Positions 1 to 64,000 of a stretch of DNA of 64,000 nucleotides are shown here, in pieces. The stretch comes from Fusobacterium varium (GTDB taxonomy: Bacteria > Fusobacteriota > Fusobacteriia > Fusobacteriales > Fusobacteriaceae): the NCBI GenBank assembly GCA_900637705.1, contig LR134390.1, positions 2,418,001 to 2,482,000 on the forward strand, read 5' to 3'. How positions within the stretch are numbered: position 1 is the stretch's first letter; the number at the start of each line of letters is the position of its first letter. The notes beneath the pieces were generated by a model. The model made no database searches. It was not told where the DNA came from and saw only the letters and a program-made list of their open reading frames with translations. The position numbers and the translations under genes were made by a program.

Positions 1-141
1 GCTTCCATAGCCCCTGAAGCTTACAAAGGAATGGAAGAAGCTGCTATATCAATGGCACTTACAGCTATGGATATCTTTACTGATGCTGAATTATTAAAAG
101 AAATAAAAGATGAATTCAATAGAAATGTTAAAAAAATATAA
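1..141 (+). CDS. M20-family amidohydrolase, C-terminal fragment
   Basis: Frame 1 is open from the window edge to a TAA at 139-141, giving the last 46 residues of a protein whose start lies outside the window. The segment has the pattern GMEEAAISMALTAMDIFTD followed by a short charged helix. This matches the extreme C-terminus of M20 amidohydrolases of the aminobenzoyl-glutamate hydrolase (AbgB) type, which cleave N-acyl amino acids with a dinuclear metal centre. The catalytic residues are not in view, so the subfamily is an inference. The next gene starts 39 bases downstream, so it may share an operon with the two binding proteins. Confidence 0.6.
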   Translation, partial: ASIAPEAYKGMEEAAISMALTAMDIFTDAELLKEIKDEFNRNVKKI

Positions 142-180
142 AGAATAAAATTTAGATGTAACAAACTTGGAGGAAAATTT

Positions 181-930
181 ATGAAAAAACTTATATTATT
201 ATTAATGATAATTTTATCAACACTTTCATTTGCTGCTAAAAAACTTTATGTTGGAACTAATGCAGAATTTAAACCTTATGAATATCTTGAAGGAGATAAA
301 ATCACTGGATTTGATATTGATTTTATGAATGCTATTGGAAAAGAAATAGGATATGAAGTTCAATGGGTTAATATGGGATTTGATGGACTGCTTCCTGCTC
401 TTCAAATGAATAAAGTAGATGCCGTTATTGCTGGTATGTCACAAACTCCTGAAAGACAAAAAGCTGTTGATTTTTCAATGCCATATATGTTTACAAAATC
501 TGAGCACTATGTTATAGTCAATGAAAACAGCCCTATTGTCAAAAAAGAGGAGTTAAAAGATAAAAAAGTAGGAGTTCAGATTGGAACTATTCAGGAAGAA
601 TTTACCATTGCATTAGGTGGAATACCTCAAATATATAATGCATGGACTGGTGCTTTAATGGATCTTCAACAAGATAAAATATCTGCTGTTATCATTGCTG
701 ATGTATCTGGAAATGCATATCTTGCAAATATGAAAGGACTTAAAAAAGTTGATGTTGTAATAGATAATCAACCTGGTGCTTCTATAGCATTTAGAAAAGG
801 TGAAACTGAACTTGTAAAATCTGTAAATGAAGCTATCTTAAAATTAAGAGATGATGGAACTTATCTTCAATTATTGGAAAAATATTTTCCAGAAAGAGCT
901 GAAGATTTTAAAAAAGCATTCAAAAAATAG
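181..930 (+). CDS. Amino-acid ABC transporter substrate-binding protein (SBP_bac_3)
   Basis: Periplasmic solute-binding protein of the family 3 amino-acid type, 249 residues, the usual length. The first ~19 residues are a signal peptide (MKK, a leucine/isoleucine core, then SFAA). The mature part has the family signatures TNAEFKPYEY, GFDIDFM, GLLPALQ, AGMSQTPERQKAVDFS and a C-terminal GTYLQLLEKYF. It would deliver a polar amino acid to an inner-membrane ABC permease; the exact ligand cannot be read from sequence. The start is fixed by GGAGG 8 bases upstream. A close paralogue follows after 11 bases. No permease or ATPase gene follows in the window, so the partner must be upstream or elsewhere. 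Confidence 0.92.
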   Translation: MKKLILLLMIILSTLSFAAKKLYVGTNAEFKPYEYLEGDKITGFDIDFMNAIGKEIGYEVQWVNMGFDGLLPALQMNKVDAVIAGMSQTPERQKAVDFSMPYMFTKSEHYVIVNENSPIVKKEELKDKKVGVQIGTIQEEFTIALGGIPQIYNAWTGALMDLQQDKISAVIIADVSGNAYLANMKGLKKVDVVIDNQPGASIAFRKGETELVKSVNEAILKLRDDGTYLQLLEKYFPERAEDFKKAFKK

Positions 931-941
931 GAGGATAACAA

Positions 942-1694
942 ATGAAAAAACTTATGTTAATATTTACATTATTTTTATCAACACTTTCTTTTGCAGCTAA
1001 AAAACTTTATGTAGGTACTAATGCTGAATTTAAGCCTTATGAATATCTTGAAGATGGTAAAATGATTGGATTCGATATTGGAGTTATGGATGAACTTGGA
1101 AAAAAATTGGGATATGAAATAGAATGGGTAAATATGTCTTTTGATGGACTGCTTCCTGCTCTTCAAATGAAAAAAATTGATGCTGTTATTGCTGGTATGT
1201 CACAAACTCCTGAAAGACAAAAAGCTGTTTCTTTTTCTATACCATATATTTTCTTTACTTCTGAACATTATGTTATAGTTAATGAAAACAGTACTTTTAA
1301 AACAAAGGAAGATTTAAAAGGAAAAACTGCTGGAGTTCAAATGGGAAGTATGCAAGAACAGTTTGCTATAAATAATGGTAGTATTCCTAAATTGTATAAT
1401 ACTTTTACAAATGCCCTTATGGATCTTCAAAATGGAAAAGTAGATTGTGTAATTATTGCAGATAACTCTGGAAAAGAATATCTTAAAACTATGGATAAAA
1501 TTAAAAAAATAGATGCTATTATTGATCCTAAACCAGGTGCTTCTATAGCTTTTAGAAAATCTGATAAGGAACTTGCAGAAAAATTCAGCAACGCTATAGT
1601 AGAATTAAAGACTACTAAAGAGTATTCTGATCTTGTTGAAAAATATTTTCCTGAAAGATTTGAAGATTTTAAAGCGCAAAATTTGACAAAATAG
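942..1694 (+). CDS. Amino-acid ABC transporter substrate-binding protein, tandem paralogue
   Basis: A second family 3 binding protein of 250 residues, clearly a recent duplicate of the gene before it. Signal peptide, AEFKPYEYLE, GLLPALQMKK, AGMSQTPERQKAV and the EKYFPER tail are nearly identical, while the central ligand-contact region (about residues 100-190) differs more. This suggests altered specificity or affinity for a common permease. It has its own GGAGG site 11 bases after the previous stop and is followed by a strong terminator, so it closes the operon. Confidence 0.92.
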   Translation: MKKLMLIFTLFLSTLSFAAKKLYVGTNAEFKPYEYLEDGKMIGFDIGVMDELGKKLGYEIEWVNMSFDGLLPALQMKKIDAVIAGMSQTPERQKAVSFSIPYIFFTSEHYVIVNENSTFKTKEDLKGKTAGVQMGSMQEQFAINNGSIPKLYNTFTNALMDLQNGKVDCVIIADNSGKEYLKTMDKIKKIDAIIDPKPGASIAFRKSDKELAEKFSNAIVELKTTKEYSDLVEKYFPERFEDFKAQNLTK

Positions 1695-1744
1695 GTTATA
1701 ATATAATTATTGATACGCCTTATTCTAATTTTTGCTATCATATA

Positions 1745-1777
1745 AAAAACCCCTCAGCCCTAACTGAGGGGTTTTTT
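1745..1777 (+). terminator. Rho-independent terminator after the tandem binding proteins
   Basis: Perfect CCCCTCAG/CTGAGGGG stem with a 6-base loop, bordered by A6 on the left and T6 on the right. It can terminate the plus-strand operon and, being symmetrical, also minus-strand transcription. From here to 1915 I see only AT-rich sequence with no gene. Confidence 0.9.
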
Positions 1778-1925
1778 ATTTACTCTATATCTAATAAAGT
1801 TTTTTATTACTCACTATTTCCATTTCTATATACCTACTCATATATTTTCAACTATTGTTTCTTCTTATAATATTATCTTTTTTCTCATATGCTTTCTTCT
1901 AAATTATTTTCAAATAATAAAAAGG

Positions 1926-1960
1926 GAGTGACTTATAAGCAGCATCTCTCTTAGTCACTC
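1926..1960 (-). terminator. Terminator of glycerate kinase
   Basis: GAGTGACT (1926-1933) pairs with AGTCACTC (1953-1960) around a 19-base loop. On the minus strand the stem is followed by CCTTTTTATT. It begins 8 bases after the glxK stop. Confidence 0.7.
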
Positions 1961-1968
1961 TTACTTTA

Positions 1969-3117
1969 TTAATAATCTCCTCTTAGAAAAAATGCTCTCA
2001 TAGCCTTCTCTCCAGCAAATTCCAACAATTCTTTTACATCATGAATAGCTCTTTCAAGCTTCATAGGTTCATTAATTATATCCATTACTAAATCTATTCC
2101 ATTAGCATAAATATCATCAAGATTTCTAGTTGAACTTCCAACTATTGCAATAACAGGAATATTATACTTTTTAGCCATTTTTGCAATGCCCACTGGAGCT
2201 TTTCCATTGACAGATTGATTATCAATTCTTCCTTCTCCAGTAATTACAAGATCTGCATCTTTTATTAAATTCTCAAGTTCTATAAGTTCCATTATTTTGA
2301 CAATACCCTCTTTAAATTCTGCTCCACATACACTCATAAGTGCATATCCAAGTCCCCCAGCAGCACCACTTCCAGGTTTTTCAGAAAAATTTTTTCCAAC
2401 AGTATTATCAATAATATTTCCATAGTTTTCAAGAATTTTATCAAGAATTTTTACATCTTGAGGTGTTGCTCCTTTTTGAGGTCCATATATATATGAAGCC
2501 CCATTTATCCCATAAAGAGGATTAGATACATCTGACAATACTGTTATTTGAGCCTCTGATATTCTTGGATCTAATCTTGAAATATCCACCTTTACTATAT
2601 TTTTTAATTCTTCTGGTGTATAACCTATTCTTTCCCCATTTAAATTATAAAATTTTACTCCTAATGATGAGAGCATTCCTGCTCCTCCATCATTAGTTGC
2701 ACTTCCCCCTAAGCCTATATAGATATCTCTTATCCCCATGTCTAATATAGCTTTCAGCATTTCTCCTACACCATATGTGTTTGCTTTATATGGATTTAAA
2801 TTTTCACGTTTTACCAAATTCAATCCAGAAGATTCAGCCATTTCAAGAACAGCAGTATTTCCTCGTATTACCCCAAATCTTGCTTTAACTTTATCTCCAA
2901 AAGGTCCAGATACTTCCACAAATTTATATTCCCCATTGACAGCTTCAACAATGGCTTCTACTGTTCCCTCTCCACCATCTGCAATAGAAACTTTTTTTGT
3001 AACAATATTACTTCTGCCAAATTTCTTTATCCCTTTTTCAATACTTTCTGCAACTTCTTTTGAAGATACACTTCCCTTAAAAGAATCAACTGCTATAACT
3101 ACTTTTATCTCTTTCAT
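1969..3117 (-). CDS. glxK: Glycerate 2-kinase (GlxK/GarK family)
   Basis: ATP-dependent glycerate kinase of the GarK/GlxK type, making phosphoglycerate from glycerate. It is the last step in use of glyoxylate- or aldarate-derived glycerate. The 382-residue length is normal. Family signatures are visible: VVIAVDSFKGSVSS at the N-terminus, IADGGEGTVEA, GLGGSATNDGGAGML near residue 135, PGSGAAGGLGYA near 250 and TGEGRIDNQS near 295. The start follows AGAGGT. It is divergent from a CdaR-type regulator, the usual regulator of such genes, which suggests control by sugar diacids or glycerate. Confidence 0.93.
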   Translation of the reverse strand: MKEIKVVIAVDSFKGSVSSKEVAESIEKGIKKFGRSNIVTKKVSIADGGEGTVEAIVEAVNGEYKFVEVSGPFGDKVKARFGVIRGNTAVLEMAESSGLNLVKRENLNPYKANTYGVGEMLKAILDMGIRDIYIGLGGSATNDGGAGMLSSLGVKFYNLNGERIGYTPEELKNIVKVDISRLDPRISEAQITVLSDVSNPLYGINGASYIYGPQKGATPQDVKILDKILENYGNIIDNTVGKNFSEKPGSGAAGGLGYALMSVCGAEFKEGIVKIMELIELENLIKDADLVITGEGRIDNQSVNGKAPVGIAKMAKKYNIPVIAIVGSSTRNLDDIYANGIDLVMDIINEPMKLERAIHDVKELLEFAGEKAMRAFFLRGDY

Positions 3118-3132
3118 AAATTACCTCTTTAT

Positions 3133-3198
3133 TTAACCAGCTTCTGTTATTTTTCCTGCCATAAAAGCCACAACTGCAAATGAAACACTTAGTTTCAT
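3133..3198 (-). CDS. Possible 21-residue small ORF upstream of glxK
   Basis: An ATG preceded closely by AAGGAAG opens a 21-codon frame encoding a short hydrophobic peptide (MKLSVSFAVVAFMAGKITEAG), ending 15 bases before the glxK start. Stop codons lie in the same frame just upstream, so it is not part of a longer gene at present. It could be a leader peptide or the relic of a permease gene; I do not recognise it. The glxK ribosome binding site lies in the gap between them. Confidence 0.3.
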   Translation of the reverse strand: MKLSVSFAVVAFMAGKITEAG

Positions 3199-3452
3199 AA
3201 GCTTCCTTACATCATTTTAACAATATTCTTAATTAAATTTCACTTCTATTTTTACTTCTAATATTTAATATTATTTTTTCTCTATAACATATTTTAAAAT
3301 TATCTACTTTAATAATAAATATTCTATAGATTAATTCTCCTAATAATTATTGCACAATTTGCTCATTTAGCTTTATTGATATAATGATACCATTTTTTTA
3401 TCTAATATTCTATGTTATACAAAATATTATTTTTCTTATTTTTTGTTTTTTT

Positions 3453-3470
3453 ATTGTTATATGTAACAAT
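3453..3470. promoter_or_regulatory. Palindrome in the glxK/cdaR divergent region
   Basis: ATTGTTA and TAACAAT arms separated by TATG form a perfect 7+7 dyad about 243 bases before the regulator start. A TATAAT box lies at 3501-3506, downstream of the dyad on the regulator side. It is a reasonable operator candidate for CdaR autoregulation or glxK control. The rest of 3199-3712 is very AT-rich with nothing else I can name. Confidence 0.4.
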
Positions 3471-3712
3471 AAAATCTTTTAACTTATTCAATTTCAATGA
3501 TATAATTAAATAAATTAAAGTTGCATAAAGAAAAAATTAATCTATAGTATCTTAATAAAATATGTCATAAAATTTTAGCAGAAGAACCATAATTCCATCT
3601 CATCTATAGATTATTATATAAATAGCAATTATTTGTAAAGAATAAAAAAATAAAACATTATAGACATTGAATTTATCTTAAAATAAAAAATTAACAAATA
3701 AGGAGATTAAAA

Positions 3713-4804
3713 ATGAATATATCAGTAAGTCTGGCAACTAATATCCTAAATAAAATGAAAGAAATAATTCATCAGGACCTAAATTATATAGATAAAAGTG
3801 GAATTATTATAGCCAGCACTGCTCCAGACAGAACTGGTACTTTTCATGCTGCTGGTCTAAAATCTATTAAAGAAAAAACTCCTATTATTATCAACAGTGA
3901 TGATGAATTTCATGGAAGCAGAAAAGGAATCAATATGCCTATTTATTTTAATGATACAATTGTGGGAGCGATAGGAATTTCAGGAGATAAAAATGAAGTA
4001 GAAAAATATGGTGAAATTATAAAAATGATGACTGAAATTCTTATAAAAGAAGCCTGGATAAAGGACTCAGACATAAGAGCAAAAGAAATTAACAGAACTT
4101 TTATAGAGCGTATTGTCTTAGGATATGATTATGATTTTTTTCCAACAACAGACTTTACATTTCCATATGCTGTAGTAGTTGGAAAACTCAATAAAAATAA
4201 TAGTTTTCTAGTAAATGATAAAATTTATGATATTTTAAAAAATTCACTTTCACATAATAAAAATAATATATATACCATTTCAAGAAATGAGATAATTATC
4301 CTGTATCATTTTTATAAAGATGAAAATATATCTAAAACAATATTTCAACTGCAAGAAAAACTTTTAGAAAAAACAAAGTTGGATTTTAGATTTGGAATAG
4401 GTACAAAAGCTTTTGAATATAGCTCTTTAAAAGAATCATATAAAGCTGCAAAGGAAATTTTAAATTTCATGATTAAATTTTCTATAAAAAAATCTGTTTC
4501 TGAATATGAAAAAATGGATTTAGAATTTATCTTTTTAAATCTAAAAAAATCAGATATAGAGAATTTTACTAATAGAATATTAAAAAATTTCACACCAAAA
4601 GAGATAGAAGAGTTTTCTCTTTTAATGAATTCTTATGAAGAAAATAATGGAAGTATTCTTCACACTTCTGAAGCTCTTTTTATGCATAAAAATACACTTC
4701 AATATAAATTAAATAAAATAAAACAACTAAGTGGATATGATCCCCGACATCTTAAAGATTTTATTGTTTTAAGTCTGGCTTTTAAACTTCAAAGAAATAT
4801 TTAA
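3713..4804 (+). CDS. CdaR-type sugar-diacid transcriptional regulator
   Basis: 363-residue regulator with the CdaR architecture. The N-terminal sugar-diacid recognition domain (about residues 1-130) contains ATNILNKMKEI, IIASTAPDRTGTFH and VGAIGISGD. A middle GGDEF-like region follows (about 140-270). The C-terminal PucR/CdaR helix-turn-helix (about 300-363) carries LFMHKNTLQYKLNKIKQLSG. Relatives sense glycerate, glucarate or galactarate and activate the corresponding catabolic genes; here the divergent target is glycerate kinase. The start is supported by AAGGAG 8 bases upstream. The effector is an inference from family and context. Confidence 0.85.
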   Translation: MNISVSLATNILNKMKEIIHQDLNYIDKSGIIIASTAPDRTGTFHAAGLKSIKEKTPIIINSDDEFHGSRKGINMPIYFNDTIVGAIGISGDKNEVEKYGEIIKMMTEILIKEAWIKDSDIRAKEINRTFIERIVLGYDYDFFPTTDFTFPYAVVVGKLNKNNSFLVNDKIYDILKNSLSHNKNNIYTISRNEIIILYHFYKDENISKTIFQLQEKLLEKTKLDFRFGIGTKAFEYSSLKESYKAAKEILNFMIKFSIKKSVSEYEKMDLEFIFLNLKKSDIENFTNRILKNFTPKEIEEFSLLMNSYEENNGSILHTSEALFMHKNTLQYKLNKIKQLSGYDPRHLKDFIVLSLAFKLQRNI

Positions 4805-4911
4805 CATTAAAGAGATAGAAATAAATATTTTTTAATGTGATTGATTAAATTTTCCCAATGATTTCTATATTTTCCATCCAGCACCAATCACATAATTTAT
4901 AGGATAAACAA

Positions 4912-5181
4912 AAAAAGAAGTTGATTAAAAGTAAATAAGTTTTTGAAATTTGGAAATTAGAAGAATTTATGTAATTGATGAAGCAAATAAAACTTAAAAA
5001 ATGGTGCTGTCTGAGTGAAACAAGTTTCCAGTAATTAAGCAGTTAGAATTTTAACTGCTATACTTGGAACTGTTGTAATCTTTTATCTATTTTTCTATGT
5101 TTTATGAGCAAAATCAATAATAAATACTTCTACTGGAAAATTTCAAAGACTATATTTCAATTTAATAATCAACTTCTTTTT
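4912..5181. repeat. MITE-like element with 16-bp terminal inverted repeats
   Basis: Between cdaR and ispA a ~270-bp non-coding stretch is bounded by a perfect 16-bp inverted repeat: AAAAAGAAGTTGATTA at 4912-4927 and its complement at 5166-5181. Nested inside are partial second arms (around 4933-4953 and 5127-5150) and a small hairpin at 5038-5059 (AGCAGTTA/TAACTGCT). There is no ORF of note. The structure resembles a non-autonomous palindromic element. The right end lies 8 bases from the ispA stop and could act as its terminator. No clear target duplication is visible. Confidence 0.55.
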
Positions 5182-5188
5182 ATTTTAA

Positions 5189-6076
5189 TTATTTATTTCT
5201 ATTTCCAATATAATCAGCTAACTCTAAAAGAATATTACTTTTCTCTACACCAAATTTCTCTGCAACTATCATTTTAGCTTCAGCTATTGTTTCTTTTAAA
5301 AGAGTTTTGCTTTCTGCCATTCCTATCAATGATGGATATGTTGATTTTCCAAGTTCAATATCGCTGCCTACTGGTTTACCAAGAGTTGAAAAATCTCCTT
5401 CTATATCGAGAATATCATCTTTTATTTGAAATGCAAGTCCTATAAGTTCAGAAAATTTTACAAGAACTTCTCTTTCTTCTCTGTCTGCATCTCCTATTAT
5501 ACAAGCTAATTCTACAGGAAGTTTCATCAATTTACCTGTCTTATTAGAATGCATATATTTTAAAGTTTCTAAATCAATTTTTTTACCTTCACTTGCTATA
5601 TCCACCATCTGTCCACCAATCATACCATTTATACCAGCATAACTTGATGTTAATCTGACGATTTCAACTATTTTTTCAGCTGGGAGATGTTTATTTTTTT
5701 CTGTAAGTATGTAGAATGCATGTGTTAGAAGAGCATCTCCTATTAATATACCTTCTGCTTCCCCAAACTTTTTATGAGTAGTAAGTTTGCCTCTTCTATA
5801 ATCATCATTATCAAGAGCTGGAAGATCATCATGTACCAATGAATATGAATGTATCATTTCAATAGCTGCAGCTGAGGCAATTCCTTTTTCTTTATCACAA
5901 TCAAGTATATCAAGTACCATAAAAAGTAAAATAGGTCTTAATCTTTTACCACCGTTTAAAACTGCATACTTCATTCCTTCAGCTATAACCTCTGGATAAT
6001 TAAGTTCGTTTAAATATATATCTAAATTTGATTCTATTAACTTTTTGCTATTATCCAAATAATTTTTAAAAAACAT
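5189..6076 (-). CDS. ispA: Farnesyl/geranyl diphosphate synthase
   Basis: Short-chain polyprenyl diphosphate synthase condensing IPP with allylic diphosphates in isoprenoid synthesis. Both aspartate-rich motifs are present: DDLPALDND near residue 80 and DDILDIEGD near 220, together with GGKRLRP near 45 and the GQMVDIASEG element. At 295 residues it has the normal length. I place the start at 6076 because GAGGAGG, formed by the last codons of xseB, lies 6 bases upstream; the longer frame runs through that site. The one-base gap to xseB implies translational coupling. Confidence 0.93.
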   Translation of the reverse strand: MFFKNYLDNSKKLIESNLDIYLNELNYPEVIAEGMKYAVLNGGKRLRPILLFMVLDILDCDKEKGIASAAAIEMIHSYSLVHDDLPALDNDDYRRGKLTTHKKFGEAEGILIGDALLTHAFYILTEKNKHLPAEKIVEIVRLTSSYAGINGMIGGQMVDIASEGKKIDLETLKYMHSNKTGKLMKLPVELACIIGDADREEREVLVKFSELIGLAFQIKDDILDIEGDFSTLGKPVGSDIELGKSTYPSLIGMAESKTLLKETIAEAKMIVAEKFGVEKSNILLELADYIGNRNK

Positions 6077-6077
6077 C

Positions 6078-6296
6078 TTAAACCTCCTCAACTAGAATAT
6101 TGTCGCTCTCTTCTGTAACTTTCAAAATTTTTCCTTCTGCTTTATTTAATAAATCTGAAGACTTTTTTAAAAGTTTCATAGCATTTTCATATTCTTTTAT
6201 AGATTCAGTCAATGTAAGTTCGCCATTTTCAAGTTTTTCTATTATTTCATCTACTTCCAAAAGATTATCTTCAAAACTTCCGCTTCTCTTTACCAT
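6078..6296 (-). CDS. xseB: Exodeoxyribonuclease VII small subunit
   Basis: 72-residue protein with the XseB core: SFEDNLLEVDEIIEKLENGE, LTESIKEYENAMKL and a C-terminal coiled coil. It forms the helical partner of XseA in exonuclease VII, which degrades single-stranded DNA. The large subunit is not in the window. Its final codons provide the ribosome binding site of ispA. Confidence 0.9.
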   Translation of the reverse strand: MVKRSGSFEDNLLEVDEIIEKLENGELTLTESIKEYENAMKLLKKSSDLLNKAEGKILKVTEESDNILVEEV

Positions 6297-6326
6297 CTTA
6301 TCACCCCAGAAATTTTCTAATTAAAA

Positions 6327-6875
6327 CTATCTTGTATAAAAAGTTATACATTTTTTACCATATTTTCTCTCATCAGCTTTTTTAAATTCACCTATTTCAT
6401 CTTCAAGCTCTTCAAAAACATGATGTTCACTGATAATAAGTCCACCCTCTGCAAGTATTTTATTTTTTTCTATTGCTTTTATTACTTTTGTACATACTTC
6501 TTCTTTATAGGGAGGATCCATAAATATTATATCAAATTTTTCACCTTTTCTCCCTAAAATTTCAACTGCTCTTAAAACATCATTTTTATATGCTCTGCAC
6601 CTATCTTCATATCCAAGACTATTCACATTTTCTATTATATATTTTAAAGCTTCAGTGTCTTTTTCTATCATTACTGCTCTTTTTGCCCCTCTACTCAAAG
6701 CCTCAAGAGATATACTTCCACTTCCACTGAAAAGATCCAAAAATACACTATCAGGTACATATGGAGCTATGATAGAAAAAAGAGATTCTTTCATGCTTCC
6801 TAAAGTAGGTCTTGTATCTGTCCCTTTTCTGCTTTTTATTCTTTTATTTTTTGCATCACCTGCAATTATTTTCAT
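6327..6875 (-). CDS. rsmD: 16S rRNA (guanine966-N2)-methyltransferase RsmD
   Basis: 182-residue class I methyltransferase with the RsmD signature set: AGDAKNKRIKS at the N-terminus, TRPTLGSMKESLFS, the AdoMet loop LDLFSGSGSISLEALSRGA near residue 48, and the catalytic MDPPY near 125. It methylates G966 of 16S rRNA in the 30S subunit. It sits 30 bases downstream of... the xseB side and 12 bases from queA, in a run of co-directional RNA-modification and translation genes. Confidence 0.93.
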   Translation of the reverse strand: MKIIAGDAKNKRIKSRKGTDTRPTLGSMKESLFSIIAPYVPDSVFLDLFSGSGSISLEALSRGAKRAVMIEKDTEALKYIIENVNSLGYEDRCRAYKNDVLRAVEILGRKGEKFDIIFMDPPYKEEVCTKVIKAIEKNKILAEGGLIISEHHVFEELEDEIGEFKKADERKYGKKCITFYTR

Positions 6876-6887
6876 CTATATCAACTC

Positions 6888-7919
6888 CTAATAGATAAAC
6901 ATAGCATCTCCGAAACTAAAGAAATGATACTCTTCCTTTACAGCTATATCGTATACTTTTAGCATAAATTCTCTTGAAGAAAGTGCTGAAACAAGCATCA
7001 GAAGTGTCGATTTAGGAAGATGGAAATTAGTAATAAGAGCATCTATCACCTTGAATTTATATCCAGGATAAATAAATATCTCTGTACTTCCTTTTTGAGC
7101 TTTTACCATTCCATTTTCATCTACAGCAGACTCAAGTGCCCTTGTACTTGTAGTTCCTACTGAAATTATTCTTCTTCCATTTCTTTTTCCTTCATTAATT
7201 ATATCAGCTGCTTCTTGAGGTATTTCAAATACTTCTTCATGCATTTTATGCTCCAATACATTTTCAGTCTGTACAGGTCTGAATGTTCCCAAACCTACTT
7301 CTAAAAATATATCTACTATCTTTATCCCTTTTTTTTCTATTTTTTCTAAAAGTTCTTTTGTAAAATGAAGTCCAGCTGTTGGTGCTGCAACAGATTCCCC
7401 CTTGATAGCATAGACAGTCTGATATCTGTCTTTTTCTTTCAATGCTTCCACTATATATGGAGGAAGAGGCATTTTACCTAATCTGTCCAAAACTTCTTCA
7501 AAAGCTCCCTCATATGTAAATTTTATAATTCTGTTTCCATCATCTTTTATCTCTAAAAGTTCACCTATAAGCTCATTTCCATGTCCAATAAAAAGTTTTT
7601 GTCCTATTTTTAATTTTTTAGCTGGTTTTAAAAGACATTCCCATGTATCAAGATCTATTCTTTTTATGAGAAGTATCTCCAGCACTCCACCAGTTTCTTT
7701 ATGACCAAAAAGTCTTGCAGGTATAACTTTTGTAGAATTTCTTACTAGAATATCCCCTTCATTCAGATAATCAATTATCTCATAAAACTTTTTATGTTCT
7801 ATGCTTTCATTTTTTCTATTTACCAGCATAAGTCTTGCATGATCTCTAGGCTCTCTAGGCTGCTGACCTATTAATTCCTCTGGCAGATTATAATCATAAT
7901 CACTTAATAATGTAGACAC
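6888..7919 (-). CDS. queA: tRNA preQ1(34) S-adenosylmethionine ribosyltransferase-isomerase
   Basis: QueA transfers and isomerises the ribosyl part of AdoMet onto preQ1-modified tRNA to give epoxyqueuosine. The 343 residues cover the whole family. Visible motifs are [12 protein letters not shown]-like [20 protein letters not shown] at the N-terminus, [29 protein letters not shown] near 180, GLGTFRPVQ and [13 protein letters not shown], and [14 protein letters not shown] near the end. The start codon overlaps the stop of prmC by one base, so the two are coupled. Confidence 0.95.
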
Positions 7920-9037
7920 TATTTGTCACCACTCTTCTTTCCTATAACTACTCTATCTATTCCACCATAATCTTTTACTATAGCAAAAATATCAAATCCA
8001 TTTTCTTCCATTAACTCTTTAACTGTTTCAGCTTGGTTATACCCTACTTCAAAAGCTAAAAATCCTCCTTTATTCAAATAATCAGAAGCCTCTTTAGATA
8101 TTTTTGAATAAAAGTAGTACCCATTTCCATTATCTGTAAGAGCTGATGAAGGCTCATATTTCAACACCTCTGGCATTAATTTATTATATTCTTCCAATGG
8201 TATATATGGAGGATTTGAAATTATAAAATCAAACTTCATATCCTTAAATGATGAAAACACATCTGATTTCATAAATTTTACATTTTCTGCCTTATTCATT
8301 TCTCTGTTTGCTTCAGCCACTTCTAAGGCCCCTTCACTTATATCAGCTCCAATTATAACGCTGTTAGGGCATTCTTTTCCTAAAGTTACTGCTATTGCTC
8401 CACTTCCAGTTCCTATATCTAAAACTTTAGGATTTTCAAGTTCATTTAAAATAAATTTACATTGTTCTACTAATATTTCAGTATCACTTCTCGGTATGAG
8501 TACTCTTTCATCTACTTTGAAAGGATATCCATAAAACTCCCATTCTCCAAGAAGATATTGAAGAGGCTTTCTATTTTTACCTCTAAGTATCAAGTATTCT
8601 CTTATTTTTTCTTTATCTTTTTCCTCTATTTTCTTATTAAAATTTAAAGTTAATGTCAATCTATTTACACCTAATATATAGGCAAATATGTATTCAGCAT
8701 CTAGTTTTGGACTGGCTACCCCATATTTTTTCAGATATTCTGCTGACTTATTTAAAAGCTCCAAATTTTCCTCTTTATAACTTACAGTTTCAACTTTGAT
8801 ATCTTTACTTTTTAAAAGTTCATCAAATCCTATTCTTTTTCTAGCCATTTCTTTAAGATATGTTTTCACTTTTTCTTTCTGTTCAGAAGAAAGCTCCATA
8901 TCAAAATAGGCATATAATGTTATTCTATCCAGCTTTAAAACATTAGATATAACCTTCTCGCTTTCAAGACGAGGTTTTGAAAAAGAGTATTTTTGCAAAT
9001 ACTCTTTTGAAAAATTCAATATCTCCAGTAAATTCAT
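7919..9037 (-). CDS. prmC: Release-factor glutamine methyltransferase with duplicated N-terminal domain
   Basis: PrmC (HemK) methylates the glutamine of the GGQ motif in release factors; prfA lies immediately upstream. The catalytic part (about residues 165-372) has [16 protein letters not shown] at 205-220 and NPPY at 275-278. At 372 residues it is about 90 longer than usual. The reason is visible: residues 1-72 and 91-162 align as two copies of the N-terminal substrate-binding domain ([14 protein letters not shown] against [21 protein letters not shown] against SPKLDAE). The first copy is the more diverged. The frame is continuous, so this is a true tandem duplication rather than a wrong start. 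Confidence 0.93.
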
Positions 9038-9039
9038 AA

Positions 9040-10116
9040 TTACTCTTCTGAAACACTTGAAAGCATTTCTGCCTGACTGAATGTAATTAATGCATCAATC
9101 ATTTCATCAAGATCTCCATCTAAGAATGCTTCAAGCTGGTATACTGTAAATTTTATTCTGTGGTCTGTTATTCTTCCTTGTGGAAAATTGTAAGTTCTAA
9201 TTTTTTCAGATCTATCTCCAGTTCCTACTTGAAGTCTTCTTTCACTTTCCACTTGACTTCTTTGTTTTTCACATTCCATTTCAAAAAGTTTAGAAGCTAG
9301 ATGTTTCATTGCTTTTTCTCTATTTTTAAGCTGTGATCTTTCATCTTGACATTGAACAATGATACCAGTAGGCAGGTGAGTAATTCTAACTGCTGAGTCA
9401 GTCATATTTACGTGCTGTCCTCCAGCTCCCCCTGATCTGTATGTATCTATTTTAAGATCTCTTGGATCAATTTTTACTTCTTTTACATCTTCTACTTCTG
9501 GAAGTACAGCTACAGTAGCAGTAGAAGTATGTACTCTTCCAGCAGATTCAGTTTCAGGAACTCTCTGTACTCTATGTACTCCTGATTCAAATTTTAATCT
9601 AGAATAAGCTCCAAATCCATTTATACTGAATACTACTTCTTTTATTCCACCTATACCCATTTCCTGCTTTTCAATTATTTCTATTTTCCATTTTTTTCTT
9701 TCAGCATATCTTGAATACATTCTAAATAAATTTCCAGCAAAAAGGGCAGCTTCATCTCCTCCAGCTCCACCTCTTATTTCGATGATAACATTTTTATCAT
9801 CATTTTCATCTTTAGGAAGTAAAAGCACTTTTAATTCTTTTTCAAGTTCTGGAATAGATTCTTCGAGTTCCTTTAACTCTTCATGCATCATCTCTTTCAT
9901 TTCTTGATCTTTTTCAGTCTTAAGATTTTCTTTAATAAAGTCAAAATCTTCTATAACTCTTTTATATTCTTTATATTTTTCAACTATTGGAGTTATGTCA
10001 CTTAATGATTTATTACATTCCATCATTTTCTTAGGGTCTGCCAGTACCTCTGGGGAACCAAGCAGTTCATTTAATTCATCGAATCTTTTTACTACTTCTT
10101 CTAATTTTCCGAACAC
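9040..10116 (-). CDS. prfA: Peptide chain release factor 1
   Basis: RF1 recognises UAA/UAG and triggers peptide release. The catalytic SGGAGGQHVN loop is at about residues 227-236 and the recognition-domain segment RVPETESAGRVHTS precedes it. The 358-residue length is standard. It precedes prmC by two bases, an arrangement common in many bacteria where the methyltransferase modifies this GGQ. The start is preceded by GGAGATGAGAAAT. Confidence 0.95.
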   Translation of the reverse strand: MFGKLEEVVKRFDELNELLGSPEVLADPKKMMECNKSLSDITPIVEKYKEYKRVIEDFDFIKENLKTEKDQEMKEMMHEELKELEESIPELEKELKVLLLPKDENDDKNVIIEIRGGAGGDEAALFAGNLFRMYSRYAERKKWKIEIIEKQEMGIGGIKEVVFSINGFGAYSRLKFESGVHRVQRVPETESAGRVHTSTATVAVLPEVEDVKEVKIDPRDLKIDTYRSGGAGGQHVNMTDSAVRITHLPTGIIVQCQDERSQLKNREKAMKHLASKLFEMECEKQRSQVESERRLQVGTGDRSEKIRTYNFPQGRITDHRIKFTVYQLEAFLDGDLDEMIDALITFSQAEMLSSVSEE

Positions 10117-10207
10117 TATTTCTCATCTCCTTCTTCACACTATAACTTTATAATTATATCATAAACATATAAAAAAATCAATTTTCCTTAGACTGTAACA
10201 TAAAAAA

Positions 10208-10228
10208 GGACTGATTCTTTCTCAGTCC
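10208..10228 (-). terminator. Terminator upstream of prfA
   Basis: GGACTGA/TCAGTCC stem with a 7-base loop. On the minus strand it is followed by T6. It lies 12 bases after the stop of the MORN-type gene and ends the sigma-factor-side transcript before prfA. Confidence 0.85.
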
Positions 10229-10240
10229 ATCAATTTTTAT

Positions 10241-10765
10241 CTAATTATTATTCGGGAAAATATCTTTTGTTGTTTCTTCATCATCATCATATTGAAATCT
10301 TACTACATCTCCATTATTTTTGTAGAATATTCTTTCCTTTATTCTTCCATTTTCATAAAACTTGAAAGCTACTCCGGTTTTTTTCCCGTCATTAAAATGT
10401 CCCAATTCTTGAAGTTTAGAATTTTCATCAAAAATTATGTAGTTTCCTTCTTCTTTATCATCTTTATATACAACTCGATATTTTAACTGTCCATTTTCAT
10501 AAAAATAGAAATATTCTCCATTTTTTTTGTCATCTTTATATGAAATTTTTTCTTTCATATTTCCATTTTTATAAAATATAAACCAGTCCCCTAATTTTTT
10601 ATTATTCTTATAAGTTCCTTTCTCATATATTTTTCCATCTGAATAATATGAAAAATATTCTCCTGTGGTTTTATCCCACGAAACATCATAAACTTCTTTT
10701 CCAAAAACAACGCTGCTCATAACAAATGTAACTGCAATGAGTATCGCACACATAATCCTTTTCAC
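10241..10765 (-). CDS. Secreted MORN/YwqK-type repeat protein
   Basis: 174-residue protein with a signal peptide (hydrophobic ILIAVTFVMSSVVFG) followed by about five ~23-residue repeats of the pattern Y-x-N-G-x-x-K-x-x-x-x-Y-K-(D/N)-x-K-x-G (for example FYKNGNMKEKISYKDDKKNG, FYENGQLKYRVVYKDDKEEG). These are MORN-like/YwqK repeats, which form beta-hairpin stacks; such proteins in Fusobacteria are often labelled YwqK-family antitoxins, a label this sequence does not justify. I prefer the GTG start at 10765, 7 bases after GAGG, over the GTG at 10774 that overlaps it. Function unknown; probably periplasmic. Confidence 0.8.
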   Translation of the reverse strand: MKRIMCAILIAVTFVMSSVVFGKEVYDVSWDKTTGEYFSYYSDGKIYEKGTYKNNKKLGDWFIFYKNGNMKEKISYKDDKKNGEYFYFYENGQLKYRVVYKDDKEEGNYIIFDENSKLQELGHFNDGKKTGVAFKFYENGRIKERIFYKNNGDVVRFQYDDDEETTKDIFPNNN

Positions 10766-10788
10766 TGAATACACCTCATTTATTCTAT

Positions 10789-11210
10789 CTATTTGTTGTT
10801 TATCAGCCTTTGTTCATCATTTATTCTTCTAATAGCTATATCTCTAGCTTTCATATATTGTTCCTGAGTTATATATTTCTGCATTTCTATTTGACTTCTT
10901 ATTCTGTCTTTTAATATAGAAGCTTCTATTTGACCCATTTTATCAAAAGTTTATCTATTTGTTCAAGATTACTCTCTGGTCCTTCTAACACATATTTATT
11001 TACTTCTAATTCAAGTTGTTTTTTTTCTAATAGTAACATTTTATAATTTGTACTTACTTTTCCTACCATTCCTTTTGCTTTTTCTATATTTTCTTGAGAA
11101 ACTCCAACTTTTCTAAAATCTTCATCAGATACAATCCCTAATCCATCATTATTGGCAAATACTAGGGAAGAAAAGATAACTACAAATACGCTGCTTAAAA
11201 ATTTCCTCAT
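10789..11210 (-). pseudogene. Spy/LTXXQ-like periplasmic protein, broken by a one-base frameshift
   Basis: The first part (10926-11210) encodes a signal peptide (MRKFLSSVFVVIFSSLVFA) and a helical domain, then stops after DKLLIKWVK. A second frame, starting at an ATG at 10938, continues for 49 residues with MGQIEASILKDRIRSQ and YITQEQYMKARDIA. Joined by one extra T in the run opposite 10945-10948, the product reads IDKLFDKMGQIEASILKDR, the normal helix of Spy/CpxP-like (LTXXQ) periplasmic chaperones. So this is one ~140-residue gene with a missing base, either a sequencing error or a real lesion. It lies 12 bases downstream of the putative anti-sigma gene. Confidence 0.75.
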
Positions 11211-11222
11211 TCCTGTCCTCCA

Positions 11223-11540
11223 CTAAATTTGTACTTCTAATCCAAATAAATCATCTGTGTTTAAATCTATTTTTTTGTCATCAAAAATTGAATTGTTAAA
11301 AATATGATCCAAAGTGATGTCTTCCTTTATAGCTTTACTATCAGCAAAACTTCTATTAATTACATACTTATCCATACCTGCCATAGGTACTTCTTTGAAA
11401 AGCATTTGATAAGTAGAACTTGTAAAAATCCCTAATACAAATAAAGATAATGAAAATACTCCCCTTCTCTTATTCTTCCTTTTCTCCTCTTCTAAAAGAG
11501 TTTTATATATATTAGCTCTTACTCTTTCTTTAGGTGTCAT
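11223..11540 (-). CDS. Small membrane protein, putative anti-sigma factor
   Basis: 105 residues: a basic cytoplasmic N-terminus (TPKERVRANIYKTLLEEEKRK, KNKRR), one transmembrane helix (GVFSLSLFVLGIFTSST, about residues 27-45), and an acidic outer segment. I find no named family. It starts one base after the sigma-factor stop with a clear GGAGG, and has the topology of a single-pass anti-sigma factor. That role is inferred from position and topology only. Confidence 0.6.
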   Translation of the reverse strand: MTPKERVRANIYKTLLEEEKRKNKRRGVFSLSLFVLGIFTSSTYQMLFKEVPMAGMDKYVINRSFADSKAIKEDITLDHIFNNSIFDDKKIDLNTDDLFGLEVQI

Positions 11541-11541
11541 A

Positions 11542-11991
11542 CTAATTTCCTCCCATATCTTTAATAGCTTTATAATATACCGATTTCACTGTGGATATAT
11601 TCATATCCTTCATCTCAGCTATTTCCTTAAGCTTATAACCATATATGTCTTTTAAAACCACTATCTCCCGTTCCTGAAGAGAAAGTTCTTTTAACCGTTC
11701 CTCTAATATAAGAGGCGTGTCTACATCAGAGTTACATTCAAGAGCAAGTATCTCTTCATTTATATCAAGCTCTACTTTCCTTTTCCTAAAAAAATCATAT
11801 ATCTTGTTAATTGCTATTTTGTATATCCAAGTATAAATATTACTGTCAGCCCTAAATTTTTTCAAATTCTTATAAACACTCATAAAGACCTCCTGAGATA
11901 TATCCTCGGCATCTTCAGGATTCTTTACCACACCTAATATTTTGTAATATATCCTATCAAAATACTGTTCAAAAATCTCATCAAAGTCCAT
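11542..11991 (-). CDS. ECF-type RNA polymerase sigma factor
   Basis: Sigma-70 family protein of the extracytoplasmic-function group, 149 residues. Region 2 is IFEQYFDRIYYKILGVVKNPEDAEDISQEVFMSVYKNLKKF plus TWIYKIAINKIYDFFRKRK; region 4 is LSLQEREIVVLKDIYGYKLKEIAEM and STVKSVYYKAIKDM. I choose the ATG at 11991; the frame opens at a GTG at 12009 that has no site of its own, whereas GAGGG precedes this ATG. It heads a group with a membrane protein, a Spy-like protein and a MORN-repeat protein, suggesting an envelope-stress response. Confidence 0.85.
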   Translation of the reverse strand: MDFDEIFEQYFDRIYYKILGVVKNPEDAEDISQEVFMSVYKNLKKFRADSNIYTWIYKIAINKIYDFFRKRKVELDINEEILALECNSDVDTPLILEERLKELSLQEREIVVLKDIYGYKLKEIAEMKDMNISTVKSVYYKAIKDMGGN

Positions 11992-12057
11992 TATATTTTT
12001 ATCCCTCACAAACTGTTATATTTATTTAGACGATATAAGTTGGAAAAAAGTTTAGTT

Positions 12058-12489
12058 TTAAAAAGATTTTTTACTATTTATTCTTCCACCTACACTTATT
12101 TCAAATTTATTCCCTACTAAATCTACTACTGTATCATCTTGAACATTTATTATCTTTGTTGTAGTCATATTTCTTTCTAAATGACTTCTTCCTCCTCCAT
12201 TGCCATTATCTCCTTTTCCTCTTTTAAAAGAAAAATCCATAATTCCTCTTATCATTGGTGTTTCAGTATATGAAAGTCTATATTCTCCAGGTTCTACATA
12301 ATAAGGCACTCCTGAATCCAAAAATATATTTCTAACTTCTACACTTTGTATCTCATTTCTATTATAATTGACAATAAGAATTTTTCTTCCCTCTATTTTA
12401 TCAAGAGATATTTCATGACTGCTTTTTATTGAAGTACACCCTGTTACAATTGTTACAATTAACAGACTAATCAGATATTTTACCCTCAT
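12058..12489 (-). CDS. Lipoprotein of unknown function
   Basis: 143-residue putative lipoprotein: [18 protein letters not shown] with lipobox VTGC at residues 15-18, then a beta-rich domain with [13 protein letters not shown] and [20 protein letters not shown] do not recognise the family. GGAGG lies 9 bases before the ATG at 12489, which favours it over the ATG at 12498 that touches the site. The gene overlaps the end of ispG by 23 bases, so it is probably co-transcribed with it. Confidence 0.7.
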
Positions 12490-13537
12490 TCTCTTCATCC
12501 TCCATTATCAATTTTTTTAATTCTATTAATATTTCAGATTCTTTTACTTTTTTTACAATCTGCCCTTTTTTAAAAAGTACTCCTTCTCCTTTTCCACCAG
12601 CTACACCATAATCAGCTTCTCTCGCTTCACCAGGTCCATTTACTACACAACCCATAACAGCTATCTTTATTTTACGGTTTTCCTTTTCAAATTCCTTTTC
12701 TACTTTTTTGGCAAGACCAATTAAATCTATTTCAGTTCTTCCACAAGTAGGACAAGAAACAATCTCCACTCCTGCTTCCCTTAGACCTAATACTTTAAGA
12801 ATTTCTCTAGCTACTTTTATTTCTTCTACTGGATCTTCTGTTAAAGATACTCTTATAGTATCACCAATCCCATCTATAAGAAGAGCTCCTATTCCTATAG
12901 ATGATTTTACTGTCCCTTGAAATGATGTTCCTGCTTCTGTAACTCCTAAATGAAGAGGATAATCTGTTTTTTGACTAATTTTTCTATATGCTTCTACCAT
13001 CATTTTTACATTACTTGATTTTAAAGAGATAATTATATCATGAAAATTATTTTTTTCCAACAAACCAATATGATACATTGCACTTTCTACCATAGCATCA
13101 GCAGTTGGGCTTCCATATTTTTTTAATATCTCTTTTTCTAATGAGCCTGAATTTACTCCTATTCTTATTGGAATTTTTCTTTCTTTTGCTTTTTGAACTA
13201 CTTTAGCTACATTTTCATCAGCACCTATATTTCCAGGATTTATTCTCAGTTTATCTATTCCATTTTCCATAGCAGCAATAGCAAGCTTATAATCAAAGTG
13301 TATATCAGCAGCTAAAGGGATTGAAACTCTTTTTTTTATCTCTTTTACAGCTTCTGCTGCCTCTATATTATTTATAGTCATTCTTACAAGTTGACACCCT
13401 GCAGCTTCTAATCTTTTTATTTGAGCTACTGTTGCTTCTACATCACTTGTTATAGTATTGGTCATAGACTGAATAATAATATCATTATCTCCACCTATTA
13501 TTATATTCCCTACTCTTACTTCTCTCGTTTTTTTCAT
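12467..13537 (-). CDS. ispG: (E)-4-hydroxy-3-methylbut-2-enyl-diphosphate synthase
   Basis: IspG (GcpE) converts MEcPP to HMBPP in the non-mevalonate isoprenoid pathway using a [4Fe-4S] cluster. The 356-residue protein has the TIM-barrel start [38 protein letters not shown], and the C-terminal cluster cysteines in CPTCGRTE and [11 protein letters not shown]. The window also holds ispA, which uses the end products. It overlaps the downstream lipoprotein gene. Confidence 0.95.
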
Positions 13538-13558
13538 TTTTTCATCTCCTAAACAAAG

Positions 13559-13582
13559 AAGTCCTGTTGATAAACAGGACTT
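13559..13582 (-). terminator. Terminator between the LysM-M23 gene and ispG
   Basis: Perfect 10-bp stem AAGTCCTGTT/AACAGGACTT with a 4-base loop. On the minus strand it is followed by CTTTGTTT, a modest T-tract. It separates rho and the LysM gene from ispG, 22 bases upstream of the ispG start. Confidence 0.75.
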
Positions 13583-13591
13583 GTCTTATTC

Positions 13592-14644
13592 TTATTTTCT
13601 TGTTAAGTGACTCATAGGATTTTCTGTTTTTCCATTTTTTCTAACTTCAAAATGAAGATGAGGTCCTGTCACTCTTCCAGACATTCCTGTTTTTCCTATT
13701 AATTCACCTTTATTAACATTCTGCCCAACTTTTACACCAATTTTATCCAAATGAGCATATCTAGTTTCATAACCATTAGAATGTTTTATTATTATTATTT
13801 TTCCATATCCATTCATATATCCAGCATAGCTTACTTTTCCACTCTGAGCTGCACGTAAAGGTACATATCTTGCTTTTAAATCTACTCCAGCATGAAATAT
13901 ATATCTCTTTAAAACTGGATGAAACCTACTTCCATATGGGCTGTTTACTCCTTTATATTCAACAGGAAATCTAAATCCTGCACTTGCTACTGTTATTCCA
14001 CCTTTTCCAGAATTAGCTAAAACCCTTATATCTGGATTTTTCAAAAATATATCCTGTCCAACTTTAAGATTTTTTGCGTCTATATCATTATATGCTGTTA
14101 TATCATCAAGTTTCATTTTAAACTTTGAAGCTATTTTAGATAGGGAATCTCCTTTTTGAACTTTATAGAATATTCCATTCTCAGAAACGATAGTTAATTT
14201 TTGCCCTATCTTTAAATTTTTCACTGAAACATTAGGATTATTTGCAAGAAGCATATTCATTGTCATTCCATTTGCTTCAGCTATTTGAGAAATTGTATCT
14301 CCCTGTTTAACTATATATTCACTTTTTACAGGTAATTTTTTCTCAGTAGACATAATCTGATTTATAGCAGTTTCTCTAATTCCGTCCTTGTCTGTCCCTG
14401 TATTTCCAGTATCTTTTTTATCAAATCCTATTGGCTTATATTCATTGGCAAAATTATACTCCTTCTCAAAAGTATAAAAACTATCATTTAATAGAGTAAC
14501 TCCACCATTTGTTTCTTCAGTTGTATCATAATAATCTGTAAATTTTTTTAAATCCACCACTTCTTCTTTAAAAGGATTGGCAAACTCTATTCCGAAATAA
14601 AAAACAACTGCTAATATTATAAAAACTTTTATTTTAGATTTCAT
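13592..14644 (-). CDS. LysM-M23 cell-wall metallopeptidase or activator
   Basis: 350 residues from the preferred start. There is an N-terminal membrane anchor or signal ([20 protein letters not shown]), a linker, and two LysM domains ([18 protein letters not shown]...GQKLTI and [18 protein letters not shown]...GQDIFL) that bind peptidoglycan. The C-terminal M23 domain has [44 protein letters not shown] and [10 protein letters not shown]; the zinc ligands H-x3-D and H-x-H are intact, so it may be an active endopeptidase. I choose 14644, because the ATG at 14671 has no site and lies deep inside rho; GAGAGGAAG precedes 14644. Confidence 0.9.
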
Positions 14645-15890
14645 TTTTAGTCTTCCTCTCCCCTTTTTCATAAAATTCTAGAAGCTTCTTATTACTTTCT
14701 GTATTAAGTATAGTATCTATAAGCTTTCTTGAAGCTGTTGCTCTATCATATTGTGCTAAATATCTTCTTATGCTCCAAATACTTTCTAATTCATTTTTAG
14801 GTATTAAAAGCTCTTCTTTTCTAGTTCCTGAACGTTGAATATCTATAGCTGGAAATATTCTCAATTCAGCTAAATTTCTATCTAAATGTATATCACAATT
14901 TCCTGTTGATTTAAATTCTTCATATATGATATCGTCCATTTTACTTCCTGTATCTACAAGAACAGTTGCTATAATAGTAAGGCTTCCTCCCTTTCTTATA
15001 TTCCTAGCTGTTCCAAAGAAATTTTTAGGATAATATAAAGCTGTAGGATCAATCCCTCCAGATATCAACTTTCCACTTGATGGAATAACTATATTATATG
15101 CTCTTGCAAGTCTTGTAAGAGAATCCATAAGTATTACTATATCTTCTCCATTTTCAACTTTTCTTTTCGCTCTTTCTAATATCATTTCTGTTACTTTTAT
15201 ATGATTTCTTGGATCTTCATCAAATGTTGAGGCAAATACTTGGGCTCCTATTACTGATTCTTTTATGTCTGTAACCTCTTCTGGTCTTTCATCTATCAGA
15301 AGTATCCACACTTCTGCTTCTTTATTCTGCTCTATCATTGAGTTTGCTATACTGCTTATGAGCATAGTTTTCCCTGCTTTTGGTGGAGCTATTATCAAAG
15401 CTCTCTGACCTTTTCCAATTGGTGCAACAAGGTCTATTATCCTTCCTGAAACATTTTTTCTATCAGTTTCCAGAATAAATCTCTCAGTTGGATAAGCTGG
15501 TACAAGATCTTCAAAAGGTACTCTTGACTCAGCAGCTTCTAATGTTCCACTATTTACTAGTAAAACTCTTCTTAAAGCATAGTTTTTTTCATCTCCCGAA
15601 GGTTCTCTTACTTCTCCAACTACTATGTCTTCAGTTCTTAATTTAAACTTCCTCACTTGTGAAGCTGATACATAGACATCTTTTTCTACACTTGTATTTC
15701 TTAAAAAACCATAACCATCAGGTAATACTTCTAAGCTCCCCCAAGCAATATCCAATCCTTCTTTTTCTTCAATATCTTTTTCTATCAATTCTTTCAGTTC
15801 AGATTTTTTTATTCCATTTTTATATTCTATCCCCAACTGTTTTGCTATCTCTTGAAGTTCTTTTAAAAGAAATCTATCCAACTTATCCAT
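14634..15890 (-). CDS. rho: Transcription termination factor Rho
   Basis: Hexameric RNA helicase for factor-dependent termination. N-terminal Rho_N helices ([17 protein letters not shown]), the RNA-binding cold-shock fold ([14 protein letters not shown] near residue 52), Walker [11 protein letters not shown] (about 168-177) and Walker [18 protein letters not shown] are all visible. At 418 residues it has the minimal Rho length without the long insertions of some phyla. GAGGTGGAT precedes the ATG at 15890, which I prefer over the GTG at 15896. It overlaps the LysM-M23 start by 11 bases. Confidence 0.95.
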
Positions 15891-15907
15891 ATCCACCTCA
15901 GTTAATC

Positions 15908-17218
15908 TTAATCTACAATATCACCATATAAAGTCCATGTTTTACAATCATTTATTTTTACATTTACAAAAGTTCCTTCTAGGGATTTATCTCCTTTGAA
16001 TAAAACTATTTTATTAGTTGATGTTCTTCCAGTAAGAACATCTTTGTTCTTTTTACTTTCTCCTTCTACTAATATTCTTACTATTTTTCCTCTATAAGTT
16101 TCACTTTCTGCTAATGAACAGCTATTTTGAACTTCTATCAGTCTTTGAAGTCTTTCTTTTTTTACTTCTGAATCTATTTGATTATCCATATCTGCTGCTT
16201 TTGTTCCTTGTCTTATTGAGTACATAAACATAAATGAATTTTCAAATTGTATTCTTTTTACTACATCTAAAGTATCTAAAAAATCTTCCTCTGTTTCTCC
16301 TGGAAATCCAACTATTATATCAGCAGTAAGAGCTACTCCTGGTATTTTTTCTTTTATCTTTTCAGCAAGAGCTATATACTGTTCTTTTGTATATCCTCTG
16401 TTCATCATTTTTAAAATCCTTGTAGATCCTGATTGTAATGGAAGATGTAATGATTTTGCTATCTTATCATTTTTAGCTATAACATCTATTACTTCATCAG
16501 AAAAATCTCTTGGGTGTGGAGAAATAAATCTTACTAAGAAATCCCCTTCAACTTTACATATTTCTTCTAAAAGTTTTGCAAAGTTATCTCCATTTTTAAA
16601 ATCTTTCCCATAGGAATTTACATTTTGTCCCAAAAGTATTATTTCCTTATATCCCTTTTCTACATATTGTTTTACATCATGTATTATTTCATCTAAAGGT
16701 ACTGATCTTTCTCTTCCTCTAACATATGGAACAATACAATAAGTACAAAAGTTATTACAACCATAAGTTATTGATATTGATGCTGTTTTTTTTGAATCAA
16801 AATCAGCATCTAACCTTGGAGGTAATTCATCTTCACAATCAGTATAGATAATATGTTTATTTGTTTTATGTTCTATATCATCTATTGCCTGAGGTATTCT
16901 TCCTATATTTTGGTTTCCCATTATTATATCTATCTGAGGAAATTTCTTTAAAAGTTCTTTCCCCTGCTCCTGAGCAAAGCAACCAGTAATCCCTATAATA
17001 CTTCCTCTTTTTTCTTTTATATGTTTTAATTCTCCTAATTTTCCATATATTTGCGTTGCTGCTCCTTCTCTTACTGTACATGTATTAAGAAAAATTGCGT
17101 CTGATTCCTCTATATTTTCAGTTATTTCATATCCTATATTTTGAAAGATTTTCTTTATTTTAGCACTTTCATTTACATTCATCTGACATCCATATGTTAT
17201 AATCGATGCTTTTTTCAC
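15908..17218 (-). CDS. miaB: tRNA-2-methylthio-N6-isopentenyladenosine synthase
   Basis: MiaB is a radical-SAM methylthiotransferase acting on i6A37 of tRNA. N-terminal UPF0004 cysteines are C11 (YGCQMN), NTCTVREGA and GCFAQEQG; the radical-SAM triad is CNNFCTYC, followed by [14 protein letters not shown] domain occupies the last ~65 residues ([13 protein letters not shown]...). 436 residues is normal. It precedes rho by 17 bases. Confidence 0.95.
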
Positions 17219-17474
17219 TCTATTCCTCCTAAAACTATTGCTGCTTATGTCTATTTTTTATTATAACAATTTTTTTATTGTTTTACAAACAATAAAATAA
17301 AAAAAGTACCATCTTTTTATAATAATTCTTTAGAGTTTTTACGAACAAAAGGATAATAAACAACTTTTTAAATTTTATCATTTTTTTATGACCTAAGCAT
17401 GTCAAAAAATTTTCTCCAGCATTGTCAGAAATATTATGAATGATATAATATAGAAAAAGGAGATGATAAAATAT

Positions 17475-18152
17475 ATGCTGTATCAGGGAAAAATATTTAA
17501 AAATCAAAAATTTATAATTAACCATTTATTAGCATATGGCTTTATTCAAAAAGATGACCAATATATTTATTCAGTAAATTTAATGAAAAATTCTTTCACT
17601 CTAAATATAAGTATAAAAATACCTAATGAAATAAAAATAAAAATTATTGATTTAGAAACTAATGAAGAATATATCCCTGCTTATATTCAAAATATAAATG
17701 GAGGATTTGTTGGAAAAATACAAAAAGAATGTGAATCAGTACTTACTGACATTGCTGAAAAATGCACAATAAAAGAAATATTTAAAAGTGATTATGCTAA
17801 AAAAATTATAAAATATATATCAGAAAAATATAAAACTGAGCCAGAATATCTATGGGATAAAACACCAAACAATGCTGTTTTCCGTGAAAAATCAAGTGGA
17901 AAATGGTATGTAGCTCTATTGGAAGTTGAAAAAAACAAAATTGGAATAAAAGAAGAAGGTAAAATTGAAATTATTGATTTAAAAGCTACCCCAGATAAAA
18001 TATCCTCTATTGTAGATAATATTAATTATTTACCTGGTTATCACATGAATAAAAAACATTGGCTTACTATTAAATTAGATGGTTTAGTCCCAATTAAAAC
18101 AATTTATTCATTGATAGATGAAAGTTTCAATATTATAAAGAAAAAAAGATAA
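17475..18152 (+). CDS. MmcQ/YjbR-family protein
   Basis: 225-residue protein whose C-terminal half (about residues 105-225) matches the MmcQ/YjbR fold: ISEKYKTEPEYLWDKTPNNAVFR, KWYVALLEV, IIDLKATPDKIS, LPGYHMNKKHWLTIKLDG and IYSLIDESFNII. The N-terminal ~95 residues form the extra domain seen in Fusobacterium and Firmicutes homologues. The family is CyaY-like in fold and lacks a firm function. I prefer the ATG at 17475 because AAGGAG abuts the ATG at 17463 and lies 12 bases before this one, though either start is possible. It is a single plus-strand gene in a minus-strand region. Confidence 0.7.
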   Translation: MLYQGKIFKNQKFIINHLLAYGFIQKDDQYIYSVNLMKNSFTLNISIKIPNEIKIKIIDLETNEEYIPAYIQNINGGFVGKIQKECESVLTDIAEKCTIKEIFKSDYAKKIIKYISEKYKTEPEYLWDKTPNNAVFREKSSGKWYVALLEVEKNKIGIKEEGKIEIIDLKATPDKISSIVDNINYLPGYHMNKKHWLTIKLDGLVPIKTIYSLIDESFNIIKKKR

Positions 18153-18192
18153 ACTTTCTATTTTTATTATTTCAAACTTTATAATATAAAAA

Positions 18193-18226
18193 AATCTCCC
18201 TTTTAAAATTATTCAAAAGGGAGATT
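18193..18226 (-). terminator. Terminator of the ato operon
   Basis: Perfect 12-bp stem AATCTCCCTTTT/AAAAGGGAGATT with a 10-base loop. On the minus strand it runs into T7. It lies 18 bases past the atoA stop and may also serve the convergent YjbR-like gene. Confidence 0.9.
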
Positions 18227-18244
18227 GATATCAAGCTTATTCAA

Positions 18245-18910
18245 TTAAAGTGATAATATTTTCACATCATCAGCAACTTTTAATTCTGCTCCTGTAGATG
18301 CTTTTATATCTTCAATTGAAGAATAAGGACTTACCTCAGTAAGAACTAATCCTTCTGGAGTTACTTTTATAACACCTTTTTCAGTAATTATTAAGTTTAC
18401 TTGATTAGCAGCTGTTAATGGAAGATCACATTTTTCAAGGATTTTTACTGCTCCTTTAGCTGTATGTTCCATAGCAACTATAACTTCTTTAGCTCCAACT
18501 ACAAGGTCCATAGCTCCCCCCATTCCAGGAACCATTTTTCCAGGAACCATCCAGTTTGCCAAATTTCCTTCTTTATCTACTTGAAGAGCTCCAAGAACAG
18601 TCACATCTACATGTCCTCCTCTTATAATTCCAAAAGAAGTACAAGAATCAAAGAATTGTGCTCCTGGAAGAACAGTCACAAATCCTGCCCCTGCATTTAC
18701 TATATCTTTATCCTCTTTTCCAGGTTCTGGAGCTGGTCCTACTCCAATAATTCCATTTTCTGATTGGAATACAACATCTATTCCCTCTGGTACATAGTTA
18801 GCTACTAAAGTAGGAAGTCCTATTCCTAGGTTTACTACATATCCATCTTTAAATTCTTCTGCAACTCTTTTTGCAATATATTCTCTTACTAATTTTTTAT
18901 CTAATTCCAT
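18245..18910 (-). CDS. atoA: Butyrate/acetoacetate CoA-transferase subunit B
   Basis: Beta subunit of a family I 3-oxoacid CoA-transferase. The catalytic glutamate sits in QSENGIIGVG (E51 from this start), preceded by NLGIGLPTLVANYVPEG. With AtoD it moves CoA between acetoacetate or butyrate and acetyl-CoA, a step in short-chain acid use and in butyrate formation. The frame is also open to a GTG at 18922 with AGGAG close upstream, so the start is uncertain by four codons. It follows atoD by 17 bases. Confidence 0.93.
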   Translation of the reverse strand: MELDKKLVREYIAKRVAEEFKDGYVVNLGIGLPTLVANYVPEGIDVVFQSENGIIGVGPAPEPGKEDKDIVNAGAGFVTVLPGAQFFDSCTSFGIIRGGHVDVTVLGALQVDKEGNLANWMVPGKMVPGMGGAMDLVVGAKEVIVAMEHTAKGAVKILEKCDLPLTAANQVNLIITEKGVIKVTPEGLVLTEVSPYSSIEDIKASTGAELKVADDVKILSL

Positions 18911-18927
18911 TTCCTGATTCACCTCTC

Positions 18928-19575
18928 CTATTTAACTATGTAGTCTACGAATATTCTAGATGTCATTACATGATCTGGGTCAATTTCTCCCACTTTTACT
19001 AATTTTTCTGCAAAAACTATAACTGTATCTGCTGCTGTTGCCATCATTGGGTTAAAGTTTTTAGTTGTTTTAGCATAAATAACATTTCCTAGTTCATCAA
19101 CTACAGAACCATTTAAAAGTGCTACATCAGCTCTTAGAGGTTTTTCTAAAATATATTTTTTTCCATCTACTGTAAGAACTTCTTTTCCTTCTTCAACAAT
19201 AGTTCCTATTCCAGTTGGTGTTAAGATTCCTCCTAGTCCATTTCCTCCAGCTCTTACTCTTTCAGCTAATGTTCCTTGAGGTGCTAGTTCAACTTCCATT
19301 TCACCAGACTGCATTTTTCTTCCAGTTTCTGGGTTTGTTCCGATATGAGAAGCAATTACTTTTTTAACTTGGTTATTTACAACAAGTCTTCCAATTCCTT
19401 TGTCTGGAAATCCTGTATCATTAGCTATAACAGTAAGATCTTTTACACCTTTAGCTATTAAAGCATCTATTATTTTTTCAGGTGTTCCTACTCCTAGAAA
19501 TCCCCCAATAAAAACTGTCATTCCATCTTTTACATGAGATACAGCTTCTTCCATTGAAACTAATTTGTTTTTCAT
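18928..19575 (-). CDS. atoD: Butyrate/acetoacetate CoA-transferase subunit A
   Basis: Alpha subunit, 215 residues, with the CoA-binding signature FIGGFLGVGTPEKIIDAL near residue 22, VIANDTGFPDKGIGRL, SHIGTNPETGRKM, and ELAPQGTLAERVRAGGNGLGG. It forms the heterotetramer with the downstream AtoA. The clear GGAGGGC site lies before the start. It is co-oriented and close to an Ogg-type glycosylase gene and atoE. Confidence 0.95.
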   Translation of the reverse strand: MKNKLVSMEEAVSHVKDGMTVFIGGFLGVGTPEKIIDALIAKGVKDLTVIANDTGFPDKGIGRLVVNNQVKKVIASHIGTNPETGRKMQSGEMEVELAPQGTLAERVRAGGNGLGGILTPTGIGTIVEEGKEVLTVDGKKYILEKPLRADVALLNGSVVDELGNVIYAKTTKNFNPMMATAADTVIVFAEKLVKVGEIDPDHVMTSRIFVDYIVK

Positions 19576-19596
19576 TTTGCCCTCCTAACACTTATT

Positions 19597-20253
19597 TTAT
19601 TTAAATATTTCTCCGGCTTCCTTGTACCATAGAAGTAAATCTAAACTATCCATAGATATATCTACATAATCACAATAAGCTTTCATCTTTTTTTCGATCT
19701 CTAAATACAATTTAGGAGTCAGAGATTTTGGAATTTCTTCCATCACTTCTAATTTTACTAAATTTTTCAGGATATGTCTATCTAAAATCGAAATTTTCTT
19801 TCCGAATCCGACATTTCTCAGAAAGTGACTAGCCTCTTTATAAGCCATTCCTTTAATATTTTTTACTATCCATTCTCTCTTTTCATTTACATCAGATATG
19901 CTTTTGAAAAAATCTTTTGTTATAATTTTTCCATTCTTATCTTTCATTTGCTCTCTAAGATTAACTAAATATTTTGCTTTATTATTCTTAAATCTCACTA
20001 TATTTAAATACTCTACTATTTCTTCAGCAGTTCCATTGAATAAAAGCCCATTATCTCTGAGAGTACTAATAGCCTTCCATGCATTTACTGCTTTAGATTG
20101 AGGTGTTAGTATACAAAAAGATAATTCTGTATGAATATCTTCATTATTCCCCTTTTTCCATATGTCACTAAAATCATTTAATCTTTTTTCTATTTCTTCT
20201 TTTTTTTCTTCGTATATTTCTTTTATCTCATAAAAATAAGCATTTTTTTTCAT
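19597..20253 (-). CDS. ogg: N-glycosylase/DNA lyase, Ogg2 type
   Basis: Member of the HhH-GPD superfamily, 218 residues, close to the archaeal-type 8-oxoguanine glycosylase Ogg2. Visible are FCILTPQSKAVNAW, the hairpin-helix segment IKGMAYKEASHFLRNVG with the catalytic lysine K139, and ILDRHILKNL with the activating aspartate D158. It removes 8-oxoG and nicks the abasic site. It has no four-cysteine cluster. Its position between atoE (8 bases) and atoD (21 bases) puts a DNA repair gene inside a fatty-acid operon; the functional link is unknown. Confidence 0.85.
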   Translation of the reverse strand: MKKNAYFYEIKEIYEEKKEEIEKRLNDFSDIWKKGNNEDIHTELSFCILTPQSKAVNAWKAISTLRDNGLLFNGTAEEIVEYLNIVRFKNNKAKYLVNLREQMKDKNGKIITKDFFKSISDVNEKREWIVKNIKGMAYKEASHFLRNVGFGKKISILDRHILKNLVKLEVMEEIPKSLTPKLYLEIEKKMKAYCDYVDISMDSLDLLLWYKEAGEIFK

Positions 20254-20261
20254 TTATTTAC

Positions 20262-21665
20262 CTAGAACAATAAGAATCCTGTTGAAATTACTACTCCTGA
20301 ACAAAGAAGTACTATTAAACAGTATCCCATAATATCTTTAGCTCCCAATCCTGCAATACCTAATGCTGGTAATGCCCAGAACGGCTGTATCATATTTGTC
20401 CAAGCATCTCCCCAAGCAATAGCCATAGCTGATTTAGCTGTCATATATATAGCTGGTTTACCTGCATATTTAGCTATCTCAATTCCTGCTGGCATTACTA
20501 TTGGAGCTTGAACTGCCCATTGTCCTCCTCCAGAAGGTACAAAGAAGTTTACTATTCCTGCACTTAAGAATGAAAATAGTGGGAATGTTTTTGGAGTAGA
20601 AATATTTACGAAGAAATTAGACATTAGTATAGCTAATGATACTCCATCAGCATTTGCTCCTGTCATGATACCCATAATTCCAGCATAAAATGGAAATTGT
20701 AGAAGTATTCCTGCTGCTCCTTTAGTTGCTTCACCAAAGGCATTTATAAATTTTCTAGGTGTTCCATGAAGAATAATTCCTGTAAATAAGAATATAAAGT
20801 TAACCAGATTAAGGTTAAGATTAAATCCTTTAGTTATAAAATATTGAAGAATATAAGACCAACCCATAACTCCTAAAATAATAGAAACTACTCTACTATT
20901 TTCTATTTTTTCAGCTGGAGTCATATTTTCATGAAGTAAAACTTTTTCTTCTGGCTCTTCCAACAATTTTGGATCAACAGTAACAACTTCATTTTCAGCT
21001 GGATACATAGCTCTATTTATTAATGGCAACATTATAATAAGTGCTCCAACAATAAATAAATTCATTGGTGAAAACAGAGTTAAACTTGTAGGTATATTTT
21101 CAGTTACAGCACCTGCAGTTTGTTTTGATAGAGCTGCTACACTGTCACTTGCAACCTGTAGAGGAATAGACCCAGATAATCCTCCATGCCACACTAAGAA
21201 TCCTGTATAAGCTGATGCAATAAGAAGTCTATAATCTACCCCTTTTACTTTTTTAGCTATTTCTTTAGCAAAAATAGCTCCAATAACCAGTCCAAATCCC
21301 CAGTTTAATATACATGCTATAGTAGAAACTAATGTTACTACAACAATAGCCTGTTTAGGACTAGATAATTTAGATGCCATACTTGATAATATTTTTTTAA
21401 ACACACTTGAACTAGCCATTGTATGACCTGTTACAAGTACCAATGCCATCTGCATTGAGAATGACAACAGTGACCAGAAACCATTTGTCCAATGCCCTAT
21501 AATTCTCATTGGCGACTGTTTTGTAAAAATAACAGCTCCTATAAATACTATAAATGTCAGCATTGCACAGAAAATATATGGATCTGGCAAATACTTTTGC
21601 ATTAAAGAAACACAAAAAGATGTGAATCTTTTAAATGCCCCTTGTTTAGTTTGTTGGTTATTCAT
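20262..21665 (-). CDS. atoE: Short-chain fatty acid transporter AtoE family
   Basis: 467-residue polytopic membrane protein of the AtoE/DcuC-related family. It has many hydrophobic segments, QKYLPDPYIFCAMLTFIVF at the N-terminus, a GFWSLLSFSMQMALVLVTGH helix, WGFGLVIGAIFAKE, and the conserved FVPSGGGQWAVQAPI near residue 390. It is expected to import short-chain acids such as acetoacetate or butyrate for the CoA-transferase encoded downstream. It is the first gene of the operon, with GGGAGGAAAG upstream and a strong promoter. Confidence 0.93.
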   Translation of the reverse strand: MNNQQTKQGAFKRFTSFCVSLMQKYLPDPYIFCAMLTFIVFIGAVIFTKQSPMRIIGHWTNGFWSLLSFSMQMALVLVTGHTMASSSVFKKILSSMASKLSSPKQAIVVVTLVSTIACILNWGFGLVIGAIFAKEIAKKVKGVDYRLLIASAYTGFLVWHGGLSGSIPLQVASDSVAALSKQTAGAVTENIPTSLTLFSPMNLFIVGALIIMLPLINRAMYPAENEVVTVDPKLLEEPEEKVLLHENMTPAEKIENSRVVSIILGVMGWSYILQYFITKGFNLNLNLVNFIFLFTGIILHGTPRKFINAFGEATKGAAGILLQFPFYAGIMGIMTGANADGVSLAILMSNFFVNISTPKTFPLFSFLSAGIVNFFVPSGGGQWAVQAPIVMPAGIEIAKYAGKPAIYMTAKSAMAIAWGDAWTNMIQPFWALPALGIAGLGAKDIMGYCLIVLLCSGVVISTGFLLF

Positions 21666-21688
21666 TTCTTTCCTCCCTCACAATCCTT

Positions 21689-21708
21689 AAATTTGAAAAA
21701 TCAAATTT
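21689..21708. promoter_or_regulatory. Palindrome in the atoE leader
   Basis: AAATTTGA (21689-21696), an AAAA spacer and TCAAATTT (21701-21708) form a perfect 8-bp dyad between the -10 box and the atoE ribosome binding site. It could be an operator covering the start of transcription or a weak leader hairpin. Confidence 0.4.
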
Positions 21709-21717
21709 CCTATTCTA

Positions 21718-21746
21718 AGTATATACTCAACACCATGTAAAGTCAA
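21718..21746 (-). promoter_or_regulatory. Promoter of the atoE-ogg-atoD-atoA operon
   Basis: Minus-strand TTGACT (21741-21746), a 17-base spacer and TATACT (21718-21723), about 53 bases upstream of the atoE start. Near-consensus sigma-70 promoter. Confidence 0.75.
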
Positions 21747-21808
21747 TATATTTAATCACATACACCACACAACTAGTACACTTTATATAAAATACCTTTA
21801 TTCGTAAT

Positions 21809-23245
21809 TTATGCTTCTTCTATTTCAAATTCTTCCTCATCATAAATATCTTTTATGTCATCTGTTTTTTTTGCCAGCTCAAACCAGAAATTTACAATTT
21901 TTTCTTCAGAAAAATATACTCCAAATTTACTTTTATGATTTTCTAATATTCCTCTTACAATAGATAACCCTAAACCATGTCCATCTCTATCTCTAACTTT
22001 ATCTAATCTATAGAAAGGTGTCCAGATGCTATCTAAGTCATTTTCTGTTAATCTATCTGTTTCATTGCTTACAGTTATTCTTTCCTTATTTCCAATATCT
22101 TCAGCACTTATAATTACATCTCTATCTCCAGAAGAATATTTTAAAGCATTTACTACAAGGTTATCAAGTACTCTTTCAATATATTTTTCATCACATAAAA
22201 CAAAAATGTCTTTGCTTCCATTATAAACTATTCTCTTATATTTAGAAGAGTATTTATCTTTTATATCCTTTATTATAGGATAAAAATTTATTTCTTCAAT
22301 ATCCATTTTAAAATATCCTGATTCCATTTGTGATATTAGTAAGAGTTCTTTAACTAAGGAGTCCATTTTCAAACTTTCTTCCATAATAACTTCACAATAA
22401 AAATTTTTATCTTCTTCATTTGCTACATTCTCAACAAGTCCTTGAGCATATCCCTGTATTATGGATATAGGAGTTTTTAATTCATGACTGACACTTGCTA
22501 TAAATTCTTTTCTCAATTTATCCAGTCTTTTTTCATTTTCAATATCCAGCATAAGTTTCCTGTTAAGTTCATTTAATTCATCTATACTTTTTTCTAAAGT
22601 TTCTCCCATTCTATTGATTGCATAACCCAATTCTCCTATTTCATCTTTACTATCTTTATCAAATTTTCTATTAAAATCAAGTTCCGAAATTTTTTGAGTT
22701 ATTTCTTTTATTTCCAATATAGGATCAGTCATCTTTTTAGAAAATACAAATGACATAGAAGAACCTATTATCAAGGCTAACATTATTATTAGAAGATGAT
22801 ACCTTGTGGATATTTCTAATCCTTCCTGAATGAAACTAAGAGGAGTTATTATTTCAATATATCTATCACTCCTATAAGGCATAAAAAGTATTAAAACTTT
22901 TCCTCTATAATCAAGAAGAGTTATTTCTTCAAAAACATATTCATGTTCTTTAAGTTTATGTGCTATAGCATCTATCTCTCTTTTGGAAAGTATTGATTCT
23001 GTTTCAAGTCTGTATAACTCTTGATTTTTCTTTATAAGTATGGCAACATTTGAATGCATCTCAAGATTTTGAAAATCTATGACATATTTAGGATCGACAA
23101 GTATTTTTCCTAGTTCTACGAGTTTTTCTTTCTTATTTTTTATATAGAATTTTTCCAGATAAATGCTATTTGTTACTAGCAATCCTAAGACTATCATAAC
23201 TACTACACTGAACATCAGGAAAAATATTTTCCACCTTATCTTCAT
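21809..23245 (-). CDS. Sensor histidine kinase
   Basis: 478-residue membrane histidine kinase. TM1 is near residues 5-25, then an extracytoplasmic sensor domain of ~125 residues, TM2 near 150-168 and HAMP near 170-225. HisKA has the phospho-acceptor H254 in SVSHELKTPISII; the ATPase domain has DNLVVNALKYSS and GHGLGLSIVRGIL. Its start overlaps the regulator stop by four bases (ATGA), so the pair is co-translated. The downstream position after copZ-copA-csoR suggests a metal or envelope signal, but the sensor domain gives no direct clue. Confidence 0.92.
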   Translation of the reverse strand: MKIRWKIFFLMFSVVVMIVLGLLVTNSIYLEKFYIKNKKEKLVELGKILVDPKYVIDFQNLEMHSNVAILIKKNQELYRLETESILSKREIDAIAHKLKEHEYVFEEITLLDYRGKVLILFMPYRSDRYIEIITPLSFIQEGLEISTRYHLLIIMLALIIGSSMSFVFSKKMTDPILEIKEITQKISELDFNRKFDKDSKDEIGELGYAINRMGETLEKSIDELNELNRKLMLDIENEKRLDKLRKEFIASVSHELKTPISIIQGYAQGLVENVANEEDKNFYCEVIMEESLKMDSLVKELLLISQMESGYFKMDIEEINFYPIIKDIKDKYSSKYKRIVYNGSKDIFVLCDEKYIERVLDNLVVNALKYSSGDRDVIISAEDIGNKERITVSNETDRLTENDLDSIWTPFYRLDKVRDRDGHGLGLSIVRGILENHKSKFGVYFSEEKIVNFWFELAKKTDDIKDIYDEEEFEIEEA

Positions 23246-23907
23246 TTATCTCCCTCGAATTTATATCCAAATCCTCTCACTGTCTGGATAAAATTATCTC
23301 CTATTTTTTTTCTTAATCTTTTTATATGCGTATCCACAGTTCTGGAATCACCAAAGTAATCCCAACCCCATACTGAATTTAAAATCTTTTCTCTAGATAG
23401 TGCTAATCCTTTATTTTCTATAAAGAAATATAAAAGGTCGTATTCTTTAGGGGTAAGCTCAAGTATTACATCTCCCAATTTTACCTCCCTTTTTGATGTA
23501 TCTATAATTAAATCTCCAAATTCAAGATAAGTTTTATCAACTATTTTTCCATCTCTTCTCAGTAGGGCTTTTACTTTTGCTACTAATAATTTAGGATTAA
23601 AAGGCTTTATCATATATTCATCTGTTTCTAATTCAAATCCAAATAACTGATCGCTTTCATCAGCTCTAGCTGTAAGCATAATGATAGGCACCTGAGATTC
23701 TTCTCTTATTTTTCTGCACACACTCCAACCATCTATTTTTGGCATCATTATATCCAGGATAACAATATCATATGTAGTCTGAAAAAAAAGGTCTAATCCT
23801 TCTTCTCCATCTCCAGCTTCATCTACACTGTATCCTTCTCTCACAAGGTAATCCTTTATGAGTTTTCTTATTTTCCATTCATCATCTACTACAAGTATCT
23901 TTTTCAT
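23242..23907 (-). CDS. OmpR-family response regulator
   Basis: 221 residues: receiver domain with the acidic pair D8-D9, phosphorylation site D52 in ILDIMMP, the conserved threonine and lysine in MLTARAD and MIKPFNP, then an OmpR/PhoB winged helix (LELTPKEYDLLYFFIENKG, SREKILNSVWG, RTVDTHIKRLRKKIG). It pairs with the overlapping kinase gene. It begins 29 bases after the csoR stop, so it may be transcribed with the copper genes. Confidence 0.93.
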   Translation of the reverse strand: MKKILVVDDEWKIRKLIKDYLVREGYSVDEAGDGEEGLDLFFQTTYDIVILDIMMPKIDGWSVCRKIREESQVPIIMLTARADESDQLFGFELETDEYMIKPFNPKLLVAKVKALLRRDGKIVDKTYLEFGDLIIDTSKREVKLGDVILELTPKEYDLLYFFIENKGLALSREKILNSVWGWDYFGDSRTVDTHIKRLRKKIGDNFIQTVRGFGYKFEGDK

Positions 23908-23936
23908 AAAGCCCCCTAATTATAAAATCTTTTCTC

Positions 23937-24479
23937 CTACTTAATCATTTTATTTAGAGTATATAAAAGTTCTGTTATTACTTTATCTTCATTTCCTGAT
24001 TTTATATCTCTCACTATACAATTTTTAATATGTGATTCAAGTACCAATTTTGATACACCATCAAGTTCTCCTTTTACCAAAGATATTTCATTAAGAACTT
24101 CATTACAATGTTCCTCTTCTACAAGATCTTTTATTTTCCCTACCTGCATTTCTATTTTTTTTATCATTTCAGGTAAATCTTCTTTTATTTTCTTACTTGT
24201 TTTATCAATCATTTTATTTAATGTCTGCACAAGTTCAGAAATTATTTCATCTTCAGCCCCTGCTTTTATATCGTTAACTACACAGTTTCTTATATGAGAT
24301 TCAAGTATCAATTTTGACACTCCATTTAAAGCAGATTTTACAGATGATATTTGGTTAAGAACATCATCACACCCGATTTTATTTATCAGCATTTTCCCTA
24401 TTCCTCTTATCTGCCCTTCTATCCTATTTATTCTGGCTTCTAATTTTTTTTGAATGCTGGACATTCTTTGCTCATACAC
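23937..24479 (-). CDS. csoR: Tandem-duplicated CsoR-family metal-responsive repressor
   Basis: 180-residue protein formed of two complete CsoR/FrmR-type four-helix units. Each keeps the copper-ligand set with identical spacing: C37, H62, C66 in the first and C125, H150, C154 in the second (SKLILESHIRNC and SKLVLESHIKNC). About two thirds of the aligned core residues are identical. Normal CsoR is ~90 residues and works as a tetramer, so this protein would form a covalent dimer of the two units. The second unit's N-terminal helix lacks the RRIEGQ-like DNA-contact segment that unit one has (RINRIEGQIRGI). The frame opens at GTG 24479 (ATG at 24464) without a good ribosome site; see the overlapping short frame for the likely true N-terminus. 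Confidence 0.88.
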   Translation of the reverse strand: MYEQRMSSIQKKLEARINRIEGQIRGIGKMLINKIGCDDVLNQISSVKSALNGVSKLILESHIRNCVVNDIKAGAEDEIISELVQTLNKMIDKTSKKIKEDLPEMIKKIEMQVGKIKDLVEEEHCNEVLNEISLVKGELDGVSKLVLESHIKNCIVRDIKSGNEDKVITELLYTLNKMIK

Positions 24480-24514
24480 TCATTGGATATACAGGTTCTC
24501 TTTAACTTTTCCAT
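24440..24514 (-). CDS. Cysteine-rich 24-codon frame, probable true N-terminus of CsoR
   Basis: Fifteen bases after the copA stop, AAGGGGG precedes an ATG that opens a short frame: MEKLKRTCISNECMSKECPA, then FKKN and stop. It has three cysteines. It overlaps the start of csoR in another frame, and the two frames are separated by an A8 run on the minus strand (24444-24451). One more A would give a continuous protein reading FKKKLEARINRIEGQ. I think this segment is the real CsoR N-terminus, split by a missing base. Alternatives are a coupled leader peptide or slippage at the A8. Confidence 0.5.
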   Translation of the reverse strand: MEKLKRTCISNECMSKECPAFKKN

Positions 24515-24529
24515 CTTTGATCCCCCTTG

Positions 24530-27001
24530 TTACTGCTTTTTAAATTTTTTAAGTCTTAATGCATTAGTTACTACAGAAACAGAACTCATAGCCATTGCTC
24601 CTCCAGCTATCATAGGATTCAGAAGATGTCCAGTGAAAGGATAAAGTAATCCTGCTGCTATTGGTATTCCTAAAGTGTTGTATATAAAGGCCCAGAATAA
24701 ATTCTGCTTTATATTTCTAATAGTGGCATTACTTAAATCCATTGCTGTAAGTACATCTCTTAAATCTCTCTTCATTAAAACTATGTCTGCACTTTCCATT
24801 GCAATATCTGTTCCTCCACCTATAGCAATTCCTACATCTGCCTGTACAAGAGCTGGCGAATCATTTATTCCATCTCCTACCATTGCCACATTATATCCTT
24901 CATTCTGTAATTCTTTTACCTTCAAATATTTATCTTCTGGTGTTACTTCAGCAAATATCATATCTATTCCAACCTGTTTTCCAATGGCTTCAGCTGTTAT
25001 TTTATTATCTCCAGTTATCATTCCAATTTTATATCCTCTTGTTTTCAGTTCTTTAATTGTATCTACAGCCTCTTTTTTCATTACATCAGCAACTGCTATT
25101 ATTCCTAAAAACTTTCCATCTATTGCCATATACATTGGAGTCTTTCCTTGTGATGCTAATTCATCTAATTCCTTTTCCATAGTTATCTCTATATTTTTTG
25201 CTTTCATGAGTTTAATATTTCCTATTAATACTTCACTTTCCTCTATTTTACCATATACTCCCTGCCCAGTTATAGAGATAAAATCAGTTACTTGTGGAAA
25301 TACAAGTCCTCTCTCTTTTGCTTCTTCTACAATAGCTTCTCCTAAAGGGTGTTCTGAGTGCTGTTCAAGTGCTCCTGCTATTTGTAAAGTATCGTTTTCT
25401 TTATAACCTTCCATAGTTAATATATCAGTTACTCTTGGTTTTCCTTCTGTCAATGTTCCTGTTTTATCAAAAACTACTGCATTTACTTTATGAGCTTTTT
25501 CAAGAGCTTCTCCAGATTTTATTAATATTCCTAATTCTGCTCCTCTTCCTGTTCCTACCATTATAGCTGTAGGTGTAGCAAGCCCAAGTGAACATGGACA
25601 AGCAATTACCATTACAGAAATAAAAATAGTAAGAGCAAATATAGATGGAGTATTATTTATTTCTACAATACCACGACTTCCCAAAAAATACCAGATAATT
25701 CCTGCTGCTGTTGCTATAAGCATCACTATAGGAACAAAATACGCTGATACTTTATCTGCAATTTTGGCAATAGGAGCTTTTGAACCTTGAGCATTTTCTA
25801 CTAATTTTATAATTTTTGAAATTACAGTATCTTTTCCAACTGCTGTTGCTTCTATTTTAAGGCTTCCATTTTTATTAATACTTGCACCATAAACTATATC
25901 CCCTGCTGCTTTATCCATTGGAATACTTTCTCCTGTAAGCATAGATTCATCAACAGTACTATTTCCATCTATTACTTTTCCATCAACTGGAATACTTTCT
26001 CCAGGTTTAACTAAAAGGACTTCGCCTTTCTCTACTTCCTCTATATCTACCTGTACTATTTCTCCATTTCTTACAAGATTAGCTTTTTTACTTTTCAAGC
26101 TCATAAGTTTTTTTATAGCTTCTGAAGTTTTTCCTTTACTTACTCCTTCCAGATATTTTCCCAAAAGTATAAGTGCAAGAATAACTACTGCTGATTCAAA
26201 ATATAAAGAATGAACATAATGATAATCACCCTCTGCTATTTTAAAAGTTCCATATATACTATAAATTAAAGCTGATCCTGTTCCAGTAGCTATTAAGGAG
26301 TCCATACTTGGACTTTTCATAAATAATTGTTTAATTCCTATAATATAAAATCTTCTTCCTATATACACAACTGGGAGAGCAAGAATAAATTGTACTATTG
26401 CAAAATTCAGTGGATTCACATCTGGAGAAATAATAGCAGGAACTGGAAGTCCAATCATTGTTCCCATAGCTATATAGAAAACAATAGCAGAAAAAATAAT
26501 TGCTATTTTAAATTCTAAAAACTCTCTTTTTAAATGTTCTTCTTTTTCTTTATCTCTTAAGTTTTCAGAAGATTCCTCATGTTTTGTTCCAGTATATCCC
26601 ATTTTTTTCATTACTTCAAGGATTTCTGAAAGTTTAATAACATCTGAATCATAAACAATTTTTCCTCTGCTACTAGCTAAGTTTACTATTACAGATTTTA
26701 CTCCATTAAGCTTTGAAACTTTCTTTTCTATTTTATTAACACAAACTTGACAGCTTATTCCATCAATATCTAATTCTACATCTTTTAACTCTGATTCTTC
26801 TTCTATCTCATATCCTAATTTTTTTACAGTTTCTATTATTGTTTCTTCCTTTAAAATTGTTTCATCATAATCAACTGAAAGTTTTTCAGTAGAAAGATTA
26901 ACTACTGCTTCTTTCATTCCTTCTAATTTAGATAATTTTTTTTCTATTTTATTGACACAAACTTGGCAGCTTATGCCGCCAAGTTGATAGTTCTTTTTCA
27001 T
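24530..27001 (-). CDS. copA: Copper-translocating P1B-type ATPase
   Basis: 823-residue Cu(I) exporter. Two N-terminal heavy-metal-associated domains carry CQVC at residues 12-15 and 84-87. The core has TGES, the membrane CPC motif (VIACPCSLGLATP), DKTGTLTEGKP, the HP motif in SEHPLGEAIVEEA, and GDGINDSPAL. CPC is typical for Cu(I)/Ag(I) rather than Zn. The start overlaps the copZ stop by one base (TAATG), so copZ and copA are coupled; csoR follows. Ends normally in a basic tail. Confidence 0.95.
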   Translation of the reverse strand: MKKNYQLGGISCQVCVNKIEKKLSKLEGMKEAVVNLSTEKLSVDYDETILKEETIIETVKKLGYEIEEESELKDVELDIDGISCQVCVNKIEKKVSKLNGVKSVIVNLASSRGKIVYDSDVIKLSEILEVMKKMGYTGTKHEESSENLRDKEKEEHLKREFLEFKIAIIFSAIVFYIAMGTMIGLPVPAIISPDVNPLNFAIVQFILALPVVYIGRRFYIIGIKQLFMKSPSMDSLIATGTGSALIYSIYGTFKIAEGDYHYVHSLYFESAVVILALILLGKYLEGVSKGKTSEAIKKLMSLKSKKANLVRNGEIVQVDIEEVEKGEVLLVKPGESIPVDGKVIDGNSTVDESMLTGESIPMDKAAGDIVYGASINKNGSLKIEATAVGKDTVISKIIKLVENAQGSKAPIAKIADKVSAYFVPIVMLIATAAGIIWYFLGSRGIVEINNTPSIFALTIFISVMVIACPCSLGLATPTAIMVGTGRGAELGILIKSGEALEKAHKVNAVVFDKTGTLTEGKPRVTDILTMEGYKENDTLQIAGALEQHSEHPLGEAIVEEAKERGLVFPQVTDFISITGQGVYGKIEESEVLIGNIKLMKAKNIEITMEKELDELASQGKTPMYMAIDGKFLGIIAVADVMKKEAVDTIKELKTRGYKIGMITGDNKITAEAIGKQVGIDMIFAEVTPEDKYLKVKELQNEGYNVAMVGDGINDSPALVQADVGIAIGGGTDIAMESADIVLMKRDLRDVLTAMDLSNATIRNIKQNLFWAFIYNTLGIPIAAGLLYPFTGHLLNPMIAGGAMAMSSVSVVTNALRLKKFKKQ

Positions 27002-27198
27002 TATTCCTCAACCTCATATCCTGCATCATCTAATGCTTCAACTATTTTCTTAAAATCATATCCTTCTGGAATATCCACAGATGCTTCTCCAATTTTTACC
27101 TCTAGTAAATCCACTCCATCTAAATTTTCCAAAGCCTCTTTCACATGTGCCACACATTTCTGACAACCCATACCATCTATTTTTATTATTTTTTTCAT
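27001..27198 (-). CDS. copZ: Copper chaperone, HMA domain
   Basis: 65-residue single heavy-metal-associated domain (KIDGMGCQKCVAHVKEAL) with CQKC near residues 12-15. It would carry Cu(I) to CopA, encoded directly downstream. Good GGAGG site 9 bases upstream. Confidence 0.9.
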   Translation of the reverse strand: MKKIIKIDGMGCQKCVAHVKEALENLDGVDLLEVKIGEASVDIPEGYDFKKIVEALDDAGYEVEE

Positions 27199-27222
27199 AA
27201 ATTATACCTCCTAATTTTTCAA

Positions 27223-27242
27223 TATAGGGTATACCCCTATAT
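27223..27242. promoter_or_regulatory. Candidate CsoR operator at the copZ transcription start
   Basis: TATAGGG and CCCCTATA flank TATA, a near-perfect palindrome just downstream of the copZ -10 box. G/C tracts flanked by ATA/TAT are typical of CsoR/RcnR/FrmR-family sites. The half ATACCCCTATAT recurs at 27297-27308. Confidence 0.65.
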
Positions 27243-27243
27243 C

Positions 27244-27272
27244 ATAGTAACTCAAATTTTCCCAAAAGTCAA
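27244..27272 (-). promoter_or_regulatory. Promoter of the copZ-copA operon
   Basis: Minus-strand TTGACT (27267-27272), 17-base spacer, TACTAT (27244-27249). The two copies of ATACCCCTATAT lie on either side of it. Confidence 0.65.
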
Positions 27273-27296
27273 TATATTTTAGTATTTTTTAATCAC

Positions 27297-27308
27297 ATAC
27301 CCCTATAT
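27297..27308. promoter_or_regulatory. Second candidate CsoR site
   Basis: ATACCCCTATAT, identical to 27231-27242 and 66 bases away, upstream of the copZ -35 box. It may be a second, half-operator site. Confidence 0.5.
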
Positions 27309-27483
27309 TAAACTTTCAAGAATCAAATACTTTATTTTTAATCTTCTATATTAATTATTTGAATTTTTTTCTAATTATCCTCTTATTTTTTTCTTTTTCA
27401 CAAAATTTTTATATTTTTATTTATAAACAAAATTTTAAAATTTTATTTTATTTCAAAAGTTTCTATAAACTTAATTTTCAAAT

Positions 27484-27512
27484 TTGACAAAATTAGTTCT
27501 TTTTGATATAAT
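27484..27512 (+). promoter_or_regulatory. Consensus sigma-70 promoter of glpQ
   Basis: TTGACA (27484-27489), 17-base spacer, TATAAT (27507-27512): a perfect match to the consensus. The glpQ start is 184 bases downstream of the -10 box. Confidence 0.85.
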
Positions 27513-27518
27513 TTCAAT

Positions 27519-27682
27519 CGTTAAGCTTCAATTTAATATATTGGCGGAGAAAAGTGAAAGCTAAAGTATCTCTATGAAAAATCATAGATTTATTTTAGTT
27601 TATTTTTTTGTAAAAATATTGTAAAAAAACTGGTAAAAGTGTAAAAAATATATTATTATCTAAAAGAATGATTTTAAAAATT
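27519..27682 (+). other. Long structured leader of glpQ, unclassified
   Basis: The transcribed leader is ~175 bases. It contains an AAGCTT (27532-27537) with AAGCT again 35 bases later, a hairpin of TCTATGA/TCATAGA with an AAAA loop (about 27571-27588), bordered by CTAAA and TTTAG, and then four spaced GTAAAA repeats before the ribosome site. This could be a cis-regulatory RNA; it does not fit a riboswitch class I know. The interval 27309-27483 is plain AT-rich sequence. Confidence 0.35.
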
Positions 27683-27695
27683 GGAGGAAAATAAA

Positions 27696-28424
27696 ATGGC
27701 AAAAAATTTTGCTCATAGAGGGTTTAGTGGAAAATATCCTGAAAATACAATGCTTGCTTTTAAAAAAGCTATTGAATCTGGTGTTGATGGGATAGAACTT
27801 GATGTTCAGCTCACTAAAGATGGAGAAGTAGTCATTATTCATGATGAAACAATAGACAGAACTACTGATGGAAAGGGATTGGTGTCCAGTTATACTTATG
27901 AAGAATTATCTAAATTTGATGCTTCATTCATTTATCGTAATCAAATAGAATTTAATAAAATTCCTACTTTAAGAGAATATTTTGAACTTATTAAAAATAA
28001 AAAAATAATAACTAACATTGAACTTAAAACAGGAGTTTTTGAGTATGCTGGTATTGAAGAAAAAGTATGGAATCTTATACAGGAATATGAAATGGAGGAA
28101 AAAGTTATAATTTCAAGTTTCAATCATTACAGCATACTTCGTATGAAAAATATAGCTCCTAACTTGAAATATGGTCTTTTATCTGAAACTTGGCTCATTA
28201 ATGCTGGTAAATATACTCATGATTTAGGCATTCAATGTTACCACCCTGTACATTACAATTTAGTCCCTGAAGTTATAGATGAAATTAAAAAATATGGAAT
28301 AGAAATAAATACATACACAGTAAACAAAGAAAGTGATATTCGTTATCTCATTGAAAAAGGTATTGATATTATCATTGGAAATTTTCCTGATTTGACAGGA
28401 AAAATAATCAAAGAATATAAATAA
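27696..28424 (+). CDS. glpQ: Glycerophosphodiester phosphodiesterase
   Basis: 242-residue GDPD-family enzyme hydrolysing glycerophosphodiesters to glycerol-3-phosphate and an alcohol. The active-site signature is AHRGFSGKYPENTMLAF at the N-terminus, then GVDGIELDVQLTKDGEVVIIHD. There is no signal peptide, so it is the cytosolic (UgpQ-like) type. GGAGG at 27683-27687 fixes the start at the ATG at 27696; the longer frame opens only from a TTG. It is followed by an AGCS symporter after 37 bases. Confidence 0.92.
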   Translation: MAKNFAHRGFSGKYPENTMLAFKKAIESGVDGIELDVQLTKDGEVVIIHDETIDRTTDGKGLVSSYTYEELSKFDASFIYRNQIEFNKIPTLREYFELIKNKKIITNIELKTGVFEYAGIEEKVWNLIQEYEMEEKVIISSFNHYSILRMKNIAPNLKYGLLSETWLINAGKYTHDLGIQCYHPVHYNLVPEVIDEIKKYGIEINTYTVNKESDIRYLIEKGIDIIIGNFPDLTGKIIKEYK

Positions 28425-28461
28425 AAAATAAATTTTATATAAAAACACTGGAGGAATTAAT

Positions 28462-29823
28462 ATGGACCAATTTGAATTTCTATTGGAAAGAATCAATGGA
28501 ATAATATGGGGAAAATGGCTTGTTTTTATTTTATTAGGTCTTGGAATACTTTATACTTTTACAAATGGTTTTATACAAGTAAGATATTTTGGATTCATAA
28601 TGAGAAAAACACTTGTAGAATCTTTTAAATCTAGAAATGATGAAAAAGGTGAAGGATCTATTCCTTCTTTTAAAGCAATGATGGTAACTCTGGCTGGAAA
28701 TGTAGGTGGAGGAAATGTTGTTGGTATAGCTACTGCTATTACTGCTGGTGGTATGGGGGCCGTATTTTGGATGTGGGTTGCTGCATTTTTCGGAATGGCT
28801 TTAAAATATGGAGAAATTGTCCTTTCTCAGCTATATCGTGGAAAAGATTCAGATGGAAATATATTAAGTGGACCTATGTATTATATTAGAGATGGATTGA
28901 AAATGCCTTGGCTTGGTGTTGTCATCGCAGTACTTATGTGTACAAAAATGATGGGAGCAAACCTTGTTCAATCAAATACTATTGCTGGTATATTAAGTTC
29001 TAATTATAATATTCCTACGTATATTACTGGAATAATTTTAATCTGTCTTCTTATGGCTATCACACTTGGAGGTTTGAAAAGAGTTGCTAATATGGCAACA
29101 GCTCTTGTCCCTATAATGTCAATTTTCTACATCTGTGCTGGAATTTTAGTTATTTTATTAAATATTCACCAAGTTCCAATTATATTTGCAACTATTTTTA
29201 GAGAAGCTTTCTCTTTAAAAGCTGTTGCTGGTGGTACTGGAGGATATGTTATGGCAAGAGCTTTACAATATGGTATTACTCGTGGTATGTACTCTAATGA
29301 AGCTGGAGAAGGAACTGCCCCTTTTGCTCATGGTTCTGCAATAGTTGAACACCCTTGCAGAGAAGGTATCGCTGGAGTTACAGAAGTTTTTCTAGACACT
29401 ATTATAGTTTGTACAATTACTGCTCTTATTGTTGGTGTTACTGGACTGTATAAGACAAACACTCCTGGTTCAGTAATGGCTATTGAAGCATTTGGTACTG
29501 TATGGTCACCATTAAAACATGCTGCTACTATATCCCTGTTAATATTCTGTTTTACTACTTTAATGGGACAATGGTTTAATGCTGCCAAAAGTTTCACATA
29601 TGCTTTTGGACCTAAAGTAACTGCTAGATGCAGATATGTATTTCCTTTTTTATGTATTATTGGTTCAATAACTAAAATCAGTCTTGTTTGGACTATTCAG
29701 GATTTAGCTATGGGATTAGTTGTTATTCCTAATATGATAGCTCTTGTTGTTTTGTTTCCAAAAGTAAGAGAACAAACTAAAGATTATTTTTCAAATCCAA
29801 AATTTTATCCAGGAAATAAATAA
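28462..29823 (+). CDS. AGCS-family alanine/glycine:sodium symporter
   Basis: 453-residue membrane protein of the alanine or glycine:cation symporter family. Hallmarks: FKAMMVTLAGNVGGGNVVGIATAI near residue 70, GGPMYYI-type segment SGPMYYIRDGL, GITRGMYSNEAGEGTAPFAHG near 275, and FTTLMGQWFNAAKSF near 360. It imports small neutral amino acids with sodium. It shares the transcript with glpQ. A palindromic element follows and probably terminates it. Confidence 0.93.
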   Translation: MDQFEFLLERINGIIWGKWLVFILLGLGILYTFTNGFIQVRYFGFIMRKTLVESFKSRNDEKGEGSIPSFKAMMVTLAGNVGGGNVVGIATAITAGGMGAVFWMWVAAFFGMALKYGEIVLSQLYRGKDSDGNILSGPMYYIRDGLKMPWLGVVIAVLMCTKMMGANLVQSNTIAGILSSNYNIPTYITGIILICLLMAITLGGLKRVANMATALVPIMSIFYICAGILVILLNIHQVPIIFATIFREAFSLKAVAGGTGGYVMARALQYGITRGMYSNEAGEGTAPFAHGSAIVEHPCREGIAGVTEVFLDTIIVCTITALIVGVTGLYKTNTPGSVMAIEAFGTVWSPLKHAATISLLIFCFTTLMGQWFNAAKSFTYAFGPKVTARCRYVFPFLCIIGSITKISLVWTIQDLAMGLVVIPNMIALVVLFPKVREQTKDYFSNPKFYPGNK

Positions 29824-29831
29824 TTAGAAAT

Positions 29832-29975
29832 AAAAATGGACTACTAAAAAGCTAGATTAAATTTTAGAAATTTGAAAATTAGAATAAGAAACCTTTCTAT
29901 TCTACTGGAAAAATTCTAAAATTATGTTTCTGCTTATAAGTTGTCCATTTTTTTATTTTATATAACAATAATCAT
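29832..29975. repeat. Palindromic repeat element between the AGCS gene and malY
   Basis: A ~140-base imperfect hairpin. The outer arms are AAAAATGGACTACT and its near complement around 29936-29958; the inner arms are TTTTAGAAATTTG and the complement in 29905-29925. The minus strand of the right arm contains the 18-mer AATTTTAGAATTTTTCCA, also found in the loop of the 46722-46773 hairpin; a shorter related core is in the element at 4912-5181. It can act as a bidirectional terminator for the converging genes. Confidence 0.55.
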
Positions 29976-29993
29976 ATTTCAATATAGAAAATA

Positions 29994-31175
29994 TTAATTA
30001 TTTTTATTTTCTATATACTTTACTGCTTTCTCTATTCGCTGTAACCCTTCTTCTACTTTTTTGATAGAACAACCAACATTAAGTCTGATAAAATATCTAC
30101 CTTCCTCTCCATAAGTAAGTCCAGGCATTATTGCTACTCCACCAATATCAATAAGATTCCTTTGAAATTCCTCATTCGAGATACCTAATTCTGAAAAATC
30201 TATCCATGCAAAATATGCTCCCTGTGGAATTTCACATTTTAATATTGGAATATTTTTTTCTAAATATTCTTTTACATATTTTATATTGCTTTCTGTATAT
30301 TTTACTAATTCATCTACCCAATACCCACATTCATTATAAGCTGTTATTGTTGCTATTACAGCAAGTATTGAAGGTGATGAAAGTGCATCTCTATTTTTTA
30401 ATATTCTTAAAAACTCATCTTTATCTTTTTGATTTGTAATAAAAAGATAAGAGCCACATAGTGCTGGAATATTAAAAGTTTTTGAAGCAGATGTGCATAA
30501 AACTATATTTTCAATATAATCACCTGCTTGTGATAAAATAGGCTGATGCTTCCCATTGTATATTATATCCATATGTATTTCATCAGAAATTATAAACACA
30601 TTATACTTTTTACATATTTCTATCATTCTTTTTAATTCTTCTTCAGTCCATACTTTTCCAGTTGGATTGTGAGGACTGCATAAAAGAAATATTTTTGCTT
30701 CCCTGCATTTTAATTCAAAATCATCAAAGTCTATTTCATAACTATTTTTAACTTTTTTTAATGAAGAAGTAAGTAATTTTCTATCATTATCTTCTATTAC
30801 TTTAAAAAATCCGTCATATCCTGGAGTATTAATAAGTACTCCATCTCCTTTTTCAGATTTCATTTCAATAAACTTTGATACAGCATATATAACACTTGGA
30901 CTATATACTATCCATTCCTTGTCTATTTGAAAATTAAATCTTCTATTATACCAACCTTCAATAGAATTTTTAAAATCATCATGATTCCATCTGCTATATC
31001 CAAATATTCTATGATTTATCCTTTTTATGAGTGCATCTACTATTTCTTTTGGAGATTCTAAATCCATGTCTGATATAGTGAAAGGAAGAAGATCATCCTT
31101 TCCGAATCTATCTTTCACATAATCCCACTGAGTACAGTAAGTACCTCTTCTATCCTTTACTTCATCAAATTTCAT
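29994..31175 (-). CDS. malY: MalY/PatB-family pyridoxal-phosphate C-S lyase/aminotransferase
   Basis: 393-residue fold-type I PLP enzyme of the MalY/PatB group. PLP-lysine is in SASKTFNIPALCGSY; the phosphate and ring contacts are in LLCSPHNPTGKVW and IISDEIHMDI; and the C-terminal substrate arginine is in FIRLNVGCS. Such enzymes cleave cystathionine to homocysteine; E. coli MalY also inhibits MalT. I prefer the ATG at 31175 with GGTGAG upstream over the frame opening at 31187. It lies 17 bases downstream of malX, reproducing the malXY pair. Confidence 0.9.
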   Translation of the reverse strand: MKFDEVKDRRGTYCTQWDYVKDRFGKDDLLPFTISDMDLESPKEIVDALIKRINHRIFGYSRWNHDDFKNSIEGWYNRRFNFQIDKEWIVYSPSVIYAVSKFIEMKSEKGDGVLINTPGYDGFFKVIEDNDRKLLTSSLKKVKNSYEIDFDDFELKCREAKIFLLCSPHNPTGKVWTEEELKRMIEICKKYNVFIISDEIHMDIIYNGKHQPILSQAGDYIENIVLCTSASKTFNIPALCGSYLFITNQKDKDEFLRILKNRDALSSPSILAVIATITAYNECGYWVDELVKYTESNIKYVKEYLEKNIPILKCEIPQGAYFAWIDFSELGISNEEFQRNLIDIGGVAIMPGLTYGEEGRYFIRLNVGCSIKKVEEGLQRIEKAVKYIENKNN

Positions 31176-31192
31176 CTTTCTCACCATTCTGA

Positions 31193-32728
31193 TTATTTTT
31201 TCATTAATTTTTCTAATTTATTTTTTACAACATGTACTTGAGGTCCTATTACTACCTGAAGATTTGTATCATCTAATTTTACTACTGCTATTGCTCCAGT
31301 TGCTTTTATCTCATCTGAATCTACAACAGACATATCTTTTACAACCATTCTAAGTCTTGTAATACAGTTATCTAAAGAAACAATATTATCTTTTCCACCT
31401 AAAGCTTTCAACATTCTTTCTTCGTCATATCCACCTAATTTTACATTATCTCCTTCAGTAATTACTTCTCTTCCTGGAGTTTTTAAATTAAATTTTAGGA
31501 TTGCATATTTAAATACAGTATAATATACTGCAAACCATACAGCTCCAACTAGAAGAACTAAATACCATTTTGTTCTTGTTCCTTGTAATACTCCAAATAC
31601 TAGAAAATCTATAAGATTTCCATCAGTATTCCCAATAGTTACTTTTAATATTCCCATCATCATAAATCCAAGTCCAACCATTATACAATGGAATATATAT
31701 AAAACTGGTGATAGGAAAAGAAATATAAATTCTAATGGCTCTGTTATTCCACCAATTACACAAGCAACAAGTCCAGATGCAAGAAGTCCTTTTATTTTCT
31801 TTCTATTCTCAGGTCTTGCAGTGTTATATATTGCTAAAGCTATTGCTGGAAGTCCAAACATATATGATGGCATTTTTCCTTGAGAAAGGAATTTTGTTAC
31901 ATTAGGATCAAGTATTCCATCAGCAAACTGCTTATAGAATATTGTAAGTGCTCCTGAAACAGTTTCCCCATTTACTATTGCCTCTCCTCCAGCTGGTGTA
32001 AATCTTATCATAGCAACTAATATGTGATGAAGTCCAAATGGTCTTAATAATCCTTCTCCAGCTCCAAATAGGAATGGTCCAAATGCTCCTGCTTTCCCTA
32101 TCATCTTTCCAACACCCATAATCATATTATTGAAGAAAGGCCAGATAAATGGAATTAATAGACTAACTACTCCAACTATTACTGCTGTAGCAATAGGTAC
32201 AAATCTTGCTCCACCAAAGAATGCAAGTGCATCAGGAAGCTTTATTTCACAATATCTATCATGTATCTTATAAACAATTATACCAATTAAGACTCCTCCA
32301 AGAACTCCAATATCAATACTTTGGATACCAAGAACCATAGATTGTCCTGCTGCTTTCATATTTTCAGGTGTAGCTAAAGTTCCTGTAGCCTTTAAGAAGA
32401 AATTAACAGATAAACTTGACATAGCAAAACCAACATATCCTGAAAATGCTGCTACTCCTTTATCTTGTCTTGCAAGTCCTAAAGGTATAGCCATTGCAAA
32501 CATTACTGGTAAATTTGAAAATGCAAATGAACCTATTGTAGCCATAAATTCAAAGAATACTTTTAAAATTGGATTCTTTAAAAATGGAAGTATTTCTGCT
32601 GTTACTGAACTTGCAAATGAACTTCCTATTCCAAGCATAATACCACAGGCTGCTAATAATGATACTGGCAGCATAAATGTTTTTCCTAATCCCTGAAAAA
32701 ATTCCCAAAAACTAACTTTTTTATTCAT
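31193..32728 (-). CDS. malX: PTS maltose/glucose-type EIICB component
   Basis: 511-residue PTS permease, EIIC then EIIB. The EIIC domain occupies about residues 1-420 (FWEFFQGLGKTFMLPVSLLAACGIMLG, FSGYVGFAMSSLSVNFFLK, the FGLHHILVAMIRFTPAGGEAI segment and ITEPLEFIFLF). The EIIB domain at the C-terminus has phospho-cysteine C455 in LDNCITRLRM. No EIIA is attached, so it relies on another protein's EIIA. The two-gene context with malY supports the MalX name. The upstream gene is a frameshifted PRD regulator that would be its expected activator. Confidence 0.92.
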   Translation of the reverse strand: MNKKVSFWEFFQGLGKTFMLPVSLLAACGIMLGIGSSFASSVTAEILPFLKNPILKVFFEFMATIGSFAFSNLPVMFAMAIPLGLARQDKGVAAFSGYVGFAMSSLSVNFFLKATGTLATPENMKAAGQSMVLGIQSIDIGVLGGVLIGIIVYKIHDRYCEIKLPDALAFFGGARFVPIATAVIVGVVSLLIPFIWPFFNNMIMGVGKMIGKAGAFGPFLFGAGEGLLRPFGLHHILVAMIRFTPAGGEAIVNGETVSGALTIFYKQFADGILDPNVTKFLSQGKMPSYMFGLPAIALAIYNTARPENRKKIKGLLASGLVACVIGGITEPLEFIFLFLSPVLYIFHCIMVGLGFMMMGILKVTIGNTDGNLIDFLVFGVLQGTRTKWYLVLLVGAVWFAVYYTVFKYAILKFNLKTPGREVITEGDNVKLGGYDEERMLKALGGKDNIVSLDNCITRLRMVVKDMSVVDSDEIKATGAIAVVKLDDTNLQVVIGPQVHVVKNKLEKLMKK

Positions 32729-32858
32729 CTTTTCCTCCGAAATATTTTTATTTTATTCTAAAATTATTATATATCAAGAATATATTAATGTTAATAAGCA
32801 TACTTTTTCATCTTTTTTTGAAAAAAAGTTTTAGTGTAAATCTTCACAAAAATAAAAA

Positions 32859-32894
32859 ACAGATACTCTAAATTTTTCAATTTATTTTATCTGT
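32859..32894 (-). terminator. Terminator of the PRD regulator
   Basis: ACAGATA/TATCTGT arms with a 22-base AT-rich loop, followed on the minus strand by TTTTTATTTTTG. It separates the regulator from malX. The rest of 32729-32997 is AT-rich leader and promoter sequence for malX. Confidence 0.55.
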
Positions 32895-32997
32895 CTTTTA
32901 TAACAATACTATTCTTCTAAAATACAACTATTCATTTTCCTGAATTATATAGCTACTTTTTCTGCCCTATGTAATAAAGTTTTTTAATAGTGCATTT

Positions 32998-34770
32998 TTA
33001 TTCTTTTAAAAGATTTTTTATTTTATCTTTTATATCCTCAGGTTTTTTCAATTCAATTATTTCATTAAGAAAATTTTTCTTTTCTATCAATCTTATAAGT
33101 TCAGATATAACTTTTAAGTGTTCTATTTTATTTCGTGCTGTTAGAAGAAACAAGATATCAGCATCTTCTTCTTCATCTACTTTTATTCCTTCCTTTGAAA
33201 CAACAAGAGTTATTCCAGGCTTTATACAATTTTCTTTCTCTTTATCATAGCAAAATAATATTCTTTTATCTATAAAAAGATATCTTCCAAATTTTTCTAC
33301 CATATCTTTTAAATTATATATACTTTTCTCTTTTATACACTTATCTTTTAAAAGAATATTTAATCCAATCTCCAAAGCATTTCCAAAAGTTATTCTTTCA
33401 TTAGAAACAAATATACGATTTTTTCCTAATAATTTTATCAAGCCATAATCAATTTCCTTTTCTCTGTCATCATCTATAAATATTCCAAATTTTTCTTTTA
33501 TACTTTCAGCTAAAAGTTCATTATCTACATCTTTTGCATTTTGCTGTACTAATTTTAATAATTCTTTTAAAGAAATTTTTTTATTTCTTTTCTGCTCCAT
33601 ATATTCTTCAATGTATTTTGAAACATAAAATATTTCTTCATCTCTTAGAGGTTCCTTAAGATAATGACTGTTTTTTTCTATTATTTCCTTTACTTTATTA
33701 AATAACTCTATATCTATTTCACTAAAATCAAGCTTTTTATTCAAATAAAAATTATTTTTTATTCGATAAATAGCAGGTAGGAGATACTTCATAAATTTTT
33801 CTACTAATTCTCTGTCTTTTAATAAATGAGTTCCCATTTCTATATCCATATTTTCTAGTATCTTAGAAATAAATCTTTCCAGCATAAGAATATTTCAGAA
33901 AAAGTATCATTATAATATCCACTCAAAAAGTATTCTGTCAGATGAAGTATTTCATATTCTTGATTTTCATCTATTACTTTTTTTAAAATATTTTTATTTT
34001 TCTATATTCTTCAAGTTTTCTCAAAAAGTCACTATTATTTTTTTGAATAATTATATGACCATTTTTTATTCTCTCAAATGTAGCTATAAGATATATTCCC
34101 ATTATATTTTTAAATTCTCCTGTAAAATGGGCATTAAGCTCTTCTTCTATTTCATCAATTACATCTGATATTTTTTTATATCATATTCTTTTATATACTC
34201 AGCAATTATTTTCTGCTCTTCTTTTTTATTAAAATATTTTTTCTTTATATAAACTATATTTTTATTTTTTATTTCTATATAATCAAGCATTTTTAATAGT
34301 TTTAAATGTCTTAATTTTTTTTCTTTCCCAGTTATATACATTCCATTTTCATCACGATAAAAAGATAATTCAAATTCTGCAAGATATTTCTCTAAATCTT
34401 TTAAGTCTTTCTTAATAGTAGTTCTACTTACTTTCAAGTCTTCTTCCATCTCTGAAATCTTTACATTTTCTCTAAAAAGATAATTTATAAGAATATAATC
34501 TTTTCTTTCCTCTTGAGAAAAAACATATATGTTCATATTTAAAGCTTCAATAAAACTATCAAGTTCTTTATCATTTATTGAAAACTCAAGATTCCCTTTT
34601 TTTATTACTATTTCTGGCAACTCCATCTTTCTTAGATAAAAATTGATATTGTCTATGCTGTATCTTATATTTCTTTCACTGACACTATATTTTTCTGCTA
34701 AAGAACTTATAGGGAAAATATTATTATTTATTTTTTCTAAAAGTTTTATATCTCTTCTATTTAAACTCAT
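32998..34770 (-). pseudogene. BglG/MtlR-type PRD transcriptional regulator, broken by three frameshifts
   Basis: The N-terminal part (34159-34770) has the Mga/HTH_11 segments RRDIKLLEKINNN, LAEKYSVSERNIRYSIDN and KISEMEEDLKVSRTTIKKDL. The C-terminal part (32998-33885) has a PRD-like domain (GTHLLKDRELVEKFMKYLLP, YRIKNNFYLN) and an EIIA-like end. Between them PRD1 (DVIDEIEEELNAHFTGEF, YEILHLTEYFLSGYYNDTF) is readable only by changing frame three times: at T7 34171-34177, near T5 33997-34001, and near 33883-33890. Each junction needs one added base. With repair it would be a ~590-residue PTS-regulated activator, the likely regulator of malXY. Good GGAGGGG site upstream of the start. Confidence 0.75.
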
Positions 34771-34847
34771 GTTTTCCCCTCCGTTATATAATTTACATTT
34801 ATATATTAAAGCATTTTTTGGAACTTAGCAAGTACAAAAAAGAAAGA

Positions 34848-34873
34848 GATTGAACTCTAAAATACATTCAATC
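34848..34873 (-). terminator. Terminator of the SIMPL gene
   Basis: GATTGAA/TTCAATC stem with a 12-base loop. On the minus strand it is followed by TCTTTCTTTTTT. Confidence 0.75.
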
Positions 34874-34885
34874 CCTTTTATATAA

Positions 34886-35986
34886 TTATTTGATTTTATT
34901 TATTATATCAAAACTAGCAGATATTCTTGCTGTTATTTTCATTTCTTGTGCAGTTGAGAATGGTATATCTGTAGATTCCATTGCTTCTTCATTCATAAAA
35001 TATGAAGCATTTATACTTCTTTGATTCATCATAACTGCTGGTGCTGGAAAAGGTATATAATCCCCACCATTTTGAGTTCTATCCCAGATAGTCACATCTC
35101 CAAGTTCATATCCTCTGTTTTTTATTATAATCTTTGCTTTTTCATATAAATTATTCATAGCTTTTTCATATGCTTCCATTGTAGTCTTAGTTCTTAATTC
35201 TTCTGAAATATCATATACCATACTTCCTGGATTTTTTATTCTTAAAGTTTCACATTTTTTTAATAATTTTCCCATATCCACCGATGACTTCATTTTTACT
35301 TTAAAAGCATGAGTTATTGTATAAGTTTTTTTCTTCTCAGTTTCCTTTGTTTCCTGTACATTATAGTTAAAAATGGATACTTCTTGAACTCCTAATTTTT
35401 TCAATGCTGATTCTATCCTGTCATATTTTTCTTTTGCTAATTTTCTTGAAGTTTCAATGTTTTTATCAAATGATTCTATCACAAAATAAAAATTTTTTCT
35501 ATAATCACTATTCACATTTTTTAATTCTGTAATATTTTCTTTGTTCAATATATCTGTGACAGAATAAAACTTATCATTTTCCATAGTAATAATTACTTGA
35601 AAAGTTGTTTTGTATATATTTGATTTTTCATCTTTAAATTTTGCTTCTACCTTTTCTCCTTTGGAATATCTTGAAGTTTCAATGTCATTTTCTTTTACTC
35701 CTATTGAAAGTAGATATTTTTTCAGTTCATTCATAGATTTTGCATTCTCTTCTGAGGCTTTTTCCAATGTATCAGCTTCTGTCATAAGTTCAAAATTTGT
35801 AATTATTATATCTGGCTTCACTGTTACTTCTCCCACTCCAGATACATCATTTATCTTTCCAGTTACAATATATTCCTTTCCATACTGTAATCTCTCTCTT
35901 TCCAACACATTATCTTCTCCTGGAGCTGAATAAACAAAACTAGTTAAAAGAAGAGCAAATAATATTGTTAAAGTTTTTTTGTACAT
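34886..35986 (-). CDS. Exported SIMPL-domain (DUF541) protein
   Basis: 366 residues with a signal peptide (YKKTLTILFALLLTSFVYSA) and a SIMPL/DUF541 domain: VSGVGEVTVKPDIIITNFEL, SIGVKENDIETSRYS, TFQVIITMEN, and AKEKYDRIESALKKLGVQEV. Its ~370 residues exceed the common ~240 of YggE-like proteins because of a longer linker in the middle and a C-terminal extension. The family is periplasmic and poorly understood. AGGAGG 6 bases upstream supports the ATG at 35986. Confidence 0.85.
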   Translation of the reverse strand: MYKKTLTILFALLLTSFVYSAPGEDNVLERERLQYGKEYIVTGKINDVSGVGEVTVKPDIIITNFELMTEADTLEKASEENAKSMNELKKYLLSIGVKENDIETSRYSKGEKVEAKFKDEKSNIYKTTFQVIITMENDKFYSVTDILNKENITELKNVNSDYRKNFYFVIESFDKNIETSRKLAKEKYDRIESALKKLGVQEVSIFNYNVQETKETEKKKTYTITHAFKVKMKSSVDMGKLLKKCETLRIKNPGSMVYDISEELRTKTTMEAYEKAMNNLYEKAKIIIKNRGYELGDVTIWDRTQNGGDYIPFPAPAVMMNQRSINASYFMNEEAMESTDIPFSTAQEMKITARISASFDIINKIK

Positions 35987-36113
35987 AGGCACCTCCTATT
36001 AAAATTCAAAATATAAGAAAAATTGTCCTAAGCATAGTTTTTAAATTCTATCTAAATTTTATCATCTTTATATACATATTACAAATACAATAAATATTAT
36101 ATATAAATAAAAA

Positions 36114-36152
36114 GGGAAACTGCAAAACAAATAAAATGTTTTTAGCTTCCCC
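36114..36152 (-). terminator. Terminator of the 36161-36550 gene
   Basis: Imperfect long stem GGGAAACTGCAAAACA against TGTTTTTAGCTTCCC, followed on the minus strand by TTTTTATTT. Confidence 0.65.
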
Positions 36153-36160
36153 AATATTTA

Positions 36161-36550
36161 TTATTTTATATTTTTAAGTATATTTTCTCCATCTTTTACT
36201 TGATCATCAAGGTGTTTTCCAAACTTATAAAGCTTATAATATGTTCCAATAGTAGGAGTTCCTTTTCTTATGCTTCCTACATGAAATTCTATCATTTCTT
36301 TAGAATTTTTCATACCATTAACTTCAAAAGTTTTATACATTTCTGTTAATTCTATTATTTTATTTTTAGTTTCTTCTGGTACTTTTTCATCATTTAAAAG
36401 GGTATCAAATCTCTCTATATTATCTCCATAAAATATAAAATAATTTTTAAATGAGGATATATTTGCCTGTTTAAAATATGACACTCCTATAAAATTGATC
36501 ATAGCCACTATTATGAAAATAAAAGCCAATGCAGAAATTATTTTTCTCAT
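36161..36550 (-). CDS. Hypothetical membrane-anchored protein
   Basis: 129 residues with one N-terminal hydrophobic helix (RKIISALAFIFIIVAMINFIG) and a helical, charged remainder (DTLLNDEKVPEETKNKIIELTEMYKTFE). No family recognised. It follows uppP by about 10 bases when that gene's frame is restored, so the two are likely co-transcribed. Confidence 0.6.
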   Translation of the reverse strand: MRKIISALAFIFIIVAMINFIGVSYFKQANISSFKNYFIFYGDNIERFDTLLNDEKVPEETKNKIIELTEMYKTFEVNGMKNSKEMIEFHVGSIRKGTPTIGTYYKLYKFGKHLDDQVKDGENILKNIK

Positions 36551-36559
36551 AAAATCACA

Positions 36560-37368
36560 TCACGCAAACACAAAGAATAATACTATTATTCCCAATATTA
36601 TTCTATATATTCCAAAAGAAACAAAATCTCTCTTTTTATGTACTGCATAAACCATCTTATAACAAGATATGCCACAACAAAAGAAACTACTGATCCTACT
36701 CCTAATAACTGCCATTCAATAGGAGAAAATTTAAGTCCATTTTTCATAAGTTTTAGCAATGTAGCTCCAAACATAGTAGGTATTGCAAGGAAAAAAGAAA
36801 ACTCTGTTGCTACTCCTCTTGAAAGTCCTAAAAGTAAACTTCCTATAATTGTAGCTCCTGATCTTGAAGTCCCTGGAATCATAGCAAGGCATTGAAATAA
36901 TCCTACTGTAAAAGCTGTCTTATACCCTAACTTTTGAAACGAGTCTATATGTGCTACACCATCATAACATTTTTCTACAACTATAAGAATAATTCCATAA
37001 AATATTAGTGTCATAGCCACTACAACTACATTTCCCATAAAATATTCAGAAATATAGTCATCTAAAAGAAGTCCTATAACAGCTGCTGGAAATACTCCTA
37101 CAACCACTTTTGCCCAAAGTCTGAATCTTTGTACAAATACTTCTTTTTCTTTTACAAAGGGATTTATATCCTTCCAGAAATATATAACTACTGCAAGTAT
37201 TGCTCCAAGCTGAACTATTATTAAAAAACTATCCATAAAACTTTTTGAAAAAAAACTGCTGTTTATAAATTTTTCTACTAATATCATATGCCCTGTACTA
37301 CTTACAGGAAGAAATTCTGTCATACCTTCTACTATTCCTAAAATTATGACAATCAAAAATGGGTTCAT
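36560..37368 (-). CDS. uppP: Undecaprenyl-diphosphatase UppP/BacA, frameshifted near the C-terminus
   Basis: Membrane phosphatase recycling undecaprenyl diphosphate for cell-wall and LPS synthesis. The catalytic motifs are present: GIVEGMTEFLPVSSTGHMIL near residue 10 and PGTSRSGATIIGSLL near 165. The uninterrupted frame ends at 36598 with REILFLLEYIE, an abnormal tail. One more T in the run 36633-36637 gives KRDFVSFGIYRIILGIIVLF followed by FVFA and a TGA at 36560, the expected last transmembrane helix. I therefore give the full extent. The gene is usually important, so a sequencing error is likely. Confidence 0.88.
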
Positions 37369-37382
37369 CTAATTTTTTCCTC

Positions 37383-38381
37383 CTATAAGTATGGATCTTC
37401 TTTGGCCATATAATTTTGAACATAATCTTTTATTCCATCTTCTAATGAATGAAATTCTTTTGTATATCCTGCTCTTTTCAATTTTTCCATAGTTGCCTGT
37501 GTAAAATATTGGTATCTTCCTCTTAAATCTTCAGGCATAGGAATAAATTCAATTACATCTTCCTGAGCAAGTTTAGGATTGTTAGAGGCTGCTCTCATTG
37601 TTGCCATAGACAAATCTAAGAAACTTCTAGCTTCCCCTGTTCCTATATTATATACACCTGACTCTATTTTCTCTGTTAATAAAAAATATAAAACATCAAC
37701 TACATCTTTTAAATAAACAAAATCTCTTAATTGTTCTCCATCTTTATATCCCTCTTTATGAGATTTAAAAAGTTTTACCCCACCATTTTCTTTATATTGG
37801 TTAAATGTATGAAATACCATTGAAGCCATTCTTCCTTTATGATATTCCTGTGGTCCATATACATTAAAAAATTTAGTTCCTGCCCATTGCTTTGGAGTTA
37901 TTTTTTGTTTAAATGCCCAGTCATCAAATATTTTTTTAGAGTATCCATATTTGTTTAAAGGCATAAGTTTTTTTAATTCTTCAGGTGTTACATCATCATT
38001 ATATCCAAGCTCTCCAGCACCATATGTTGCTGCTGATGAAGCATATACATAATTTATCTGTCTTGCAGCACAAAATTCCCATAATTTTTTACTGTACCCA
38101 TAATTATTAGACATAAGATAATCTCCATCTTTCTCTGTAGTTGCAGAGCAAGCTCCCATATGTACAACCCCTGTTATTTTTTCAGCATTTGCAGGATTTG
38201 AAAGCCATTCAAAAAGATCATCTCTATCCACCCAATCAGCATAATCTCTTTTTCTTAAATTAAGCCATTTTTCTTCTGTTCTAAATTTATCAACTACTAT
38301 GATATCATTAATTCCCATCTCGTTTAATTTCCAAACGAATGCGCTTCCTATCATTCCAGCTGCTCCAGTTACTATAATCAT
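37383..38381 (-). CDS. hldD: ADP-L-glycero-D-manno-heptose 6-epimerase
   Basis: 332-residue extended SDR enzyme. Rossmann loop GAAGMIGSAF at residues 6-15, DKFRTEEKWLNLRK, HMGACSATTEKDGDY, and the catalytic pair in KYGYSKKIFD; KFFNVYGPQEYHKGRMAS is typical of HldD (RfaD). It makes the heptose precursor of the LPS inner core, evidence for an outer membrane. It lies 15 bases upstream of uppP. Confidence 0.95.
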   Translation of the reverse strand: MIIVTGAAGMIGSAFVWKLNEMGINDIIVVDKFRTEEKWLNLRKRDYADWVDRDDLFEWLSNPANAEKITGVVHMGACSATTEKDGDYLMSNNYGYSKKLWEFCAARQINYVYASSAATYGAGELGYNDDVTPEELKKLMPLNKYGYSKKIFDDWAFKQKITPKQWAGTKFFNVYGPQEYHKGRMASMVFHTFNQYKENGGVKLFKSHKEGYKDGEQLRDFVYLKDVVDVLYFLLTEKIESGVYNIGTGEARSFLDLSMATMRAASNNPKLAQEDVIEFIPMPEDLRGRYQYFTQATMEKLKRAGYTKEFHSLEDGIKDYVQNYMAKEDPYL

Positions 38382-38406
38382 AAAAGTTCCTCCTGTATAT
38401 TAAAAA

Positions 38407-39237
38407 TTATCTGCTATTTCTCTCTTTTATTAATCTAAATTGTGAATATTCCAATCCAGTATCTCCTATATCTATTCCTTCCCTATTAGCTCCATGAAAA
38501 TCTGAACCTCCAGTTACTAAAAGAGAATGCCTTTTTGCCATTTTTTTATATTTTCTTTTTTCTGAAGGAGTAAAAGTACTATATATTGCTTCTAACCCTC
38601 CAAGTCCAATTTTTTTTAACTCTGATATCATATTTTCTAATAATCCATCATTTTGAGTAATCAATTTGGGGTGAGCCATAGATATGAAAGCTCCATTTGC
38701 ACGAAGCATTTTTACTGCTCTCTCTGGTGGAAAATTTTCTTTTGGTACATAGGCAGCACCTGTTTTTCCAAGATATCTTTCAAAAGCATCATTTTTAGAA
38801 GTAGCTGCCCCTATCTCCACAAGATAGTTTGCTATATGAACTCTGCTGATAATATTCCCAGGAGCCATATTTTTAACTTTTTCCATATCTACCACTATAC
38901 CACATATTTTTAATTTTTCCATTACTTTTCTATTTCTATTTTCTCTTGCTCTTTTTAATTCCTCAAGTTCAGCAAGAAACTTTTCATCATTAAGGTTAAG
39001 AAAATACCCTAGTATATGCACTTCTAAATTATCAACATTACATGATATCTCTATTCCTTGTATAAATTCTATGCCAATTTCAGCAGCAGTTCTTTTTCCC
39101 TCTTCTAATCCATCTATTGTATCGTGATCTGTTATAGCAATACTTTTCATTCCAAGAGATTTTGCTCTTTTTACTATTTCTTCTGGTGTGAAAGTTCCAT
39201 CAGAAGCTATAGTATGTATATGCATATCCACTTCCAT
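38407..39237 (-). CDS. PHP-domain metal-dependent phosphoesterase
   Basis: 276 residues from the preferred start. PHP signatures: DMHIHTIASDGTFTPEEIV at the N-terminus, ITDHDTIDGL, GIEISC, and the later ISMAHPKL and GGSDFHG. These supply the metal ligands. The family includes the RNase AM/YciV type (3',5'-nucleoside bisphosphate phosphatase), which this resembles. AGAGGG precedes the ATG at 39237; the longer frame has no such site and runs into the upstream terminator. Confidence 0.88.
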   Translation of the reverse strand: MEVDMHIHTIASDGTFTPEEIVKRAKSLGMKSIAITDHDTIDGLEEGKRTAAEIGIEFIQGIEISCNVDNLEVHILGYFLNLNDEKFLAELEELKRARENRNRKVMEKLKICGIVVDMEKVKNMAPGNIISRVHIANYLVEIGAATSKNDAFERYLGKTGAAYVPKENFPPERAVKMLRANGAFISMAHPKLITQNDGLLENMISELKKIGLGGLEAIYSTFTPSEKRKYKKMAKRHSLLVTGGSDFHGANREGIDIGDTGLEYSQFRLIKERNSR

Positions 39238-39266
39238 AGACTTTCCCTCTTTCTTTAGTAAAGAAA

Positions 39267-39290
39267 GGCGTCCATTTTCCCACAGACGCC
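39267..39290 (-). terminator. Terminator between the lipoprotein gene and the PHP gene
   Basis: GGCGTC/GACGCC stem with a 12-base loop; on the minus strand it continues into CTTTCTTT. It ends the secA-side transcript. Confidence 0.7.
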
Positions 39291-39323
39291 CCACCTTTTT
39301 GTTATATTATTCTTTATATATTA

Positions 39324-40064
39324 TTAATTATCCCATTTCTCTAATTTTGAAAAATATTCAGGATAAGCGATATATAACGCTTTAGCATTTATATTATTTT
39401 TTTCAATAGCTGTTTTATTCTCTTTTGCATTGATGTTGGCTATTTTTATCATTCTTGCAGAAACTTCTCTATTATACCATACTTCTGTAGAGAAAAACTC
39501 ATCTCTTTTTATAAACTTATTAAGAAGTTTTCTTAACTGCTTAGTATCTTTTTCACTTAAATCTGTTTGTTTTGAATATTCCACTATCTTATTCCACTCA
39601 TCTTCAGTAGCAACTACATCTTTAATATGATTAGATGGATTTGGCATTCTAACAAATGATTCTCTTACCATTCTATCAACTAATCCTTTAGGGTCTTTAA
39701 TATTTTCATTCTCTAAGAAAAACTTTCTAGGCATTTTTTTATTATACTTTGTTACTAAATCTAAAAATTTCCCATATTCATCATCTGTTATTTCTGTTAC
39801 ATCTTTTTTCTCTAAAGATAATAGAAATTGAAAATCTTTTTCACTCATTTTTCCTGTTTTTCTTAGATACATAATAGGATTTTCATCTCCATACCAGTCT
39901 TCAATAAGTGCTTCACCTTCAATAACATTAATTATAGTCTTATCCCACTCTTTAGCTGAAGCCTTTGTAATATTATACTTCTGTTCTAAAGAACTCCCTT
40001 TTTCCATAGAGCTACAAGAAATAAAAAGCATTGAAATCAACAAACCTAAAAATAACTTCTTCAT
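39324..40064 (-). CDS. Lipoprotein of unknown function
   Basis: 246-residue putative lipoprotein: MKKLFLGLLISMLFISCSS with lipobox FISC, cysteine at residue 17. The rest is helical and charged with no known domain, notably AKEWDKTIINVIEGEALIED and ATEDEWNKIVEYSKQT. It follows secA after 21 bases and may be co-transcribed. No function can be assigned. Confidence 0.75.
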   Translation of the reverse strand: MKKLFLGLLISMLFISCSSMEKGSSLEQKYNITKASAKEWDKTIINVIEGEALIEDWYGDENPIMYLRKTGKMSEKDFQFLLSLEKKDVTEITDDEYGKFLDLVTKYNKKMPRKFFLENENIKDPKGLVDRMVRESFVRMPNPSNHIKDVVATEDEWNKIVEYSKQTDLSEKDTKQLRKLLNKFIKRDEFFSTEVWYNREVSARMIKIANINAKENKTAIEKNNINAKALYIAYPEYFSKLEKWDN

Positions 40065-40085
40065 TTAGTTCCTCCTAATTTTTGA

Positions 40086-42770
40086 TTACATTCTTCCACA
40101 GCAGTTTTTATATTTTTTTCCACTTCCACAAGGACAAGGATCGTTTCTTCCTATTTTATCAGAAGTTCTTGGTTGATTACCGTCCTCTTCCTCTTCTGTA
40201 TTATAACTTACTTCATCTAATGGTTCTTCTTTTACTTTTAATTCTTCCTCTTCTGGACTTTTAATTATTACTTTAAATAAGAATGATGTTGTTTGTTCTT
40301 TTATTGTTTCTAACATTTTTTCATAAAGCTCTCCTGAAAGAAGTTTATATTCTACTATTGGATCTCTTTGTCCATATGCTCTTAAATAAATTCCTTCTCT
40401 CAATCCATCTAATGATTTTAAATGTTCTCTCCATCTTGAGTCAACTACCTCAAATAATATATATTTTTCAAGTCTTCTCATCAAATCAGAACCTATTCTA
40501 TTTTCTTTTTCATCATATTCTTTTACTATATCATTATACAATTTTTCTGCGTAATTTTCTATACTTGTAGATTTATACTCAGTCAAATCTTTTATTTCAT
40601 ATCCATATTTTTCATTTAAAAACTCAGCAAGTCCAGTAATATCCCAGTCATCTTTAAATTCTCCTACAAATCTTGCTGTTACCTCAGAATAAATAGTATC
40701 TCTAAGCATATGTAAAACTGTTTCTTTAAGATCATCTTTTACCATAGCTTCATTTCTACTTGCATAAATAGCTGTTCTTTGCTTATTCATAACATCATCA
40801 AATTCAAGAAGATTTTTTCTGATTCCAAAGTTTCTAGACTCAATTTTATTTTGAGCATTTGCTATTGCTTTATTAATCATTGAGTGAGTAATTGGTTCTC
40901 CCTCAGGGAGTCCTAATCTTTCCATAACATTTTTTACTCTGTCTGAACCAAATAATCTCATTAAGTCATCTTCAAGAGATAGATAGAATTCTGATTCTCC
41001 AGGATCTCCCTGTCTACCAGATCTTCCTCTCAACTGATTATCTATTCTTCTAGATTCATGTCTTTCAGTTCCAAGGATAAATAATCCTCCTTGCTCCATA
41101 ACTTTTTCTCTTTCTTCTTCACATTGTACTTTATATTTTTCTAATACTTCATTATAATTTTCAGCATCTCTGCTTCCTACTTCTTCTATAGCAAGGAACT
41201 CAGGATTTCCTCCAAGCATAATATCAGTACCTCTACCTGCCATATTAGTAGCAATAGTCACAGTTCCAAATCTTCCAGCCTGTGCTACTATTTCAGCTTC
41301 TTGAGCATGGAATTTAGCATTCAATACATTATGAGGTATCTTTCTTGCTTTAAGAAGCTCAGAAAGATCTTCAGAACTTTTTATTGAAATAGTTCCTACA
41401 AGCACTGGTTGTCCTTTTTTATGTAATTCTTCTATTCTATTTATTATTGCATCTATTTTTTCTTTATGTGTTTTAAAAACTAAATCTGGGTGATCAATTC
41501 TCATTACTGGTTTATTTGTAGGAATAACCACAACTTCTAATCCATATGTATGTACAAACTCTGCTGCTTCTGTTTCAGCAGTACCAGTCATTCCTGATAA
41601 TTTTTCATACATTCTGAAATAGTTTTGAAGTGTAATTGATGCAAGAGTTTGATTTTCTCCTGCTATGTTTACTCCCTCTTTTGCTTCAATAGCTTGATGA
41701 AGACCGTCTGAATATCTTCTTCCTTCCATAGCTCTTCCAGTAAATTCATCTATTATTATTACCTGTCCTTCTCTCACCAAGTAATCTCTATCTCTTTTAA
41801 AAAGTTCTTTTGCCTTTAAAGCTTGATTAAGATAATGAGTAAGTTCTACATTTTCTGGTGAATAAAGGTTGTCTATTTTCAATAGTTTCTCAACTTTTGT
41901 TACTCCTTTTTCAGTAAGAACAATATTTTTGGCTTTTTCATCAACTTCATAATCTCCCCATTTTTCAAGAGGGATATTCATTTCCTTTTTAGCTTTTATA
42001 TCTTTAATTCCTTCAGTTTCATAACTTCTACTTAGCATTGAAACTATCTGATAGAATATTTTATACCATTTAATAGATTCAGTAGCAGCACCTGATATAA
42101 TTAATGGTGTTCTTGCCTCATCAATAAGGATAGAGTCAACCTCGTCCACTATACAATAGTTAAGTTCCCTTTGAACTCTTTCTTCTATACTTCCTACCAT
42201 ATTATCTCTCAGATAGTCAAATCCAAACTCAGAATTTGTACCATATGTAATATCACTGTTATATGCTTCTTTTCTTTGATCTGTTGATATACCATTTAGT
42301 ATTACTCCAGAAGAAAGTCCAAGAAAATCATAAACTCTTCCCATCATATCTCTATCTCTAGCAGCCAGATAATCATTTACTGTTATAATATGTACACCTT
42401 TTCCAGTAAGAGCATTTAAGTATACAGGACATGTAGCCACAAGAGTTTTTCCTTCTCCTGTTTTCATTTCAGTGATTTTTCCCTCATGAAGTACTATTCC
42501 TCCAATAAGCTGAACATCATAATGTCTAAGTCCTAATACTCTCTTAGATGTTTCTCTTACAGTTGCAAATGCTTCTGGTAAAATATCATCTAAAGTTTCT
42601 CCTTTGGCTAATCTTTCTTTGAAGTAAGCAGTTTTTTCTCTCAGCTGCTCATCAGTAAGTTTTTCAAAATCAGGTTCAAGCTGATTGATAACATCTACTA
42701 TCTTCCTTATCCTCTTTATTTCTCTATCATTTTTAGTACCAAATATCTTTTTTAGCAAATCTCCTATCAT
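40086..42770 (-). CDS. secA: Preprotein translocase ATPase SecA
   Basis: 894-residue SecA motor driving Sec-dependent export. Walker [10 protein letters not shown] at 102-110, [19 protein letters not shown], the DEAD-like helicase half with [15 protein letters not shown], and [18 protein letters not shown] are all present. The C-terminal zinc/SecB-binding tail [16 protein letters not shown] is intact. GAGG precedes the start. Confidence 0.96.
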
Positions 42771-42870
42771 CTACAATTTTCCTCTCTTTAAATTATTATT
42801 CTGACACTTTATCAAGATATATGCTACCATAAATCTTCTAGATAGTCAATTAAAGGTGCCTGTTTTTATA

Positions 42871-44963
<2,093 letters not shown>

Positions 44964-45092
44964 TTATAATATTTTTATATTGACATTATATCATTTTTTC
45001 AAAGATTTTTTTAAAATATTATTTGTTGATATGATAAAAAATGTTAATATATTTGAAACAGCAATTTAAGAAAAATAAGGAGGTTTTTTCAA

Positions 45093-46709
45093 ATGGAGCC
45101 TATTTTGATTTTTGGACATAGACATCCAGATACAGATTCTATCTGTTCTTCAATTGCCCTAGCCGAATTAAAAAAAGAGATGGGAATAAATGCTATTCCT
45201 TATAGACTTGGTGATATAAATAAAGAAACAGAATATGTATTAAAATATTTTGGTGTAAAAGTTCCTAAACTTTTAAAAACAGTAAGTGCCCAGATATCTG
45301 ATTTAACCAGAGTAGAAAAAAAGACTTTATCCATAGACGATTCTTTAAGATCAGCTTTAGATATAATGACTGTGGAAAACTTTTCCAGTCTGCCTGTAGT
45401 AGATGATAAGAAGCAGCTTAAAGGTATGATTCATATCTCTGATATTGCTAATACTTACCTCAACCTTGAACACTCTGATCTTTTTGGAAAATATAAGACT
45501 ACATATGAAAACCTCAAAGATGTTCTTGATGGAATAATTGTAAGTGGTACTTATCCAAGTGGAATTATCACAGGAAATCTAAAAGCAGTATCTGAATTGG
45601 AAAATGTTGCTCATGGGGATATAGTTGTAACTACCTCTATGGTAGATGGTATTGACAGGTCTATTAAAGCTGGAGCAAAGGTTATAATAGTTGCTTGTGA
45701 TGAAGATGATTTTATTAGTCCAAGAGTAACTTCTGATTGTGCTATTATGAGAGTTCATGCTAACCTTTTCAAGACAATAAGCCTTGTAAGTCAGTCACTT
45801 TCATTATCATCTATAATGAACAACACAAAATTTTATTCTTTTAAAAAAGATGACTTTCTTCATGATATAAAAGATATAATGAAAGAAGCAACACAAACTA
45901 ACTTCCCTGTTACTGAAAAAGATGGAACTGTATATGGAACTATCAGAACTAAAAACCTAATTAATTTTACAAGAAAACAGGTTATTTTAGTTGACCATAA
46001 TGAAAGAGCTCATTCAGTGGAAGGATTACAGGACGCAAAAATATTACAGGTTATTGATCACCATAAATTTGGAAATTTTATTACAGATGAACCTGTAAAA
46101 ATAAATGCTGAAATAGTTGGGTGTACTTGTACTATAATTTATGAGTTATTTAAGGAAGCAAGAATTACTCCATCTAAAAAGGCTGCTGGACTTATGATGA
46201 GTGCCATTCTTTCAGATACTCTTATGTTTAAATCTCCTACTTGCACTCAAAAAGATATAGACACAGTTAAAGAGCTTGCCCTTATTTGTGAAGAAATTGA
46301 CTATGAAGAATATGGAATGAATATGCTTATAGCAGGAACTTCCCTCGCTAACAGATCTCCATATGAAATACTTACTACTGATATGAAAGAATTTTCAATG
46401 AATGGAATAAATATGGGAATAGCCCAAGTAAATACTGTTGATGTAGCTGGACTTTTAAATAAAAAAGCAGATTTAGAAAGGGCTATGAAAGAAATAAATA
46501 AAAATTCTGAATTCTCAATGTTTATCCTTATTATTACAGATATAATAAAATCTGGCTCATATGCTATGGTAGTAGGAGATTTCCCAGAACTTCTAGAAAG
46601 AGCTTTCAATGTTCAATTAGAAAATAATCTTACATGGTTGGAAGGTGTAGTTTCAAGAAAGAAACAAATAGTTCCTTTCCTTATGGCTGCAAGTCAGAGC
46701 TTAGATTAA
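45093..46709 (+). CDS. ppaC: Manganese-dependent inorganic pyrophosphatase with regulatory CBS-DRTGG insert
   Basis: 538-residue family II pyrophosphatase. The DHH motifs are GHRHPDTDSICS at the N-terminus, LVDHNER and VIDHHKFGNF near residues 305-330, and DHHA2 occupies the C-terminal ~110 residues. Two CBS domains (about 70-125 and 245-300) with a DRTGG domain between them are inserted in the catalytic part. CBS-PPases are controlled by adenine nucleotides and diadenosine polyphosphates; that regulation is inferred for this one. Good AGGAGG site. It is monocistronic, ending at a strong hairpin. Confidence 0.92.
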   Translation: MEPILIFGHRHPDTDSICSSIALAELKKEMGINAIPYRLGDINKETEYVLKYFGVKVPKLLKTVSAQISDLTRVEKKTLSIDDSLRSALDIMTVENFSSLPVVDDKKQLKGMIHISDIANTYLNLEHSDLFGKYKTTYENLKDVLDGIIVSGTYPSGIITGNLKAVSELENVAHGDIVVTTSMVDGIDRSIKAGAKVIIVACDEDDFISPRVTSDCAIMRVHANLFKTISLVSQSLSLSSIMNNTKFYSFKKDDFLHDIKDIMKEATQTNFPVTEKDGTVYGTIRTKNLINFTRKQVILVDHNERAHSVEGLQDAKILQVIDHHKFGNFITDEPVKINAEIVGCTCTIIYELFKEARITPSKKAAGLMMSAILSDTLMFKSPTCTQKDIDTVKELALICEEIDYEEYGMNMLIAGTSLANRSPYEILTTDMKEFSMNGINMGIAQVNTVDVAGLLNKKADLERAMKEINKNSEFSMFILIITDIIKSGSYAMVVGDFPELLERAFNVQLENNLTWLEGVVSRKKQIVPFLMAASQSLD

Positions 46710-46721
46710 TATATTAAAATA

Positions 46722-46773
46722 GAGGCTGATTGCTAATATAGAAATACAATTTTAGAATTTTTCCATCAGCCTC
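46722..46773. terminator. Bidirectional terminator with repeat-derived loop
   Basis: GAGGCTGAT/ATCAGCCTC arms with a 34-base loop; T-rich on both strands beyond the stem. It ends ppaC and also overlaps the last base of the convergent gene. The loop contains AATTTTAGAATTTTTCCA, an 18-mer also present on the minus strand of the element at 29832-29975. Confidence 0.8.
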
Positions 46774-47750
46774 TATATTTTTTTCTCCCCATCTAATGTA
46801 TATTTTTTCATAAAATCTTTTTTAACTTCAAGAAATTCTTCTATATCATTAAAAAATTGCAATAATACTGCTCTGCTTTCAAATTCAACTCTGCTCTTTG
46901 GAAGAGGCATATTTTTAAATTTTTCTCTCAAAGCTTCTAATTCTGCTAATGCTTCAAGATAAAGCTTATCTACTCCAATTGAACTTCCCACTTTTCTTGT
47001 AAATTCTGAAATTATAAATGTATGTTCACTGCTTATAAAAAACTTATAGAAATGTCTTCTCATTCTCACTAAAATTTTATACTGAGCTCTCTTCATATTA
47101 AAAACTTCTATTTCATACCTTGAACCATAAAATAAAGCATTGTTGTAATCTTTATATGCTAAATCCCTTCCTATATCCAATTCTTTTCTCAACTCTTTAA
47201 ATATTTTATCTTCATCAATAAATATTGCTCCAGTTATTAATTCATCACTCATATAACTGAGAATTTTCTTCATAAGATTATCTACATTTTCTTGAGTATA
47301 TTTTATTTTTTTAGTCACATCAGGCATATATAGATTCAAAATTATAGCTATTAATGCTCCAAGAACTAATATTAATATTTCATTTGACAAAATCTTTAAA
47401 GATAGATTTTTCTCTGTAAGGATATGTGTTGCAAGTACCACTGTTACCAAAAAACCTTGAAACAGATTAAACCTTAAGCACACTGGCATAAATATCAAAA
47501 TAAAAAGTCCGAACACAAATGGTGTATATCCAAAAAAATAAAAAAATATTGCTGCTATAAAAAGTCCTATAAGAGAAGCAATGAATCTTTCTACAGCTAT
47601 TTTTACAGATTCTTTTTTAGTTGTCTGTATACTTATTATTGTAACTATACCTGCAGTTACTCCATAACTTATTCCCATAATTTGAGCTAAATATATAGCT
47701 AAAAACGTTCCAAATGCAGTTTTTATAACTCTATGATCAAAATAACTCAA
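46773..47750 (-). CDS. Aromatic acid exporter (ArAE)/FUSC-like membrane protein
   Basis: 325 residues. The N-terminal ~145 residues carry about six hydrophobic segments (VIKTAFGTFLAIYLAQIMG, GVTAGIVTIISIQTTKKES and others), followed by a cytosolic helical domain. This is the ArAE_1 (DUF939) arrangement seen in Firmicutes and Fusobacteria, related to FUSC/YccS transporters; the substrate is unknown. The start is a TTG preceded by GGAGGGATATT. Its stop overlaps the terminator stem. Confidence 0.75.
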   Translation of the reverse strand: MSYFDHRVIKTAFGTFLAIYLAQIMGISYGVTAGIVTIISIQTTKKESVKIAVERFIASLIGLFIAAIFFYFFGYTPFVFGLFILIFMPVCLRFNLFQGFLVTVVLATHILTEKNLSLKILSNEILILVLGALIAIILNLYMPDVTKKIKYTQENVDNLMKKILSYMSDELITGAIFIDEDKIFKELRKELDIGRDLAYKDYNNALFYGSRYEIEVFNMKRAQYKILVRMRRHFYKFFISSEHTFIISEFTRKVGSSIGVDKLYLEALAELEALREKFKNMPLPKSRVEFESRAVLLQFFNDIEEFLEVKKDFMKKYTLDGEKKI

Positions 47751-47843
47751 AATATCCCTCCTTTAAACTTTTTCTATATATTTTTATACTTCTGAAAACT
47801 TACTTTTCTTTTTATATTTTACCATATTTTTAAATGAAAAGAA

Positions 47844-47861
47844 CACTCTCAAAAGAGAGTG
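47844..47861 (-). terminator. Terminator after the HU pair
   Basis: CACTCTC/GAGAGTG stem, AAAA loop; on the minus strand it is followed by TTCTTTTCATT. It ends the autotransporter-HU transcript. Confidence 0.75.
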
Positions 47862-47893
47862 CCCTTGACATAGAAAAAATATGATTTATACTA

Positions 47894-48163
47894 TTATTTT
47901 ATTAGATTTTTTGATGCTCTAAATCTTACTACTTTCTTAGGATATATTTTCATTATCTCCCTAGTTGATGGATTACTAACTAATCTCGGCTTTCTTTCCA
48001 GTATTTCAAATATTCCGATGTTGACAAATGTTACTGAATCATATTTCATCAAGGCTTCCTGCAAGGTTTGGGTAAATATATTTATTTCTTCTAATGCTGC
48101 CTTTTGTGATATCTTTCCCTGACTTATTGTGTTATATATCCTTGCCAGCTCTCTCTTATTCAT
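47894..48163 (-). CDS. Divergent HU/IHF-family DNA-binding protein (second copy)
   Basis: 89 residues in the HU fold: an N-terminal helix pair (NKRELARIYNTISQG...KAALEEINIFTQTLQEAL), the VTFVNIGIFEILERKPR strand segment and the DNA-contact arm NPSTREIMKIYPKKVVRFRASKNL. It is divergent from housekeeping HU and is preceded by another HU-like gene that it overlaps by eight bases. I prefer the ATG at 48163 with GGAG upstream. It may coat a specialised DNA site or serve as an architectural protein for local gene control. Confidence 0.8.
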   Translation of the reverse strand: MNKRELARIYNTISQGKISQKAALEEINIFTQTLQEALMKYDSVTFVNIGIFEILERKPRLVSNPSTREIMKIYPKKVVRFRASKNLIK

Positions 48164-48449
48164 CAGCATCATCTCCATTGACAAGAGTTTTTAAGCCTGT
48201 TCCTGTTCTGAATTTTATCTTTTCCCCTGCTTTTGTCACTCTTTCTTTTTCCATTCGTGGTGTCATTATTTTTCTGGGAGATACCTCTTTTTTCTCAAAT
48301 ACTCCCCAGTCTTTTAATGATACTTTTCCATCTTCAGCTAAAGCCTTCAACACAACAGTCCAAAACAGGTCTATCTTTTCTTTTGCTTCCTTAATGTTCC
48401 TCAAACAATTTCTATCTCTATAGAACCTTATAAATTCCCCTTCTTTCAT
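48156..48449 (-). CDS. Divergent HU/IHF-family DNA-binding protein (first copy)
   Basis: 97 residues: an N-terminal helix pair (RNIKEAKEKIDLFWTVVLKAL), GKVSLKDWGVFEKKEVSPRK and the arm TPRMEKERVTKAGEKIKFRTG, HU-like order. It is only distantly similar to the HU gene that follows. I choose the ATG at 48449 with GGGGGAA upstream; the frame is open into the autotransporter gene. It begins 20 bases after the autotransporter stop, so these DNA-binding proteins are coupled to a surface protein gene. Confidence 0.78.
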   Translation of the reverse strand: MKEGEFIRFYRDRNCLRNIKEAKEKIDLFWTVVLKALAEDGKVSLKDWGVFEKKEVSPRKIMTPRMEKERVTKAGEKIKFRTGTGLKTLVNGDDADE

Positions 48450-48469
48450 AACTTCCCCCATTGTTGTTA

Positions 48470-51400
48470 TTAGAACTTGTATCCTATTCCTGCTCCTACT
48501 ATCCATTCACCTTTTGCTCTATTTTTACCTGTTCCATTGTGTGAATCTCTTTCCACATTGTAGCTTCCTTTTACATCAAACAGGATTCCACTTTCAAGTT
48601 CAAGTGCATACTTAGCATTAAGTCCTATGCTTTGTTCATTTTTATGAGCTACTAGGATATCAAAGTCAGTTGCATTTTCTCCTTTAAATCTTCCTGTGAT
48701 GTTCTCTTCATCTGCCCCAGTAAGAAGTCTTGTATAGCTTACCCCTGCTGATAGCGTACTTTTTCCCTTTTCATGAGGGATTACTTTTTTAAGGTCTACT
48801 CCCACTTTTGCTGCTGTATAGTCAAATGTTTTTGAATCTGTTTCTATTGCTAATACCTTGCTTCCTTCATCTGCGCTATCTTGCTTGATATATGTATATG
48901 ACAGTGTTCCGTATGGTTCTAAGAACAGGTTTTCTCCTATGTTATGAGAATATCTTCCATTTAGATAAATATCATATGTCATATCTGAATATTTCTCACT
49001 GTAGCTGTGTCCTCCCAATGTTGCTCTATTAGCATCATATTCTGAATATTGAATTCCTGCTCCAGCTTTCAGTGTAAGGTTTCCTCTGTAGTTTTCTGCA
49101 AAAGCACCTATATATCCACTGTTTCCTTTTACCTTTGACATTGGAAGTTTAGCTTCGCTTCTGTTTCCACCTACTGTTACTCCCAATGATACATTTTCTG
49201 AATATCCATATTTACCCAGGGCATAAGCTCCAGTAAGCTTCATATCCACATCTACATCTGCTGTACCTGTATCAAAACCATGATAATTCTGTCCATAATA
49301 GCTGTCTTTAGTTCCTCCATCAGTATGAGTCAATCCACCCATTATCAACCACTGATTTAAATTTGGTTTGAACTGGTTCTCTGTGATTATATCTCTAAAC
49401 ATTCCAGCTGATTTTCTTGAAAGTTCGCTTGAAAATGAGTATGGAGTTTCTGTGTAGATACTTCCTAAATAGCTCAAAAGATTTTTAAGTTGCTCTTCAT
49501 CACTCATGTTTTCATCATAATTATTTCCTAATTTTCCATTAGAAGAAATGAGTACTCTTAAAGCATTTAAGTTATCATCTGTACTACTGTATATCCCTTT
49601 GTAGATATTGTTTAATGCTTCATATCTATGACTTTTTCCCATATTTTCTGGTCTATATATTTCATTTAAATTTCCATATGCTCCTAATATAACACTTACT
49701 TTATCATTAACTTCATATCCATCTATTATAGAGCTAGTTTTAAAATATAGATTTCTTAATTCAATATTTTCCATATCAACATAGATTTTTTTCCCAATTC
49801 CATTTGTTATGAATCTCAAAGTTCCTGCTGTTCCTTCTCCCTGTATAACCATTTCATTTTTATTGCCTGAAAAAGCATGAGTAGCTTTTGGTATAAATTC
49901 TTCACCTACCTCTACAGTTTCTTCTGTGTTCTTAAGTCTAAGGTTTAAAGTTCCTGTTTCAGCTATTGTTACTTTTTCTGTACCAGTTACTTTTACATCT
50001 TCAAAGAATGTCACATTGTTATCTATATTCATATTTGTAAATCCTGTTATATTATGAAGTATATTCATGCTTGCAGCTTCAGATATGTTATTTGATTTAT
50101 TCAAATTGCTGTTAACTTTTCCATATAGATTGAGAGTATTGTTCTCTCCTGTTGCTTTCATCTCTCCATTAACTTTTGCATTTCCTTCTAAAACAAGAAC
50201 ATTATTTTCCCCTTCAACTGTTATGGCTACATTATCTTTTCCCCCTGTATTTACTATTGATTCTCCCTTTAGAGTGAGAGTATTATTTTCTCCTTTAATC
50301 TCTATTGTTGCTACCTCTCCATCTTCTGCTGCTCCTCCATTTGCTATTGTGTTGTTGAGAATAAGGGCTGAATCTTTACTATCCATAACTACTGCTGTTT
50401 CATAGGCATTGATTATAGAGTCTGTTATTTGATTTCCTGTTCCTGAAACCTTTAAAGTTTCATCTTTTCCATTTAATATTGAATTATCATATTCTCCTGA
50501 TTCTCCTTCAAGTACAAAACTTACTGTTGAAGTTGCACTTCCTGAATCTCCATTTAATGTAGCATTTTTTATTGTCATATCTTTAACTATTTCTTTTCCA
50601 TCTTCAGTGTATCCTACTACTACTTTTATAGAATCATCACTTAATTTCTCGGTACCTACAGTTATTTTTCCATCTTTTCCAATGTATAAACCATAATTCT
50701 TTTCAGTACCTATAGTACCCTTAATTACTGAGTCCCCTTGTGTTGCAAGTATTCCATAGTTGTCTACTGTACCTATAGTTCCACTATTATTCTTTATAGC
50801 ATTATCTTTTCCATAAATAACTCCTGTATTTGTTATATCTCCTATTTCCATTTTATACTTAGAACCCGACTTAGCATTATATATTCCAACACCAGAACCA
50901 CTTATTATTCCTGTATTTGTTATATTTTCTATTTCCCCATCACTAGTAGTAGAAAAATCATTATTAACACTATATATTCCAGAACTAGAAGCAGAACCTG
51001 TACCAGAACCATAACCACTTATTACTCCTGTATTTGTTATATTTCCTATTTTAGCTAACTCATTATTATATATTCCATTATTATATATTCCATAACCATT
51101 ACCCGAACCAATACTGCTAGTAGTATCATCACCATAACCACTTATTACTCCTATATTTATTATAGCTCCAATATTTGTTATGTCTTTTATTTCGGCTCTT
51201 GGATTGTTATATATTCCATAACCATTACTACCACGCCTACCAGTACCATAACCACTTATCAGTCCTGTATTTTTTATGTTTTGTATTTCTGCACCTGAAT
51301 CGTTATATATTCCATGACCAGAAGCAGTACTGCCACTATCATTAACATCATCAGCAAAACCACTTATTGTTCCTGTATTTGTTATGTTTTGTATTTCTGC

Positions 51401-52036
51401 ACCTGAATCGTTATATATTCCATGACCAGAAGCAGTACTGCCACTATCATTAACATCATCAGCAAAACCACTTATTGTTCCTGTATTTGTTATGTCTTTT
51501 ATTTCAGCACTTGAATTGTTATATATTCCATAACCATAACTAGCAGCATTACCATTATAAATACCTGAGCCACTTATTACTCCTGTATTTTCTATATTGC
51601 TCATTTTAGCTGAATTATATATTCCATAACCAGAACTAGAACTAGAAGTATCCCTCATTATTCCTATTATTGAACCATTATTTACAAAATTCACATCAGT
51701 CAATTCACCACTTAATCTAAGTCCATAACTTAAATTCCTACCATAGTTCCCACCTTCCCCATTAGATAACAATATCATATTGTTTGTATAAGTTTTAGTA
51801 TCCTTATCCCATTTATTATCGCTATATGGATTTTCTTTCTCCCACTTTCCATCATCATCAGTAGTTGCAGTTGTATTAAATTCTATTGCTCCACTATCTC
51901 CTTTTATCCAAAGATAATTATCCTCTCCCATTACTGCTGTACATGACAATAGAAATCCTACTACTGCCCCTATTGTTATATTTCTTCCTCTTCTTTTATT
52001 TCCCCTTTTTACTGCCTTCATAATCTTTTCAATCAT
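48470..52036 (-). CDS. Type Va autotransporter adhesin-like protein
   Basis: 1,188 residues. The basic leader (IEKIMKAVKRGNKRRGRN) runs into the hydrophobic ITIGAVVGFLLSCTAVMG, the extended signal common in fusobacterial autotransporters. The passenger has repeats of the form ITNTGxISGxG...GIYNxxxAEI, predicting a beta-solenoid, then a less regular stretch (TLNLYG, TGTEKVTIAETGTLNL). The last ~280 residues are an autotransporter beta-barrel ending in VGAGIGYKF, with terminal phenylalanine. Function is unknown; adhesion is the usual guess. GGGGAGG lies 6 bases before the ATG at 52036; the TTG 15 bases earlier overlaps that site. Confidence 0.92.
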   Translation of the reverse strand: MIEKIMKAVKRGNKRRGRNITIGAVVGFLLSCTAVMGEDNYLWIKGDSGAIEFNTTATTDDDGKWEKENPYSDNKWDKDTKTYTNNMILLSNGEGGNYGRNLSYGLRLSGELTDVNFVNNGSIIGIMRDTSSSSSGYGIYNSAKMSNIENTGVISGSGIYNGNAASYGYGIYNNSSAEIKDITNTGTISGFADDVNDSGSTASGHGIYNDSGAEIQNITNTGTISGFADDVNDSGSTASGHGIYNDSGAEIQNIKNTGLISGYGTGRRGSNGYGIYNNPRAEIKDITNIGAIINIGVISGYGDDTTSSIGSGNGYGIYNNGIYNNELAKIGNITNTGVISGYGSGTGSASSSGIYSVNNDFSTTSDGEIENITNTGIISGSGVGIYNAKSGSKYKMEIGDITNTGVIYGKDNAIKNNSGTIGTVDNYGILATQGDSVIKGTIGTEKNYGLYIGKDGKITVGTEKLSDDSIKVVVGYTEDGKEIVKDMTIKNATLNGDSGSATSTVSFVLEGESGEYDNSILNGKDETLKVSGTGNQITDSIINAYETAVVMDSKDSALILNNTIANGGAAEDGEVATIEIKGENNTLTLKGESIVNTGGKDNVAITVEGENNVLVLEGNAKVNGEMKATGENNTLNLYGKVNSNLNKSNNISEAASMNILHNITGFTNMNIDNNVTFFEDVKVTGTEKVTIAETGTLNLRLKNTEETVEVGEEFIPKATHAFSGNKNEMVIQGEGTAGTLRFITNGIGKKIYVDMENIELRNLYFKTSSIIDGYEVNDKVSVILGAYGNLNEIYRPENMGKSHRYEALNNIYKGIYSSTDDNLNALRVLISSNGKLGNNYDENMSDEEQLKNLLSYLGSIYTETPYSFSSELSRKSAGMFRDIITENQFKPNLNQWLIMGGLTHTDGGTKDSYYGQNYHGFDTGTADVDVDMKLTGAYALGKYGYSENVSLGVTVGGNRSEAKLPMSKVKGNSGYIGAFAENYRGNLTLKAGAGIQYSEYDANRATLGGHSYSEKYSDMTYDIYLNGRYSHNIGENLFLEPYGTLSYTYIKQDSADEGSKVLAIETDSKTFDYTAAKVGVDLKKVIPHEKGKSTLSAGVSYTRLLTGADEENITGRFKGENATDFDILVAHKNEQSIGLNAKYALELESGILFDVKGSYNVERDSHNGTGKNRAKGEWIVGAGIGYKF
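51274..51489. repeat. Two identical 108-bp tandem repeats in the autotransporter passenger
   Basis: Copy 1 51274-51381 and copy 2 51382-51489 appear identical, encoding a 36-residue unit (IQNITNTGTISGFADD... through ...GIYNDSGAE). Further diverged units flank them. Identity at DNA level implies a very recent duplication or gene conversion, so copy number may vary between strains. Confidence 0.85.
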
Positions 52037-52165
52037 ATTTTTCCTCCCCAAGTTTGTTTTTATATATTTTTTATTTAAATTTTTCTTAAATTTTTTTCAA
52101 TTTTTTCCTCCAAAATCCTAATTAAAATTGAAAATTTAAATGTAGAAATTTAGCCAATAACTGAG

Positions 52166-52199
52166 AAAAGTTCCTTTTTATACATAAAAGCGAACTTTT
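52166..52199. promoter_or_regulatory. 34-bp palindrome upstream of the autotransporter (site 1)
   Basis: AAAAGTTC...GAACTTTT outer arms enclose CTTTTTAT-AC-ATAAAAGC; 14 of 16 positions pair. Its right half ATAAAAGCGAAC recurs inverted at 52321-52332. It is 130 bases upstream of the autotransporter start and looks like an operator for a dimeric regulator. Confidence 0.55.
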
Positions 52200-52320
52200 A
52201 GACGCTCTAACCTCCCAATTTTTAATACCTCATTTTTTGGACCCCATTCACCTCCCAAAATTTTTATATTGACTTTTACAAATTTAAAGAGTACAATGAT
52301 AGGGAAAATATAGGGAATGT

Positions 52321-52346
52321 GTTCGCCTTTATGTATAAACAAGAAC
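52321..52346. promoter_or_regulatory. Related palindrome upstream of the autotransporter (site 2)
   Basis: GTTCGCCTTTAT-GT-ATAAACAAGAAC, a weaker dyad related to site 1. The complement of its left half matches site 1 at 11 of 12 positions. The sequences after both sites also resemble each other (AACTTTTTAG... and ...TTTTAATAC...ATTTTTT), so a segment of ~70 bases has been duplicated. Confidence 0.5.
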
Positions 52347-52401
52347 TTTTTAGCAAAAAGCTCGTTTTTTCAACCTTTTAATACTCTATTTTTTCTCCCT
52401 C

Positions 52402-52638
52402 TTAATGCTTCATCAGATACTCCTCTATCCTTGTCATTCTTTCTTCAATCCTGCTTATTCCCTCAGTTAATGTTTTTATATTTTCTATTCTGAATTTTTC
52501 TGCAAAGATTCTTTCTTTTTTGCACTCCCCTTTATCTATTTTTTTCTCAAACAATGATAATGTATACCTGTGGTATGCCAGAAAAAAAGTTCCCGTTGTA
52601 GTTATTATTTTAAAAAACAGTTCTGCATTATTTATCAT
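52402..52638 (-). CDS. Small membrane protein, holin-accessory-like
   Basis: 78 residues: a hydrophobic N-terminal helix (AELFFKIITTTGTFFLAYHRY) then a charged coiled coil (FEKKIDKGECKKERIF, EGISRIEERMTRIEEYLM). It resembles small one-helix phage proteins near holins, but I cannot name a family. GGAGGAGG lies upstream of the ATG at 52638; it overlaps the end of the preceding gene by 11 bases. It is the last gene before the autotransporter. Confidence 0.65.
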   Translation of the reverse strand: MINNAELFFKIITTTGTFFLAYHRYTLSLFEKKIDKGECKKERIFAEKFRIENIKTLTEGISRIEERMTRIEEYLMKH

Positions 52639-52810
52639 TTTTCTCCTCCTCCAGTTTTCCAAATACTGCCTCGTATATCTTGTCATCTATTTTACTTTCT
52701 GTTCTCTTTACCAATTCTCCCAAAGCTGTTATCACTACTTTTTCCATTGCCTTTGTTCCAAACCATCTGCTGATAAAATATTTTAAAAATTTTATTATTA
52801 TTGTTTTCAT
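52628..52810 (-). CDS. Small phage-holin-like protein
   Basis: 60 residues. An amphipathic/hydrophobic N-terminus (TIIIKFLKYFISRWFGTKAM) is followed by VVITALGELVKRTESKIDDK and a charged tail. The pattern ALGELVKRTxSKIDDxI recalls phage LLH-type holins or their partners. GGAGG lies 9 bases before the start. It overlaps the next gene by 11 bases. Confidence 0.6.
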   Translation of the reverse strand: MKTIIIKFLKYFISRWFGTKAMEKVVITALGELVKRTESKIDDKIYEAVFGKLEEEKNDK

Positions 52811-52848
52811 AAATTTTCCTCCATTTTTTTATTTTTGGGTAAAAAAAA

Positions 52849-52870
52849 GACTGCAGCTTCTGCCACAGCC
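52849..52870 (-). terminator. Terminator between the coiled-coil gene and the holin-like genes
   Basis: GACTGCAGC/GCCACAGCC stem (nine pairs, several G-U on the transcript), 4-base loop, followed on the minus strand by T8. It separates the 52879 gene from those downstream, so they need read-through or their own promoter. Confidence 0.7.
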
Positions 52871-52878
52871 TCTTTTCT

Positions 52879-53193
52879 TTAAGCTTCTGGTGTATTATTT
52901 TTTACATAAAACTGGTATGCTGCCAGTAGGCTTCTGTACTTGTCTATTGTTTCCAAAGAAGTTGTGTAAGATTTAATTTCCTTCTCTGCGCTTTCCTGCC
53001 AGTCTTTGTATGACTCATATGCTGAGTTTTCTGGGAACTCCTTTCCTGATTCCACCAATTCTGCTATATGCTCAAGAGTTACTGTTATATCGTCTATATT
53101 TTTTAATATAGCCTTTTCCCTCTTGATTGCATTTTCCACCTTCTCCATTTCTTTTTGAACCACTGCTAATATTACTTGATTTTCTCCTGCCAT
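52879..53193 (-). CDS. Coiled-coil protein of unknown function
   Basis: 104 residues, almost entirely helical (VVQKEMEKVENAIKREKAIL, LEHIAELVESGKEFPE, YKDWQESAEKEIKSYTTSLE). No signal peptide and no family recognised; phage accessory proteins look similar. AGGAGG lies 7 bases before the ATG at 53193; the frame opens farther up without support. Confidence 0.55.
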   Translation of the reverse strand: MAGENQVILAVVQKEMEKVENAIKREKAILKNIDDITVTLEHIAELVESGKEFPENSAYESYKDWQESAEKEIKSYTTSLETIDKYRSLLAAYQFYVKNNTPEA

Positions 53194-53377
53194 TTTACTG
53201 CCTCCTGTTTTATTTTTGCCATACGTATATGATACTCTCAATGCGCATAACAATCCAGTGCACCAATGTGGCTGTTTGTGTATGTATGTGTATTAGCATT
53301 TTATTCCATTGTTTTCTCAATCTTTTTTTCTTCCCCTGTGTGTATTATTTATATCTTTATATTCTTTTATTATCTTC

Positions 53378-53821
53378 TTAATAAATACTATCTTCTGATG
53401 TCTGCAAAAAACCAGCAATGGTTTTACCAGTAATGGTTTCTTCAGTACTGGCTTTCTCAGTAACGGCTTTCTTATCATCGGTTTTTTCTTCTTTTTCAAT
53501 GTTTTCAGGAGTGAATATTAACCTTTTCCCTTTAAATTTTCCCTTGCTTCTTTCCTCCACCAGTTGTATCAATTTTAACTCCTCAAATATTTTTAATCCT
53601 TTAGGTATCCAGGCTTTACTTAATCCACTGTAATTAGCTATTGTTTCAACATAGCATTTTATATCTCGACCGTTAAAATCACTGTAGATTTCAGTGAGAG
53701 TCAGATGTAGATTTCTAAACCTGTCAAGTTCCTTTCCCTCATACCGACATCTAAATAATTGCAATACCTTTTCCTCCTGCTGACAAAATGGCTGATTCTC
53801 TGTTTTTCCCTTGTTTTCCAT
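53378..53821 (-). CDS. Winged-helix-like DNA-binding protein with pentapeptide-repeat tail
   Basis: 147 residues. Residues ~15-110 resemble a winged-helix domain (HLTLTEIYSDFNG, TIANYSGLSKAWIPKGLKIFEELKLI, LVEERSKGKFKGKRLIF), as in phage or plasmid replication and regulatory proteins. The tail is a run of five-residue units (EKTDD KKAVT EKAST EETIT GKTIA) from a 15-base DNA repeat. AAGGAG precedes the start. It heads the block before the autotransporter and is the best local candidate to bind the palindromes there. Confidence 0.6.
   Translation of the reverse strand: MENKGKTENQPFCQQEEKVLQLFRCRYEGKELDRFRNLHLTLTEIYSDFNGRDIKCYVETIANYSGLSKAWIPKGLKIFEELKLIQLVEERSKGKFKGKRLIFTPENIEKEEKTDDKKAVTEKASTEETITGKTIAGFLQTSEDSIY
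53415..53490. repeat. 15-bp minisatellite in the winged-helix gene
   Basis: About five diverged 15-base units (pattern on the plus strand close to CAGTAMYGGYTTTCT) encode the pentapeptide tail of the gene. Copy number of such a repeat can change by slippage without shifting frame. Confidence 0.55.
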
Positions 53822-54174
53822 CTTTCACTCCTTCAAATTCGTAGTAATATCTACAAACTTTTTTATAGTTATTACTTTTTTTACAATCTTTTTTATAAGA
53901 TTTTCTTTATGGTTAAAATTTTCACAAATGATATGGTTCATATATTAGCACAACATTCTATTTTGTATATATAAGATTTAAAATTTTAAAATAAAGAATA
54001 GAATAAAACATATTGCTATCATTTATAATATTTATACTAAACAACCTTATTTCATCAATATTTTTTAAAGGATTTTTTTTAATATTTTTCCATCTTTTAT
54101 AAAAAAAAAATTCTTTGTTTTTATCTCTTTTCCTAAAGAAATGTGTGACTTCTTTCAATATTAAAATTATCTTT

Positions 54175-54392
54175 AATTACCCACCGTAAGCAAAAATAAC
54201 CAACACGGTAAATTTAACTAACGGCTGATGATTTTTTTTACTAAAATATTTTTTTTATTTTTATAATCATGTTAAAAAATTCTACTTTTTTATATATTTA
54301 AATTATTAAAAATTATCTACCATAACAAAAATCACCCACAAGGTAAATTTACCTCATGGGTGATAATTTTTTACTAAAATATTTTTTATTTA
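54175..54392. repeat. Two ~80-bp direct repeats, the second a terminator
   Basis: Copy A ~54175-54258 and copy B ~54311-54392 share GGTAAATTTA and the run TTTTTTACTAAAATATTTTTT. In copy B, ATCACCCA (54331-54338) pairs with TGGGTGAT (54357-54364) around the palindrome AGGTAAATTTACCT, a strong stem that can terminate the minus-strand EIIB gene. Copy A has lost pairing at the outer arms. The rest of 53822-54404 is very AT-rich; I see no convincing gene there. Confidence 0.7.
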
Positions 54393-54404
54393 TAGTTATT
54401 TAGT

Positions 54405-54794
54405 CTATTTATTTTTGTTTCTTATGTCATTTATTTCTTCAGCTAATTTTTCAGCCTTCAATCCTATAATAATATGGATTTTAGTATCAGTAAGTTTTAT
54501 AACTTTATGAGCTCCTAAGACAGTTATTCTCTTTTCATCTAATAGAGAACCATCTTTCATTATTACTCTTATTCTTGTCATACAGGGATCTACACTTACT
54601 ATATTTTTTTCTCCACCTAAAGCTTTAATATACAACTTCCCCATTCCTGAAAATTTTTTTTCTTCAAGTTTATCTAAATCAACGCAATTTACTCTCTTCA
54701 CTTTAGTGATTAGTTTATATTTTTTGATAATTATTACTGCTATAATTATTATAATTATCCCAATTATTTCATACAACCACTTGGTCGACTCCAT
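54405..54794 (-). CDS. Orphan membrane-anchored PTS EIIB (glucose/MalX type)
   Basis: 129 residues: one N-terminal transmembrane helix (YEIIGIIIIIIAVIIIKKY), a linker, then a complete glucose-family EIIB domain (GKLYIKALGGEKNIVSVDP, CMTRIRVIMKD, VLGAHKVIKLTDTKIHIIIG). The phospho-cysteine is C71. No EIIC is attached or nearby. It may pass phosphate to a C-only permease, or act as a regulator or sensor of PTS state. It has its own promoter and a GGGAGGGAG ribosome site. Confidence 0.8.
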   Translation of the reverse strand: MESTKWLYEIIGIIIIIIAVIIIKKYKLITKVKRVNCVDLDKLEEKKFSGMGKLYIKALGGEKNIVSVDPCMTRIRVIMKDGSLLDEKRITVLGAHKVIKLTDTKIHIIIGLKAEKLAEEINDIRNKNK

Positions 54795-54827
54795 AACTCC
54801 CTCCCTTATTAATTAATCATCACCTAT

Positions 54828-54856
54828 AATATAACGATTTTAACAAAAGTTGTCAA
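54828..54856 (-). promoter_or_regulatory. Promoter of the orphan EIIB gene
   Basis: Minus-strand TTGACA (54851-54856), 17-base spacer, TATATT (54828-54833). The -35 box lies just after the mnmA stop codon, so the EIIB gene can be transcribed separately from the operon upstream. Confidence 0.8.
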
Positions 54857-54857
54857 G

Positions 54858-55898
54858 TTATGATATTATTCCACCACCTAGTACCAAATTTTTATAATAT
54901 AATACCAAATGCTGTCCAGGAGCAGTTTGTGGAGTTTCTTCATCAAACTCAAAAAAAAGTTTTTCATTTTCAAATAAAACTTTTCCACTTGTACCAAAAC
55001 TTGAAAATCTAGGTCTTCCAATAATATTTTTATTTAAAATATCAGTTATTTTTACAGCTAATTTATACTTTTTTAATTCTACTCTCTTTTTGTATAATTC
55101 CTCATATTCTCCAATAGTTATTTCATTTTTTTCTTTATCAATTTTTGTTATGAAGTATGCTCTTGGAAGTTTTAATCCCAATCCTCTTCTTTGACCAATT
55201 GTATATAATTGATATCCCTCATGTTCTCCAAGAATTTTTCCATTTTTATCTATATATTTGCCTTTTTTTATCTTATTACCTAAATTTCTTTTTAGAAATT
55301 CTATATACCCTTCTTTAGCAAAACATATTCCTTGACTGTCTTTTTTATTATATACTTCCAAACCAATATTTTTTGCTATATCTCTTATCTGTTTTTTTTC
55401 ATAAGAATGAAGTGGAAATAAAAGTCTTGAGATTTTATCATTATCTAATCTATACAACATATAACTCTGGTCTTTTCTAGGATCATAAGAAACTTTCAAA
55501 AGACTTGTTTTAAATTCTTCTGAATATTCCACAGAACTATAATGTCCTGTAGCTACAAAATCTGCATTCTCTTTATCTGCTATTTCAAAAAGAATTTTCA
55601 TTTTTACTTTTTCATCGCAAATCACACATGGAGAAGGAGTTATTCCTTGAGAATATCCCTCTAAAAAATCATCTATAACTTCTTTTTGAAACAACTCTTC
55701 AATATCTATTATTTTATGTTCTATTCCAAGAAAATGACATATTCTTTGAGCAGCTTTTATCTCATCTTTAAGAGATTCTTCTTTTTTATGATTTAATGTT
55801 ACACCTATAACTCCATATCCCTCACTTTTCAAAAGATATGCTGCTACAGAAGAATCAACTCCTCCACTCATTCCTATTACTACTTTTTTTCTACTCAT
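54858..55898 (-). CDS. mnmA: tRNA-specific 2-thiouridylase
   Basis: MnmA thiolates U34 of Lys, Glu and Gln tRNAs. P-loop GMSGGVDSSVAAYLL at the N-terminus, catalytic cysteines in TPSPCVICDEKVK near residue 90 and in DSQGICFAKEGY near 190, plus GHYSS and the C-terminal TAPGQHLVLY barrel. 346 residues is normal. The ATG overlaps the channel gene's stop (ATGAGTAG). Confidence 0.95.
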   Translation of the reverse strand: MSRKKVVIGMSGGVDSSVAAYLLKSEGYGVIGVTLNHKKEESLKDEIKAAQRICHFLGIEHKIIDIEELFQKEVIDDFLEGYSQGITPSPCVICDEKVKMKILFEIADKENADFVATGHYSSVEYSEEFKTSLLKVSYDPRKDQSYMLYRLDNDKISRLLFPLHSYEKKQIRDIAKNIGLEVYNKKDSQGICFAKEGYIEFLKRNLGNKIKKGKYIDKNGKILGEHEGYQLYTIGQRRGLGLKLPRAYFITKIDKEKNEITIGEYEELYKKRVELKKYKLAVKITDILNKNIIGRPRFSSFGTSGKVLFENEKLFFEFDEETPQTAPGQHLVLYYKNLVLGGGIIS

Positions 55899-56829
55899 TA
55901 TCCTTTTCTCCTAAATCATCTGCCTTCTTTGTTTTATCCTCATTATCTTTTTGATTTATTTGAAAACTCAATATTCCTGAACTTAAAGTTATTCCAAGGG
56001 AAAAATTTAAAAGAAATATTCCTGTAAGTGCTTCAATAATAACAAAAAACTGTCCTAAAAATTTCAACGGATATATATCACCGTATCCTAGTGTTGTTAA
56101 TGTTACAAAACTAAAATATATATGTTTAAAATAAAAATATAAAGTAGTATTTACTCCTTCCATTCCATGAAAAGCTTGTCCATCATAATAAATATTTATT
56201 ACAGAATAAAGTGCTCCAAAACTTATACCTAGAGTTATATACGTCATTAAAGTAATCATTACATCACTACTTTTAACTTTTCTTTTTCTAAGAATTATAT
56301 CTGTTACACAATATTTTATCAGTACAATATGGCTGGTAAAAAGAAGCATAATATTTACAGCAAAAACTAAAAAGTACACATCTTCATATTCATTTCCTAT
56401 CTTTTCTATGTTAAGTCCAAAAATAACTATAGTAATAGGAATACACACAATATAGTAAAGTATTAAAATTATTGCTTTTAATGCTCCATCTTTAAAAATA
56501 AGGTTTTTTCGTCCAATAACAATTATTGGAAATATACTCACAAAAAGCACTGGAATCTGTTTAAAAGTCTGGAAGTTTAATTTAAATATATTTAATGACT
56601 TCATACTGCATAACTGAGAGATTATAGGAAGAAAAACAGATATAGCTGCTGTCATTTTTATAAGAAAAATAATAAAATCATAATTCTCACTTTTTCTAGC
56701 TATATCCATTATCATTTTCATTTTGGATTTGAAATCAAGATTTTTCTTTACAATATCTACTACATATCCAAGATCCAAATCTTCAGTGAGCATTCTAAAT
56801 AATTTTTCTTTTATATTATTCAGTTTCAT
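55891..56829 (-). CDS. Potassium-channel-like membrane protein
   Basis: 312 residues with about six transmembrane segments. The last two frame a pore loop with the selectivity filter TLGYGD (VTLTTLGYGDIYPLKFLGQF), as in Ion_trans_2 potassium channels. The N-terminal ~60 residues are charged and helical; I see no RCK ligand domain. It overlaps birA upstream by 14 bases and mnmA downstream by eight, an unusual coupling of a channel with a biotin ligase and a tRNA thiolase. Confidence 0.85.
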   Translation of the reverse strand: MKLNNIKEKLFRMLTEDLDLGYVVDIVKKNLDFKSKMKMIMDIARKSENYDFIIFLIKMTAAISVFLPIISQLCSMKSLNIFKLNFQTFKQIPVLFVSIFPIIVIGRKNLIFKDGALKAIILILYYIVCIPITIVIFGLNIEKIGNEYEDVYFLVFAVNIMLLFTSHIVLIKYCVTDIILRKRKVKSSDVMITLMTYITLGISFGALYSVINIYYDGQAFHGMEGVNTTLYFYFKHIYFSFVTLTTLGYGDIYPLKFLGQFFVIIEALTGIFLLNFSLGITLSSGILSFQINQKDNEDKTKKADDLGEKDNE

Positions 56830-57538
56830 TTTCCGTCCTATTTATATGTACTTCCCCTATGTCAAAAAATCTTTTTTTCCCTGATACTTCCACTTCTAAT
56901 CTTCCATCTTGTGCTATTTTATCGACTTTTCCATTAATAACTTCATTTATTTTTACAATGTTTACTATTTTTCCTTTAAGATAATTTCTACTATTTATTT
57001 CACTCAATATATATTCCCATTCTCCATTACAAAATTTCTTATAATTTTTTTTGAATTCATCTATCACAGTAAATATGATATCCTCTATTATATAATTTTT
57101 TCCTGTTTTATTTTTCAAGGATACAGCTACTTCTTTAGCTGTTCCTAGTTCTTTATTATTTACATTTATTCCTATACCTATAATAAAAAATTCATTTACT
57201 TTTTCTACAAGTATCCCTGAAAGTTTTTTGTCATCTAAATAAACATCATTTGTCCATTTAAATTTCAAATCCAACTCCTCTATCCTTCTAATTCCTTTCA
57301 ATACAGAAATTCCTGCAACAAGAGGAAGTTTAGAATACTCTTCCATTGAAATATTCTTATCAATTTTTAGTGAAAAACTAAAGAGAGCCATTCCTTTACT
57401 GGAAATCCAACTATTTCCTCGCCTTCCTCTCCCTTTAGTTTGAATTTCAGCTATTGCCAGATCAAATTCTTGAATATCTTCTTTATTTTTAAGATAATCA
57501 CTTGTAGAATCTATACTTTCAAATCGGAATATTCGCAT
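56816..57538 (-). CDS. birA: Biotin-[acetyl-CoA-carboxylase] ligase, monofunctional
   Basis: Biotin protein ligase attaching biotin to BCCP domains. The catalytic core shows ESIDSTSDYLKNK, QTKGRGRRGNSWIS with the biotinoyl-AMP loop, LKFKWTNDVYLDDKKLSGILVE and GIGINVNN. At 240 residues it starts directly at the ligase domain, lacking the N-terminal winged helix of the E. coli protein, so it is not a repressor. Confidence 0.93.
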   Translation of the reverse strand: MRIFRFESIDSTSDYLKNKEDIQEFDLAIAEIQTKGRGRRGNSWISSKGMALFSFSLKIDKNISMEEYSKLPLVAGISVLKGIRRIEELDLKFKWTNDVYLDDKKLSGILVEKVNEFFIIGIGINVNNKELGTAKEVAVSLKNKTGKNYIIEDIIFTVIDEFKKNYKKFCNGEWEYILSEINSRNYLKGKIVNIVKINEVINGKVDKIAQDGRLEVEVSGKKRFFDIGEVHINRTENETE

Positions 57539-57554
57539 ACTTCCTCCTTTTACT

Positions 57555-58835
57555 CTACATATATCTTACATAAAGATAAATAGTGGCCAATAGTAATGTT
57601 TGAAAAGCTATGAGTCCTCCAAATTTAAAAAACTTTAAAAAGTCTATTTTACATCCAGCTTTGGCAGCAGCTCCTACAGCAACGACATTTGTAGCAGATC
57701 CCAACATAGTAATGTTCCCACCTAAACATGATCCAAATGACAAAGCCCACCAGAAAGCTTTAGGGTCCCCTATCTTTTCAAATGTTGGAACCATTACTCC
57801 AAGTATTTTAGAAACAGTTGCTGCATTGGCAACATTTCCAATTATAGAAGTAAATCCAGCAGATAGCCAAGTAACTGCTATTACAGCAAGATCAAATTTA
57901 CCTGAAGTTATTTTTATAAGTTTATCTCCAATTATATTGATTATATTTAAATTCTCTATTCCTTTTATCATCATAAACAATCCTATGAAAAAGAATAAAG
58001 TTTCCCATTCTACATTTTCAAATATCTCTTTTGGTTTTCTTTTAGCTATGACTACAAGAAATATTGCCCCTGACAATGAAATAATTGCAAGTCCCTTATT
58101 AATAAAATTATTTAAAACAAATCCTATCAATACTAATGAAAATATTATAGCTGCTTGTTTTAAAAGTTTAGGGTCTTTCAAACTTCTTGAAGAATCCAAT
58201 TCCATTATTCTAGCCTTCAATTCATTAGGTACTATCATATGTCTTCCATATATAAAATAGACATTTGCAATGAGTAAAACCATAGAAAGTACAGCTACTG
58301 GTGCTGTATTGAAAAGAAATTCATTAAATCCAAGATTTCCCTCAGCTCCTATAATCAATTGTGTAGGGTCACCAATAAGTGTAGCAAGTCCTCCTATATT
58401 GGCAGACATAACCTCTGTTATTATGAAAGGAAAAGGATCTAATTTTAATTGTTTTGCCAACAATATTGACACTGGTGCCATCAAAAGAATTGTAGTAACA
58501 TTATCCAAAAATGCTGAACATAGAGCTGTTACTATTGCCAATAAAACTATTAATCTAAAAGGTTCTCCTCTTACTAATTGAGCTACCTTTATGGCAAACC
58601 ACTGGAATACACCTGTTTCAGATACAAGTAAAACAATTATCATCATTCCTATTAAAAGAAATAATATTTCCAATCTTTCAGAAACAGCAGTTAAAGCATC
58701 TTCTTCATTTATTATCCCAATAAGAGCCATTATAAGTCCACCTATCATTGTTGCCCAAGGCCCTGGTACTTTTTCTGTTATCATCAAATAGAATACTGTA
58801 AAGAATACAACTAATCCTATCAGCATATATATCAT
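57555..58835 (-). CDS. ArsB/NhaD/SLC13-superfamily ion transporter (copy A)
   Basis: 426-residue polytopic protein of the ion transporter superfamily, with repeat-half motifs AFLDNVTTILLMAPVSILLA near residue 110 and NIGGLATLIGDPTQLIIG near 150 in the first half, and GSCLGGNITMLGSATNVVAVG near 375 in the second. It has a paralogue on the other side of the EIIA-CBS gene. The substrate (an anion, or a sodium/proton pair) cannot be read from sequence; arsenite is only one option. Confidence 0.85.
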   Translation of the reverse strand: MIYMLIGLVVFFTVFYLMITEKVPGPWATMIGGLIMALIGIINEEDALTAVSERLEILFLLIGMMIIVLLVSETGVFQWFAIKVAQLVRGEPFRLIVLLAIVTALCSAFLDNVTTILLMAPVSILLAKQLKLDPFPFIITEVMSANIGGLATLIGDPTQLIIGAEGNLGFNEFLFNTAPVAVLSMVLLIANVYFIYGRHMIVPNELKARIMELDSSRSLKDPKLLKQAAIIFSLVLIGFVLNNFINKGLAIISLSGAIFLVVIAKRKPKEIFENVEWETLFFFIGLFMMIKGIENLNIINIIGDKLIKITSGKFDLAVIAVTWLSAGFTSIIGNVANAATVSKILGVMVPTFEKIGDPKAFWWALSFGSCLGGNITMLGSATNVVAVGAAAKAGCKIDFLKFFKFGGLIAFQTLLLATIYLYVRYM

Positions 58836-58879
58836 AATTTTTCCTCCTTATTCTAATTCTTTCCCCTAAGAATGAAAGT

Positions 58880-59805
58880 TTAAATATGAAGTACTTTTTT
58901 GATTATATCTGATCTTCTTATCATTCCATAATATTTTCCTTCATCTAGAACATATAATCTTGTAAGTCCTTTATTTACCATAATAAAACATATCTCCATA
59001 ATAGGAGTTTTTCTATCTATTTTCACTCTTTCATCTACTCTGTATAATTTTTCAATTGTAGTTGTAGTTTCATTTACCAAATATTCCTCAAAAGGTTCTC
59101 CTACTGTCAAGAAATTAAGGTCTCCCATCAAAGAAAGATAATCAGGCATACCAAAATCAATAAGTTCTCTTTCAGTTATTTCTCCTAAGAAGATTCCATC
59201 TTTATCTACAACTGGAAGACCACTTATTTGCTCAAGTATTAGTCTTTTTGCTATCTCTTCCAAAGTATTTTCTGGTGTAGCAGGTTCTATATCTGGACTT
59301 AATACATCTTCTGCTATTATTCTATGATCTATTTCAATATTAGATTCTTGAATATATTCAACTATCTTATTAGGATTTTTTCCTCTTTTATCTTTTCTAA
59401 GAGATTTTTTCTTTTTAAAGCCATTTTTGAAACAGCACTCATTACTTTTAATATATTTTTATTTTTCAGAACATCTGAAATAATTAAAAATACCAGCTTT
59501 ACTTTATCAGTTCTGTGTGTCGCTGCGATTTCTACTTCTATAGGTTCCTCTAAAACAGCAACTGATACAATAAAATCATTAAAATTTTCTATTCTAGCAT
59601 GAGGTATTGCTATTCCATTTCCCATACCTGTTGAGATCTCTTTCTCTCTTTTTATTACTGATTTTACAATTACATCTTTTAACTCATTTATTTTCTTATC
59701 TTTCAAAGACAATCTTTCTATCATCTCTGTGATAATTTCTTCAGGATTTTTTCCCTTTAAATCAGTAAAAATAAACTGTGGATCTAAATAACTTGAAAAC
59801 TTCAT
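58880..59805 (-). CDS. PTS EIIA(Ntr)-type protein with C-terminal CBS pair, frameshifted
   Basis: The first part (59362-59805) is an EIIA domain of the nitrogen/fructose type with active-site H69 in GNGIAIPHARIEN; the second (to 58880) has two CBS domains (ILEQISGLPVVDKDG, LTRLYVLDEGKYYGMIRRSD). They sit in different frames. One extra T in the run 59376-59381 joins them (EEKNPNKIVEYIQESN...) into one ~308-residue protein. The gene lies between two paralogous ArsB/SLC13-type permeases, 19 and 44 bases away, so it probably controls both according to PTS phosphorylation and a CBS-bound nucleotide; this is inference. Confidence 0.82.
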
Positions 59806-59824
59806 ATATTCCTCCTTTAAAACT

Positions 59825-61102
59825 TTAATACCTTAGATTAATATAAATAACGCTTAAAATCATTGATTGAATAACAATCAGTATCCCCAATTTGAAGAAA
59901 TCCATAAAACTTATTTTTACTCCTGCTTTTTCTGCGATAGATACTCCAACTATATTAGCTGGTGCCCCTACCAATGTCATATTACCTCCAAGACATGCCC
60001 CTAAAGATAATGCCCACCATAAAACATCTGTATGTCCTGTAAAATTTGGTGCTATGTTTGCTATGATTTTGGAGAAAGATAGAGTATACGGTACTGATCC
60101 CAGTATTGGAGATAATAGTGATGAAATTAATACCACTACTGTCCCAGTTTTTTCCAGATTTCCCTCTGTAAATTTAACTATTGCTTCCCCAAGCTGTGCA
60201 ATCACTCCAAGTTTATCTACCCCTTCAACTAAAACAAATAACCCTCCAAAGAAGAATAAAGTTTCCCATTCTACTTTCTTGTATATCTCTTCTGGACTTT
60301 TCTTACTTATAGTAAGAAGAATAACTGATCCAGTTATAGAGATAACTGCAAGTCCTATATTTGTTACCATATTTGTTAGAAATCCAATAAGGATTATTCC
60401 AAATAAAGCACATGACTGCATTAAAAGTTTTTTGTTTTTTATACTTCTGTTAGGCTCCAAATCCATTATACTAGCTCTCAACTCTCTGGATACAGTAAAC
60501 TTTTTTCCAAAAAGAAATTTAGCTGTAATTAAAAGTACTATCATATTTACTACTACAATAGGTGTCAGATTTATTAGAAATTCATTGAAATCTAAACCTC
60601 CAAGACTGGCTATGATAAGATTTGGTGGATCTCCTATCATCGTTGCCGTTCCTCCTATGTTACAGGCAAATATCTGTACCATTATAAATGGAAATGGATC
60701 TATCTTCAGCTTTTTAGCCAGTAAGATAGTTATAGGTACTATTAGAAGAATAGTTGTAACATTGTCCAGAAAAGCTGAACATATAGCAGTTACCACTGAT
60801 AACATCATCAGTATCTTCATAGGCTCCCCTTTGGCCTGCTGAGCAACTTTTATTGCCACCCATTGAAAAATACCAGTTTCAGACATTATCTCCACTACCA
60901 TCATTAGTCCCATTAAAAGTAACAAAATCTCTAAATTTCTTCCTATGGATTCCAAAGCCTCTTCCTGATCCATTACTCCTATCAGTACCATTAGACTTCC
61001 CCCAATGATAGCCGTAAGCGATTTTGGCTGTTTTCCAAAAAGAATAAAATAAAAAGATACCACGAAAATCAATAAACCTGCAGTAAGTTTGATATTTACC
61101 AC
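59825..61102 (-). CDS. ArsB/NhaD/SLC13-superfamily ion transporter (copy B)
   Basis: 425 residues, same architecture and motifs as copy A: AFLDNVTTILLIVPITILLA, NIGGTATMIGDPPNLIIASL and GACLGGNMTLVGAPANIVGVS. The paired DPPNLI motif differs from DPTQLI of copy A, suggesting distinct substrates. A GTG start at 61102 with AAGGGGG upstream is the best choice. First gene of the operon of six. Confidence 0.85.
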   Translation of the reverse strand: MVNIKLTAGLLIFVVSFYFILFGKQPKSLTAIIGGSLMVLIGVMDQEEALESIGRNLEILLLLMGLMMVVEIMSETGIFQWVAIKVAQQAKGEPMKILMMLSVVTAICSAFLDNVTTILLIVPITILLAKKLKIDPFPFIMVQIFACNIGGTATMIGDPPNLIIASLGGLDFNEFLINLTPIVVVNMIVLLITAKFLFGKKFTVSRELRASIMDLEPNRSIKNKKLLMQSCALFGIILIGFLTNMVTNIGLAVISITGSVILLTISKKSPEEIYKKVEWETLFFFGGLFVLVEGVDKLGVIAQLGEAIVKFTEGNLEKTGTVVVLISSLLSPILGSVPYTLSFSKIIANIAPNFTGHTDVLWWALSLGACLGGNMTLVGAPANIVGVSIAEKAGVKISFMDFFKLGILIVIQSMILSVIYINLRY

Positions 61103-61195
61103 CTTATGCCCCCTTATATATAAAAAATTTAAAAACTTTTTACATGGTTTATTTTACCATTTTCAATAATAGAAATATTTTATAAAAAGAAGGAA

Positions 61196-61234
61196 GGATT
61201 CTCTATATAGATATACCAACCTAATAAAGAATCC
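61196..61234 (-). terminator. Terminator of the DAK2-DegV gene
   Basis: GGATTCT/AGAATCC stem, 25-base loop, followed on the minus strand by TTCCTTCTTTTT. Confidence 0.65.
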
Positions 61235-61247
61235 CCTGCTTTCAATT

Positions 61248-63761
61248 TTATCTTATTTTTGACATCATTCCAAAACCAAATACAGGACCTGAATGTGAAC
61301 CTATAGTAGCTCCTATTTCAAATCTTCCTTTATATTCTACTTTTTTGAAATTATCACTCATATTTTTTATTGCATCAGCTTTTGAAAGTTCTTTATTTGT
61401 TCCTCCCCAAGCTGTATACAGGATTATGCTATTTTTCTTACTTTCTGCTTTTATTAATTTTTCTATATATGAGAATGCTCCTCTATCTCCAAAAGTTTTT
61501 GCCTCAATGGTTACTTCACCATTTTCTAATTTCAATATAGGTTTTACTTTTAAAAGACCTCCAATAACAGAAGATGCTCTTCCTATTCTTCCACCTTTTT
61601 CTAAGAATGAAAGATCATTGACAATAAAATACAATTTCATTTTTTCCTGCATTTCATCAAGTCTTTCAAGTATTTTTTCATAACTTGCTCCAGCTTGTAC
61701 CATTCTTGCTGCCTCTAAAACTTGATGACCTAAAACAAGAGTTACTGCTTTTGAATCCACAATAGTTATATCATCTGCTCTATTCAACATACCTTTTGCT
61801 ACTCTAGCAGCTTGTTGTGTTCCACTTAGTCTGCTTGAAATATGAATAGATATGATTTTTTTATATCCTTTATTAAAAAGTTTTTCATATAATTCCTTAA
61901 ATTCAGCTGGTGAAGGCTGTGAAGTTTTAGGTGCTACATTTTCTGTAAGCAATCTTTTCCAAAATTCTCTTTTAGAAATATCTACTCCATCTTTATAATA
62001 ATTATCATTTAATTTTATTTTAAGTGGAATAATATTTATAGATAAATCTCCTATAAACTCCTTAGTCAAATCTGATGTAGAATCAGTAACTATTGCTACT
62101 TCTGGCATATTTGGATCTCTATTTTCTATATAGATATAATATGGATAGTTTCCCTGATTTGCTTTAAATTCATTATATCTTATACCATTAGTTTCCTTTA
62201 ATGCCTCATCAGCTTCCTGTGTTGCTCCCTCTCCAGTAACAGCAAATATATTTAGTGTATTTTCATTTATATACATTTCATAAATTTCTTTTATTAAAGA
62301 AACAAGGTTCTCTGATTTTATTTTTATTTTTCCATTTACAAGAGCAATATAATTACCTTCTTCTATTTGGATATCGTCAACTTTTGTATTTCTCACAGCT
62401 TTTGTTATTTCAATAGAAGAATTTCTTGCTGTCTGTTTTAAAATATCTTCAATTTTTTCATCTTTATTCTTTATAATATAATGTCCTTCCAACATTGATT
62501 TTGTTTCAAGAACCATAATTTTTTTATTAGATCTTTCTGCTGCCATTTTAGCTGCCGATATAATATTCTTATTATTTGGAAGAATAACTATTTCTTCAGC
62601 ATTTATTCTCTTTAATCCCTCTTCTATATCTGCCACACTGGGATTTTGTGTCTGCCCTCCTATAAGCACAGCTGTAGCACCATCATCAAGAAATAAACTT
62701 CCAAGTTCTTTGTTATCTACAATAGCATAATATGCAATTGGTGTTGCATTTTCACTTCTAATAAATATTTTTTCTGTAGATTCTACTTGATAATTTGCAT
62801 TTTCTGAAATAAGAAGATTTTGATGCTGTATTTCCATATTTTCTATTTTTATATTATTAAGATTTCCAAGTGTTCCTGCTATTTCTAAAACTTGTCCTGG
62901 GTGATTTGTATGTATATGTGTTTTTGTTTTTTTAGCAGTTTGTGCACATACAAGAGAATCTCCTAATGGACTTATTTTTGCTTTATATTCATTTAAATCA
63001 AAATCCCCTGACTCAATTATAAATTCTGTACAATATTTAAATTTTATATCTTCTAGTACTTGAGTTGTATTTTCAAGTCTTTCTTTTCTTTTTGCTCTCG
63101 ACTGTACTATTCTTTCCAAGTCTTTCAACATTTCAGGATCAGTTACAGATTTTTCAAACCCCTCAAGAACATAGAATATTCCCTTTCCTCCAGCATCTAC
63201 TACTCCTGCTTCCTTTAATTTAGGAAGTTGGTTAGGTGTATTTTCCACTGCTTCATAAGCTACATTTTTTAAATGCACAAGAAAAAGGATAAAATCATCT
63301 TTATCTCCTTTATAGGCCACTGCTTCTTCTGCTACTCTTCTAATTACAGTAAGCATTGTCCCCTCTACTGGTTCAGAAACAGCTTGATATGCTTTTTCTT
63401 TTGCCAAAACAAAAGCATTGATAGTATCATCTACTGTAATTTCTTCTTTATCCCTTACTCCATTCAAAAACCCTTGTATGATCTGAGAAAGAATAGTTCC
63501 TGAATTTCCTCTCGCTCCTAGCAATACTGCTTCTGATACTCTATCAGCTAGTTCTTTCATACTTGGCTCATGATTCATTTTTATCAATTCATTTTCCACT
63601 GCTTGAAGTGTCATGGACATATTTGTTCCTGTATCACCATCTGGCACTGGATAAACATTTAAATCATTTAAAACATCTGCATATTTTGAAAGCCATCTAC
63701 TTGCAGCTATCAAAAGTTTAGTCAACCTTATAGAGTTAAGTACCTTTACCTCTATTTTCAT
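61248..63761 (-). CDS. Fused fatty acid kinase: DAK2 (FakA-like) plus DegV (FakB-like)
   Basis: 837 residues. Residues ~10-200 are a DAK2/DhaL-like kinase domain (DLNVYPVPDGDTGTNMSMT, LLGARGNSGTILSQIIQGF); ~210-540 is the FakA middle/C-terminal region (GGKGIFYVLEGF, THIHTNHPGQVLE, GGQTQNPSVADIEEGL). From ~550 follows a complete DegV domain (VAIVTDSTSDLTKE, TSQPSPAEFKELYEKLF, IHISSRLSGTQQAA, DSKAVTLVLGHQVLEAA). In other bacteria FakA phosphorylates fatty acids held by separate FakB (DegV) proteins; here kinase and carrier are one chain. Exogenous fatty acid activation for phospholipids is the likely role. Good GGAGG site. Confidence 0.9.
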   Translation of the reverse strand: MKIEVKVLNSIRLTKLLIAASRWLSKYADVLNDLNVYPVPDGDTGTNMSMTLQAVENELIKMNHEPSMKELADRVSEAVLLGARGNSGTILSQIIQGFLNGVRDKEEITVDDTINAFVLAKEKAYQAVSEPVEGTMLTVIRRVAEEAVAYKGDKDDFILFLVHLKNVAYEAVENTPNQLPKLKEAGVVDAGGKGIFYVLEGFEKSVTDPEMLKDLERIVQSRAKRKERLENTTQVLEDIKFKYCTEFIIESGDFDLNEYKAKISPLGDSLVCAQTAKKTKTHIHTNHPGQVLEIAGTLGNLNNIKIENMEIQHQNLLISENANYQVESTEKIFIRSENATPIAYYAIVDNKELGSLFLDDGATAVLIGGQTQNPSVADIEEGLKRINAEEIVILPNNKNIISAAKMAAERSNKKIMVLETKSMLEGHYIIKNKDEKIEDILKQTARNSSIEITKAVRNTKVDDIQIEEGNYIALVNGKIKIKSENLVSLIKEIYEMYINENTLNIFAVTGEGATQEADEALKETNGIRYNEFKANQGNYPYYIYIENRDPNMPEVAIVTDSTSDLTKEFIGDLSINIIPLKIKLNDNYYKDGVDISKREFWKRLLTENVAPKTSQPSPAEFKELYEKLFNKGYKKIISIHISSRLSGTQQAARVAKGMLNRADDITIVDSKAVTLVLGHQVLEAARMVQAGASYEKILERLDEMQEKMKLYFIVNDLSFLEKGGRIGRASSVIGGLLKVKPILKLENGEVTIEAKTFGDRGAFSYIEKLIKAESKKNSIILYTAWGGTNKELSKADAIKNMSDNFKKVEYKGRFEIGATIGSHSGPVFGFGMMSKIR

Positions 63762-63798
63762 ATATAATTTACCTCCGAAATTTTCTTTTTATTTTTCA

Positions 63799-64000
63799 CT
63801 AAAATGTTGGAGGATTTACAACCCATATAGCCTTTGTAAGTTTGTCAGTAGTATTTTTAAATCTATGTTTTTGACTAGATTTAAAATACAGGCTATCTCC
63901 CTCATTTAAACTATACACAGTTTCATCTATATATACATCTAGTTTTCCTTCGATAATAAAGATGAATTCCTCTCCATTATGAGTATAGAAACTTCTTCCA
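63799..64000 (-). CDS. Cupin-domain protein, C-terminal part (probable HTH-cupin regulator)
   Basis: The frame is open to the window edge and ends at TAG 63799-63801. The 66 visible residues form a cupin: THNGEEFIFIIEGKLDVYI, LNEGDSLYFKSSQKHRFKN and a PPTF end. That ending is typical of XRE-family regulators with a C-terminal cupin_2 domain; the helix-turn-helix lies outside. It is 37 bases upstream of the DAK2-DegV gene. Confidence 0.65.
   Translation of the reverse strand, partial: GRSFYTHNGEEFIFIIEGKLDVYIDETVYSLNEGDSLYFKSSQKHRFKNTTDKLTKAIWVVNPPTF

Follow-up and report, generated by a model that had tools for sequence, protein, structure and literature searches.

EI and HPr are the established source of phosphate in the phosphotransferase system (PTS), and glucose/GlcNAc-type EIICB proteins (PtsG, NagE, and MalX) carry, behind their last membrane helix, a linker and an EIIB domain with a CxTRxR motif. 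Mutants of Escherichia coli indicate that the two arginines of this motif are needed for phosphate transfer to the sugar and not for its receipt from EIIA. In E. coli, EIIB-Glc reportedly holds the repressor Mlc at the membrane (sequestration; work on it is cited in PMC11393339). The same organism possesses a split form, GlvB (NF007255, 161 aa), in which a helix, a linker, and an EIIB domain constitute a separate protein; its gene adjoins that of its EIIC, and the TPGR linker is retained. An orphan PTS EIIB, MG_129, has been described in Mycoplasma genitalium, with a predicted contact to FtsY and a single crosslink; like MPN268, it belongs to a Mycoplasma genome without a single EIIC or EIIA protein (PMC13047044). 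In titles and beginnings of abstracts on orphan or stand-alone EIIBs, Mlc–EIICB interaction, and the Fusobacterium PTS, no paper describing the protein considered below was found.

The window, i.e. the whole stretch of DNA analysed, comprises 64,000 nucleotides of contig LR134390.1 of Fusobacterium varium. At 54405..54794 (minus strand, as for all parts of this gene and its flanking elements below), it contains a gene of 129 codons from ATG to stop, for which a reading of the sequence without database searches (hereafter the sequence-only reading) had described a glucose-type EIIB attached to one transmembrane helix, with a cysteine at position 71. This description agrees with the ORF and with its match to PF00367 (E 8.7e-13; 47.9 bits, cut-off 27). 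The longer EIIB model TIGR00826 gave 44.8 bits, slightly below its cut-off of 45.75, and no model in the NCBIfam scan scored above its own cut-off; the GlvB model NF007255, for example, gave 41.9 bits against a cut-off of 321. The top NCBIfam matches were the ends of NagE- and PtsG-type EIICBs, with alignments that span the helix (profile positions 363–474 of TIGR01998). A phmmer search of solved structures likewise aligned residues 3–125 with E. coli EIICB-Glc (PDB 9hnp and 8qsr; E 1.3e-9), including its last membrane helix. Cys71 lies within DPCMTRIRV (codons of residues 70–72, 54579..54587).

The N-terminal membrane helix (approximately residues 8–23; 54726..54773), which was called by reading the sequence as a single hydrophobic stretch followed by basic residues, resembles the last helix of EIICBs, the alignment with EIICB-Glc starting at residue 3. 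Structure models from the single sequence and from a three-row alignment were poor (mean pLDDT 62.4 and 49.2, respectively) and carry no claim here; the former shows, at low confidence, a helix at residues 3–32. There was no PF02378 match to indicate an EIIC transport domain in the protein, and only 64 bases separate the start codon from the stop of the preceding gene. The protein thus looks like an EIICB of which only the last EIIC helix, the linker, and EIIB are present.

A profile search of the window's genome yielded 10 matches to PF00367 and 12 to PF02378. Each of nine EIIBs has a glucose-type EIIC as its counterpart (one of these EIICs is split into two matches), and the two leftover EIICs adjoin PF02302-type EIIBs; the 129-aa protein is the sole unpaired glucose-type EIIB. 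MalX in the window (31196–32728, minus strand; TIGR02004, 785.6 bits) has its own EIIB, as had been stated. The same arithmetic holds in all six genomes that carry the gene (see below): the EIIC:EIIB counts, made by hand from the PF00367 and PF02378 tables, are 9:9 in the window's genome (G000), 7:7 in G026, 8:8 in G027, 7:7 in G028, 6:6 in G029, and 3:3 in G025, a genome that is 71% complete, with the orphan as the one left over. The two extra EIICs of G025–G028 were taken as the same two kinds from their length and score, and G029, which has no EIIC beyond its six pairs, still keeps the orphan EIIB.

The sequence-only reading had regarded the cognate permease as unknown and had suggested a search for EIIC-only permeases. 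The first point stands and can be sharpened, since each glucose-type EIIC that PF02378 detected, in this genome and in the other five carriers, comes with its own EIIB. A role as the partner of an unpaired EIIC is thereby rejected. In the window's genome, the cysteine is retained in each of the nine other EIIBs, so that none obviously needs rescue, and complementation of a dead EIIB is rejected as well. No EIIC gene was found near the orphan in approximately 7–9 kb on each side in G026–G028 or in the shorter stretches of G025 and G029, which run into contig ends. The window's genome also encodes a free-standing EIIA-Glc.

Several other PTS or permease genes of this genome read as more than one ORF. 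A type 2 PTS EIIA plus CBS protein is present in the window as two ORFs (58880–59263 and 59362–59805, minus strand) and is a single ORF of 308–310 aa in several relatives (Pfam on the G028 copy); this may be a real break or a sequencing error. The same is seen in another two permease genes (G000:C1:1684307–1685334 and 937844–938985), each divided into separate ORFs, and the counterpart of the latter is a single frame of 634–640 aa in G026–G028. Together, these breaks hint at frameshift errors or decay in the window's assembly.

Full-length close relatives of the orphan EIIB (68–100% identity) were found in 6 of 98 genomes of the phylum (G000, G025, G026, G027, G028, and G029), all belonging to the window's genus, of which 12 genomes were included. 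In the remaining six genomes of the genus, there is no such close relative, and the place after mnmA is taken by a different gene, which we read as encoding malic enzyme. In all six carriers, the EIIB gene is preceded by mnmA (in G025 by its last codons). The orthologues that the sequence-only reading had proposed to look for thus exist as a stand-alone form of 127–129 residues located 3' of mnmA in half of the genus. A relative was not detected in viral contigs, and plasmid and phage collections contained only distant EIIBs with <60% identity.

The mnmA-side stretches of 52 further genomes of 97 were also surveyed by blastp of ORFs of at least 60 aa. EIIB directly follows mnmA in five of them (G026, G027, G028, G029, and G018); the G025 gene, which is overlain by an antisense ORF in this survey, was read separately from its gap sequence, and some distant stretches (e.g. 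G030 and G047) are probably centred on an mnmA paralogue. G018 belongs to another genus, and its EIIB has 104 residues and a GTG start, is located between mnmA and ligA, and is soluble, lacking the membrane helix. It has an LDLD segment in common with the orphans, from which a gapless alignment extends into EIIB. In a tree of EIIB domains (43 rows, 75 columns), it joins the six orphans with weak support (87/45) and on long branches. Position and the DLD segment are the main indications that the G018 gene may be an orthologue.

Other EIIBs encoded as separate proteins were also found. A protein of 250 aa from Vibrio phage 2.275.O (NVP2275O_345; L148 1515–2267; 349-kb record MG592671.1) combines several hydrophobic stretches near its N-terminus with a complete EIIB of the glucose type (PF00367, E 4.7e-15), and the annotation shows no EIIC up to 2 kb away; judged from this match, it is a phage-borne stand-alone EIIB. 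The glvC-glvB-like stretch of E. coli type in the record of Campylobacter phage A11a (L149; MG065691.1, marked UNVERIFIED; NF007255, 376 bits) is most likely bacterial contamination. In G092, a 182-aa protein (L086 6795–7343) contains two tandem EIIB domains with a cysteine in each, and no EIIC was noticed in the fetched stretch; in G091, a 160-aa stand-alone EIIB (L087 7886–8368) has two hydrophobic N-terminal segments. Both come after an ORF with a similar start in the two genomes, possibly a DnaN-like gene.

The ORF at 54858..55898, taken to be mnmA in agreement with the sequence-only reading, is the conserved upstream neighbour, and the EIIB start codon is located 64 bases past its stop. 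Directly past this stop lies a sigma-70-like promoter, TTGACA-17-TATATT (54828..54856), matching 11 of the 12 consensus positions. The probability of a site with at least 11 matches in the 64-base gap is approximately 0.0018 under a Markov model of local composition, and the window contains six of them when both strands are counted. In the gaps of all six orthologues, TTGACA and the bases around it are identical, whereas G025 and G029, as a pair, differ from the other four carriers over much of the remaining gap. The near-perfect promoter that had been noted behind mnmA is a conserved element. A hairpin resembling an intrinsic terminator is present 3' of the gene (54331..54364). Promoter and hairpin are consistent with a one-gene transcript of EIIB. 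The gene sits in housekeeping surroundings and not in a sugar operon. In G026 and G027, it is followed by genes for proteins of 301 and 538 aa and then by ligA and secA; in the window, an autotransporter-like gene and small ORFs (48470–53821) replace this order, so that other DNA interrupts the conserved arrangement.

As its alignment with the C-terminal part of EIICBs takes in their last helix, the protein probably descended from an EIICB, and the sequence-only reading had named a truncated EIICB relic in relatives as the finding that would speak against a genuine orphan. The data contradict such a relic. The length is 127–129 residues and the reading frame is intact in all six orthologues, Cys71, Thr73, Arg74, and Arg76 are invariant (the conservation of the cysteine having been singled out for checking), and dN/dS is 0.05–0.23 across 15 orthologue pairs (pairwise NG86), dS being near saturation for the distant pairs. 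In none of the 52 mnmA-side stretches was a full EIICB found at the same place and in the orientation of the EIIB. G020–G022 do contain an EIICB of 536 residues, but it is located one gene farther away, is encoded on the other strand, and groups with L002, which is kept elsewhere in the window's genome (clade support 88/66). Purifying selection, constant length, the conserved promoter, and synteny thus lead us to reject a decaying EIICB relic, a reading to which we assign almost no probability. The orphan that had been proposed is an intact gene with its own promoter, as the orthologues, the selection on them, the conservation of the promoter, and the exact EIIC:EIIB pairing elsewhere all indicate.

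Behind the helix, the protein has the juxtamembrane segment KRVNC(V/I)DLDK(L/V)E(E/D)KK (residues 33–47; 54654..54698), which is conserved in all six orthologues and in which KRVNC(V/I)DLDK is fixed except for the V/I position. This segment occupies the place of the TPGR linker of EIICB paralogues; TPGR is present in all eight C-terminal EIIBs of the window's genome and is absent from the orphan.

On the basis of these features, we tentatively favour a functional, membrane-tethered EIIB without an EIIC of its own, which would be phosphorylatable and would report the state of the PTS or bind a partner; the function is a proposal. It probably serves the sugar system as a sensor or helper and does not represent a broken transporter. 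Phosphate from PEP would pass via EI and HPr to the free-standing EIIA-Glc and on to Cys71, while the single helix would keep the EIIB domain at the inner side of the membrane. Since every EIIC is paired, the phosphorylation level of the orphan would follow the overall flux through glucose-type systems, and in one phosphorylation state the orphan would bind a partner protein and retain it at the membrane, in the manner of E. coli EIIB-Glc and Mlc. That the protein senses the phosphorylation state or partners a regulator, as the sequence-only reading had suggested, is a plausible proposal; phosphorylation, partner, and sensing are what we infer from the locus. As to candidate partners, the window's genome encodes ROK proteins, some with N-terminal segments resembling winged-helix or helix-turn-helix domains. 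A BglG/LicT-type antiterminator as partner was rejected, as the genome contains no match to CAT_RBD (PF03123).

Some observations count against sensing. The retention of Arg74 and Arg76 fits transfer to sugar at least as well. No partner gene is encoded beside the orphan, the relative in G018 lacks the helix, which means that tethering is not universal, and the lack of the gene after mnmA in the other half of the genus makes the role dispensable or lineage-specific. The arginines, invariant in all six orthologues, also speak for an alternative, a permease subunit acting in trans, in which the tethered EIIB would be a shared or spare phosphate donor to the EIIC domains of one or more EIICBs, e.g. 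when the EIIB of these permeases is in short supply. As recipients, 6–9 glucose-type EIICBs are present in each of the five carriers with more complete genomes and 3 in the 71%-complete one; the helix of the orphan corresponds to the last EIIC helix, and GlvB, a split form of the same layout, adjoins its EIIC. We consider this account possible but rather unlikely, given that the other EIIBs of the genome keep their cysteine, that the stretches around the gene contain no EIIC, and that the TPGR linker has been lost. Sensing is preferred over service in trans mainly for the housekeeping location, the conserved promoter of the gene, the lost linker, and the absence of an EIIB-less EIIC.

Roles outside sugar transport were also weighed. 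An adapter of the kind proposed for MG_129, whose predicted contact is the SRP receptor FtsY, might be suggested by the relative in G018, which directly precedes ligA and secA, but mnmA-ligA-secA also occurs without EIIB in G016, G037, and G038, and this synteny is accordingly weak. MG_129 is likened to the orphan by its description (PMC13047044), and Mycoplasma is far from Fusobacterium. Such moonlighting appears very improbable. A broader conjecture, improbable though somewhat less so, is that the protein founds a family of tethered orphan EIIBs with a single origin next to mnmA in Fusobacteriaceae (anchored by a helix in Fusobacterium, lacking it in G018), that KRVNC(V/I)DLDK would hold a dedicated partner, perhaps the Sec/SRP or the neighbouring ion-transport machinery, and that the PTS state would thereby control a process other than sugar uptake.

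An EIIB maintained by selection, with its own promoter and no EIIC, would represent the signalling half of the PTS separated from transport. Should the protein accept phosphate and bind a regulator, as the favoured reading has it, it would offer a clean example from nature of a membrane-located reporter dedicated to PTS phosphorylation, and MG_129 and other orphan EIIBs could be approached with the same hypothesis. Among described systems, it resembles PtsG, NagE, and MalX in its last membrane helix, linker position, and EIIB with CxTRxR, but lacks their EIIC domain and TPGR linker. It shares with GlvB the arrangement of helix, linker, and EIIB in a separate protein, and differs from it in gene neighbourhood and in the linker. 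The E. coli EIIB-Glc/Mlc pair, in which an EIIB at the membrane could retain a ROK repressor according to its phosphorylation state, serves as the working model; it is an analogy, EIIB-Glc being, unlike the orphan, part of a transporter. Orphan EIIBs as such were already known from MG_129, and the layout from GlvB, whereas the locus beside mnmA, the linker segment, and the lineage-wide conservation set the present protein apart.
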